Shown here: piece by piece, positions 1-39,798 of the stretch | Position numbering within the stretch: the stretch's first letter is position 1 | Layout: each line of letters begins with the position of its first letter | Source of the DNA: a virus | Reading direction: 5' to 3' (one strand) | Length of the DNA: 39,798 nucleotides | Virus record (IMG/VR): IMGVR_UViG_3300030117_007074 | Coordinates: 1 to 39,798 of that record | Notes under the pieces: generated by a model | Seen by the model: the letters and a program-made list of their open reading frames with translations, nothing else | What the model was told of the DNA's origin: nothing | The model's database searches: none | Program-made: the position numbers and the translations under genes

Positions 1-2
1 AG

Positions 3-275
3 AGCCTCAACGAGGCCCAGGCCAACATCATCATGGCCGAAGCTGGCGGCAAGAGTTGGATACAGAGGTCATGGCGACCTGTCACCATGCTGACGTTTGT
101 CGGGATTGTGCTGATGCGGTGGTTCGGCCTGACCGTTGCCGTACCAGAGGCGGTCGAGGTGGAGCTGATGAGCCTAATTAAGATCGGCCTGGGCGGTTAC
201 GTGGCGGGACGCAGCATTGAGAAGGTGACCGAAACAGCCAGCGGTGCGCTTAAAGATTACGCCAAGACAAAATGA
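3..275 (+). CDS. Holin, 3TM family (5' truncated by window edge)
   Basis: The frame is open from base 3 and reads into the window without a start, so the N-terminus is missing; the ATG at 33 is probably internal. It keeps the motif SWIQRSWRPVTML, followed by a hydrophobic stretch (TFVGIVLMRWFGL) and a second one (LIKIGLGGYVAGRSI). This matches what I recall of the GTA/phage 3TM holin family (about 130 residues, conserved SW-RSWRP-TML segment). It would form inner-membrane lesions that let the endolysin reach the wall or trigger its action. It heads a lysis operon: its TGA overlaps the next ATG (ATGA). Family call fairly sure; exact length unknown. Confidence 0.75.
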   Translation, partial: SLNEAQANIIMAEAGGKSWIQRSWRPVTMLTFVGIVLMRWFGLTVAVPEAVEVELMSLIKIGLGGYVAGRSIEKVTETASGALKDYAKTK

Positions 276-430
276 AATGCGTCCGCAACAAAGAATCGGG
301 CGAGATACGCAGAGTGAGCGACGTGAGAGCCATGAGGCTGGTCATAGGTGGCCCGTGGACCTACGAGAAAAAAAGTGCGTGGAAGGCTCAACAGAGGGCT
401 GGAGCGGGGAGCGAATCGACCGATGCATGA
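272..430 (+). CDS. Small lysis-cassette protein, unknown (52 aa)
   Basis: A 52-residue ORF starting MKCVRNKESGEIRRVSDVRA and ending GSESTDA. Its ATG overlaps the holin stop as ATGA at 272-275, and its own stop overlaps the next ATG the same way at 427-430. Two consecutive 4-bp overlaps strongly suggest translational coupling and a real gene. It is polar, with no membrane segment. Its look (RVSD..A..L..GGPWTYEKKSAWK) resembles short phage proteins that recognise a 'V-x-Lys-Glu-x-Gly' start and a W-Y-K-S-W patch, but I cannot give a function. Confidence 0.6.
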   Translation: MKCVRNKESGEIRRVSDVRAMRLVIGGPWTYEKKSAWKAQQRAGAGSESTDA

Positions 431-798
431 ACCTCAGATACGAGCAGATGTCCCAGCGCGCGTTAGTCGAGAAGTGCTACGATCTAGAAGAGGAACTCGC
501 GCGAGTCAGGGGGGGCCTCTCTGACAGTTTGTCCCGGATGTCTGAACTCCGGCATTCAAATACCAGGCTGATCAGAGTGCAGCGTAAGAAAAAAGGCGTC
601 ATCGATGCCAAATCAAAAAAGATTATCGCGAAATCAGCTTGGAGTTCAGTCCTGTCCAATTTCATCGGATTGGGGATAGCGATTCCAGCCTCACTAAATG
701 ACGGATCGTTCACACCCTACCTCCTGTTGTCAGGAGTGATAAGCGCGGTACTTCTCCCCCTTCAGACCTACATCAGCAAGAAGAATGAGGAAGTTTAA
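427..798 (+). CDS. Membrane protein with coiled coil and two TM segments (lysis-associated)
   Basis: A 123-residue protein from the ATG at 427, chosen because it forms an ATGA overlap with the upstream gene; a longer frame starting at 244 would run through two other genes. Residues about 5-60 are charged and heptad-like (RALVEKCYDLEEELARVRGGL), predicting a coiled coil. Residues about 75-120 contain two hydrophobic segments (SNFIGLGIAIPASL and YLLLSGVISAVLLPLQTYI). Its place between holin and endolysin suggests a second holin, antiholin or spanin-like function, but no family is recognised. Its stop overlaps the endolysin start (TAATG). Confidence 0.6.
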   Translation: MNLRYEQMSQRALVEKCYDLEEELARVRGGLSDSLSRMSELRHSNTRLIRVQRKKKGVIDAKSKKIIAKSAWSSVLSNFIGLGIAIPASLNDGSFTPYLLLSGVISAVLLPLQTYISKKNEEV

Positions 799-1190
799 TG
801 CCCAAATTTGGCACCGCCTCACTGCGTAGGCTCAGTGAATGCGACGACCGTATTCAGTTGGTGCTGAATGAAGTAGTAAGAGCATTCGATTGTTCAGTGC
901 TATGCGGATACAGGGATGAAGAAACACAGAATGAGCTTTTTAGAACGGGCCGTTCGCACGTTCAGTGGCCTGACAGCAAGCATAATCAGTCACCGTCTCT
1001 GGCCGTGGATGTGGTCCCGTATCCTATCGATTGGACTGACCGAGAGCGTTTTAATTTTTTTGCTGGTTACGTTATGGGCGTTGCTGATCAGCATGGCATC
1101 ACTCTGAGGTGGGGTGGTGACTGGAATCGCGATTGGAAAGTAAGGGACAATAACTTTGATGACCTTCCACATTTTGAACTGGTCGAATAA
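798..1190 (+). CDS. Endolysin, M15 family D-Ala/L-Ala-D-Glu-type peptidase
   Basis: A 130-residue single-domain peptidase of the kind phages use to cut peptide cross-bridges in peptidoglycan. The zinc-binding signature is visible: H in SKHNQSPSLAVDVVPYP (residues about 54-70, with the D of AVD as second ligand) and the C-terminal DLPHFEL, whose H is the third ligand. YRDEETQNELF is the usual substrate-pocket segment. There is no signal peptide, so release needs the holin. The start overlaps the previous stop by one base. Length is normal for the minimal phage M15 enzymes. Confidence 0.88.
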   Translation: MPKFGTASLRRLSECDDRIQLVLNEVVRAFDCSVLCGYRDEETQNELFRTGRSHVQWPDSKHNQSPSLAVDVVPYPIDWTDRERFNFFAGYVMGVADQHGITLRWGGDWNRDWKVRDNNFDDLPHFELVE

Positions 1191-1213
1191 ACTCCCTGCA
1201 CGGAGTCATAGAT

Positions 1214-3550
1214 ATGCCATCACGTAATGAATGGGTTGCAGAAGCCACTCGCCTGGGAATGCCAAACGCACGGCATAGGGGGCACCGGGAACTCTATTTG
1301 TGGATACAGAGAAACGCAGACGACGAGTTTCGGGATAAATGGGGAGACGTTGCGTCATTTGACGCCGGCCAGCAAAAAGGTCGAGTAGGTCCGACTCAAG
1401 CGCAGTTGCGTCAGGCCCGGGAGTTGGGCATCGAGACGCACGGCACGAATCAGCGAACGCTCCAGGAGCGCATCGATTCGGCAACGGCTCCTCCTGCCGA
1501 GGACCAGGTGCGTGCGGATTTCTTGCAGAGGATGTCTGAGGATCCTGCGTTGGCGCAGCACAGCGATTGGATGGCTCAGACCTTCGCAGACCCTGCCTCT
1601 CATTATGTCCTTGGGCAGGCTATGGGTGCGGGGACGCCGGAGCAGCAAGTTGCAGCCATGCGCCAAATGATGGAACAGTCAGGGCTGACGTTTGGGGCAA
1701 CCGATCCTCCCGTTGGTCCTGGTGGTTCTGGTGAGGACCAGGCGCGTGCGGATTTCTTGCAGAGGATGTCTGAGGATCCTGCGTTGGCGCAGCATAGCGA
1801 TTGGATGGCTAAGACCTTCAAAGACCCTGCCTCTCATTTTATCCTTGGGCAGGCTATGGGTGCGGGGACGCCGGAGCAGCAAGTTGCAGCCATGCGCCAA
1901 ATGATGGAACAGTCAGGACTGACGTTTGGTCCCCCTCCTGGTCCTCCTCCTGGTCCTCCTCCTGATCCTCCTCCTGATCCTCCTCCTGGTCCCCCTCCTG
2001 GTGATCCTGGAAAGAGGGTCGACTTGGGCGATGGCCGTTCCGGAATTATTGATGCTAGTGGCAGCATTGTGCCTGGCTCTGTGACCGGGAGTCCTTTTGA
2101 GACGGTCTCGCCAAACATAGACACTAACATGTTTGATCCACGAGGTGGTGGAGAAGGTGCGCCAGTACCCCTGCCCGTAGGCACTGACGGACAAGTCGTG
2201 ACGCCGGGAGGTGACACTCTCCCCAATGAAGCGTTCGTGGATTCTTCGGGTCAGCTTACGACCAGTCCGACATCGCCCGTGACACCGTTTGAAGATACCG
2301 GCTCCCGGTTTCCTGCTCCCGCTTCTGCTCCTGCTTCTGGAAATGTTTTAACGAAACCAACTTCAGAACCGCGGGATGCTTCTGGATTCTATAACCCTCC
2401 TGACTTTGCGGATAGCCCTCCAGGTGAAGATGATGAGTATGGTGATTCGCGCAGCGGCGGAGGTGGGCGTAGCGATGGAGGGCCGGGGTGGAGCCATATC
2501 TTTGGCGATACGGATCCGTATAACCCTCCAGACCTGTTGGGACTGTATTCAAAGCCTGGTGAAGGCGAAGAGAATACTTGGTCAATCACTCAGGAAGGCG
2601 TTCGGAACCTACTGTCGCAACTTGGTAAGGAGGGTCTGGATCCCAAGGATGCTGCCGAGCTGACTAACGCTATCCTGACGATGTCGAATCTGCCTTCAGC
2701 ACAATTTCATGCGGGAATGTTCCCGCAAGTCTTTGGACAAGTGGCAGACATTGCCAACATGGCGAAGGACTATGCGACCACGCCTTACAATATGCCCAAT
2801 GCTCCGAATCTGGATCCTGAAGGGTTTTACAAAGGAGGCCAGGCTGGTGCTGACCTGATGAATTATGCGATTGATCAGATCCAGCGAACACAGGGACCGC
2901 AGGACAACCTCGCCAACCTGGCTAAGGAGCAGGCTGAATATCTGGAGACGCGCTCCGGTGACCTGGTGAACCCGTATCGTGCCGAGCTGGACAAGCAGTA
3001 TGAAGAGCGACGCAATGAGTTGGAGAGCAGTCTTGCCGCTCGGGGGATGTTGGGGTCTACGCAGGCCGATGAGGCGTTGAATCGCTTAGAGGAATCGCGT
3101 GGCCGTGCCGCTTCTGATGCTGACCTGCGATTCTACAAGGGCATCGGTCAGGAGCGTCGTGCTGATGTCGGCGTTACCGCAGACTTGCTGGATCGCCTGT
3201 ATGGTCAGCGGATGGGCGGGGCACAGTTTGGCCTGCAGCAGTCGGGAGCTCTTATGGGTGGTGCCGGCCAGGCCGAGAGCATGGACCTGGCGCGTCGCCA
3301 GGGTCAGCTAGGTCGCCAGCAGTTAGGGTTCCAGAACCAGCAGGGCAATGTGATGATGGGTGAGGACATCGCCAAAGGCAGGCTGGGGATGATGCAGCAA
3401 CCAGTAGGTATGGGCCTGTCAGCCTTGTCCGGCGTTAACGTCGCCCCACCAACGGTCTCGCCTGTGCAGGGTCCACGCCAGGGACCGAGTGGCTGGGAGA
3501 TAGCGGGGAGTATTGTGGGCGGCGGATTGCCGAATCTGTGGGGACAATGA
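1214..3550 (+). CDS. Large virion-associated protein with duplicated module
   Basis: A 778-residue protein. ATG 1214 is preceded by GGAG at 1202-1205, eight bases away. Residues 1-90 look like a SAP-type small helical domain (ATRLGMPN..., ARELGIETHG). Residues about 96-160 and 174-238 are near-identical copies containing FLQRMSEDPALAQHSDWMA. Then come a proline-rich linker of GPPPGPPP and DPPP repeats (about 240-265), a Ser/Gly/Pro-rich disordered middle, and a Gln/Ala/Gly-rich helical C-terminus (YEERRNELESSLAARGMLG...). The C-terminal style resembles internal or tail-associated virion proteins of podoviruses. Exact role unknown; stop overlaps the next start. Confidence 0.6.
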   Translation: MPSRNEWVAEATRLGMPNARHRGHRELYLWIQRNADDEFRDKWGDVASFDAGQQKGRVGPTQAQLRQARELGIETHGTNQRTLQERIDSATAPPAEDQVRADFLQRMSEDPALAQHSDWMAQTFADPASHYVLGQAMGAGTPEQQVAAMRQMMEQSGLTFGATDPPVGPGGSGEDQARADFLQRMSEDPALAQHSDWMAKTFKDPASHFILGQAMGAGTPEQQVAAMRQMMEQSGLTFGPPPGPPPGPPPDPPPDPPPGPPPGDPGKRVDLGDGRSGIIDASGSIVPGSVTGSPFETVSPNIDTNMFDPRGGGEGAPVPLPVGTDGQVVTPGGDTLPNEAFVDSSGQLTTSPTSPVTPFEDTGSRFPAPASAPASGNVLTKPTSEPRDASGFYNPPDFADSPPGEDDEYGDSRSGGGGRSDGGPGWSHIFGDTDPYNPPDLLGLYSKPGEGEENTWSITQEGVRNLLSQLGKEGLDPKDAAELTNAILTMSNLPSAQFHAGMFPQVFGQVADIANMAKDYATTPYNMPNAPNLDPEGFYKGGQAGADLMNYAIDQIQRTQGPQDNLANLAKEQAEYLETRSGDLVNPYRAELDKQYEERRNELESSLAARGMLGSTQADEALNRLEESRGRAASDADLRFYKGIGQERRADVGVTADLLDRLYGQRMGGAQFGLQQSGALMGGAGQAESMDLARRQGQLGRQQLGFQNQQGNVMMGEDIAKGRLGMMQQPVGMGLSALSGVNVAPPTVSPVQGPRQGPSGWEIAGSIVGGGLPNLWGQ
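1499..1929 (+). repeat. 197-bp in-frame direct duplication
   Basis: Bases 1499-1695 and 1733-1929 are nearly identical. The offset is 234 bp, exactly 78 codons, so the reading frame is kept and the encoded protein has two copies of a roughly 65-residue helical module. The few differences suggest a recent duplication. It directly precedes the proline-repeat linker. Confidence 0.9.
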
Positions 3551-5604
3551 TGATGAACAGATATAGAACTGGCGAAGACTTTCGCCGCTTGATGGAACAA
3601 AGGCGGATGGAGCAGCAGCTTGGTGCCGGTGGGCAAGGGCCGATATTTGAGGGCCCTCTTCCAGGTGCGCCACCAGAAGCAGTTCCGCCGCCAAATGTCC
3701 CGAGGCGCGTTTTAGGCATACCCCCCGAGGCCGAGTTGGAAGCGGCTACGATGTTTCCAGAGGGTGTTCAAGGTCCTGGTATCCCTGTGCCTCAATTTGA
3801 CCGAAACGGGGTTGATGTTGATGACGTAAATACAGGCCATGACTTTTCCCAGCCTTATGGTGGCGACCAGGCGTTCGATCCAGTTGCCTATCGCGTGCTT
3901 CAAGGTGGAAGAGAATTGGATTACCGCCTTGGGCTGAGAGGCGACAATGAACCCATTGCTAACAGACAAGAGCTGCCCGGGGTAGGCTCGTATGACATCG
4001 TTCGTGACCCCACACACCGGGACTTTTCTCACTATCCCTTTGGAGACGCTCCTGCGCCGGGATACGAGACGCCGATAGTCAACGATGCCGGTGAGGTTGA
4101 GAGATGGGAAACGAAAAAGCCCCCTGCGGCTCGCGAGACCATCCCGCGCCCAGTGCTCCCACAGGATGGAATGTTCGAGGATCAGCCTGATGTAGGTGAT
4201 GTTGGACCTGCTGCAGGCATTCAGGATGCTATAGCCCGAGCAGGCAGGGGGGTAGAAGACCAGGGCGAGTATGAGCCTACTCCCGAGGAAGTCGAACAGG
4301 TGTCAGCGGCAATGCCTACGGGCGAGAGTCGCTCCTGGCTGCAGAGGATGATGCCAGCCCTAAAGGTCGCTGGCCTCGCTGCCACGGGCATCGGCATGGC
4401 GAAGTCGCCGGAATTTCGGCGGGGAGTATTGAAGGGTTTTGGCAGCGAGTTGCAGCAGCGTCGTCAGTTTGATAGGCAGAGGCAGTTAGCGGCCTCGAAA
4501 CTTCGACCGCATAAGCCGATGGAGCTGAAGGACAACAAGCTCATCTACTACGACTCTGTCGGAAACATCCTGCGTATGCAAGACCTGGGCCCTGATGGTC
4601 CCAAGCTCCAGGATCGTATCGATCAATTCTCCGGCACGACGCAGTATAAAGACATTGGCAAGAAGCTCACCAACTTTGCCAAGCTACGGACAGCAGTAGA
4701 AGCGGACACGCCGGTTGGTGATGTAGCGACCATCTTCGCTTTCATCCAGGGGCTGGACAATACGGCAGTGCGTGAAGGCGAGCGCGACTTCCTCCTTGGA
4801 GCAGCGGGACTTGGGGAAAAGATTTCAGATTTCCTGGGTGGTCGTACTTGGATAAAAGGCCGTCAACTTCGGCCATCTCAGCTTAAAGGCATCCTTGAAA
4901 TTTCCCAACGATGGATGGACGAGGAAGTCAAGACGTTCCGAGGATTCCGAGACGGTCGCGTCGAGTCTTTGGGGCGCACCATTTCTGGACAGGACTGGAA
5001 CGAGCTCCTGGATGATCCGACAAGAGATTGGAAAATTCAGGATCGTCGCGAGGCACAGGAGCAGACGCCGACGGGCGCAGTTCAGCCCGGTGACGAGAGA
5101 ACGAATCCAGAAACGGGTGTTACAAAGCGATACCTGGGCAACCAAAAGTGGGAAACCGTTAAGCCTTCAGATGCTGGCGGACAGTCCGGTAACGTGCCGC
5201 AGAGAAACAATAATATGGGCAATTTGAAAAGAGGCGGCGTCGGTGATCAGTATGCGAGGCGAGATGCCAAGGGCAATGTGATGACCGACGGCGAGAGCCA
5301 CTTGATCTTCCCTGATGCAGAGGCCGGAAGGATGGCTCTTGAGCGGGACCTGGAGGCGAAGATCGGGGGCAACTCTTCTGCATCGAGGAGGATCCTCGGG
5401 CGCAATCCCAGAAATGTGGGCGAGCTCTCTCAGGTATATCTGGCTGGGGAATCTGAGGAAGGGAAGGCGGCGTGGAGAAATGGCGTGCGGTCTATCCTGG
5501 CTCAGGACCACGGTGTCGAGACTGACATCCTCACTAACATTCCGGTTGAAATCTTGGCGCAAGCTATAGCCAGGCAAGAAGGGTTCTTTGCGGGGCGGGG
5601 GTAA
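3547..5604 (+). CDS. Virion protein with C-terminal NN-GNL (muramidase-associated-like) domain
   Basis: A 685-residue protein. Three consecutive ATGs start at 3547; the first overlaps the upstream TGA (ATGA) and follows GGGGA. Residues 1-250 are Pro/Gly/Asp-rich and probably disordered. About 265-290 hold a hydrophobic helix (MMPALKVAGLAATGIGMA), followed by charged helices. The C-terminal 140 residues contain RNNNMGNLKRGG, LIFPDAEAGRMALERDL and ILAQAIARQEGFF. From memory this pattern occurs in phage virion proteins with peptidoglycan-interacting NNPGNLR domains, suggesting local wall opening during entry. That is an inference; no catalytic residues can be assigned. Confidence 0.55.
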   Translation: MMMNRYRTGEDFRRLMEQRRMEQQLGAGGQGPIFEGPLPGAPPEAVPPPNVPRRVLGIPPEAELEAATMFPEGVQGPGIPVPQFDRNGVDVDDVNTGHDFSQPYGGDQAFDPVAYRVLQGGRELDYRLGLRGDNEPIANRQELPGVGSYDIVRDPTHRDFSHYPFGDAPAPGYETPIVNDAGEVERWETKKPPAARETIPRPVLPQDGMFEDQPDVGDVGPAAGIQDAIARAGRGVEDQGEYEPTPEEVEQVSAAMPTGESRSWLQRMMPALKVAGLAATGIGMAKSPEFRRGVLKGFGSELQQRRQFDRQRQLAASKLRPHKPMELKDNKLIYYDSVGNILRMQDLGPDGPKLQDRIDQFSGTTQYKDIGKKLTNFAKLRTAVEADTPVGDVATIFAFIQGLDNTAVREGERDFLLGAAGLGEKISDFLGGRTWIKGRQLRPSQLKGILEISQRWMDEEVKTFRGFRDGRVESLGRTISGQDWNELLDDPTRDWKIQDRREAQEQTPTGAVQPGDERTNPETGVTKRYLGNQKWETVKPSDAGGQSGNVPQRNNNMGNLKRGGVGDQYARRDAKGNVMTDGESHLIFPDAEAGRMALERDLEAKIGGNSSASRRILGRNPRNVGELSQVYLAGESEEGKAAWRNGVRSILAQDHGVETDILTNIPVEILAQAIARQEGFFAGRG

Positions 5605-5607
5605 ACG

Positions 5608-8600
5608 ATGGCATCTGACGAAGAATATTTTTCACAGATTGCAGGCGGTCTCCAGGGACAGCCAGACCAGGTTCAGGAGTCTGATGATGCGTATTTCAAT
5701 TCGCTCGTTCAGGATCCTGGGCTCCTTCATTCGGCACCGGCACAAGTTACGGGGGCCCTTGGTGGAGAGACTTTCACAGAAGCTCTCGGCAGCTTTGAGC
5801 TCGCAGACTTCGCCAAAGTCGCCATAAACGCCTTGCCGTCGATGATGGAGAACACGGCAGGGGTAGCTTCTGCCTTCCTCAATCCTCTAGATACAGTCTC
5901 CAGTCTTGCTCAGCTCGCCAGCGGCGTTCAGAAGGTCTATGCCGGTGCTCCTGAAGATGAGGATACCAAAGCTGCTCGCGAGACCTGGGAAGGGATGAAG
6001 GCTCTGCATACCACAAACCTTCGAGAGTTTGCGGTCGAGGATCCTGCGGGTCTGATGCTTGAGCTCGTCTCGTTTATGCCTGGCGCAGCAGCGGCTCACG
6101 CAGGCAAGCTAGGACGAATTCCTCAGGCGGTGTCGAAAGTAGCACGACTTCCTGAGACGTTGCCTCTTATGCCTGTGAAGGCTGCGCTGAAGGCCCCCGA
6201 GGTTTTCGGCAAGTATATCGGCCCGAGTGTGTTCTCAATGCAGACAGGAAAGGATCCGGTCGCCATTCGCCAGATTTTCGAGGCGGGGCAGGAGGGATCA
6301 CGGGGCAAAGAATTAGCGACGCAAGCTCTGCGCGGACAGTATGACCTCAAGCAGGTCGTGCCGACAGTGCGTCAAGCAAAGGATGCTATTGGGAAGCAGA
6401 GGGCTAGTGAGTATGAAGCACTCATGGCGAAGGTGGACAGGTCTCAGACATTCGATATGGATGGCCTTCGCCAGGATATAGAGAGGTGGATGTCGGACAC
6501 TGAAGAATGGGGTGTCCGCATTCGTTATGATGCTCGCACAAAGAAGCCCATCAGAGACAAGTATGGGAGGGTGGAAGTCAGCTTTACGAGCTCAAAAGAG
6601 CCTACCACAAATTTGTCGGACGCAAGCCAGAAACGAATACGCACCGTCGTCAATGAGCTCCTTGACCCTCGGTATGATGGGGGCACGGTTGCGGCTTTAG
6701 ATGACTTGACTCAGCGACTCGGGGGACTTCGTGGAACAACGCCGCAACTTCGCCAGTCGCGAGCTTTTATCAATCAGCTTCGCGAACGTATCCAGGCGTC
6801 GTCGCTGGACAGGGTAAAGGGCCTGGGGCCAGCCAAACGTAGCTACGCTCAATGGTCGAGCGTCATTAACGACATGGAGAAGATCCTCTCCGAGTCGAGC
6901 GACAACCCCGAGGTCATACTCCGCAAGATCATCGGTGCCTCGCAGTCGGAACATGCCGCCCTCAATCTGCGTCGTGATCTTCTCAAGATCGTCGATGCCA
7001 AGGCCAAGACCCACTTGCTGGATATATCCTCGGGTGCTGCTCTGTCCGAGATCCTTCCCACAGGCATTCACGCTCGTGGGATCCTGCTCCAGGGTCTTGC
7101 TCCTGGAGCCTTGGGGGCCTTCGTAAATCCGGTCTTCTTCCTGGGCCTGCCGTTCGTGTCGCCTCGTGTCGTCGGTGAGTTTATGCGAGCGATGGGAATC
7201 GGTGCTCGGTGGAGTGACCGTGTTCGCTCATTTGTGGAAAAGATCCGGCTCGCTCGCCCAACACGAGCTGGTCGTGGGGGCACCGTAAACTTCGAGGCTT
7301 TGGCGTCTCGGGGTGCCTCGATCATGACCGTCCTGAATACGATGAAGGAAGCCGGATACGAGCTGCCTCAGGCCCCTCTCGTGCCCGTTAAGGACCCGTC
7401 TGCAAGAAGGAGGGATACGGGGGCCCCGATCAGTGAGACGCCTACAAAGGATCCTGAGGCGGTCTCTGCGCGTGTCCTCGGCGGACCTACTCCGGAAGAC
7501 GATCCCAGTATGCTCGTGCCCCTGCCCTTCGAGGTTAGCGAGGGAATGGCCTGGTCTGAGCGATTCAGAGTCCTGACATCCAACTTCCTGCCTTCGGCGC
7601 AGAATTTCGCATTCCGATCAACAGAGGGTGTCCGAGCCCTGTCCGAGCTGTCTGGCGACGAGGCTGTCGCCATAGGCAAGGAGTTGGGGGGGCAGGCGAA
7701 GGACTATGCCTACGACCATAAGATCCTGGGAGGTCCCCTAACGCCGGAAGGCCAGGCGTTTGCGATGTCCGTGTCTGATGCCGTAGACAACTATCTGGAT
7801 ACGGATCGGATCTGGAATGATCCCTTTACCGCTCTGATAGATGGCGTTGACATCATTACGTTTGGCTCGATGGGCGCGTCGGCTACCGTTGCCGGTGTCG
7901 TTGCCGGGCGGGTCAACAAGATGGATCGCCTCCTTACAGGCGTCCGAAATGCCCGAAGTAAGGCTCGGGCAGCAAAGTCGCCTGACGAGTTACAAGAAGC
8001 GGTCACCGGACTGTCCGAAGCCTACTCTGAGCTCACCAAGAATACAATAGGGGTACGCAAGTCCAAGATCGCACAAGAGCGACTGAATGACCGCCTGGTC
8101 GGCATGGGCAAGAGGGACTTAATCCAGGCGACAGTCGATATTGGTGAGGATCTCCAACTTCGAGGGGACGAGGCCCGTCATTGGGGACTCTACAAACTCT
8201 CCGACGAGGTCTACCACATGCCCCTGCCTGGGGATCCGATCCTGCCGCACGGCCTGGTGGAGGATGCCCTGGCTACAGCCTTTGACTCCTGGGGGAACCC
8301 ATCGAAGGCTCAGCTCAGAAAAAGTTTCGAATACTTCTACGGCATACACGGTCAGGCCGTCCCTGCATCGGTAAAACGGGCTATTGGATCAAAGGCCTTT
8401 ACGCAAGCACAGATGGATGGTGTCCTGGCTCGCGCTTTGGCCGAAGCCCCCGAGAGTGCCAGGACCTGGTATCGGGATATGGCAGTGCTCGCAGAGGATC
8501 TCGTTGGGGCACCTAATATGAATGAGTGGCGGGGAATCTTCGCCCTTACATCGACACAGAACCCGGTCGAATCCAACCTGGCAGATACACTCACCGTCAT

Positions 8601-10263
8601 GCGCCTGGCTCGCGAGCACCTCGACGCGAACAATGGCAAGTTCCGACGACAGAAGTTCGAACAAGAGCTGTGGGAACATACCAAGAAGGGTGGAGGCAAG
8701 AAGCGTCAGGATGTAAGTGTCGCTCAGCGCATCGCGCCGACGAAAGCGCAGCTCCGGCGAGATCCCCTGGCTGATGTAGTCTTTAGTGAGAAGACCGGCA
8801 AGACGCGACTGACGGGGCTGATCGACCCCTACGAGGATGAAACCCGCCTGGTGTCATCGCGAGCTCTGTTTGTAGACAGAACAGCAATCAAGCGCATAGG
8901 CGAGTTCTATGAGTCGGGCACCTTCATCGGAAACCCCAAGACGCGCACCTACAATATGACTTTTGCGACGAGAGGGGAGTCGGGGAACGCCTTCTTTCCC
9001 TTCACGGTAAATGACACCCACATCGCGAAGTTCTTTGACCAGGTTGGCAAAGATGGCAAGTATGCCTTTGGTAATGATGATGCCTACCGAGTAGCTCAGT
9101 ATACGATTGCACGGTCAGCACAGAAGCTGGGGATGAACGCAGATGAAGCCCAGGCCCTCTTCTGGTGGTATGCGAAGAAGTATCTGACAAAAACGGATCC
9201 GTCTTCTGCACAGGTTGGAGCCTTCTGGCGACACAATCTCGGTGAGCCCCTTTCGGCAGGAGAGTTTTCCAGGTATGCCGCTGACGAGCTGGAGCCTTGG
9301 CTTGATCGTACAAAGCCGATCTTCCCCGGTTTCACCAACAAGATCCCGGCAAGCTCGACAGCCGTCGTTACCGAAAGTTTCGTGGACATAGCACAGAGAT
9401 TAAAGGAGTCGCGATCCTTTATACCTATCGCCAGTAAGCACGGTGCCTTCGGAGTGACGGGCGTCGATGCACCCAACATCACTGTCCTGAGGGAGTTTCA
9501 CAAGAAGCTGTGGGATCGCATCTCCTCAGATGGTGGCACCAAGATCCGAGCCCTTGAGGAGCTTGAGCCGATCCTCGGATTTAAGCACCGCGTCGTTCCT
9601 GAGACCTATGGAACGTGGGAGGGCATCGAGCCAAATTACTCGGTGATGATCGATGCCGGCAATGATGAGACGGTGGAGTTCATTGCCTCGATAATGGGTG
9701 AGGCGTTCGATCAGCAGGCTGCGGTCTGGTCAATAGAAGCACCTATTGACATCAGGGAGCTCGCAAAACTTCGAGCGGCTGGTGATGAGATACACGGTTT
9801 TGGAGTTACTTTAAGGAAGCGAGACGGCAGCGAATTTAGCCTGGATGAACTAGAGCAGATACGTCGGTCGCTGCCCAAGAGGGGAGATGGCGACTACAAT
9901 TTCGGGCAGACTCCTGTAAAAACAGAGGTCCGGTTTCTCAACTTTCATAACTGGTCAAGGGTTGATGACCAAGACTTTTTACGCGATATTGGTGACCTAG
10001 GACGAAAGCTCAAGGCAGAGGGTTTGGACGTGCAATTTCCAATCCCTTTTACCCAGAGAGGGGGCTTACTTGGACGTGGAAGCTATAGAAGCAGTATTGA
10101 AAGAGTATGGAATGAAAATGGCCTCGCCGGACGATCCGATATACCAGAGAGGATACTCGGTGACCTTTCTGAACAATATCGAAAGACCTACGACGAGTTC
10201 TTCCGAAAAGGATCCTTCGAGCAGCCCTACGAAGACCTCCCCCCAATTGCCGCCGACGACTGA
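5608..10263 (+). CDS. Giant internal virion / DNA-ejection protein (1551 aa)
   Basis: At 1551 residues this is the largest gene here, three bases after the previous stop. Hydrophobic, potentially membrane-active stretches lie near residues 150-170 (LMLELVSFMPGAAAA), 500-535 (ARGILLQGLAPGALGAFVNPVFFLGLPF) and 750-775 (DIITFGSMGASATVAGVVAG); the rest is soluble and helical. The combination of great size, membrane-active segments and position after the lysis genes parallels podoviral ejection proteins that form a channel across the cell envelope (T7 gp16, P22 gp16/gp20 in role, not in recognisable sequence). I see no transglycosylase or polymerase motifs. A bidirectional terminator follows. Confidence 0.55.
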   Translation: MASDEEYFSQIAGGLQGQPDQVQESDDAYFNSLVQDPGLLHSAPAQVTGALGGETFTEALGSFELADFAKVAINALPSMMENTAGVASAFLNPLDTVSSLAQLASGVQKVYAGAPEDEDTKAARETWEGMKALHTTNLREFAVEDPAGLMLELVSFMPGAAAAHAGKLGRIPQAVSKVARLPETLPLMPVKAALKAPEVFGKYIGPSVFSMQTGKDPVAIRQIFEAGQEGSRGKELATQALRGQYDLKQVVPTVRQAKDAIGKQRASEYEALMAKVDRSQTFDMDGLRQDIERWMSDTEEWGVRIRYDARTKKPIRDKYGRVEVSFTSSKEPTTNLSDASQKRIRTVVNELLDPRYDGGTVAALDDLTQRLGGLRGTTPQLRQSRAFINQLRERIQASSLDRVKGLGPAKRSYAQWSSVINDMEKILSESSDNPEVILRKIIGASQSEHAALNLRRDLLKIVDAKAKTHLLDISSGAALSEILPTGIHARGILLQGLAPGALGAFVNPVFFLGLPFVSPRVVGEFMRAMGIGARWSDRVRSFVEKIRLARPTRAGRGGTVNFEALASRGASIMTVLNTMKEAGYELPQAPLVPVKDPSARRRDTGAPISETPTKDPEAVSARVLGGPTPEDDPSMLVPLPFEVSEGMAWSERFRVLTSNFLPSAQNFAFRSTEGVRALSELSGDEAVAIGKELGGQAKDYAYDHKILGGPLTPEGQAFAMSVSDAVDNYLDTDRIWNDPFTALIDGVDIITFGSMGASATVAGVVAGRVNKMDRLLTGVRNARSKARAAKSPDELQEAVTGLSEAYSELTKNTIGVRKSKIAQERLNDRLVGMGKRDLIQATVDIGEDLQLRGDEARHWGLYKLSDEVYHMPLPGDPILPHGLVEDALATAFDSWGNPSKAQLRKSFEYFYGIHGQAVPASVKRAIGSKAFTQAQMDGVLARALAEAPESARTWYRDMAVLAEDLVGAPNMNEWRGIFALTSTQNPVESNLADTLTVMRLAREHLDANNGKFRRQKFEQELWEHTKKGGGKKRQDVSVAQRIAPTKAQLRRDPLADVVFSEKTGKTRLTGLIDPYEDETRLVSSRALFVDRTAIKRIGEFYESGTFIGNPKTRTYNMTFATRGESGNAFFPFTVNDTHIAKFFDQVGKDGKYAFGNDDAYRVAQYTIARSAQKLGMNADEAQALFWWYAKKYLTKTDPSSAQVGAFWRHNLGEPLSAGEFSRYAADELEPWLDRTKPIFPGFTNKIPASSTAVVTESFVDIAQRLKESRSFIPIASKHGAFGVTGVDAPNITVLREFHKKLWDRISSDGGTKIRALEELEPILGFKHRVVPETYGTWEGIEPNYSVMIDAGNDETVEFIASIMGEAFDQQAAVWSIEAPIDIRELAKLRAAGDEIHGFGVTLRKRDGSEFSLDELEQIRRSLPKRGDGDYNFGQTPVKTEVRFLNFHNWSRVDDQDFLRDIGDLGRKLKAEGLDVQFPIPFTQRGGLLGRGSYRSSIERVWNENGLAGRSDIPERILGDLSEQYRKTYDEFFRKGSFEQPYEDLPPIAADD

Positions 10264-10293
10264 CGATTAACGACGAGCTCAGACGCACAAAAG

Positions 10294-10330
10294 AAGAACC
10301 CCACCAAGCCGAGTGCCTGGTGGGGTTCTT
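10294..10330. terminator. Bidirectional terminator after virion genes
   Basis: A perfect 13-bp stem (AAGAACCCCACCA with its complement TGGTGGGGTTCTT) and an 11-nt loop. It has A residues on one side and TTCTT on the other, between convergent genes ending at 10263 (+) and 10349 (-). Confidence 0.9.
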
Positions 10331-10348
10331 CATTATATATGGTCTAGG

Positions 10349-10597
10349 CTACTTCTTTTTTTTCTTGTGGGACCGTTTCAGGGCTCGCTGCAGCTTTCGA
10401 TTCGGTTCCCAGGCTTCAAAATCTTTGTCACAAACGACGAGCTTTATGGGGCCGATTTTCTCGACCTTTAGGTGCTCGTAATTGATAGCCAGGTGAATAG
10501 CTTGCCGCGAAACCTTTTTGATCTTGGCAGCTTCGCTGACGGTGATGCGGTCGTACATTCCTGCGTTGCCCTTGATTGTCGTCCACTGGGGTTCCAC
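10349..10597 (-). CDS. Small helix-turn-helix protein, possible excisionase
   Basis: An 82-residue basic protein. I chose the GTG at 10597 because GGAGGAG (minus strand, 10605-10611) sits about seven bases upstream; the internal ATG at 10558 has no spaced Shine-Dalgarno. Residues about 17-40 form a winged-helix/excisionase-type HTH (RITVSEAAKIKKVSRQAIHLAI), and the C-terminus is very basic, ending in KKKKK. It lies near the integrase and tRNA, so a recombination directionality factor is a reasonable guess; a simple repressor is the alternative. Confidence 0.65.
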   Translation of the reverse strand: MEPQWTTIKGNAGMYDRITVSEAAKIKKVSRQAIHLAINYEHLKVEKIGPIKLVVCDKDFEAWEPNRKLQRALKRSHKKKKK

Positions 10598-10663
10598 TTG
10601 TTGACTCCTCCCGAGTGTAAACAGGCTCTCGTTGCCGGTCAATAAATTTGTCTGAAAACGGGG

Positions 10664-10881
10664 GTGAGTGAGATTTGTGGGTGAGATTTTGGTGATCTCC
10701 TCTAAACCCCGCATCAGCACTGCGTTTCCTCGACACCTCCACAGGACTCCGGATCCAGTGGAGAGGTAGGCGGGGGTTGGATATACGCGGTTTTATCAGC
10801 ATTACGCATCCAGAAATGTCCAGAAATGTCTGAAATGTGGGTGAGATTTTGGGTGAGATTGGGTGAAAATGGGTGAGATTT
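10664..10881 (+). repeat. Clustered GGGTGAGATT decamers, candidate integrase arm sites
   Basis: GGGTGAGATT occurs at 10679-10688, 10839-10848, 10851-10860 and 10871-10880, with variants at 10666-10675 and 10861-10870. Spacing of 10-12 bp puts the copies on one face of the helix. TCCAGAAATG is also repeated at about 10809-10828. The cluster lies directly against the 5' end of the tRNA gene and beside the integrase, as expected for attP arm-binding sites. No protein-coding gene is visible from 10598 to 10881. Confidence 0.5.
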
Positions 10882-10958
10882 GCTCCCGTAGCTCAGTTGG
10901 ATAGAGCGGCTGCCTCCGGAGCAGCAGGTCGCAGGTTCGAATCCTGTCGGGAGTACCA
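10882..10958 (+). tRNA. tRNA-Arg (anticodon CCG)
   Basis: A complete cloverleaf: acceptor GCTCCCG with CGGGAGT (one G-T pair), D arm GCTC/GAGC, anticodon stem GCTGC/GCAGC with loop CTCCGGA (anticodon CCG, codon CGG), variable loop AGGTC, and T arm with TTCGAAT. The terminal CCA is encoded. A terminator follows at 11007, so it may be an independent transcription unit. Its place beside the integrase suggests that its 3' half is the attachment core, or that it reads CGG codons for the phage. Confidence 0.95.
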
Positions 10959-10967
10959 TCTTCGAGT

Positions 10968-10990
10968 CCAGTCTCAGATCCAGTCTCAGA
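10968..10990 (+). repeat. Tandem CCAGTCTCAGA repeat
   Basis: CCAGTCTCAGA occurs at 10968-10978 and again at 10980-10990, just downstream of the tRNA 3' end and before its terminator. It is a possible further integrase-binding site on the other side of the att core. Confidence 0.5.
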
Positions 10991-11006
10991 CACTACAAAA
11001 CCGGGA

Positions 11007-11039
11007 GAGGGTCCTGCATCATAGCGGGGCCCTCTTTTT
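11007..11039 (+). terminator. Terminator after tRNA-Arg
   Basis: An 8-bp stem GAGGGTCC/GGGCCCTC (one G-T pair), a 12-nt loop and five T residues. It separates the tRNA from the convergent integrase gene. Confidence 0.8.
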
Positions 11040-11051
11040 GTTTCCCGCCTC

Positions 11052-12251
11052 TCATCCAACCTCCGAGAAGATTTCCTCGGTTGCCTTGGCACCTTTTGCT
11101 GCCGACTCACCAGGCACCCACTTTGCATAATTATCTTGGGTCACGGTGACACTAGAGTGGCCCATATTCTGCGACAGTTGTTGCATCGTCAGTGTCCCGG
11201 CCTCAAGGTTCAGCACCGCATAGGTGTGCCGAAAGCTGCCGACGATCTTTCTTCTGCCCTTGGCTCCGGTATCTTCTATTCCTGCTTCCCGAAACCGCGC
11301 CAGAAAGACGCGGTGGGCGTGGTCCTTGGTAACAGGTTTCGATGGGTCGAAATAATAGGGGAAGACCCATCCCTTGCCTCCTGTTGCCAGTTTCCTTTTC
11401 GCGAGTTCTTTTTTCAAGGTGTCGTTTAGCTCTAATGAACGAAGGCCACCTATGGACTTCGCCGTTCCTCCAATGTTGGCGACGTTCACGATCCTGTCGT
11501 CATCGGAAAATTGGTCGAAGCGTAGTTCATGAAGTTCCTGGGGACGCAGACCAAGGTGAATGCCGAAAAGGAAGAACGACAGCCAGTAGGGGGCCTCAAT
11601 GTCAGCGGCCTTGATTGCGTTGATGACGCTATTAACCTGTTCCAGGGTAAGGTGCTTCTTTACCCTGGTCCTATTGTCAACCTTTAGCCGTCCAATGAGT
11701 CTGGACTCCGCGATGTTCTGAAGGTCACGATAGGTTCTGAGGTTATCCTTTCGGTATGCCTTGTAAGCAGTTCCGATTGACCCGGTCCATTTATTAATCG
11801 AAGTCCTGGACCACCTTCGTGTTTCAACGCCATCGCGAATCTCTGTCGCTTCATCCAATGCATTCCGCCAGTCAACGATGTCCGCAGGATGCACATCATC
11901 GATGTATTGATCGAGCAGGTGGGGTGCGAACTCTGCCAAACGTCTCCACGCAGATGCGTAATCAACTGCGACTACGTTCCCTCCCTTTTTTTCGATAAAC
12001 CAGTCACCGAGCTCCTGCAGTGTAATTCGCTGACCGCTGGAGAATTTTGCCTCATTAAGAATCCGCTCCTCTTCCTGGCCTCTTAGCTGCTGGTAGGCTT
12101 CTTTGGCCTCGGTGATATTCCTCACCTTCCGGCCATCCAGTTTCAAGATTTTCGGCCCCCATCTTTTCCGTTCACTGACTTCGCCATCCAGCCTGACGTG
12201 GCCGGATCCGATAAAGTCGCCATTCGGTTTCTGCTTAATTCCGACGGCCAT
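11052..12251 (-). CDS. int: Tyrosine-family site-specific integrase
   Basis: A 399-residue phage integrase that joins attP to the bacterial attB. N-terminal arm-binding and core-binding regions (about 1-190) precede the catalytic domain. Catalytic residues visible: Arg in FGIHLGLRPQELHELRF, the SFRHTYA box (His-x-x-Arg-type pair), His in NMGHSSVTVTQ and nucleophile Tyr in DNYAKW. The ATG at 12251 follows GGAGGG/AGGAA on the minus strand. It is divergent from the Cro/CI-like gene, with its own promoter at 12390-12363. Length is normal. Nothing suggests inactivation. Confidence 0.93.
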   Translation of the reverse strand: MAVGIKQKPNGDFIGSGHVRLDGEVSERKRWGPKILKLDGRKVRNITEAKEAYQQLRGQEEERILNEAKFSSGQRITLQELGDWFIEKKGGNVVAVDYASAWRRLAEFAPHLLDQYIDDVHPADIVDWRNALDEATEIRDGVETRRWSRTSINKWTGSIGTAYKAYRKDNLRTYRDLQNIAESRLIGRLKVDNRTRVKKHLTLEQVNSVINAIKAADIEAPYWLSFFLFGIHLGLRPQELHELRFDQFSDDDRIVNVANIGGTAKSIGGLRSLELNDTLKKELAKRKLATGGKGWVFPYYFDPSKPVTKDHAHRVFLARFREAGIEDTGAKGRRKIVGSFRHTYAVLNLEAGTLTMQQLSQNMGHSSVTVTQDNYAKWVPGESAAKGAKATEEIFSEVG

Positions 12252-12362
12252 TTTCCTTTCCCTCCTCTTACGTGTTTTTCGGAGTTTCTCGGAGTTGCTG
12301 TGTTTTGTTCCAGGTTGTTCCGAGTTCTTCCGAGTTATTGCGGGTCTCTCCCGCTGACTTAG

Positions 12363-12390
12363 AAGATATTCAAATATTGAAGCGTGTCAA
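12363..12390 (-). promoter_or_regulatory. Sigma70-like promoter for int
   Basis: On the minus strand: -35 TTGACA (12390-12385), 16-bp spacer, -10 TATCTT (12368-12363). The spacer contains the inverted repeat TTCAATATTTGAA, a likely operator. The plus-strand sequence GTCAATAGATA (12386-12396) overlapping the -35 recurs at the leftward promoter near 23781. Confidence 0.6.
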
Positions 12391-12515
12391 TAGATAATTG
12401 TTGCCCTCTCTTCGATTACTATATGTAATAAAATGCACATTTATGAAAAAAAATAAGTGGGGCCCCGTATAGACAGTTAGGTCTGCTAGGTGTCGATTTG
12501 CATTTGGTGGGTGCC

Positions 12516-12544
12516 TTGACACCAGTTTTTGAGATCCCCATATT
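12516..12544 (+). promoter_or_regulatory. Candidate rightward promoter for the Cro/CI-like gene
   Basis: TTGACA at 12516-12521, 17-bp spacer, CATATT at 12539-12544. The start codon at 12592 is 48 bp downstream. Confidence 0.5.
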
Positions 12545-12591
12545 CGCGATTGTTAGCAAGAAGCACCGACTAATCACGAGGATTTTGGGCC

Positions 12592-12870
12592 ATGCAATTA
12601 GCAGAGTATCTGAACAGGGCAGGACTTAGCCAGAAGGAGTTTGTTGCTCAAGTTCGAGAATGCGGAGGTGTTTTGTCGCAGCCCACGTTGAGTCTGGTAA
12701 TGAGTGGTCTGCGGCAACCGAGCTTCGACACGATGGTCGATATTCACAATGCGACAAACGGAGAGGTGAGCTTCACGGACATTGCCGGACACAGATTGGT
12801 AACGTCAAGCAATTACGTGAGGTCTCGGAGGCGGCGACCTAAGAGGATGGAAGAACCACAAGTCGCCTAG
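12592..12870 (+). CDS. Cro/CI-type helix-turn-helix regulator
   Basis: A 92-residue DNA-binding protein. Residues 1-50 form an XRE-type HTH: LAEYLNRAGLSQKEFVAQ..., then LSQPTLSLVMSGLRQPSFDTM as turn and recognition helix. The C-terminus is basic (SRRRRPKRM). It is divergent from int and opens the rightward early genes, the usual place of a Cro-like switch protein; it is too short for a full CI repressor with a dimerisation or cleavage domain. GAGG lies upstream of the ATG. Confidence 0.8.
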   Translation: MQLAEYLNRAGLSQKEFVAQVRECGGVLSQPTLSLVMSGLRQPSFDTMVDIHNATNGEVSFTDIAGHRLVTSSNYVRSRRRRPKRMEEPQVA

Positions 12871-12879
12871 AACAAAAGT

Positions 12880-12943
12880 GGGGCCGATGACCCTTGCACG
12901 ATCATCAGCCCCCAAGCGTAAACCACACGACACCATGACGCGA
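12880..12943 (+). promoter_or_regulatory. Hairpin plus conserved box, copy A
   Basis: The hairpin GGGGC-C-GATGA / TCATC-A-GCCCC (12880-12912, ten pairs round one mismatch) is followed after 11 nt by CACACGACACCATGACGCGA (12924-12943). The same box occurs at 14236 and 31443, each time just 3' of a hairpin. It lies 60 bp before the next start codon. It could be a terminator followed by a promoter or a protein-binding site. Confidence 0.55.
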
Positions 12944-13003
12944 TTTTGCCGGTGGTAATAATCAGTATACACGCCACCGGCTCGGCGGTCAAGCGAGGGA
13001 GCT

Positions 13004-13192
13004 TTGCCAGAGCGCACCTTCGAGCAGGGTTGGTATACCACAACGGGAGCAGCCCGGTATGTAGGTAAGTCCAGGACCTGGATTTACGAGCAGATCAAAT
13101 CCGGCGCATTGCGTTCCTTTGTCGCACACGGTTCCGTACGTCGAATGTTTCGTCGTAGGGATCTTGATGCGCTCTTCACCCAGGCACGGTAA
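13004..13192 (+). CDS. Helix-turn-helix (excisionase-like) protein
   Basis: A 62-residue protein with a TTG start; GAGGGA lies at 12995-13000. It has an HTH_17-type fold: WYTTTGAARYVGKSRTWIYEQIKSGALRSF followed by a wing ending in RRRDLDALF. Such proteins act as excisionases or small transcription factors. It is first in the early transcription unit after hairpin-box copy A, and a similar domain occurs in the 26924 gene. Function is probable DNA binding; target unknown. Confidence 0.7.
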   Translation: MPERTFEQGWYTTTGAARYVGKSRTWIYEQIKSGALRSFVAHGSVRRMFRRRDLDALFTQAR

Positions 13193-13227
13193 CTCCGAGT
13201 CTGGGTCTTTCTGTTTGGGGTAAAACG

Positions 13228-13749
13228 ATGACAGATGATGAAGACTATGAGCGTGAGTATCGCGAGCACCTGGGAGAGGATGAGCAGCCGATGCCTGTCC
13301 TTTGTGAGTCTGCCATTGAAGCGAACGACCGGCTTCGAGCTCTGGACTATTGGCGCAAGGAGAAGAGCTCTGTCGAAAGCGTGGCGTCGGAAGAGATGGG
13401 CCGGATCGAAGTCTGGCGGGATCGGGAACTGCGTCGCGTAGAGAAGCGGATCGCGTGGAACGAAAACATCCTGCGCGAGTATCTGGAAGCTCGTGGCAAA
13501 TCGACGTTGTCACTCCCTTATGGAACGCTGAAGGCGAGGAAGGGTCGAGAGCGTATCGACGTTCCCCAGGAGGAGGTCTTCCTGCATTGGGCAGAAGTCA
13601 GTGGCCGTTCTGATCTGGTGAGGAAAAAAGAGACGGTGTCACCAGACAAGAAGAAGATCCTGGAGTGGGTCCGCGAGACCGGGGAAGAGCCGCCTGGCGT
13701 CGAGTTGAACAAGGGTGCGGACACCTTTTCGGTGAATACCGATGGATGA
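13228..13749 (+). CDS. Gam/Gp157-like early protein
   Basis: A 173-residue acidic and helical protein. Residues about 35-95 are a long coiled coil (ALDYWRKEKSSVESVASEEM..., RVEKRIAWNENILREYLEARG), followed by a short beta segment STLSLPYGTLKARKG. That order matches phage Gp157-like and Mu Gam-like host-nuclease inhibitors, which bind DNA ends or inhibit RecBCD-type nucleases. The call rests on overall pattern, not a diagnostic residue. It overlaps the next gene by 8 bp. Confidence 0.55.
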   Translation: MTDDEDYEREYREHLGEDEQPMPVLCESAIEANDRLRALDYWRKEKSSVESVASEEMGRIEVWRDRELRRVEKRIAWNENILREYLEARGKSTLSLPYGTLKARKGRERIDVPQEEVFLHWAEVSGRSDLVRKKETVSPDKKKILEWVRETGEEPPGVELNKGADTFSVNTDG

Positions 13750-14026
13750 CACTCTCGTCACAAACGGTCTGTATGAAGATGCTCGAAAGAGGCTTGTCGA
13801 GCTCCACGAGAGATATGGCTTTATGCGGGTGGACGGTTGGGCGCACGACGACATTCCGGCTTTTGCATATCAGGAGCGCAGACGCCTGTCTAAACTCGTT
13901 ACACGTCGTGCTTGGGATGTATGGGAAGCTATACCGAAGCGCGAGCGTTTTGAACTACTCAAGTTGGTTGATAAGGCAAAGCAGAACGCAGCAAAAATGT
14001 GTGCGGGGGTTTGTGGCGCGTCGTGA
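13742..14026 (+). CDS. Hypothetical early protein (94 aa)
   Basis: A 94-residue protein, helical and charged, with MRVDGWAHDDIPAFAYQERRRLSKLVTRRAWDVWEAIP in the middle. It overlaps the Gam-like gene by 8 bp, so probably belongs to the same operon. No family or motif recognised. The following 250 bp hold no convincing gene but contain a large inverted repeat. Confidence 0.55.
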   Translation: MDDTLVTNGLYEDARKRLVELHERYGFMRVDGWAHDDIPAFAYQERRRLSKLVTRRAWDVWEAIPKRERFELLKLVDKAKQNAAKMCAGVCGAS

Positions 14027-14097
14027 TCGGGGAGCTGTCGAGGGGAGACGTTTCCCGGTCTTCGCCCAATTTCGACTGGGGGAGGTCGATGGCCCCC

Positions 14098-14230
14098 GCG
14101 CACACGAAAATTTTGGGAGGCAACAATTCGGTGGGGTCCTGTGTCGTAATCCCTCCCGCGACTTTATCGGCACCCCTTGATGCCGGGGGGCTCCACCGCA
14201 ACATCATTCCGCCCACAAAATTCTGTGCGC
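14098..14230. other. 133-nt highly structured intergenic element
   Basis: The outer arms 14098-14120 and 14209-14230 pair through about 19 base pairs with small bulges (GCGCACA...TTTTG against CAAAA...TGTGCGC). Inside, CGGTGGGG (14129-14136) pairs with CTCCACCG (14191-14198), and CGGCA/TGCCG forms a further hairpin near 14169-14185. The result is a nested, branched fold. It sits directly before hairpin-box copy B and the SSB-like gene. Candidates: a small RNA, a cis-acting leader or a replication-origin structure. Weak ORFs across it look accidental. Confidence 0.6.
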
Positions 14231-14235
14231 TGCAC

Positions 14236-14257
14236 CGCACGACACCATGACGGGCGA
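14236..14257 (+). promoter_or_regulatory. Conserved box, copy B
   Basis: CGCACGACACCATGACGGGCGA, matching copies A and C over the core CACGACACCATNACG. It starts six bases after the 3' arm of the structured element and ends 20 bases before the SSB-like start codon. Confidence 0.55.
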
Positions 14258-14277
14258 GTCGATGGAAGGAAGAGACG

Positions 14278-14745
14278 ATGAAGTACGAGATACCCAAGCA
14301 GGAGTATGACCCATATCCGAAGGGACCGTCCGAGGGCATCATCTATGAGATTGAGGACAAGGGCATGATCGAGACGCCTTTCGGTGACAAGCACAAGCTG
14401 TCAATCAAGATCGAATCGTTGAAGCATAAGCTCGATGACGGGCGACCATTTACGATTCAGAAGCTCGTGAACCTGTCGGGTCACGAGAACTCCGATCTCT
14501 ACAAGTTTCGGTGCGCGGCTCGTGGCATTGAGGTTCTGGCCGACGATGATGCCTACAACTTCGATCCTGACGAGCTCGTAGGCACCAGGATCAGTTACGT
14601 GGTCGAGCACCAGCAGTCTCCAAGAAATGGCAAGACCTATGGCAACATCTCATCGGGATCCGTCTGGCGTCTGGAGGATCAGTCCAAGGGCGAGATGCAA
14701 AACCAGGCAGGACAGGAAACGTCGAAAGACGACTTGCCCTTCTAG
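14278..14745 (+). CDS. Single-stranded DNA-binding-like protein with DDLPF tail
   Basis: A 155-residue protein. It has a beta-rich body (KHKLSIKIESLKHKL, YKFRCAARGIEVLA, GTRISYVVEHQQSPRNGKTYGNI), a polar linker and the extreme C-terminus SKDDLPF. An acidic tail ending in a hydrophobic Pro-Phe pair is the hallmark by which bacterial and phage SSBs recruit replication proteins. It probably coats single-stranded phage DNA during replication or recombination. A good ribosome site (GGAAGGAAGAG) precedes the ATG. No strong sequence match to E. coli SSB is claimed. Confidence 0.65.
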   Translation: MKYEIPKQEYDPYPKGPSEGIIYEIEDKGMIETPFGDKHKLSIKIESLKHKLDDGRPFTIQKLVNLSGHENSDLYKFRCAARGIEVLADDDAYNFDPDELVGTRISYVVEHQQSPRNGKTYGNISSGSVWRLEDQSKGEMQNQAGQETSKDDLPF

Positions 14746-14749
14746 TGTT

Positions 14750-14986
14750 TTGCTGGTTGAGGGTGGCGGGTATCGGATAGACCCGCTGCCCGATTCCTTG
14801 TGGCGTATAACCTCGCCGGACGCAAAGGAGTATGTAGTGGACATGGAATACGAATCGTGTACGTGTCCGGCGTTCTACGGAGGCAAGAGACCGTGCAAAC
14901 ATCTGACGGCAATAATCAGGGCGACCTCTTTAATCCCGATCCTGAAGGAAGTAGGCAGGCGAGAGACGCTGCCCTCGAACAAGTAG
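14750..14986 (+). CDS. Small SWIM zinc-finger protein
   Basis: About 78 residues if translation starts at TTG 14750; the start is uncertain because the open frame extends upstream over the SSB-like gene. The SWIM signature CxCx(n)CxH is complete in CTCPAFYGGKRPCKHL (C, C, C, H). SWIM domains bind DNA or protein and occur as tiny phage early proteins. It lies immediately after the SSB-like gene and overlaps the next gene in another frame by about 94 bp. Confidence 0.6.
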   Translation: MLVEGGGYRIDPLPDSLWRITSPDAKEYVVDMEYESCTCPAFYGGKRPCKHLTAIIRATSLIPILKEVGRRETLPSNK

Positions 14987-15258
14987 GGAACAACTCGGGC
15001 GGCTTTATGGACCGAGCTCTTGGAGCTATCGACCTCATCACAGAGGGGCAGACGTTGACCGGGGAGGAGATCCGCTTCCGATTGATACAGGAGAAGATCG
15101 CGCCTCACCATCACAATGCTTGGGGGGCGTTGATCTCGGCTGCTGTTCGCAGGGGCCTGATACGGGAGACGGGACGGTGGGTGGCGATGCGAAGTACCAA
15201 GAGCAAAGCTCGCCGTACTCCTGAGTATTGGAGAACGGGCGTGCCGTATGAGTGCTAG
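14893..15258 (+). CDS. Winged-helix-like early protein
   Basis: 121 residues from GTG 14893, chosen because GGAGG (14879-14883) lies nine bases upstream. Residues about 35-100 carry LTGEEIRFRLIQEKIAPHHHNAWGALISAAVRRGLI, a winged-helix-like pattern that I recall as common in phage replication regions (HHxNAWGAL), followed by a basic tail with RRTPEYWR. Function unknown, perhaps DNA binding. It overlaps the SWIM gene at its 5' end. Confidence 0.6.
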   Translation: MQTSDGNNQGDLFNPDPEGSRQARDAALEQVGNNSGGFMDRALGAIDLITEGQTLTGEEIRFRLIQEKIAPHHHNAWGALISAAVRRGLIRETGRWVAMRSTKSKARRTPEYWRTGVPYEC

Positions 15259-15463
15259 GGTGGTAACCAGCAAGACGCGCAGGCTTTCTAACGCAATCAG
15301 CCTGGCAGTTGGGTTCGTCAGCGAAGGTATCGACTTCGAGTATCGGACAGAAAATGGCGTTCACTATTTCAAAGGATCAGAAAGAGATGGACGACCTGGA
15401 GTTGAGGCTGGCATTGATGGAGAAGCTGGGGAACTACGGGCCGATCAAGGTTCAGGATGTTAA
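15248..15463 (+). CDS. Hypothetical small protein (71 aa)
   Basis: A 71-residue ORF overlapping the previous gene by 11 bp. Its N-terminal half (RRLSNAISLAVGFVSEGIDFEYR) looks protein-like; the C-terminal half overlaps the next ORF in another frame and is Gly/Asp/Glu-rich. One of the two ORFs may be wrong or truncated. No function. Confidence 0.35.
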   Translation: MSARVVTSKTRRLSNAISLAVGFVSEGIDFEYRTENGVHYFKGSERDGRPGVEAGIDGEAGELRADQGSGC

Positions 15464-15572
15464 GAGTGAGGATTCATTTGTTCGCATCACTTACACGATC
15501 ACGCCTTGCGTAACAGGCGCGGTTTCTTCCTGGCCGAGGTTGGGGAGGGTGGCTGAAGAGGACGGCCTTTAA
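15354..15572 (+). CDS. Hypothetical small protein (72 aa)
   Basis: 72 residues from ATG 15354; a shorter form from ATG 15387 (after AAAGAG) is also possible. The segment MDDLELRLALMEKLGNYGPIKVQDVKS looks like a real helix-strand fold. It overlaps the preceding ORF. No recognised family. Confidence 0.4.
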   Translation: MAFTISKDQKEMDDLELRLALMEKLGNYGPIKVQDVKSEDSFVRITYTITPCVTGAVSSWPRLGRVAEEDGL

Positions 15573-15581
15573 ATCGGCTCT

Positions 15582-15911
15582 ATGGCCCTCTCGCAGGAAT
15601 ACCTGAAATACATCAACTCGCAAACCTGGGCACGTAAGCGAGCCCGAGCACTCGAACGGGCAGGATATAAATGCCAGGTATGCAACGACGACCGACACCT
15701 AGAGGTGCATCATCGAACCTATGAACGCCTCGGGAAGGAACGGGTGATGGATCTCACGGTGCTCTGCCGAGAATGCCATCACTATTTCCACGAGTTGAAG
15801 AAGGGTCGGAAGCTCGGGCCACAGAAGAACAGATTGCGACGACGTGGAGGAAAGGGACCCGCAGCACGTCGCCGGAAGGCAAAGCTAATTACTGCGGACT
15901 CGGGGAATTAG
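15582..15911 (+). CDS. HNH endonuclease
   Basis: A 109-residue HNH nuclease. The fold is complete: CQVC zinc pair, LEVHHRTYERLG with the catalytic His, DLTVLCRECHHYFHEL with the second Cys pair and final His. The C-terminus is a basic tail (RRRGGKGPAARRRKAK). Free-standing HNH proteins this size act in phage packaging, homing or DNA processing. It is far from the terminase, and a second HNH lies at 25624. The specific job is unknown. Confidence 0.85.
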   Translation: MALSQEYLKYINSQTWARKRARALERAGYKCQVCNDDRHLEVHHRTYERLGKERVMDLTVLCRECHHYFHELKKGRKLGPQKNRLRRRGGKGPAARRRKAKLITADSGN

Positions 15912-16020
15912 CAACGCGACTCCGAAAGACTGAACGCGTCCGAGTGAGCCGGTAGGTCCGGCAATACAAGTGGCAGTCGAGAGGGACGACCTACGACCCC
16001 TCGCCCAGGCCGACGAGCAC

Positions 16021-16112
16021 TCGAAAAGTGCAAGGCCAGGCATAGGACCGAACCGTGATCAAAACGGTCAGGTCCCTCCTATGCCCAAACCTCAGAGATC
16101 GAAAGTGCAAGG
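16021..16112. repeat. Inverted repeat flanked by short direct repeats
   Basis: TCGAAAAGTGCAAGG (16021-16035) and TCGAAAGTGCAAGG (16099-16112) flank a large hairpin: GGCATAGGA (16039-16047) with TCCTATGCC (16077-16085), and an inner ACCGT/ACGGT stem (16052-16056, 16064-16068). The second repeat carries the likely ribosome site of the next gene. No gene is seen between 15912 and 16114. Confidence 0.6.
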
Positions 16113-16114
16113 TT

Positions 16115-16306
16115 ATGACAGACGGTGAGAAAATAGCCAGGGCCAGAGAGGCCAAAGGGCTGAGCCTGCGTGATGCTGCAAAGCGACTCGGCATCTCCCG
16201 CCAATGTTGGCATCACTGGGAGTCGGGCTATCGCACTCCCACGCTGAAGACGGCGCATCGTATCGCTGATGCGTTGGACACGTCTCTCAGCGAGATGCTG
16301 AGATGA
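16115..16306 (+). CDS. XRE-family transcriptional regulator
   Basis: 63 residues from ATG 16115, a minimal HTH_3 domain: IARAREAKGLSLRDAAKRLGISRQCWHHWESGYRTPTLKTAHRIADAL. Length equals one DNA-binding domain with nothing else, typical of Cro-like phage regulators. The hairpin and direct repeats just upstream may be its own operator. The stop overlaps the next start (ATGA). Confidence 0.8.
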   Translation: MTDGEKIARAREAKGLSLRDAAKRLGISRQCWHHWESGYRTPTLKTAHRIADALDTSLSEMLR

Positions 16307-16524
16307 GTTACGACTCGTGGAAAGCGACAGACCCCGAGATAGAGCGAGCCGGGCGTGTCGAGGCTGCACTCGACCAGTACGAGGACCAGGTATGGCGTGA
16401 GGTGCTGCGCCTGGCCGAGCGTCGATTCTCGGAGGGGTATCGCGACGAGCTGCACGATCAGATGATCAACGACGTGTCGGTCGAGGATGCCGCTCAGGTT
16501 TTTCTGGAGAGCTTCGATGAGTGA
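16303..16524 (+). CDS. Hypothetical acidic protein (73 aa)
   Basis: A 73-residue, acidic and helical protein (VEAALDQYEDQVWREVLRLAERRFSEGY). ATGA overlap with the XRE gene and an 8-bp overlap with the methyltransferase suggest one coupled operon. No family recognised. Confidence 0.55.
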   Translation: MSYDSWKATDPEIERAGRVEAALDQYEDQVWREVLRLAERRFSEGYRDELHDQMINDVSVEDAAQVFLESFDE

Positions 16525-17350
16525 CGCACAAACGCCGCTGGTGACGTTCGGGTCGCTGTTTGCCGGCATCGGCGGGATCGACCTCGGCCTGGAGCGTGCG
16601 GGGATGACCTGTGCGTGGCAGGTCGAGATCGACCCGTGGTGCCGCAAGGTGCTGGCGAAACATTGGCCTGACGTAAGGAGATACGAAGATGTCAAAACAG
16701 TCGGAGGCGATACCCTGGAGCCAGTTGCACTTATTGCCGGTGGATTCCCATGTCAGGATGTCTCAGTCGCAGGGCAACGCGCAGGTATCCAAGACGGCAC
16801 CCGGTCAGGACTCTGGTCAGAGTTTCACCGAATCATTTGCGAACTACGACCCCGATACGTCTTCGTGGAGAACGTCCCAGGCTTGCTTACTAACGGGATG
16901 GGAAGAGTTCTCGGCGACCTGGCCGAAATCGGGTACGATGCGGAATGGGAGGTGCTATCGGCGGCAGATGTCGGCGCACCGCACCTCCGAAAAAGGGTCT
17001 TCATCGTGGCCGACGCCGACGACGCGGGACTGGAAACAGCCGGGAAAAAACGGGAGGTGGCGGGACGGGAAATTGCAACTGGACACGTTGGATCGGGCAG
17101 TTCAGCAGTGGCCGACACCGACAGTTCAGATGACACGCCCAGACATGAACAGACAGAATCGCCCGTCGTCGGGAGCCGACGACCTTGGATCGGTAATCAA
17201 GAAGCAAACTGGTGGACAACTGAACCCGACGTGGGTCGAGTGGCTAATGGGGTTCCCCAGCGGGTGGACCGACTTAAGGGCTTAGGCAACGCCGTCGTCC
17301 CGCAATGCGCGGAACAGATCGGACGTCGCATCATGGAGCAATTCGGGTAG
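16517..17350 (+). CDS. DNA cytosine-5 methyltransferase
   Basis: 277 residues from ATG 16517 (GGAG eight bases upstream); the open frame begins ten codons earlier. C5-methyltransferase motifs in order: I (FGSLFAGIGGIDLGLE), IV (GGFPCQDVSVAGQRAG with the catalytic Cys), VI (ENVPGLL), VIII-type RKRVFIVA and the C-terminal X region GLGNAVVPQ. It transfers a methyl group from AdoMet to cytosine C5, and probably protects phage DNA from host restriction; no partner endonuclease is visible. About 600 bp of it are also read in another frame (16689-17285). A hairpin overlaps its stop. Confidence 0.93.
   Translation: MSDAQTPLVTFGSLFAGIGGIDLGLERAGMTCAWQVEIDPWCRKVLAKHWPDVRRYEDVKTVGGDTLEPVALIAGGFPCQDVSVAGQRAGIQDGTRSGLWSEFHRIICELRPRYVFVENVPGLLTNGMGRVLGDLAEIGYDAEWEVLSAADVGAPHLRKRVFIVADADDAGLETAGKKREVAGREIATGHVGSGSSAVADTDSSDDTPRHEQTESPVVGSRRPWIGNQEANWWTTEPDVGRVANGVPQRVDRLKGLGNAVVPQCAEQIGRRIMEQFG
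16689..17285 (+). CDS. 198-aa protein nested in the methyltransferase gene (different frame)
   Basis: Wholly inside the methyltransferase, in the frame one base on. ATG 16689 follows TAAGGAG with an eight-base spacer, an excellent ribosome site. The protein looks real: DPDTSSWRTSQACLLTGW, WPKSGTMRNGRCYRR, SSWPTPTTRDWKQPG and, near the end, LNPTWVEWLMGFPSGWTDL. From memory, phage proteins with SFAxxDPDTSSWRTSQ, SGTMRNG, WPTPT and WLMGFPxGWT motifs are common near C5 methyltransferase genes. Here those motifs fall opposite methyltransferase conserved segments (DPDTSSWRTSQ over RYVFVENVP, WLMGFP over VGRVANGVP), so it appears overprinted. Function unknown; not proven expressed. Confidence 0.6.
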   Translation: MSKQSEAIPWSQLHLLPVDSHVRMSQSQGNAQVSKTAPGQDSGQSFTESFANYDPDTSSWRTSQACLLTGWEEFSATWPKSGTMRNGRCYRRQMSAHRTSEKGSSSWPTPTTRDWKQPGKNGRWRDGKLQLDTLDRAVQQWPTPTVQMTRPDMNRQNRPSSGADDLGSVIKKQTGGQLNPTWVEWLMGFPSGWTDLRA

Positions 17351-17414
17351 GGCCAGTGAGCCGCATAGTGGTTCATTTCGTCGTGTCAACCACATCTATC
17401 ACGCGGCCCTACCC
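17345..17414. other. Long hairpin at the methyltransferase 3' end
   Basis: Perfect outer arms GGGTAGGGCC (17345-17354) and GGCCCTACCC (17405-17414), with inner pairs GCCGC/GCGGC and GTGGTT/AACCAC. It spans the methyltransferase stop and has no T-run. It could be a transcript-stabilising or processing hairpin, or a rho-independent-like terminator without U-tract. No gene is seen from 17351 to 17498. Confidence 0.6.
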
Positions 17415-17498
17415 GCACTGACAAAACTGACAGAAGTCCTCCAGGACAGCCCAAACTGTTATGGGAGGCCGCTCAGAATTACCTAGAGGGGTTTGCAG

Positions 17499-17732
17499 AT
17501 GGATGACCAACTAACCAGAGGCGAACGCTTCATCTTCGATTGGCAGTATAGGCGTTTGGGTGGGTTTTCTCTCAGCCTGATCGTCGCGATCAGGAGGGCC
17601 GACGAGCACAACCGCGAACGATTGCGACGTGGTTTTCCTGATGAGGTGTCGGCCTACGAGCAGTTTTCAGGTAGCAGTGGATGGTGGGACCAGGTGCAGG
17701 CCAAGGCCAAACGCCTGGGCGTTACGTGTTAG
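17499..17732 (+). CDS. Hypothetical small protein (77 aa)
   Basis: 77 residues from ATG 17499, which follows AGAGGGG; a TTG six bases earlier is an alternative. Soluble, aromatic N-terminus (FIFDWQYRRLGGFSLSLIVAI) and charged middle. No family recognised. It is just upstream of the zinc-ribbon replication-like gene and probably co-transcribed. Confidence 0.5.
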   Translation: MDDQLTRGERFIFDWQYRRLGGFSLSLIVAIRRADEHNRERLRRGFPDEVSAYEQFSGSSGWWDQVQAKAKRLGVTC

Positions 17733-17742
17733 AGGACATCGA

Positions 17743-18408
17743 ATGAACGAGGCCATTGAATTGCTTCGCGAGATGCGCGACGACATGCGAGCCATCCGAA
17801 AACATCTGGAACGGATCGAGGTGCCTGAGCCTGGCGACACACCTCAGGTAGGGGGGAGAGATGCATACGCTCCGATCCTGGAGACCTATCGCGAGCGCAT
17901 CAACCCGCGAGGACAGATGACGATAAAGAGCCGAGAGAAGATCCAGGTGCGTATCAGCCAGGGTTACACGGTAGAGCAGCTATGTCAGTGTCTGGTAAAC
18001 GCGAGCCTGGATCCGTGGTGGACAAAGACTCGCAATCCTATCGCATTCTATTACGCAACACAGGAGCGCGTCGAGACGCTGCTTGCGCTCGACATTGCAG
18101 CGGCTGCAGAGGCAGTCGAGGAAGTGAGAGACGATGAACGACATCGAGCCTTCGGCTGCACCAAGTGCGGCAGCGACAGGTTCCGGCACAAGGGCACGGT
18201 CTGGCACTGCGAAGCCTGCGGATACACCAGGCAAGGATCCGCTGACAGACATCCTGGGACGGGAACGGATCCTCGAAGTGCTGAAGACCAGGTGGCAGCT
18301 AGGCTCCGTACGGGACGTGCAGTATCGATTGGACACCTGGTTGCGGGACAACCCGAATCCCAACGACGAGGGGAGTCCCCCACGATCTCGTCCGGCAACT
18401 TTGAATGA
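17743..18408 (+). CDS. Replication-like protein with zinc ribbon
   Basis: 221 residues from ATG 17743. Residues 1-30 are a coiled coil (ELLREMRDDMRAIRKHLERIE). Residues about 48-110 (YRERINPRGQMTIKSREKIQVRISQGYTVEQLCQCLVNASLDPWW) resemble the C-terminal domain of phage replisome organisers or helicase loaders. A four-Cys zinc ribbon follows (CTKCGSDRF...CEACGY). After it, the C-terminus looks like out-of-frame sequence, while the +1 ORF (18134-18559) looks more protein-like. It may bind single-stranded DNA or load a helicase; inferred. Confidence 0.55.
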   Translation: MNEAIELLREMRDDMRAIRKHLERIEVPEPGDTPQVGGRDAYAPILETYRERINPRGQMTIKSREKIQVRISQGYTVEQLCQCLVNASLDPWWTKTRNPIAFYYATQERVETLLALDIAAAAEAVEEVRDDERHRAFGCTKCGSDRFRHKGTVWHCEACGYTRQGSADRHPGTGTDPRSAEDQVAARLRTGRAVSIGHLVAGQPESQRRGESPTISSGNFE

Positions 18409-18559
18409 TGCTCAACGCACCTACGAGGATCACACTGCGCGGTTCGCACCGCAGGCGAGGCTTGTAACCGACGATGAAAAACGAGATGGACTGGACCTCT
18501 GGTGGCTCGAAAGATCGCCTGATCGCTTTTCTGGAGGAGATGGTGGAGACGTGCGATGA
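18134..18559 (+). CDS. Overlapping ORF, possible frame-shifted continuation of the zinc-ribbon gene
   Basis: 141 residues, overlapping the previous ORF by 275 bp in a +1 frame. Its first ~35 residues are low-complexity and look like a shadow of the zinc ribbon, but from DPLTDILGRERILEVLKTRWQLGS onward it looks like a normal helical protein. No good start codon lies between the two. Either a programmed +1 shift, a natural overlap with an ATG at 18134, or a sequence error could explain it. No function known. Confidence 0.45.
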   Translation: MNDIEPSAAPSAAATGSGTRARSGTAKPADTPGKDPLTDILGRERILEVLKTRWQLGSVRDVQYRLDTWLRDNPNPNDEGSPPRSRPATLNDAQRTYEDHTARFAPQARLVTDDEKRDGLDLWWLERSPDRFSGGDGGDVR

Positions 18560-18737
18560 GATCGACTGTCTGGCGGATCGGGAGATAGCAGGAGCACGGT
18601 TGTATCAGGAGGTGCTGTTGAGGATCAACGCATTTGCGGAGGAGGTGCCGGATGAGGTTCGCCAGGAGGTGCTGCGCCGGGTATTCGACAAATCCGAATC
18701 GGTGCCAACAATGGCCTCGCCTCCTGCTTCAAACTGA
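18474..18737 (+). CDS. Hypothetical acidic helical protein (87 aa)
   Basis: An 87-residue acidic protein with long helices (AFLEEMVETCDEIDCLADREIAGARLYQEVLLRINAFAEEV). It overlaps the previous ORF by 86 bp, which casts some doubt on where each starts. No family recognised. It ends two bases before a strong palindrome. Confidence 0.55.
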   Translation: MKNEMDWTSGGSKDRLIAFLEEMVETCDEIDCLADREIAGARLYQEVLLRINAFAEEVPDEVRQEVLRRVFDKSESVPTMASPPASN

Positions 18738-18738
18738 T

Positions 18739-18766
18739 ACCAATTCGGGAAATTTCCAGATTTGGT
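18739..18766. promoter_or_regulatory. 28-bp palindromic operator candidate
   Basis: ACCAATTCGGGAAATTTCCAGATTTGGT read as arms matches its reverse complement at 24 of 28 positions, with a perfect GGAAATTTCC centre. It lies upstream of the tandem regulators. Its half CAGATTTGGT recurs, inverted, in the leftward promoter (23762-23771), and ACCAATTCGG recurs early in the first regulator gene (about 18914). Confidence 0.65.
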
Positions 18767-18902
18767 GTCAGTGACAGCAATTAAACCCTTGTTTTTTGTG
18801 CTCCGGTCTCCGTTGCAGATTGCTTGCAGTAAACTATTTTAGGTGCGTGTCACGTATAAAAGTGTTGATGGGCATCAACTGTTTACTTTCAAGGGGGGGG
18901 TC

Positions 18903-19703
18903 ATGCTGTTGGCACCAATTCGGAACAGGTGGCTGAGTGCCACCGCACAGGTGGGAATCGAGGTCACCGCAACCAGTGACCATGAGATCACCTACCAATC
19001 TCTGGCGATGTCGCTGATGACGGCTCTGCGGCTGCGAAGTTGCCTGGTTACGGCTAGAGATCGGCACCCTCCGAAACGCGACCACGTATCTATGGCGATG
19101 GTCCGCATCAACCGCCACCTGCCGGATGGGTCACCCAGCTACGCGTCCCAGTATAAGTTCCAGAAGGGGCCAGAACGGATTTGCATCGCAGACTCAGCCG
19201 ATGGCCCTCACGAAACCATGCATTCGGTGGTTGCTTGCTCGGGAGATCAGGTCACCGTCGTGCGAGGCCACGAAGATCCACTCGTCAAGCGGATAGAAGC
19301 CACAACCCGTTTTGTGGACGAGTGGGTAGGTAAAACATCGTTTTTCGTGTGCTGGTACGACGAGCGTCCCGTGCCTCTAGCCATTGCCTCATTTGCTACG
19401 CGGGGTGATATGGATGGCGGCATCCTTCAGGATCTGGAAAGCCCTGGCTGGAACGAGCTATACCACCTCATCGGGCAGAGACTGCTGGAGCGGAATCCTG
19501 ACCCACTGCCTCTGGAGGGGCTTCCTGAAAGGAATCTGGAGATGCTGGAGTGTCTGGCACGAGACTCCGTTGAGGAGGGCATGAAACGCCTAAACGTCAC
19601 CCGACAGACCTATAACCGCCGACGCCGAGCACTGGCAAGAAAGCTGGGCATTCCCGTTGAGCATTTACCTACAGAGGCCGTGAAATGGATGCTGAAAGCC
19701 TGA
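18903..19703 (+). CDS. LuxR/GerE-type regulator with possible sensory domain
   Basis: 266 residues from ATG 18903, three bases after a run of eight G; a longer frame starts at 18843. Residues about 1-190 form a mixed alpha/beta domain of unknown ligand (VNRI, FFVCWYDERPVPLAIASFATRGD). The last 65 residues match the LuxR/GerE HTH pattern: LPERNLEMLECLARDSVEEGMKRLNVTRQTYNRRRRALARKLGI, ending EAVKWML. It may sense a small molecule and control lysis or lysogeny; this is inference. It sits behind a palindrome and overlaps the next gene by 19 bp. Confidence 0.6.
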   Translation: MLLAPIRNRWLSATAQVGIEVTATSDHEITYQSLAMSLMTALRLRSCLVTARDRHPPKRDHVSMAMVRINRHLPDGSPSYASQYKFQKGPERICIADSADGPHETMHSVVACSGDQVTVVRGHEDPLVKRIEATTRFVDEWVGKTSFFVCWYDERPVPLAIASFATRGDMDGGILQDLESPGWNELYHLIGQRLLERNPDPLPLEGLPERNLEMLECLARDSVEEGMKRLNVTRQTYNRRRRALARKLGIPVEHLPTEAVKWMLKA

Positions 19704-20545
19704 CACATATCGCTGGCCTGAACCCGCTCACACAGACGGGCCGACTATTTGACGCTGTGTGCACGGCGTTTACTGCCGCGCCGGGACAGGAAAAAGTCAC
19801 TCTGCACGTCCGCAACGGCACCCATCGCTGGCGATCCAGGGTATACAGGAGCAATGTGCTGACCGCGTATAGTTGCCCCCAGCCCCTGCGTCGCAGAATG
19901 CCAATAGATCCAGTGACCTACGCCGAGAGACATCATTCGACCGCAGCAATCGTCGTCTGGCCGTTTGATGATGAGCCACCAGTATTGCCGGGCGGGTGGC
20001 AGATCCTCACCCCCGAAAACCAGAATGTGATGACAACAACGTTGAGTCCTGCCGACCGAGCCAGGGCCGTCATCCCGCTGTCGGCGGGTGGATTTGGGTC
20101 GGTGGTGTCGAGCTACAGTTCTGCACGTATCGGGACTGAGCTACCTGATCGGTGGACGGCATCAGTGACGCTCACACTCCCCCCGAAAATGGTAGTGGCA
20201 TGGGCATCGTGGATGAACGAACACGGGGCCGTCCTCAAAGACGTATGTGGGGAGCGACTCACCAGGCTGCTGACGCATCCATATCGCGATTTCTGGTTTG
20301 ATCCAGGATTTGATGCCCAAGAAATGAGTTTGGCCGAAAAGCAGTTTCTGCGCCTGTGGTGGGATACCAAATATCCCGACGTCAAGCTGGCGCAGATTTT
20401 GGAGATCGACCCGAAAACAATTGGCAAGACCCGTCGCGGGTTGGTTGAGCGATACGGTGACAACCTCACGCGGCTGGCCTGTCGCATGGGATACATGGGA
20501 GACAAGGAAACCGATGCAAGATCGAGTTTACGTTACAGCGATTGA
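19685..20545 (+). CDS. Second tandem regulator with C-terminal HTH
   Basis: 286 residues, overlapping the first regulator by 19 bp, so probably co-translated. Similar plan: about 215 residues of mixed fold (GRLFDAVCTAFTAAPGQEKVTLHVRNG at the start) and a C-terminal HTH, LAEKQFLRLWWDTKYPDVKLAQILEIDPKTIGKTRRGLVERYG. The HTH is less LuxR-like than the first. A paired repressor/anti-repressor or a sensor heterodimer are possibilities. No family is recognised with certainty. Confidence 0.5.
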   Translation: MDAESLTHIAGLNPLTQTGRLFDAVCTAFTAAPGQEKVTLHVRNGTHRWRSRVYRSNVLTAYSCPQPLRRRMPIDPVTYAERHHSTAAIVVWPFDDEPPVLPGGWQILTPENQNVMTTTLSPADRARAVIPLSAGGFGSVVSSYSSARIGTELPDRWTASVTLTLPPKMVVAWASWMNEHGAVLKDVCGERLTRLLTHPYRDFWFDPGFDAQEMSLAEKQFLRLWWDTKYPDVKLAQILEIDPKTIGKTRRGLVERYGDNLTRLACRMGYMGDKETDARSSLRYSD

Positions 20546-20633
20546 GGGCGTGTTTGAAAATTGAATTCCGAAAATTTGGCAGGGTGCCTAGGGGTTATGG
20601 TGCGGAGACGAGCAGGGTGCGGAGGCTTGCACC

Positions 20634-21017
20634 TTGATACTAGGCCACTATGTCCGCAGGGCCTTGCGGACTCAGCGCATGTCCCAGACCGATTTAGCCC
20701 GGTCGCTGGGTGTGCTACCGCAGCAGGTAGCCAAATGGGTCAGGGCCAAAAACCTGACGACCGACGCCATCCAGCGCATCACGTCTGTGCTCCACGTCCC
20801 CGAGTTCGATGATCTCCTGGACGACCCGGACGTGACGGTAGCAGGGGTTCAGTTGCCACGGGCGGCGGCGCGGGCCCTCAGGGAGACCGATCCCGATCTG
20901 GGGCGTGAGGTCATACTCTTGCTGCAGCACTACCGGAAATCGCCGCCTGATGTTCAGTCGGCGATGATTGCCCAGTTCAAAGCATTTCGCGGATTGTTCG
21001 ATGCGTTGCCGGGTTAG
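20634..21017 (+). CDS. Helix-turn-helix regulator (127 aa)
   Basis: TTG start at 20634 with GGAGG (20621-20625) eight bases upstream, an ideal site partly inside a small hairpin (AGGGTGC/GCACCTT). Residues 1-45 form an XRE-type HTH: MSQTDLARSLGVLPQQVAKWVRAKNLTTDAIQRIT. The C-terminal part is helical and acidic. It lies at the end of the rightward block, convergent with the accessory operon, and could be the CI-like or Cro-like partner of the switch. Confidence 0.7.
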   Translation: MILGHYVRRALRTQRMSQTDLARSLGVLPQQVAKWVRAKNLTTDAIQRITSVLHVPEFDDLLDDPDVTVAGVQLPRAAARALRETDPDLGREVILLLQHYRKSPPDVQSAMIAQFKAFRGLFDALPG

Positions 21018-21033
21018 TCTCAGCCCACAGATT

Positions 21034-21062
21034 GAGCCCCCCAGATCGGCTCTGAGGGGCTC
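21034..21062. terminator. Hairpin between convergent genes
   Basis: GAGCCCC (21034-21040) pairs perfectly with GGGGCTC (21056-21062). It sits between genes ending at 21017 (+) and 21085 (-). No long T-run on either strand. Confidence 0.55.
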
Positions 21063-21084
21063 GGGTGAATCGGGGGGCAGCGGG

Positions 21085-21474
21085 TTACGCCTGCGCGTGT
21101 GCCTCGGCGTAGTCCTCTGCATTAGGGCGGTCCCACTCGCCGTCCACCCACTGGGCAGTACCCGACACCAGGTAGGGAGCGTCCCCCTGGGCGATCTGCT
21201 CGTCCGTAGATCCTGCCGGGTGCAGGGACCAGCCGCCGTCGCCGGTGTCGGAGCGGACGAGGACGAGGTCTGCGTCGGGGTCCACGATGTAAACCGGTTC
21301 GATAATGTCGTCCTCAAACACAGCCCACCGGACGCCAGGGTAGACGACGCTAAGATTTGCGACGGCGGTCTCGGCGGCGAGCCTGTTCTCGAACTGGTTG
21401 TGCTCGCTGCCCTCGAATCGGTCAGACCATCCGGTCGCCTGTGTCTCGTCCTCGATCATGATTGTATATGCCAT
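21085..21474 (-). CDS. Hypothetical acidic protein (129 aa)
   Basis: 129 residues from ATG 21474, chosen for the GGGAGG on the minus strand; the longer frame (ATG at 21525) lacks this. Acidic, beta-rich (TIMIEDETQATGW, WAVFEDDIIEPVYIVDPDADLVLVRSD). No family recognised. It ends the leftward accessory operon and has its own sigma70-like promoter upstream. Acidic, small phage proteins of this kind can mimic DNA, but nothing here proves that. Confidence 0.6.
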   Translation of the reverse strand: MAYTIMIEDETQATGWSDRFEGSEHNQFENRLAAETAVANLSVVYPGVRWAVFEDDIIEPVYIVDPDADLVLVRSDTGDGGWSLHPAGSTDEQIAQGDAPYLVSGTAQWVDGEWDRPNAEDYAEAHAQA

Positions 21475-21496
21475 GGTGTCCTCCCTCGTGTGCGTC

Positions 21497-21525
21497 ATGG
21501 TATCCCGGTCAATGGGATATGTCAA
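21497..21525 (-). promoter_or_regulatory. Sigma70-like promoter for the 129-aa gene
   Basis: Minus strand: TTGACA (21525-21520), 17-bp spacer, TACCAT (21502-21497). GATACCATGACGC here matches the box core GACACCATGACGC of copy A in 12 of 13 positions, which may be coincidence. Confidence 0.5.
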
Positions 21526-21556
21526 ACAGCGGATTCTGAGGATCTGCCTCGTCAGT

Positions 21557-21597
21557 GCCTGGCGATCAGTCCAGGCAGACGCCCCGGCGAGGGGCGT
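21557..21597. other. Two adjacent hairpins in the accessory operon
   Basis: GCCTGG/CCAGGC (21557-21576) and ACGCCCC/GGGGCGT (21579-21597), both perfect. They lie between minus-strand genes and may end the transcript coming from the 94-aa gene. Confidence 0.6.
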
Positions 21598-21602
21598 TTC
21601 GG

Positions 21603-21887
21603 CTATACCGCCTCGCGGTATTCGGGATGGCTCGCAGCCCTGGAGCCATCGGCCAGGGTCAGCAGGAGTCGTTCCCAGTGCGGAAAAAACTGGAGGTGAG
21701 CGGCGCGGAACGTCTCCAGGACGGCGACGGCATCCGGGCCTTCAACCTCCCACCGGTCCTGCCAATCTCCGTGCTGCACAATGGCGATCAGGGCCTGTGT
21801 GGGGGTAGTGAACCCGAGGTAGTGATTGTGCCGGACGAGTCGGTCGGCGGCTTGGTAGGCTGCCTGATAGAGTGGATGGCGTGGCAT
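21603..21887 (-). CDS. Hypothetical protein (94 aa)
   Basis: 94 residues with CAGGAGACAAC before the ATG. Helical, aromatic (HNHYLGFTTPTQALIAIVQHGDWQDRWEV). No family recognised. Its leader copies that of the ArdC-like gene: a CCCCGG-GGACGCCGGGG hairpin followed by ACCACAGGAGA. Confidence 0.6.
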   Translation of the reverse strand: MPRHPLYQAAYQAADRLVRHNHYLGFTTPTQALIAIVQHGDWQDRWEVEGPDAVAVLETFRAAHLQFFPHWERLLLTLADGSRAASHPEYREAV

Positions 21888-21912
21888 GGTGTTGTCTCCT
21901 GTGGTTGATGTT

Positions 21913-21977
21913 CCCCGGCGTCCAAGCCGGGGTGTGTGATCGACGCCTAGGGCTCCGGCGAGTCCCAGAGCCCTAGG
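21913..21977 (-). terminator. Leader hairpin and terminator-like hairpin
   Basis: Two perfect stems: CCCCGGC/GCCGGGG (21913-21932), part of the leader of the 94-aa gene, and CCTAGGGCTC/GAGCCCTAGG (21946-21977, ten pairs), which follows the stop of the 98-aa gene and may end its transcript. Neither has a T-run. Confidence 0.65.
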
Positions 21978-21983
21978 AGCTAG

Positions 21984-22280
21984 TTAATCGTTCGTCTTAA
22001 AAAGGTCCCGCGCCGTCTCGAATATGTAGTCGGCGAAATCAGGTTCTTTATGAAGGCCGTCACGGTTGATCATGTAGAGTTTGACCGCCTTGAGTGCGAG
22101 TCGTGCGTCGGCCTCCCAATTCTTTCGGGCCGTCACCCCGTCGGTGGGGGGTGACTGGTTTTCGACTACGTATTTGACGAGGGCCGTCGCGGCCGCTTCG
22201 CCGTCTTTCTGTAAGCGGTCGTTCTCTAGGCGCAGTTCATCGATCTGCTTTTTCAGAGTGTACACATCGTTGCTGTTCAT
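21984..22280 (-). CDS. Hypothetical coiled-coil protein (98 aa)
   Basis: 98 residues. The N-terminal 30 form a leucine-rich coiled coil (VYTLKKQIDELRLENDRLQKDGEAAATALVKYV), then a helical domain. AAGGAT precedes the ATG. No family recognised; member of the leftward operon. Confidence 0.6.
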   Translation of the reverse strand: MNSNDVYTLKKQIDELRLENDRLQKDGEAAATALVKYVVENQSPPTDGVTARKNWEADARLALKAVKLYMINRDGLHKEPDFADYIFETARDLFKTND

Positions 22281-22342
22281 CTTTGATCCTTTCGTTGATC
22301 GACGCCTACTTGATCCGATTGATCAAGCACCCCGTCTGCCGG

Positions 22343-22368
22343 GGCGGGAGGGCGCAAACCCTCCCCGC
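22343..22368 (-). terminator. GC-rich hairpin after the 64-aa gene
   Basis: GCGGGAGGG pairs with CCCTCCCCGC around a short loop (22344-22368), with a smaller CCCCG/CGGGG stem just before it (22330-22344). It lies directly after the stop at 22377 on the minus strand. Confidence 0.6.
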
Positions 22369-22376
22369 ACGGGTGA

Positions 22377-22571
22377 TCAGAACGTTTTGGTGAATTTGTC
22401 CGTGTGCTGCCGTGCCTTGGCGAGGAAGGCGTCATCCAGGGCGTGAGATAGGAAAATGGCCTCGCCGTCCTCGTGTGCCGAGAGTATGACGTTCAAATAG
22501 TGCGCGAGTTCTAGTGTCTCGGCCTTCGCCTGCCGGGCCGCGTCTTCGATGATTGCTATGGGGTTTGCCAT
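22377..22571 (-). CDS. Hypothetical protein (64 aa)
   Basis: 64 residues, helical, amphipathic (AIIEDAARQAKAETLELAHYLNVILSAHEDGEAIFLSHALDDAF). ACAGGAGAC upstream of the ATG, as in its neighbours. No family recognised. Confidence 0.55.
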   Translation of the reverse strand: MANPIAIIEDAARQAKAETLELAHYLNVILSAHEDGEAIFLSHALDDAFLAKARQHTDKFTKTF

Positions 22572-22609
22572 GTCGGTGCGTCTCCTGTGTTGGTGTAGTT
22601 GTGGGTGTG

Positions 22610-23470
22610 TTAGGCTGCGGCTTTGACCTGGCCCAGGGCCTCGGCCTCGGCCAGGATCGCCTCGACGGCGTCGAGGATCCTGGACAGAACCTTGAGGACG
22701 GCCTGGGCGGGTTCGAGGCCCTCAGACTGTGCGTAGTGGCTGATGTATTTGTAGCTGTCGCCCAGGTTGGTTTCGATCCCGAGCAGGGAGGAGAGGACGG
22801 CGGAGACGGTCTCGGCGACGACCTCCTGGTCCCAGTGCTGACCGCCGGAGATGTCGGAGCGGGTGCGAGCCTCGGCAACGTGGCCGAGTTCGTGGAGCCA
22901 GGTTTTCACGTCCTCGGTGTGGAGGCCGATAGCCGAGCCGTCGACCGAGGCCCAACCGTAGCCCTTACCGTGGAACGGGCTGTAGGTCACGTTGACGCCC
23001 CAGGATTCCGCGACCTGGTGCAGCGGCGGGAGTTCGTCCGGCGCGTAGCTGATGGCCTGGTAGGCGTCGCCGTCGCGCTTGTCCTCGGGGAGTTCATCGG
23101 TCTGCTCGATGGCGAAAACCGGGAACGATTTGAGGCCGCGCAGGAAGGTGCGGCGGACCTTGTCGCCGTTTTTGTCTTCTTCGGTGATGCTGCCCAGGAG
23201 GGGGGCCAGAAGGTGTGTGGCCTTCGAGCCCTTGCGAACGACGCGCCCGACGGCGAGCCACTGCTTGAACGTCCTGGCGTCGGCGGTGTTGGCGAGGAGG
23301 TGAGCGAGAAGCTGATTGCGAAAGGACCACTTGTCGATGGGGCGGGAGCCGTCGCCGCCCTTGCGAGCGATGACGGTCCTGGCGATGGCGGACGGGACGT
23401 TGCCCGATTTGAACTGCTCTACGATCTGATCGACGGTGGCTGCTGCGTTGCCCTTGAGTTGAAATGCCAT
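22610..23470 (-). CDS. ArdC-like antirestriction protein with zincin metallopeptidase
   Basis: 286 residues from ATG 23470 (GGAGAATC upstream). The N-terminal half (about 1-130) resembles the ArdC/DUF1738 single-strand DNA-binding domain: FRNQLLAHLLANTADARTFKQWLAVGRVVRKGSKATHLLAPLL. The C-terminal half holds the zinc protease motif HELGHVAEART and the later Glu of EVVAETVSAVL. ArdC proteins protect incoming DNA from type I and other restriction; the metallopeptidase half suggests processing of host targets. It probably acts early after entry. Family assignment is quite strong, exact target unknown. Confidence 0.85.
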   Translation of the reverse strand: MAFQLKGNAAATVDQIVEQFKSGNVPSAIARTVIARKGGDGSRPIDKWSFRNQLLAHLLANTADARTFKQWLAVGRVVRKGSKATHLLAPLLGSITEEDKNGDKVRRTFLRGLKSFPVFAIEQTDELPEDKRDGDAYQAISYAPDELPPLHQVAESWGVNVTYSPFHGKGYGWASVDGSAIGLHTEDVKTWLHELGHVAEARTRSDISGGQHWDQEVVAETVSAVLSSLLGIETNLGDSYKYISHYAQSEGLEPAQAVLKVLSRILDAVEAILAEAEALGQVKAAA

Positions 23471-23494
23471 GGTGATTCTCCTGTGGTTGGGTGT

Positions 23495-23512
23495 CCCGGC
23501 GTCCAAACCGGG
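23495..23512 (-). promoter_or_regulatory. Leader hairpin of the ArdC-like gene
   Basis: CCCGG/CCGGG stem within GGTTTGGACGCCGGG, about 25 bp upstream of the start. A nearly identical leader precedes the 94-aa gene (21913-21932). Shared leaders suggest shared post-transcriptional control. Confidence 0.5.
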
Positions 23513-23520
23513 GTGTTGGG

Positions 23521-23715
23521 TTATCGATTTTTCCGGTTGCGGATCTCGTCATTCACTCGGAGCCACTCTTTGTTGTGGTGCGTATACAGCGCAAACTCTT
23601 TCGAGCTCTTACCTGCCCGGTATGCCTTGGCTCGCAGGCTCTCGCCGATGCGATGATGGCCGTCGCGCTTTGCTTCCAGTTCCCAGGTTGAGAGTGTCGA
23701 TATGTCGGTTGTCAT
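23521..23715 (-). CDS. Hypothetical basic protein (64 aa)
   Basis: 64 residues, basic, with STWELEAKRDGHHRIGESLRAKAYRAG and a C-terminal KNR tail. First gene of the leftward operon, GAGG before the ATG, downstream of the strong promoter at 23785. No family recognised. Confidence 0.6.
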   Translation of the reverse strand: MTTDISTLSTWELEAKRDGHHRIGESLRAKAYRAGKSSKEFALYTHHNKEWLRVNDEIRNRKNR

Positions 23716-23756
23716 CTGAGCCTCGTTGGTATTGGGTGTGTCTCGCTGATGAGTTA

Positions 23757-23785
23757 ATCATACCAAATCTGTTGACACCCGTCAA
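23757..23785 (-). promoter_or_regulatory. Strong leftward promoter with operator
   Basis: Minus strand: -35 TTGACG (23785-23780), exactly 17 bp, -10 TATGAT (23762-23757). TTGACACCCGTCAA (23772-23785) is an inverted repeat over the -35. The spacer contains CAGATTTGGT, half of the palindrome at 18739. GTCAATAGATA (23781-23791) is shared with the int promoter. It drives the accessory operon. Confidence 0.7.
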
Positions 23786-23814
23786 TAGATATTTTTGGGT
23801 ATAGAGGAAAAAAA

Positions 23815-24813
23815 ATGCCTGACCGCAACTGCGAGCTCGTCCGGCTCATCCAGGACGAGTGGCTGCTCGAGGCAACAGACCCGGCGACCGGGCGAACCCT
23901 GCCAGGGCAGATAGAGCCGTTCCGAATGCACCGGCACCAACGGCGCGTGCTCAATCAGTTTTTCACGAAGCGACGCCAGCCCGGCGAGTATCGCGCCAGG
24001 ATGCCCTACCGCACCCTGGTCTATAGCTGCCCGAAGAAGAGCGGCAAAACCGAGGTGAGCGCAGCCGTCGTCTGGGCCTGGATCCGGCTGTATGGGGGCC
24101 TGGGGCTGTCTGTGGCGAACGACAAGGACCAGAGCCGCTCAAACATGTTCGCGCGGATCCTGGCCTTCCTGCGACGCCTGAGGGCCCAGGATCAGGACAC
24201 CTACCACAGGCTCGTGAAAAGGGTCACAGGCGACACCGTCGAACTCGCCGAGCCCGGCATCGTCACAGGCCTGCCAGGACGCATACGAGCGATCCCCTGC
24301 GACCCGTACGGCGAGGCCGGACACGAGGACCTCTCCATCGTCAATTTCGACGAGCTATGGGCCTACGGACGCTCAGAGGTCACCTGGCGGCTCTGGACAG
24401 AGTTGCAGCCGATACCCACCCTCGAACACTCGTGCCGATTCGTGACCACATACGCCGGGTTCTTCGGCGAGAGCGAGGTCCTCTACTCAGTCTACGAGCA
24501 GGCCGTCAAGCCGGACGCACAGAACCCCGACATCGCCACAGGAGAACACCCGCCAGGACTCGAAGACCTTCCCATCTATCACCACGGATCCCTCTGCGCC
24601 TACTGGGACACACACGCACGTATGCCGTGGCATACAGACCAGTTCCTGGAGGAGGCGCGAGAGGATCCCGTCGTCAAACTCAGGCCCTCAGAGTATCGCC
24701 GACTCTGGCAGAACCGATGGACGACAGGCCTGGAGGCATTCCTCGACGTGGAGCAACTAGACAGACTCATGGACGACGGCGAACGGGCCGGACTGGAAAA
24801 TGCCTACCCATGA
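23815..24813 (+). CDS. terL: Large terminase, ATPase half
   Basis: 332 residues from ATG 23815 (AGAGGA upstream). Walker A SCPKKSGKTE (about 71-80), adenine-side SVANDKDQSR, Walker B LSIVNFDELW, coupling motif VTTYAGF. It ends soon after the ATPase domain (...LMDDGERAGLENAYP), with no nuclease. Typical TerL proteins have 450-650 residues; the RNase H-like nuclease is in a separate gene 1.5 kb on. It pumps DNA into the prohead with the portal. Its 3' end overlaps the next ATG (ATGA). Confidence 0.9.
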   Translation: MPDRNCELVRLIQDEWLLEATDPATGRTLPGQIEPFRMHRHQRRVLNQFFTKRRQPGEYRARMPYRTLVYSCPKKSGKTEVSAAVVWAWIRLYGGLGLSVANDKDQSRSNMFARILAFLRRLRAQDQDTYHRLVKRVTGDTVELAEPGIVTGLPGRIRAIPCDPYGEAGHEDLSIVNFDELWAYGRSEVTWRLWTELQPIPTLEHSCRFVTTYAGFFGESEVLYSVYEQAVKPDAQNPDIATGEHPPGLEDLPIYHHGSLCAYWDTHARMPWHTDQFLEEAREDPVVKLRPSEYRRLWQNRWTTGLEAFLDVEQLDRLMDDGERAGLENAYP

Positions 24814-25166
24814 CCAACAGCCGTACGGCCTATCACAGCGGGTCAAGTATCATCCCTGTACAACCTGGATCACTGAACCCACAAGCCAGCCAAGGGAACA
24901 GTACAACCCGTACAACCAGTACAGCTGTACAGCACTATACCCCTAGGGGTAGGGGTAGGACGACAGACCAGAACAGACACACCGACACGACCAGGCCGAC
25001 AAACCAGGGCCGGGAAATCGTCGCTTTTGCCAAACGGTCAGGCGGATCAGACTCTAGTCTGATCAGGGCTAGTCCAGGATCCAGGAGGGGGGGCCCTCTC
25101 CCCGGCATCGAGGGGCACCCTTGGGTGAGATTGTGTGTGAGATTTGACGTAAGTCGTTGTTTTTAA
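24810..25166 (+). CDS. Doubtful low-complexity ORF after terminase
   Basis: 118 residues coupled to the terminase by ATGA. Composition is Ser/Thr/Arg/Gly-rich without clear folds; the underlying DNA contains iterons and palindromes, so it may just be a random frame over a regulatory region. Alternatively it is a degraded remnant of the original terminase C-terminal part. I see no nuclease motif. Little confidence in coding. Confidence 0.25.
   Translation: MTNSRTAYHSGSSIIPVQPGSLNPQASQGNSTTRTTSTAVQHYTPRGRGRTTDQNRHTDTTRPTNQGREIVAFAKRSGGSDSSLIRASPGSRRGGPLPGIEGHPWVRLCVRFDVSRCF
24858..25064. repeat. Iteron and palindrome cluster
   Basis: GTACAACC at 24858-24865, 24901-24908 and 24910-24917; perfect palindrome GTACAGCTGTAC at 24919-24930; perfect palindrome TACCCCTAGGGGTA at 24938-24951; inverted repeat GATCAGACT/AGTCTGATC at 25045-25064. 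The strand bias of bases flips on either side. It could be an origin, a packaging site or a recombination junction. From 25065 to 25371 I see only GC-rich sequence, GTGAGATT repeats (25125-25145) and no convincing gene. Confidence 0.65.
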
Positions 25167-25371
25167 AGGGGGAGCACTGGATAGAAGGTCCAGCGGCGGG
25201 GTGCAGGCAGGGCTCGGGGAGGTCCAGGGCGAGACCCAGCTCCCCCCCAAGCGGGGCCCGGGCGTGTAAGGGTGGAGTTGTAGGGGGCCCCAATTTTTGT
25301 CGCAGCAGTGTATCTGATGGGTGGCTATGAGGGGGTCTTATGGTCTTGGCTATGAAGGGGGGTGAGTTGTT

Positions 25372-25524
25372 GTGTCGCTTGAGTTGATTGAGGAGGCTGT
25401 TGACGATTCGCTTTTGCGTCGTGATGTGTATCGTTGTGATATGTCTGGTGCTGAGTTGAATGCTGAGCGTTGGCGTGAGTTATGGCGTATAGTTGGTGTG
25501 TTGCGTCGTCGTTGGGATGTTTAG
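25372..25524 (+). CDS. Small hypothetical protein (50 aa)
   Basis: GTG start at 25372, preceded by six G and GGTGAG. Sequence SLELIEEAVDDSLLRRDVYRCDMSGAELNAERWRELWRIV looks protein-like and helical, with an unusual codon style (G/T-rich). No family recognised. It begins the G/T-rich block. Confidence 0.45.
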   Translation: MSLELIEEAVDDSLLRRDVYRCDMSGAELNAERWRELWRIVGVLRRRWDV

Positions 25525-25623
25525 TGCTCGGGGTGTCGTCGTCCGTTGGGTTTCTTGTGGGCCTTTCGGCGTCCAGGCGGCATCCCGGGCTATTTTTTGT
25601 TGGGGGGGGGTTGGGGGTGTGGT

Positions 25624-25932
25624 TTGCGTGTTGAGGTGGATCCTGTTGATTCGGGTTTGCGTGGTGATGTGGTGTTGAGGTTGCTGTCGTGTGGGAATCG
25701 TCCGGATCGTCGGGATCGTGAGAAGTATGAGAAGACGGAGCATTTTGGTCGTGTTCGTGCTGGTGTTGAGGAGATGTATGCTACGTGTGTGTTGTGCAAT
25801 CGTTCCAAGAATTTGGTTGTTCATCACCGGCATTATCGGTCGTTGTTTCGTGAGGATTTGGTTCGCGATGTGGTGTTGTTATGTCAGCGTTGTCATGGCA
25901 GGTATCATCGGGGGCATCGTGGTCGTGGTTAG
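25624..25932 (+). CDS. HNH endonuclease between terminase halves
   Basis: About 102 residues from TTG 25624 (a run of nine G precedes; the open frame starts at 25546). Zinc and catalytic residues: CVLCNRSKNLVVHHRHYRSLF then VVLLCQRCHGRYH, a compact HNH domain. HNH proteins beside terminases can assist packaging cleavage; alternatively this is a homing endonuclease that invaded the terminase. No intron or intein boundaries are visible. Confidence 0.8.
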   Translation: MRVEVDPVDSGLRGDVVLRLLSCGNRPDRRDREKYEKTEHFGRVRAGVEEMYATCVLCNRSKNLVVHHRHYRSLFREDLVRDVVLLCQRCHGRYHRGHRGRG

Positions 25933-25938
25933 GGGGGG

Positions 25939-26343
25939 GTGTATGGAGATGTTGTGGCGTATATCCAGGACAGTTATCGGCGTGCTGTGACTGATGAGGG
26001 TCAGTTGGAGGTGGGTGCTGTTTATCGTGTTGTTGGGACGTGTGATGGGAATTTGGATGTGCCGACTCAGTTGGTGCGTATTGAGTCTCGTCCTCGTCAG
26101 CGTTCTATTGTGGGTGTGCCGTATGTGGAGGTGTTGTTTTTGGCGAATTTGGGGTCTTTGGGGAAGGTGTCTCATCGGAGTTTGATGTTTTTGGATACGG
26201 TGAATATCCCTGAGCACGGTATGCATGATCGTCATTTGGAGCGGTTGCCGGATCATTTGGCGGAGGCTGCGGGTTTTTTGGCTACGGAGCAGCGCAAGCA
26301 GGATTATGGTGAGATGGTGGGTTCTGGTGAGGTGGTGGTGTGA
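25939..26343 (+). CDS. Hypothetical protein upstream of terminase nuclease (134 aa)
   Basis: GTG start at 25939, directly after eight G. Beta-rich first half (QLEVGAVYRVVGTCDGNLDVPTQLVRIESR), helical end. Its stop overlaps the terminase nuclease start (GTGA), so the two proteins may be made together. No family recognised. Confidence 0.55.
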   Translation: MYGDVVAYIQDSYRRAVTDEGQLEVGAVYRVVGTCDGNLDVPTQLVRIESRPRQRSIVGVPYVEVLFLANLGSLGKVSHRSLMFLDTVNIPEHGMHDRHLERLPDHLAEAAGFLATEQRKQDYGEMVGSGEVVV

Positions 26344-26903
26344 CTCCGATTTTGCACGTTGGCGTGGACATTGGGTATAAGCGGGATACGAGTGCAGTGT
26401 GTGCTGTGTATCGTCATCCTGAGTTGCAGAAGCATTGTCTTTTTTGTCATCGGAGTTGGGAGCCTCCTGTTCATATTCCGGATGTGACGGCGTATGTGCG
26501 GATGTTGCTTGAGGGTGAGCGTGTTGCTGGTGTCTGGTATGATCCGCATCAGTGGGCTGCGGAGGCTCAGCGTCTTTCTGAGGATGGGTATGGTTATCAG
26601 TTGCAGGAGGTGAATCAGTCTGGCGATTTCATGGTCGCCATTGGCAATAATCTTCAGATGTTGATGCAGCGTGGTGACTTTTTGCTGTATCGGGATACGA
26701 CGGTGCGAAATCACTTTTCGTGGTGTGCTGCGAAGACGACGGAGAAGGGGTATCGGATCGTGAAGCAGGTGCAGTCGAAGCCTATAGACATCGTTGTTGC
26801 TGTGGCTATGGCTGCATATGGGTCGTCTCAGGACCTGAGTCATGCGACGCATCCGACGTATGATGAGTCGGTGCATTCTGTGAGTTTGCTGGATCTTGTC
26901 TAA
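26340..26903 (+). CDS. terL: Large terminase, nuclease half
   Basis: 187 residues, GTG start coupled to the previous stop. RNase H/RuvC-like nuclease: first Asp in HVGVDIGYKRDTSAV, second in GVWYDPHQW, third in PIDIVVAVAMA, all in the expected order and spacing. It cuts concatemeric DNA during packaging. The ATPase is in 23815-24813, so function needs assembly in trans. Codon use is strongly G/T-biased unlike the ATPase half, hinting at separate origin. Confidence 0.85.
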   Translation: MTPILHVGVDIGYKRDTSAVCAVYRHPELQKHCLFCHRSWEPPVHIPDVTAYVRMLLEGERVAGVWYDPHQWAAEAQRLSEDGYGYQLQEVNQSGDFMVAIGNNLQMLMQRGDFLLYRDTTVRNHFSWCAAKTTEKGYRIVKQVQSKPIDIVVAVAMAAYGSSQDLSHATHPTYDESVHSVSLLDLV

Positions 26904-26923
26904 GTCCGTTCAAGGGGGGGCTT

Positions 26924-27115
26924 ATGTCGGTCGCTGGGTTGTGGGATGTTGGCGATGTAGCTGAGTATTTGAAGGTGACGAAGTCTTGGGTGTATGAGCA
27001 CGTCGGGGATCTGCCGGGCCGGAAGATGGGTAAATACTGGCGGTTTGATCCTGATGATATTCGGGAGTGGGTGAGGTCTGCTGATGACGCATCTGACGAC
27101 TCGGGGTGTCGGTGA
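26924..27115 (+). CDS. Helix-turn-helix protein (63 aa)
   Basis: ATG 26924 three bases after a run of seven G. HTH_17-type: GLWDVGDVAEYLKVTKSWVYEHVGDLPGRKMGKYWRFDPDDIREWV. Excisionase-like DNA-binding. Placed between terminase and portal it might be a small terminase-like DNA recogniser, but that is speculation. Overlaps the next gene by 32 bp. Confidence 0.75.
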   Translation: MSVAGLWDVGDVAEYLKVTKSWVYEHVGDLPGRKMGKYWRFDPDDIREWVRSADDASDDSGCR

Positions 27116-27845
27116 GGATCTGGAGCTGCTGTATCAGGTTCCCGGTCACGAGCATTTTCAGTATTTGCTGCGGCGTACTGCCGTGGGCGTGGGTTTCCCT
27201 GAGGCTGTTGACTATAGCCAGGGTTCGTATGCGTATGCTTGCGTCGTTGGTGAGCGCGTATGGTGGCCTATTGAGGAGGGTGCTCAGCCTGAGCGGCAGT
27301 TTGTGATTCTCGATGAGGTGGAGGCGACGGATTCTGGTGATTTGTTTGCTTCTGTTGCTGTCTTGAAGGATCGGTATCTGTCGTCTGTCGTCTTCTGTCC
27401 TAATTCGCCTCGGTCTATGGTCGATGCTTTGCGGCGTATGCCGGGGTTGACGCACTATCCTGGGGATCCTCCGGCGTTGCTGCGCCAGCGTTTTCCGACA
27501 TACGTGTCTCGGGAGACTGTTGCTGGCATTCGGGATGTGGATACTGGGGATGTGGAGACGATGCGTCGGGATCTGAATCGTTTCCTGGATGCCGAGCTTC
27601 ATTATCCGAGCTCGGATCTGCCGATTTTCGGCCCTCAGGGTCGTGAGCCTGTCCGCAAGCTCATTGTCCTGCAGTCTGGCGACAATTTCTCTACTGCTGT
27701 CGCCAATCAGGGCATCCATCGTTCCGAGCCCAAGCATATTGCGCCGATCTGGCTTGCTGCCAATGGCCTGGAGCGGTCGATGTCGTGGTCGGAGGTGGGA
27801 AAGGTCGGCCATCAGTGGAAGGGGAGTTCTGTCACGGGATACTGA
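27084..27845 (+). CDS. Hypothetical packaging-region protein (253 aa)
   Basis: A 253-residue soluble protein. Patches VILDEVEATDSGDLFASVAVLKDRYLSSVVFCPNSPRSMVDALRRMPG and VSRETVAGIRDVDTGDVETMRRDLNRFLDAEL suggest an enzyme-like alpha/beta fold (D-E-V after strand), not assignable. In the G/T-rich block with the terminase nuclease. No signal or membrane segment. Confidence 0.6.
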   Translation: MTHLTTRGVGEDLELLYQVPGHEHFQYLLRRTAVGVGFPEAVDYSQGSYAYACVVGERVWWPIEEGAQPERQFVILDEVEATDSGDLFASVAVLKDRYLSSVVFCPNSPRSMVDALRRMPGLTHYPGDPPALLRQRFPTYVSRETVAGIRDVDTGDVETMRRDLNRFLDAELHYPSSDLPIFGPQGREPVRKLIVLQSGDNFSTAVANQGIHRSEPKHIAPIWLAANGLERSMSWSEVGKVGHQWKGSSVTGY

Positions 27846-27867
27846 GTATTGGGGGGGGTAAGAAAAT

Positions 27868-28194
27868 TTGTCTTTAGATAAAAAAATTTGTGGTCCTCAG
27901 GCGACGCTTGCTGATTTGTATGGGGATCTGGACTGGTCGGACTTCGCGGAAAGCATCAGCGATAACAGCCGCCAGGCTCTTTTGGACTGTGCGATGTATC
28001 TTCGGTCGTGCCAGTCTGAGGGTTGCGACTGGAAGGGCGTGCGTCGCGATGATGGTGAGCCCTACTTGTCGTGTCCTCAGTGTGGGTCGGTGATTTTGCC
28101 GGATTCTGAGGGTGCCGAGGTCTTCCGCCGTCGTCTTGGCCCTGTGTGGGTGCAGGCGATGCAGTGGCTTAAGGAAAAGGGGCTATTGACATAG
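27868..28194 (+). CDS. Zinc-ribbon protein (108 aa)
   Basis: TTG start after a run of eight G and nine more bases. A four-Cys zinc site lies mid-protein: CQSEGCDW...CPQCG. N-terminal helix LADLYGDLDWSDFAESISDNSRQALLDCAMYLRS. No family recognised; may bind DNA or stabilise packaging. Its stop lies inside the portal-region promoter. Confidence 0.6.
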   Translation: MSLDKKICGPQATLADLYGDLDWSDFAESISDNSRQALLDCAMYLRSCQSEGCDWKGVRRDDGEPYLSCPQCGSVILPDSEGAEVFRRRLGPVWVQAMQWLKEKGLLT

Positions 28195-28213
28195 TCGGCT
28201 AAGTCGCTATATA
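28186..28213 (+). promoter_or_regulatory. Promoter for the head gene operon
   Basis: TTGACA (28186-28191), 16-bp spacer, TATATA (28208-28213); TATATT with an 18-bp spacer also fits. It overlaps the 3' end of the zinc-ribbon gene and would start a ~150-nt leader before the portal gene. Confidence 0.65.
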
Positions 28214-28233
28214 TTTGCGCTGAGATTCTTTGG

Positions 28234-28359
28234 CGACCGTTGTGCAGGACGGGCGAAGTTCCCGTATTGCGTTCAGCGGTCGTTTTCTTGTTTCTGCAAT
28301 CCGGTCGTCACTTGCTTGGGGCTGCACACCCTGGCGGAGTGACGACCGGATTTTTTTTT
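28234..28359 (+). terminator. Attenuator-like leader with strong intrinsic terminator
   Basis: A perfect 15-bp stem AATCCGGTCGTCACT (28298-28312) / AGTGACGACCGGATT (28338-28352) runs into nine T (28351-28359), 13 bp before the portal start. Upstream, CGACCG (28234-28239) can pair with CGGTCG at 28277-28282 or with the same hexamer in the terminator's 5' arm (about 28302-28307), so alternative folds are possible. ACGGG/CCCGT forms a small hairpin in between. Confidence 0.75.
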
Positions 28360-28371
28360 GGAGCCTGCGCG

Positions 28372-30786
28372 ATGGCTCTGCCTCCCGAAAATTTCGATGC
28401 CGAAGCTGGCTTGCCGCTGGATGAGCGGATGTCTCTCGGTGACGCTATGGAGCCCGGCGATGTGCGTCAGGCTCCGACATTTCCTGCCCCCGAGCCCCTG
28501 AAGTATGGCTCGGAGGAGGCCGCGGAGATCGTCCAGGCCGGGAAGAGGGTATATAGCGACGGCGTGTCTGCCCGTGAGAAGTGGGCCGGCAATCATAAAA
28601 TCTATGACCAGATGTTCCGTGGTCAGGTCGAAGAGTTCTCGCGTCGCGAGGGTCCCTGGGAGGGGTCCTCGCATTTGCACGTACAGATGCCCTACTGGCT
28701 TGTAGACGCTCTCAATGCCCGTCTTGTCCATACCATCTGGAATCAGAATCCCCTTGTTCAGGCGATGTGGGAGGAAGATGGCGACGCTGCCGTTGCCAAG
28801 AAGGCTGCTCGCCTTGTGGAGTGGCACCTCCAGCCCAAGCGCATGAATGCTCGGGAGGCGTGGTCGCGAGCTTCCAAGATCCGCCTTATTCACGGCAGCA
28901 GCTTCACCCTGGTGTCGTGGGCGCACGATACCCACACCTACCGCGTCGTCGTAGATCAGGATCCGCAGATGGAGTCGGCAGTAGATCCTTATGGGATGCC
29001 GATGATCGATGAGGTGACGGGCGAGCCTGTGGAGCTTCCGGATCCTGATGCTGGCGAGGCCGAGGTCGATACTGTCACGGAGACGCTCTACCAGGGTCCC
29101 GTCGTCCATCCTCTGGAATGGGATGATGTCGTCCTGCCCGTTGGTGCCATGAACTGCCAGCCGAAGAGGCTGAAGAATCCCGGCGGCTCAGATTGGGTGT
29201 TCGTGCGTTCCCACGAGCTCTTCTCGGACATCAAGAAGAAGTTCAACTCGGGCGTCTATCCCAATGCTTTCGATGATGACCGAACGGAGGAGTGGTGGCT
29301 GGAGAATGCATCGACTCCGGAGACGACATCTCGGGATCGCCAGCAGGACAGCATGGAGGGCGTCAACAGATCGCAGGCGCAAGCGTCGTCGCCCGAAGCT
29401 CGCCCCAATCCAGAATTTGAGATCCTCACCTGGATGGTGCCGTGGGAGCATCCCGACACTGGCGAAGAAGAAGAGATGGTCTTCTACTTCTGCAAGGGCC
29501 CCGATGTGTTCCTGGGGGGCTTCCTGCTGACGGACCTCGTCTGGACGGGCGAGCGTCCCCTCGTTGAGAAGCACTATCAGACGATCAGCAACCGCGTCTA
29601 TTCGATGGGCGTGATGGAAATCTGTCGGCACCTGTCGGAGGAGCTCGACACCCTGCACAACATGCGTGTCGATGTCGGGACCGCAACCAACTTGCCGTGG
29701 TACTTCGTCCGCGCCTCGTCGTATATCAATCCCAACGATATAACTCTCAGGCCGCTTGAGCTTGTCCCCATCGATGACCCTCGTGATGTCGTCGCCCCCC
29801 AGGTTCAGAATGTCACCGCCTTTTACTACCAGGAGGAGCAGCTCCTGCTGTCCATCATCGAGCGTGTGATGGGCATCACGGACCTCTTCCTGGGGGTCTC
29901 ACCGCAGTCCGGTGCGAGTGCGCGACACGCAACCGGCTTCCTGGGCACCAAGCAGGAGGCCGAGGCGCGGCTGTCGCAGCCCCTGGCTCAGGACTCGGAG
30001 TCGTTTTCGCAGCTCTGCCGCCTGATCTACAACCTGGAAATGCAGTGGGGGCCCATCGAGCGCAACTTCCGCCTTGAGGGCATGGACTCCGAAGTGTCGC
30101 GCCACGGCCTGACGCGTGACGACCTGTGGTTCCGTGGGCAGTATGATTTCCGTCTCGGTGCCAATGTCGGGATGATGGCGCAGACCAACCGTTTCGAGCG
30201 TGCCCAGCAGGCTTTCCAGATTCTCAGCGCAAGCCCCCTCGTAAATCAAGACCAGGGCAGGATGTGGGAGGTGACGGCGGAGATGCTCCGGTCGATGGGC
30301 TATCGCGACTACGAAATCCAGAGCTTCATAGGCCCCAAGAATGCCGTTGCGTCGGCAGACTCGAAGAGCCAGGACGAAGAGATCGCGGAGATGATCCAGC
30401 ACGTTCATGGCCCCGGCAACCCGGCACCGATCAGTCCCAGCGACAACGATCAGGACCACATCGACAAGATCCGCGAGTTCCTGAATGGCCCGATCTGGCC
30501 GGCGGTATGGAATGAAAATGCGGAACGGGCGATCTCCAGGCACAGCGAGCTGCATACCCAAGCTATCCAGCTCAAGCAAATGCAGGAGCAGGCAGCTACT
30601 GCAGGAGCCCTGCCGGGTAATGCGGGTGGTGGACAGGCTCCAGGTCCGGCAGGCCTCGAAGAGCGAGCGATGGCGCAGATACCGAATGCGGGATCCATGC
30701 CGGGTCTGCAGTCGATCATTCAGGGCATTGCTACGGAGTCTCCCGGCAGTAATGGCGCAGCCAATATGCCGCCACCGCAGGTATGA
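28372..30786 (+). CDS. Portal protein
   Basis: 804 residues. ATG 28372 is chosen for GGAG eight bases upstream; a longer frame from 28240 would translate the terminator. N-terminal GPWEGSSHLHVQMPYWLVDALNARL and the long helical middle are typical of podovirus portals. RPLELVPIDDPRDVVAPQVQN and FLGTKQEAEARLSQPL are near the wing/stem transition. Gln/Ala/Gly-rich C-terminus. It forms the dodecameric vertex for DNA entry and docks the terminase. Length is normal for large podovirus portals. Confidence 0.85.
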   Translation: MALPPENFDAEAGLPLDERMSLGDAMEPGDVRQAPTFPAPEPLKYGSEEAAEIVQAGKRVYSDGVSAREKWAGNHKIYDQMFRGQVEEFSRREGPWEGSSHLHVQMPYWLVDALNARLVHTIWNQNPLVQAMWEEDGDAAVAKKAARLVEWHLQPKRMNAREAWSRASKIRLIHGSSFTLVSWAHDTHTYRVVVDQDPQMESAVDPYGMPMIDEVTGEPVELPDPDAGEAEVDTVTETLYQGPVVHPLEWDDVVLPVGAMNCQPKRLKNPGGSDWVFVRSHELFSDIKKKFNSGVYPNAFDDDRTEEWWLENASTPETTSRDRQQDSMEGVNRSQAQASSPEARPNPEFEILTWMVPWEHPDTGEEEEMVFYFCKGPDVFLGGFLLTDLVWTGERPLVEKHYQTISNRVYSMGVMEICRHLSEELDTLHNMRVDVGTATNLPWYFVRASSYINPNDITLRPLELVPIDDPRDVVAPQVQNVTAFYYQEEQLLLSIIERVMGITDLFLGVSPQSGASARHATGFLGTKQEAEARLSQPLAQDSESFSQLCRLIYNLEMQWGPIERNFRLEGMDSEVSRHGLTRDDLWFRGQYDFRLGANVGMMAQTNRFERAQQAFQILSASPLVNQDQGRMWEVTAEMLRSMGYRDYEIQSFIGPKNAVASADSKSQDEEIAEMIQHVHGPGNPAPISPSDNDQDHIDKIREFLNGPIWPAVWNENAERAISRHSELHTQAIQLKQMQEQAATAGALPGNAGGGQAPGPAGLEERAMAQIPNAGSMPGLQSIIQGIATESPGSNGAANMPPPQV

Positions 30787-31052
30787 CAGAAGACCTGACG
30801 CTGACAGATGAGGAGCGTGTGGCCCTTTGGGAGATGGTCCACATGACGGGGTGGTCGGTCATTCGGCGTCTTGTCGCGACCCAGGCGGCTCTGCGGGAGC
30901 AGGACGTTCTCGTCTACTCCCGCCCTGGTCACGACGGCGAGGAGCGAATGTTTGAGTCGGGACGGGCGGCGGGAGTGAGGGAGATGAATGATTACTTGAA
31001 CAGGGTTGAAGAGAGTGCCGCTCCTACAGTTGCCCCTCGGGCACAAGCGTGA
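30783..31052 (+). CDS. Hypothetical small protein after portal (89 aa)
   Basis: ATGA overlap with the portal stop. 89 residues, acidic helix (LTLTDEERVALWEMVHMTGW...) and RMFESGRAAGVREMNDYLN. Similar tiny genes follow portal genes in many podoviruses. Function unknown. Confidence 0.55.
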   Translation: MTEDLTLTDEERVALWEMVHMTGWSVIRRLVATQAALREQDVLVYSRPGHDGEERMFESGRAAGVREMNDYLNRVEESAAPTVAPRAQA

Positions 31053-31263
31053 TGTTATCCGAAACCGTATCGGTCGGTCGGATTCCTTTGTGGTTCTGGA
31101 TTTTGGAGACACGCGTCCAGCAACGCTGGGCCGCCAGGTGCCAGATCCTGTCGTCATTGAAGAAGGGCTGACTGTCGGCCAGCTCCTTAAGGTTGCCGAC
31201 ATCTGTAAAGCAGAAGCTGAAAAGAGAGACAAGCGGCAGAATAAACGTAAACGCCAAACTTGA
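31006..31263 (+). CDS. Hypothetical small basic protein (about 85 aa)
   Basis: Start uncertain (TTG 31006 or GTG 31015); overlaps the previous gene in another frame. C-terminus VGQLLKVADICKAEAEKRDKRQNKRKRQT is basic. Coding is plausible but not certain. Confidence 0.4.
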   Translation: MKRVPLLQLPLGHKRDVIRNRIGRSDSFVVLDFGDTRPATLGRQVPDPVVIEEGLTVGQLLKVADICKAEAEKRDKRQNKRKRQT

Positions 31264-31277
31264 AGGAGGTGATCCCC

Positions 31278-31409
31278 TTGCCAGGCAAATCAGGGTATGA
31301 CGGTGGCAAGAGCATGCAGAAAGTGACGCGAGCCAGCCAGGCAAATCCTGGCGGAATGAAGAAGGCGAAGAAGGTTAAGTCAGGGTCCCCCAAGCGGAAG
31401 ATGTGGTAA
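31278..31409 (+). CDS. Tiny basic protein with full-length anti-SD match (43 aa)
   Basis: TTG at 31278, stop at 31407. The leader AAGGAGGTGATCC (31263-31275) is the complete complement of the canonical 16S rRNA 3' end and ends three bases before the TTG, with GGAGG eight bases away. Product: PGKSGYDGGKSMQKVTRASQ..., then lysine-rich (KKAKKVKSGSPKRKMW). No hydrophobic region. Its place between portal and scaffold suggests a small head protein, or DNA-binding/packaging role. Confidence 0.6.
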   Translation: MPGKSGYDGGKSMQKVTRASQANPGGMKKAKKVKSGSPKRKMW

Positions 31410-31416
31410 GGGGATG

Positions 31417-31462
31417 GCGCACTCTGCACAGTGCGCGTGAAGCACACGACACCATTACGCGA
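31417..31462 (+). promoter_or_regulatory. Hairpin plus conserved box, copy C
   Basis: Hairpin GCGCACT/AGTGCGC with a 6-nt loop (31417-31436), then CACACGACACCATTACGCGA (31443-31462), identical to copy A in 19 of 20 positions. The scaffold start is 12 bp downstream. Confidence 0.6.
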
Positions 31463-31474
31463 TAGGCTGCGAGA

Positions 31475-32425
31475 ATGCCAGAAGAGACTTCAAACACAAT
31501 GGGCTCGGACACAACGCCCGATAGCGTTGTCGCGGAGAGGCCCAGTCCGCAACCGCAACCTGAGGTAGCCGCCGAACCAGAACCTGAGATCCGGTTTTCG
31601 CTTGCTGACGCGACAGATCAGCCCGGTGACGAGGGAGAGGGCGAAGAGGGCCGCGTGCCCTCCGGTCGTCTTCGTGAGGAGGCGGACAGGCGCAGGGCGG
31701 CAGAGGATCAGAATGCTCTGCTGCAACAGCAGAACCTCATCCTCAACGAACAGGTGAGGATGAACAGTCAGCAGGCGCAGGCAGAATCCCCGAGCGCGGA
31801 TCCTGTATCGGAACTCCGGTCACCTTTTGGTCCGGACGAAGAGGGGGACAAAGCGTTTTCAGCAGTAAAGGGTGTTGCCGATCACGTTGCCCAGCAGACG
31901 GCTGATTCTTTGCGCGAGGAGATCCGACGGGATCTTCAGTCGGAGATCAATCAGAAGTTTGGTACGGTGACAGCCTCGATGACCATTGCGAACCAGATTT
32001 CTGGCTTGCAGGAGCAGGGCCTCATCGATGAGTCTGCCGGCAAGGAAATCAGCAAACGGATGGGCGATGCCATCCAGGCAAACCCGCAGTGGGGGCAAGC
32101 CGAGAACCAGGAGCATCTGCTTAACAAGGTGTGGACCGACATGATGCGAAGCGGAGAAATAAAGCCTCGCACGGTCAACCCCTCTCAGTCTGGCAGCAAT
32201 GGCTATCCAATGCAGCCGGGTGGCGGAGCACCTAACGGTCTCAGCCAGAGGCAAGTTCGTGAGCAGAATGATCGCCAGCTCCTGGAGATTCAGCGGCGCA
32301 ATTCGCGCCAGTTGGGTGGCCTGTCTATTGAGCAACTCCGCGAACTCGGTGGCGACGCGCCACAGGCGAGCGGCGTTGGCGATTCCCGCAATCCCACACA
32401 GCACTCGTATGTGCATCGGAGGTAA
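31475..32425 (+). CDS. Capsid assembly scaffolding protein
   Basis: 316 residues. N-terminal 70 are acidic and disordered (PEVAAEPEPEIRF...), the middle is a coiled coil (LREEADRRRAAEDQNALLQQQNLILNEQV), the C-terminus is basic and Gln-rich (REQNDRQLLEIQRRNSRQL). This is the classic layout of phage scaffolds, and its place upstream of the capsid gene fits. Start after box copy C; weak Shine-Dalgarno. No protease domain visible. Confidence 0.75.
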   Translation: MPEETSNTMGSDTTPDSVVAERPSPQPQPEVAAEPEPEIRFSLADATDQPGDEGEGEEGRVPSGRLREEADRRRAAEDQNALLQQQNLILNEQVRMNSQQAQAESPSADPVSELRSPFGPDEEGDKAFSAVKGVADHVAQQTADSLREEIRRDLQSEINQKFGTVTASMTIANQISGLQEQGLIDESAGKEISKRMGDAIQANPQWGQAENQEHLLNKVWTDMMRSGEIKPRTVNPSQSGSNGYPMQPGGGAPNGLSQRQVREQNDRQLLEIQRRNSRQLGGLSIEQLRELGGDAPQASGVGDSRNPTQHSYVHRR

Positions 32426-32427
32426 GC

Positions 32428-33219
32428 GTGCCAGCAGCTAAAGTGACAAAAAAGCTGACTGCCGAAGCTGAGTGGGCAGTCGGGAAAATCGAAGCAGAAG
32501 GCAAGGGTATGTGGAAGTGTCCGTATGACGACTGGACACCTGTCGTCAACGATCCTGCAGAAGCTCGCCAGGCCATTGGTGAGCACCTGATGAGGGATCA
32601 CGCGGACCAGATTGAGTTTGCCATGGCCTATCCCGAATTGGGGTGGGACGCTCGGGCAAACCTTTTGGAGAAGAAGAAGCTGGAAGAAGATGAGTTGTTC
32701 GACCCGGCAATGGCAGGACTAACCGTTGGCGAGGACAGCGAAAACTTCGACATGCTCTACGTGCCTAACGGTGTTAAGCAGACCCTGAAGAAACGTGGGT
32801 CTAAGCGTCGATGGGTCACATCTGACAACGCTCAGCGATACAAGGATCGTGGGTATCGCTTTGTCGAGAGAAGTGATGACCTGGAGATGCCACAGCAGTT
32901 TGATCACTCGGACACCAAAGTCCGGTCTCGTGAGCTGATGCTCATGGAGATCCCCGAGCCCATCGTCAAGGCGGGTGATGCGCGGAAGGCGCGAGCGATT
33001 GAAGAGTCGGGAAACCCCGACGCTCGCATCGAAAACCGTATGCGTCAACTCGGGGATGTCGAGGAGAAGGCTTACGACCACTACCGAGGCCAAGGTGTTC
33101 CGCACGAAAATGCAATGAAACTCGCTCGAACGGTTGGTGCTCGCGTGTCTCAGGGTGACTTCGGTCAGCCGCACGTAAGCCACGAGCCTGGGGCGAATGT
33201 TCAAATTCATCGGAGATAG
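32428..33219 (+). CDS. Head-region protein with C-H-H motif (263 aa)
   Basis: GTG start two bases after scaffold. Residues about 30-55 contain KCPYDDWTPVVNDPAEARQAIGEHLMRDH, which could form a Cys/His zinc site (one Cys only, so incomplete). Charged, helical remainder ending VQIHRR, similar to the scaffold's SYVHRR end, suggesting a shared docking tail. No family recognised; a minor head or scaffold-partner protein is likely. Confidence 0.55.
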   Translation: MPAAKVTKKLTAEAEWAVGKIEAEGKGMWKCPYDDWTPVVNDPAEARQAIGEHLMRDHADQIEFAMAYPELGWDARANLLEKKKLEEDELFDPAMAGLTVGEDSENFDMLYVPNGVKQTLKKRGSKRRWVTSDNAQRYKDRGYRFVERSDDLEMPQQFDHSDTKVRSRELMLMEIPEPIVKAGDARKARAIEESGNPDARIENRMRQLGDVEEKAYDHYRGQGVPHENAMKLARTVGARVSQGDFGQPHVSHEPGANVQIHRR

Positions 33220-33222
33220 GCA

Positions 33223-33720
33223 ATGGCAAATGTAGACAGTGCCTTTGGGTTTCTTCCTACCCCTCTCCTGCGCTCGCGTCCCTACACCTCTGGTGGTGGG
33301 TCCACGGCGACGTTCATCGGTGATGTAATGGCTGCTGACGGTAACGGGGATGTCGATCCCGCTGCTGCCACTAGCATCGAAATCATCGGATCTAGTCTTA
33401 CATACCTGGAAGCATCGGGCACCGGCACGCAAGTGATTGCAGACCATCCCGATCAGGAGTTTCACGCCCAGGATGATGGACAGGGGACAGTCGCAACGAC
33501 GCTGATCTTCGGCAACGCCGATCACGTTGCGACCGCAGGAAGCACGGTTACGAAGAAGTCGAAACACGAGCTTGACGGATCCACCTTTGCCTCTAGCGCG
33601 GCAGGCTTCCGTCTTCTGGATCTTGTTGATAACCCTGACTCGGCAGTCGCAGACTTTGCGATCTGGAGATGTGTGTGCGTTGAGCACCATCTCACCACGC
33701 CGACTTCTGCAGGACTCTAA
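33223..33720 (+). CDS. Putative head decoration protein
   Basis: 165 residues. The opening MANVDSAFGFLPTPLLRSRPYTSGG and beta-rich Thr/Ala-rich body (FIGDVMAADGNGDVDPAAATS) match phage head decoration proteins of podovirus and related marine phages, from memory. It immediately precedes the capsid gene. Strong ribosome site of the capsid gene follows. Confidence 0.65.
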   Translation: MANVDSAFGFLPTPLLRSRPYTSGGGSTATFIGDVMAADGNGDVDPAAATSIEIIGSSLTYLEASGTGTQVIADHPDQEFHAQDDGQGTVATTLIFGNADHVATAGSTVTKKSKHELDGSTFASSAAGFRLLDLVDNPDSAVADFAIWRCVCVEHHLTTPTSAGL

Positions 33721-33739
33721 AGGGAGGTGAACTCACGGT

Positions 33740-34675
33740 ATGCCAGCAATAGCTAATACTACCAACTTCCCGAATGATACCACGTTACGTGGTATACACA
33801 TGATCTGCTACCAGGCATGGTCGCAGAGGGATCCCGTTGGTAGGTCACTTTTCAACGTGTACGACAGTACACAGTACCGGGAACACTCGTTGACATTCGG
33901 TGGCCTCGGCCTGATGGACACCAAGGTCGAAGGTGACACCATCAATTACGATGCTCCCGTCGAAGGGTTCCTCGAAACGTTTACGCACGTCGTCTACGCG
34001 AAGGGCGTGCGTATCACGATGGAGCAGTGGTCCGACGACTTGTATGGGGTTATGGAAGACAGCCCCGCCGAGCTCGGGCGCATGGCGTATGCAACCGAGG
34101 AAACCATTCTGGCGAACCACTTCAACAACGGGTTCAACAGTTCTTATGCCGGTGCTGATGGTAAAGAGCTGTTCGCCACGGATCACGTTCGCGAGAACGG
34201 AGATACCTACAAGAACGAGCTGAGCACGGCTGCAGACCTGGCGGCTACTTCGCTAGAGCAGGCACTCATCGACTTCCGTGGATTCCGTGACGGCGGTGGG
34301 AAGCGACTCCAGATCAAGCCGGAGACGCTCCTTGTTGCTCCTGACGATCAGTTCACGGCAGCGAAGATTCTCGATTCGACCAACAGCCCCACCGTCAACT
34401 ATGGTGGCTCGGGCTTTGGCGACTCGGCAGTCAACCCGATCAACGGTCTCGGGCTCACGATGCAGGTATGGGACTACCTCACATACGGCAACGGTGCCTG
34501 GTATCTGTTGGCAAACAAGTCAGACCATAAGCTGACACTCTATGAGCGCGAGCCGTTCAGCACGAGTGACGTTTATGATTTTGATACGGGTGACCTGAAG
34601 TTCCGTGGTTGGTTCCGTCAGTCTTCTGGCTGGGCCGATCCTCGAGGTGTCTTCGGCACGCCTGGAGCAGCGTAA
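33740..34675 (+). CDS. Major capsid protein
   Basis: 311 residues with an HK97-fold-like look: a long N-terminal helix region, DYDAP..., ITMEQWSDDLYGVMEDSPAELGRMAYATEETI (spine helix), RLQIKPETLLVAPDD (P-domain strand). Its preceding GGGAGGTGA is among the best ribosome sites here, as expected for the most abundant protein. Position after scaffold and decoration genes supports it. A hairpin follows at 34690. Confidence 0.85.
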   Translation: MPAIANTTNFPNDTTLRGIHMICYQAWSQRDPVGRSLFNVYDSTQYREHSLTFGGLGLMDTKVEGDTINYDAPVEGFLETFTHVVYAKGVRITMEQWSDDLYGVMEDSPAELGRMAYATEETILANHFNNGFNSSYAGADGKELFATDHVRENGDTYKNELSTAADLAATSLEQALIDFRGFRDGGGKRLQIKPETLLVAPDDQFTAAKILDSTNSPTVNYGGSGFGDSAVNPINGLGLTMQVWDYLTYGNGAWYLLANKSDHKLTLYEREPFSTSDVYDFDTGDLKFRGWFRQSSGWADPRGVFGTPGAA

Positions 34676-34689
34676 GATGGTCAATCTTG

Positions 34690-34717
34690 GGGAGAGGATC
34701 CGGTTGGGTCCTCTCCC
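34690..34717 (+). terminator. Hairpin after capsid gene
   Basis: GGGAGAGGATCC pairs with GGGTCCTCTCCC (twelve pairs, one T-G) round GGTT. No T-run; probably partial termination or mRNA stabilisation that raises capsid level. Confidence 0.7.
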
Positions 34718-34739
34718 TGAGTAAATCTGGAGAACCCTC

Positions 34740-34976
34740 ATGGCAATCGATATTGACGCAATCGTTGCAAAGCACCGAGCAGGCTGCAACGTGAATGTGT
34801 CCGAGGCTCGTGTCGAAGCCCTCTGCAGTGCTTCCCTGGACAATCTGAGGGCGAGCGTGGAGGCAAATGCGTTTGGTCCTGGAGCTCAGGATCTTGCGGC
34901 AGAGATCCTGTCGGCGCGGATGTCCGAGCCGAAGCCTGCGAAGAAGGCCAAGAAGGCCAAGAAGGCCAAGAAGTAG
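34740..34976 (+). CDS. Small protein with Lys-Ala tail (78 aa)
   Basis: 78 residues: helical N-terminus (IDAIVAKHRAGCNVNVSEARVEALCSASL), C-terminus of four repeated KKA units (PAKKAKKAKKAKK, 34937-34973). Such tails occur on phage head proteins that touch DNA. GGAG lies upstream. No family known. Confidence 0.55.
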   Translation: MAIDIDAIVAKHRAGCNVNVSEARVEALCSASLDNLRASVEANAFGPGAQDLAAEILSARMSEPKPAKKAKKAKKAKK

Positions 34977-34977
34977 G

Positions 34978-35193
34978 ATGTCTGGTGTAGAGTATCGGCC
35001 AGGAAAGGTGGGTGCCGTCATCAGGGCATCAACAGGCAAGTCTAAGAAGTCTATTCGTGACATCATCTGCGCGGGTGCAGCCGCTCTGAACGAGTCCACA
35101 GGACGCGGACTCTCAAGACCATCAAGTGGTTTAGGAGGATTATCCGATGGCTGCACCAACCCCCGTCACCAACCAGACCCAGCAGGGACATAA
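34978..35193 (+). CDS. Hypothetical head-completion-region protein (71 aa)
   Basis: ATG 34978, two bases after the previous stop. 71 residues; SIRDIICAGAAALNESTGRGLSRPSSGLGG. Its last 47 bp overlap the next gene. Real but unknown, or partly random. Moderate doubt. Confidence 0.4.
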   Translation: MSGVEYRPGKVGAVIRASTGKSKKSIRDIICAGAAALNESTGRGLSRPSSGLGGLSDGCTNPRHQPDPAGT

Positions 35194-35527
35194 CGTCCAC
35201 CTGTTGTGGGATGCTCTGTGGACTGACGGAAACCAGCATACCGACAAGGTCGTCCTCGACCTTTCTGCACTCAACTACACATCGAAAATCAAAATCCAGA
35301 AAGTCGTCATCAATGCCTCTTCGGGCATCGATGTAAGGCTGGAGCTGGATGCCGGTACTGACGAGCTCGTGGCTTCGCATCCACTGGGTGCGAGTGGGGC
35401 GATCACGTATGACTTCCGTGACACCCTCAATGGTGGGATCGTCGGATCTGGCGATCTGCTCCTGTCATCACTGAGCGGTGCGGATGGCGACCGGGTGATG
35501 ATAGAGGTTGTCGCAAGGACTTACTGA
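35147..35527 (+). CDS. Structural beta-sandwich-like protein (126 aa)
   Basis: AGGAGGATT precedes the ATG. 126 residues, beta-rich with alternating hydrophobics (KIQKVVINASSGIDVRLELDAG, GDRVMIEVVARTY). Possibly a capsid-stabilising or head-tail joining protein. Its TGA overlaps the next start. Confidence 0.55.
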   Translation: MAAPTPVTNQTQQGHNVHLLWDALWTDGNQHTDKVVLDLSALNYTSKIKIQKVVINASSGIDVRLELDAGTDELVASHPLGASGAITYDFRDTLNGGIVGSGDLLLSSLSGADGDRVMIEVVARTY

Positions 35528-36498
35528 TGGCTAAGACCCTCGGCGCAACAATCAACAATGCTCTGCGAGTAATCGGTGAGCCCGACATAACGGAGTTCAC
35601 CTCTGCCAATCAGTTGCAGAACATTTTGATCGATACGGCCAACGAGGCTGTTCACGACATCCTGGAGGCTGCTCGGTATCGGTGGGGTATGCATCGTGAT
35701 TATTTCACGACGCACGACGACCTGACGACGGGAACGGTAGTCGTTACGAACGGCAGCACCACTGTCACCAGCAGCGGCAACAACTTCACTAATGTCGCTG
35801 CAGGCGATGTTCTTCGCGTGACTGGTGACCAGACTTCCTATGTGGTCGCATCGGTGAACACGTCTGCAAATCCCGATACGCTCGTCCTTGAAGACGCCTA
35901 TCAAGGGACGACAGCTTCTGCTGCTGAGTATGTCATCTTCCGCGACACATACGCACTCTCGATTACGGGTCTGGACGAGGTTGTCGTAGCGCGGTATGGC
36001 GAGAATGCCATGACCGGCAGTGACGAAATCCGGCTCACCAACATTCAAAACATCTATGACCGTGCTGATGGCGACATCCACAAGAACACTTCAGGAAAGC
36101 CGAAGTGGATGGCCCAGCGCAGTCCCAACTCATCGAATAACCCGCAGTGGCTGCTCTGGCCGTATCCCAAGGATGCCTATGTCGTAGAGCTTTGGCACAC
36201 GATACGGTTTACGAGCAACACGACCTTTGCTACGGAAATGTTTGGAGGGGATGCGCCAGACATCGCCTACGATGCCGTCTCTCACAAGTGCCGTGAGCGT
36301 GCGTGTTTGTATGACGAGGACATGAGGCAGGCGCAGTACTGGGCGCAGCAATATGAGCGAGCCCGGTTCCAGCTCGTGAGCCGAGAGTCTCGAGCACATC
36401 GTGATGATCGATCTATGTCTGTTGAGACATACCGTCGCGGCACCTATAGGGTTCGTGGCTTTACGGCGGTTTCGCAGATCGCCTTTGACCGGGTGTAA
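35527..36498 (+). CDS. Head-to-tail adaptor (tail tubular protein A-like)
   Basis: 323 residues. N-terminal helices (INNALRVIGEPDITEFTSAN, LIDTANEAVHDILEAARYRW) and the typical adaptor C-terminus (YDAVSHKCRERACLYDEDMRQAQYWAQQYERARFQ), with a beta insert (VVVTNGSTTVTSSGNNF). Same plan as T7 gp11 and P22 gp4-like adaptors, which join portal and tail nozzle. Neighbouring nozzle gene supports it. Confidence 0.75.
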   Translation: MAKTLGATINNALRVIGEPDITEFTSANQLQNILIDTANEAVHDILEAARYRWGMHRDYFTTHDDLTTGTVVVTNGSTTVTSSGNNFTNVAAGDVLRVTGDQTSYVVASVNTSANPDTLVLEDAYQGTTASAAEYVIFRDTYALSITGLDEVVVARYGENAMTGSDEIRLTNIQNIYDRADGDIHKNTSGKPKWMAQRSPNSSNNPQWLLWPYPKDAYVVELWHTIRFTSNTTFATEMFGGDAPDIAYDAVSHKCRERACLYDEDMRQAQYWAQQYERARFQLVSRESRAHRDDRSMSVETYRRGTYRVRGFTAVSQIAFDRV

Positions 36499-38061
36499 AT
36501 GGCTGATTGGAACTACGAGCGGCTCTACGACTTTGGAGCGGGGATGTATCGCCTGACCAGTGTGATCGATCCCAAGTTCCCTGACGGGGCTGTCTATTCG
36601 GCGACCAATATGGTCTATGCCGGGGACAGCAATAACCCCGAGGGGATGTATGGGGCAACGCGCCTGGGCAGCACCAGCATGGGGTCAAAGCCGGTCTCCG
36701 GCCTGTTCGATTTTGACAAGGGGACCAAGCTCGTCGCGTGCTCCGAAGACGGCAAAGTATACCAGTACACGTCTGGTGACTGGGCCGTCGAAAGTGGCGC
36801 ACGCGCAACGGGCAACTCGACTACAGAGCACGTCCGCTGGGGCGGCGTGATGTTTTACGGGCAGACCAGTTCCAAAAATTTGCTGGTGATGTGTAACGAC
36901 GCCGACGCCGATGATCCCGTGAAATATGACGGCACCGACGTGACCTCCTTGGGTGGATCTCCTCCAGGGGACGGCAAGTTCCCCGTGGCCTGGCAGGGCC
37001 GATGTTGGATGGCTGACCACTCGACCCTCTACTACAGCGCAGTGGATGACTGCGAAGACTGGTCCATTGGTGGTGGGGGCGGCTCGATCAACGTCTACCG
37101 GGGATTTGATGGCGAGATAACCGGGCTGGCCGCGTTTGCGAACCAGCTCTTCGTATTCAAGCGGAGCTCGGTCTTCCGCATCGGTCCTACGGCGACTTTC
37201 TCGCAGCTAAACATCCGCAACGTCAGCCAGGTCAACGGATGCATCAGTCACCAGACCATTGCCGAGGGTGAGATCGGAGATCGGAACATTCTCTTCTGGA
37301 TCTCCGAGCACGGCATCGAGGCTATCGGACCGACTAATGCCTCTGCCGGCTTTGAGCCTGTGGACCTGGCTCGCAACATCAAGCCGTATTTAGAAAACCG
37401 AAACATCACCGGAATGCAGACGAGCTGGGGGCTGTTTAACCTGGCGCGGAAAGAATACTACGCGTTCTACCCGAGCGGCACGAAAACGGTGCCCTCCGTT
37501 GCCCTTGTCGGGAACACGGCAAGGCCACGTCGTCCGGCGCGGTGGACAACGATAGAGAAGCCCAACATCACGGCTGGCGTCTGCTATAACGAAAACAACA
37601 ACGACTACATCCAGTATGTCGGAGACAACAACGGTGCCGTCTACAAGATGCACGATGAGTCTGTGACGACGTGGGACGGTGCGCCGATGCTTCGTCGCCT
37701 GCTGACCAAATACTACACCCAGGGTGCTCCTGAGCACATGAAGCGGTATGGCTGGACGTTCGTGAGTGCGGATCGATACCAGACCGACTCCGTAAATGTC
37801 CGGCAGATCATGCTGCGCCAGGGTCTGCCAGCGCAGGCAGGCAATACATCACCCTACGACGTTCCAGGCGCATTAGGGTGGGGAGCCGGTGAGTGGGGCA
37901 AGGAACCTTGGGGTGGTACGGGAGAGGTGGGGACACGTATCCGGCCCCCATCCGCAAGCCGAGCTGCTGGTATGCAGATGCTGATTGAGGGGAATACCTG
38001 GTGGAAACTCAAAGGCCTGGTTATCGCAAGCCGCAGGCGCAGCGACAAGGTTGCGGCATAG
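36499..38061 (+). CDS. Tail nozzle / tail tubular protein B-like
   Basis: 520 residues, directly after the adaptor. Repeating beta segments with propeller-like spacing (GLFDFDKGTKLVACSEDGKVYQYTSGDW, VAWQGRCWMADHSTLYYSAVDDCEDW, GEITGLAAFANQLFVFKRSSVFRIG) mark the podovirus nozzle family (T7 gp12, P22 gp10 in role). It forms the channel through which DNA leaves and holds the tail fibres. Confidence 0.75.
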   Translation: MADWNYERLYDFGAGMYRLTSVIDPKFPDGAVYSATNMVYAGDSNNPEGMYGATRLGSTSMGSKPVSGLFDFDKGTKLVACSEDGKVYQYTSGDWAVESGARATGNSTTEHVRWGGVMFYGQTSSKNLLVMCNDADADDPVKYDGTDVTSLGGSPPGDGKFPVAWQGRCWMADHSTLYYSAVDDCEDWSIGGGGGSINVYRGFDGEITGLAAFANQLFVFKRSSVFRIGPTATFSQLNIRNVSQVNGCISHQTIAEGEIGDRNILFWISEHGIEAIGPTNASAGFEPVDLARNIKPYLENRNITGMQTSWGLFNLARKEYYAFYPSGTKTVPSVALVGNTARPRRPARWTTIEKPNITAGVCYNENNNDYIQYVGDNNGAVYKMHDESVTTWDGAPMLRRLLTKYYTQGAPEHMKRYGWTFVSADRYQTDSVNVRQIMLRQGLPAQAGNTSPYDVPGALGWGAGEWGKEPWGGTGEVGTRIRPPSASRAAGMQMLIEGNTWWKLKGLVIASRRRSDKVAA

Positions 38062-38070
38062 GAGACTGAA

Positions 38071-39798
38071 ATGGCAACGCCAATACGAAATGGAATGACG
38101 GATCACTCGGTGAAGGACGGTACTGGCGATCCGATCCTGGGGTCCGAGGTCGACGTTAATCCAAACCTTCTGGCCGACATCCTGGACGGCACCCAGGCTA
38201 CCGATCTCGGGGGCGCGGGGACTGTTGACTTCCTGGCGTTGCGGGTCCTCGATCTCGACAACGCGGCCGGGTCGGTGCAGACCAATCTGACGTTGGAGTG
38301 GGACCCAGGTGATGGTGGGAACCTGACCGACAACAGCAGTGGGATCGGGATCGACTTCAAAATGCCCGATGATGCCGACAACCAGATCGTGTTCGGATCT
38401 CTGGATGTCATGTGTGTCAGCGACGCTAACGGCTCTGAGCGCGGAGGTTTCAGCTTCAAGGCGCAGTCAGGTGGAGGCAGCGAGTCGGAGATCGCGACCC
38501 TGGAGACGGGGCTGACGACGACGGGGACGGTGCTGACGCTGGCGACAGCGGAGCCGACAGTCGTTGATGGCGACGTGCTTGGCCGTATCGATTTCCAGGC
38601 TCCATCGGAGGGGTCGGGAACCGACGCTATTCTGGTTGCTGCGTCCATCTACGCCGAGGCCGATGACACGTTCGCCGCTGACAACAACGATGCCGATTTG
38701 GTGTTTGCTGTTGCCGAGAGTGAGGCCGCTGCTGAAAGGATGCGCCTCTCCTATGACGGTACCAATGTTGGGCTGACTTTCAGTGGGGCTACCACTGTGA
38801 CCACGGGGTCTGGCGCGATGACGCTAACATCTCCGGCGGCAGCTACGTGGTCTACATCGGCTGGGGCGTTGACGATTAGCGGTAACGCCGGAGTAAACAT
38901 TCAGGAAGATGGCACAGATGTTATCGCCATCGATACCTCTCGCGCTGTGGCCCTCACCCTTGGCAGTGATGCCACGGGAGACATCTTCTACCGCAACGCA
39001 TCCGGCAAACTGGCTCGTCTGGCAGTTGGGTCGGACGGCGAAGTTCTGAAGCTGGCGTCTGGCCTGCCTTCGTGGGCGGCTGATACAGCGGGTGCCGTCG
39101 ACAGCATTGCCAATGGAGCCGATAACCGAATCGTGACGTTTTCCGATTCTGACTCGCTGAATGGTGAGGCCAACCTGACGTTTAATGGCTCTGCACTTCA
39201 GGTGACTGGAACGGTCACGGTTGGCGAAGATGACAACGGACACGATGTCCAATTTTTCGGTGCCGCTGCGGGTGCATTTTCTCTATGGGATGAGGATCAG
39301 AATCGTCTAGAGATTCGGGGTGCTACAGCCGCAGGGGCGGGAACATTACGGCTGTCTACGGGAGAACTCACGGTTGAAGATGGCGACAAGCTCGGCCAGA
39401 TCGATTTTGTTGCTCCCTTAGAGGCGTCTGGCACCGATGCCATATTGGTTGGCGCAAGCATTTACGCGGAAGCCGATGATACGTTCGCCGCCGATAACAA
39501 TTCGACAGACCTGGTTTTTGCGACCGGTGCTAGTGAAGCCGCTGCTGAACGAATGCGTATCGAAAGTGATGGGAAGGTTTCCATCGGCGTTGTGGCTGGT
39601 GATGGCAAGCTCAATGTTCACACGGCATCTGCGGGTAGCGTTTCGGCCCATGCAAACGGCGATGAGGTTGTCATCGAAGGCAGCGGGTCTACTGGCATGA
39701 GTTTCCTGAGTCCAGCCGATCAGAGCCAGTTTATCTATTTCGGTGACCCCGGCAACAATAGAGCGGGTGCGATTCAGTACTACCACGGTGGTGATGGT
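38071..39798 (+). CDS. Tail fibre protein (3' truncated by window edge)
   Basis: 576 codons open to the window end, no stop, from ATG 38071 (AGGAG upstream). N-terminal MATPIRNGMTDHS, then Ala/Gly/Thr/Asp-rich beta repeats (NLTLEWDPGDGGNLTDNSSGIGIDF, ALTISGNAGVNIQEDGTDVIAIDT), typical of trimeric fibres. A 67-residue unit is duplicated (38560-38760 and 39373-39573), sharing AILVxASIYAEADDTFAADNN. It binds the host surface; the receptor-binding tip is outside the window. Confidence 0.8.
   Translation, partial: MATPIRNGMTDHSVKDGTGDPILGSEVDVNPNLLADILDGTQATDLGGAGTVDFLALRVLDLDNAAGSVQTNLTLEWDPGDGGNLTDNSSGIGIDFKMPDDADNQIVFGSLDVMCVSDANGSERGGFSFKAQSGGGSESEIATLETGLTTTGTVLTLATAEPTVVDGDVLGRIDFQAPSEGSGTDAILVAASIYAEADDTFAADNNDADLVFAVAESEAAAERMRLSYDGTNVGLTFSGATTVTTGSGAMTLTSPAAATWSTSAGALTISGNAGVNIQEDGTDVIAIDTSRAVALTLGSDATGDIFYRNASGKLARLAVGSDGEVLKLASGLPSWAADTAGAVDSIANGADNRIVTFSDSDSLNGEANLTFNGSALQVTGTVTVGEDDNGHDVQFFGAAAGAFSLWDEDQNRLEIRGATAAGAGTLRLSTGELTVEDGDKLGQIDFVAPLEASGTDAILVGASIYAEADDTFAADNNSTDLVFATGASEAAAERMRIESDGKVSIGVVAGDGKLNVHTASAGSVSAHANGDEVVIEGSGSTGMSFLSPADQSQFIYFGDPGNNRAGAIQYYHGGDG

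Follow-up and report, generated by a model that had tools for sequence, protein, structure and literature searches.

Reportedly, as described by Lee, Kam and Shaw in 1995, the small polypeptide of M.EcoHK31I is encoded in another frame within the gene of the large chain, and both polypeptides are needed for activity. This enzyme, directed at YGGCCR, is a two-polypeptide C5-methyltransferase whose large chain contains motifs I-VIII and X and whose small chain contains motif IX, and its predicted target-recognition domain was placed in the larger subunit (PMC3404938). M.AquI (CYCGRG) is also a split C5-methyltransferase formed by two chains, with both motif IX and motif X in the smaller one (PMC3404938). 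A further precedent for hidden reading frames is an HNH endonuclease with a ShiLan domain, which a mycobacteriophage methylase gene contains out of frame (PMC11855218).

In the present study we have analysed a 39.8 kb virus record over a stretch of 39,798 nucleotides (the window), in which integrase, terminase and portal genes are present, indicating a temperate tailed phage. Two overlapping genes on the plus strand are the subject of this work. The first, alpha (16517..17350), encodes the 277-aa catalytic chain of a C5-cytosine methyltransferase with motifs I-VIII and X and without motif IX; its probable start is the ATG at 16517, which overlaps the stop of an upstream ORF (16303-16524). The second, beta (16689..17285, 198 aa), lies wholly within alpha in the +1 frame and comprises an N-terminal core, two WPTP motifs, a variable region and motif IX. 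A Shine-Dalgarno sequence, AAGGAG (16675..16680), precedes its ATG at 16689 by 8 nt. An earlier note on this DNA had reported a 198-aa ORF nested in another frame of a C5 methyltransferase, and its coordinates, frame and the Shine-Dalgarno spacing of 8 bases were all confirmed. The neighbours of the pair in the window encode HTH, HNH, SSB-like and unknown proteins, and no recognised type II endonuclease adjoins it.

The distribution of motifs resembles that of M.EcoHK31I, as alpha holds motifs I-VIII and X and beta holds motif IX. The likeness extends to the gene layout that M.EcoHK31I is said to have, with a small chain in an alternative frame inside the gene of the large chain; here beta overlaps alpha in the +1 frame in 221 of 221 loci from the window, viral contigs and bacterial genome contigs. 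M.EcoHK31I is however part of a restriction-modification system with a known target, whereas the window pair stands among phage genes. Furthermore, the recognition domain of M.EcoHK31I is predicted in the large chain, whereas alpha is predicted to be disordered at that position. With M.AquI the window shares the presence of two chains and the location of motif IX in the smaller one; motif X is found in the small chain of M.AquI but in alpha in the window, so the window pair is not of the M.AquI type. Such a division, with motifs IX and X in the small chain, does occur in the EagleEye-type group of mycobacteriophages and in locus L035. The ShiLan-domain HNH endonuclease is similar in being a second ORF out of frame within a phage methylase gene, but it is a mobile insertion in another relative frame, and the +1 beta ORF is not mentioned in the part of that account considered here (PMC11855218). 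The PHROG families of alpha (363) and of beta (1008) are both annotated as DNA methyltransferase with no mention of overlap or subunits, a name under which the two ORFs also stand in several phage records.

Alpha is an evident C5-methyltransferase by sequence and by predicted structure. It matches Pfam DNA_methylase (PF00145, E=1.8e-48) and phrog_363 (5.6e-87), and carries the AdoMet-binding and catalytic motifs I, IV (PCQ), VI (ENV), VIII and X together with the fold of the class. The catalytic cysteine lies in the Pro-Cys-Gln of motif IV (16748..16756), followed by the Glu-Asn-Val of motif VI (16868..16876), the motif VIII region GAPHLRKRVFIVA (16973..17011) and motif X, GNAVVP (17285..17302), whose first base is also the final base of the stop codon of beta. 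Alignment with solved C5-methyltransferases, including M.HhaI, covers motifs I-VIII only. The AlphaFold model, built with 68 sequences, shows a confident catalytic domain that superimposes on M.HhaI with a VIA-align Z of about 24 over 199 of 276 residues, and a disordered stretch at residues about 170-245 (17030..17254, pLDDT under 50), which is the position of the small target-recognition domain in a normal C5-methyltransferase. Nothing resembling motif IX was found in alpha between motifs VIII and X. Thus, neither a folded target-recognition domain nor motif IX, which ordinary enzymes have together in a single chain, was found in alpha, and motif IX is located in the +1 frame instead.

The analysis of beta demonstrates that it carries the motif IX absent from alpha. 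Its invariant C-terminal end, LNPTWVEWLMGFPSGWT (17220..17270), corresponds to motif IX (LTPREAARLQxFPDDY) in both pattern and spacing and sits in the DNA directly upstream of motif X, as in ordinary C5-methyltransferase genes. When this end was used as a profile, its best alignment within a 499-column profile of canonical methyltransferases was motif IX (P=0.0045), a match that is short and weak on its own. The full-length beta profile gave no meaningful alignment with a 17-member canonical profile by hhalign; only the 30 C-terminal columns aligned, to motif IX. The AlphaFold model of beta alone is poor (pLDDT 60.7, pTM 0.28) and gave no match in a Foldseek search of the PDB, and matches to kelch and glycolipid-transfer proteins, obtained in sequence and profile searches of PDB sequences, were weak and judged to be due to chance. 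Beta matches phrog_1008 at 3.9e-34, as do 73 of 73 beta relatives. We consider that beta probably holds the target-recognition domain.

The conserved N-terminal core of beta, DPDTSSWRTSQ...WPKSGTMRNG (16848..16949), is encoded across alpha motif VI. The earlier note had placed the beta motifs exactly opposite conserved methyltransferase segments, and this is correct for DPDTSSWRTSQ, the conserved beta segment facing the motif VI region; SGTMRNG, however, faces alpha GYDAEW, and WPTPT faces alpha VADADD just downstream of GAPHLRKRVFIVA. The first WPTP motif (17007..17018) is overprinted on alpha VADAD and the second (17109..17120) on alpha VADTD, that is, a single DNA motif repeated at both positions is read as WPTP in one frame and as VADAD or VADTD in the other. 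In actinophage relatives the PTP units occur in many tandem copies, which perhaps form a repeat-built recognition region. In Arthrobacter phage Chipper1996 (L351, locus 1798-3895) a beta-like ORF of 425 aa with many LLPTP repeats, annotated as hypothetical, overlaps the preceding methylase ORF only slightly.

The obligate association of alpha and beta, the presence in beta of the motif missing from alpha and the shifts of motifs IX and X between the two frames point to two halves of one enzyme. Thus, we propose, with a probability of about 0.88, that alpha and beta together make up a single heterodimeric C5-cytosine DNA methyltransferase of a temperate phage, each being one subunit. In this mechanism alpha would form the catalytic domain, which binds AdoMet and holds the PCQ nucleophile, ENV and motif X, and beta would be translated in the +1 frame from a separate ribosome-binding site within the alpha mRNA, contributing motif IX and probably the target-recognition domain. 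The two separate chains made from one mRNA would then assemble, the enzyme working only once assembled, and the phage would mark its own DNA with a solitary methyltransferase, probably evading restriction. Complex formation, enzymatic activity, the placing of the target-recognition domain in beta and the anti-restriction role of the pair are inferred. Against this proposal stand the poorly modelled fold of beta and its lack of a PDB match, which leave its recognition fold putative, the weakness of the direct motif IX match, the prediction of the recognition domain in the larger subunit of M.EcoHK31I, and the beta core that persists in some phages whose alpha frame has every motif. The suggestion of the earlier note that the nested protein could modulate the methyltransferase was right in linking the two proteins but too weak, since beta carries motif IX and is most likely the DNA-recognition half.

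Regarding the biological role, phage genes (integrases, repressors and helicase loaders) predominate around 80 bacterial homologues, and no restriction endonuclease was found among the top neighbour families listed for these 80 loci. These genes can therefore be considered mostly solitary phage methyltransferases, which are best explained as protecting phage DNA from restriction.

The location of the C-terminal motifs changes among the relatives, and it is these that settle what beta is. Frames were assigned by profiles, as counts based on regular expressions had left many loci unclassified, and the ambiguous locus L146 as well as 14 canonical, truncated or unscored loci are excluded from the totals. 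Motif IX lies in the beta frame and motif X in the alpha frame in 300 loci, both motifs lie in the beta frame in 18 loci and both lie in the alpha frame in 5 phage loci. Motif IX is thus found in the beta frame 318 times versus 5 times in the alpha frame, and in no locus in both frames at once. L146, a bacterial locus, contains two adjacent overlapping alpha/beta-like pairs, possibly a tandem duplication. Mycobacteriophage EagleEye and its relatives have a beta frame that extends through motifs IX and X (EWMLGWPEGWV...RMVGNGVC), and an alpha chain ending after motif VIII. The annotated start of EagleEye gp88 (L333, NC_023564.1, locus 2190-2855), at locus position 2421, seems too late, as from about 2235 onwards the open beta frame matches the conserved core and overlaps gp89; the same methylase pair is listed for EagleEye-related mycobacteriophages. 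In phages Batiatus, McProf, Spartoi, JKSyngboy and Rabbitrun the alpha frame contains both motif IX and motif X, and beta profiles match this region of the single chain, the lowest values being 4e-46 with the profile of the EagleEye group and 1e-6 with that of the window family.

In a tree computed from the catalytic part, the overprinted family forms one clade separate from the canonical enzymes (100/99), with 8 changes of motif frame inside the overprinted clade, the minimum for four groups being 3. The N-terminal core of beta is kept in the +1 frame above the echo of alpha (z 4.4-7) in Batiatus, McProf, Darolandstone, JKSyngboy and Rabbitrun (L350, L352, L353, L356 and L357), whose methyltransferases are single chains that have every motif in one frame, while canonical controls in the same test gave z of about zero. 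The persistence of this core where the alpha frame holds all motifs suggests that beta does something beyond supplying motif IX, or that these phages still make two chains. We lean, on slightly better than even odds, to the view that one large phage-borne clade of C5-methyltransferases always overprints a +1 subunit and that the recognition region and motifs IX and X have switched frame several times, leading to M.EcoHK31I-like, M.AquI-like and nearly single-chain forms, the beta core having a conserved job besides motif IX.

Since beta is invariably read in +1 and relatives differ in the frame that holds motifs IX and X, alpha and beta could also be joined as one polypeptide through programmed ribosomal frameshifting and not arise by separate initiation. 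In two loci, L071 and L080, no ATG, GTG or TTG was found shortly upstream of the conserved beta core, for which an unusual start, a start within the core or frameshifting may be envisaged. In the window, however, beta has a good Shine-Dalgarno sequence and an ATG, and starts led by a Shine-Dalgarno sequence are strongly enriched in the family, as they occur in 202 of 228 relatives versus 126 expected; for an ATG at the beta start the corresponding values are 153 of 228 versus 65 expected from synonymous shuffles. A fused product made by frameshifting is consequently improbable, and we retain the proposal of two separately initiated subunits.

Beta might instead be an independent protein, for instance an anti-restriction or anti-defence factor that is merely encoded inside a methyltransferase gene. 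It does have its own Shine-Dalgarno sequence and start, and its N-terminal core is conserved even in those phages whose alpha frame has all the motifs. Nevertheless, in the loci examined beta was never seen apart from an alpha of one family. Among loci collected by alpha alone, beta was found in 80 of 80, in contrast with 0 of 17 canonical C5-methyltransferases from the same bacterial genomes, and scans seeded with beta, considering the best 80 loci of each, revealed no stand-alone beta away from the alpha family. Moreover, the motif missing from alpha is exactly the one that beta carries, and relatives encode motifs IX and X now in one of the two frames, now in the other. An independent beta is therefore very improbable, and the anti-defence product that the earlier note had offered as an alternative was rejected, since beta overlaps a methyltransferase of one family in every locus examined. 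The heterodimer remains our preferred explanation.

That beta is a real second gene, selected in its own right, is clear from controls in which the amino acids of alpha were fixed and its synonymous codons shuffled. These controls are required because an echo in the +1 frame arises from the conservation of alpha alone, so that similarity in the nested frame has to be judged against synonymous shuffles; the mean echo amounts to about 80 bits to the beta profile. The real window sequence scored 249.5 bits, versus at most 124 in 1,000 synonymous shuffles, and in a repeat of the test 262.5 bits versus at most 146 (z=12.8). The nested frame was open in 35 of 20,000 shuffles permuting alpha's own synonymous codons and in 0 of 20,000 that used synonymous codons uniformly. 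The third-base entropy at conserved four-fold alpha codons is 1.74 bits upstream of beta, 1.09 inside it and 1.63 after it, and approaches zero across most of motif IX (e.g. GGT in 166 of 166 and GCT in 156 of 156). Across 410 related gene pairs, differences at codon positions 1, 2 and 3 of alpha amount to 0.120, 0.044 and 0.335 before beta, 0.262, 0.137 and 0.117 over beta motif IX, and 0.149, 0.090 and 0.412 after beta. The fastest position over motif IX is thus the first of alpha, which is the wobble position of beta, indicating that beta is the main constrained frame there. Stops or a lack of constraint in the nested frame of homologues were looked for, and beta survived, its frame being open and the third bases constrained; with the +1 overlap present in all 221 loci and selection acting on both frames, the earlier note was correct in that two conserved proteins share one DNA segment. 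Although the similarity is partly an echo, as the mean score of the shuffles indicates, the idea that beta is only a frame echo, an ORF open through codon bias whose matches are all frame artefacts of the methyltransferase, is refuted by the shuffle controls, by the third bases frozen in alpha where beta needs them and by the codon-position pattern of substitution, and retains practically no probability.

A full-text search of the open-licence literature found no paper on overprinted phage methyltransferases. The earlier note had taken this overprinting to be undescribed, which appears to hold for its spread through phages but not for the layout as such, as the two-polypeptide M.EcoHK31I is a precedent (PMC3404938) and phage records already name both ORFs. 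The spread of the pair through phages and the repeated frame shifting of its C-terminal motifs appear to be undescribed in the literature searched. The two-chain layout itself is already known from M.EcoHK31I, and its distribution here is broader and more variable than we found described.

The overprinted pair, with its known bacterial precedent in M.EcoHK31I, is present here in hundreds of phages. An overlapping gene pair of about 200 aa in tailed phages, conserved across great divergence, is in this way explained, the overlap reflecting two halves of an enzyme. As phage annotation usually keeps one ORF or calls both DNA methyltransferase, the recognition subunit is missed, and alpha cloned without beta should be inactive. 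Naturally split enzymes of such a kind have been used for building targeted methyltransferases (PMC3439449). The family also represents a natural series for studying how protein segments switch reading frame in evolution.
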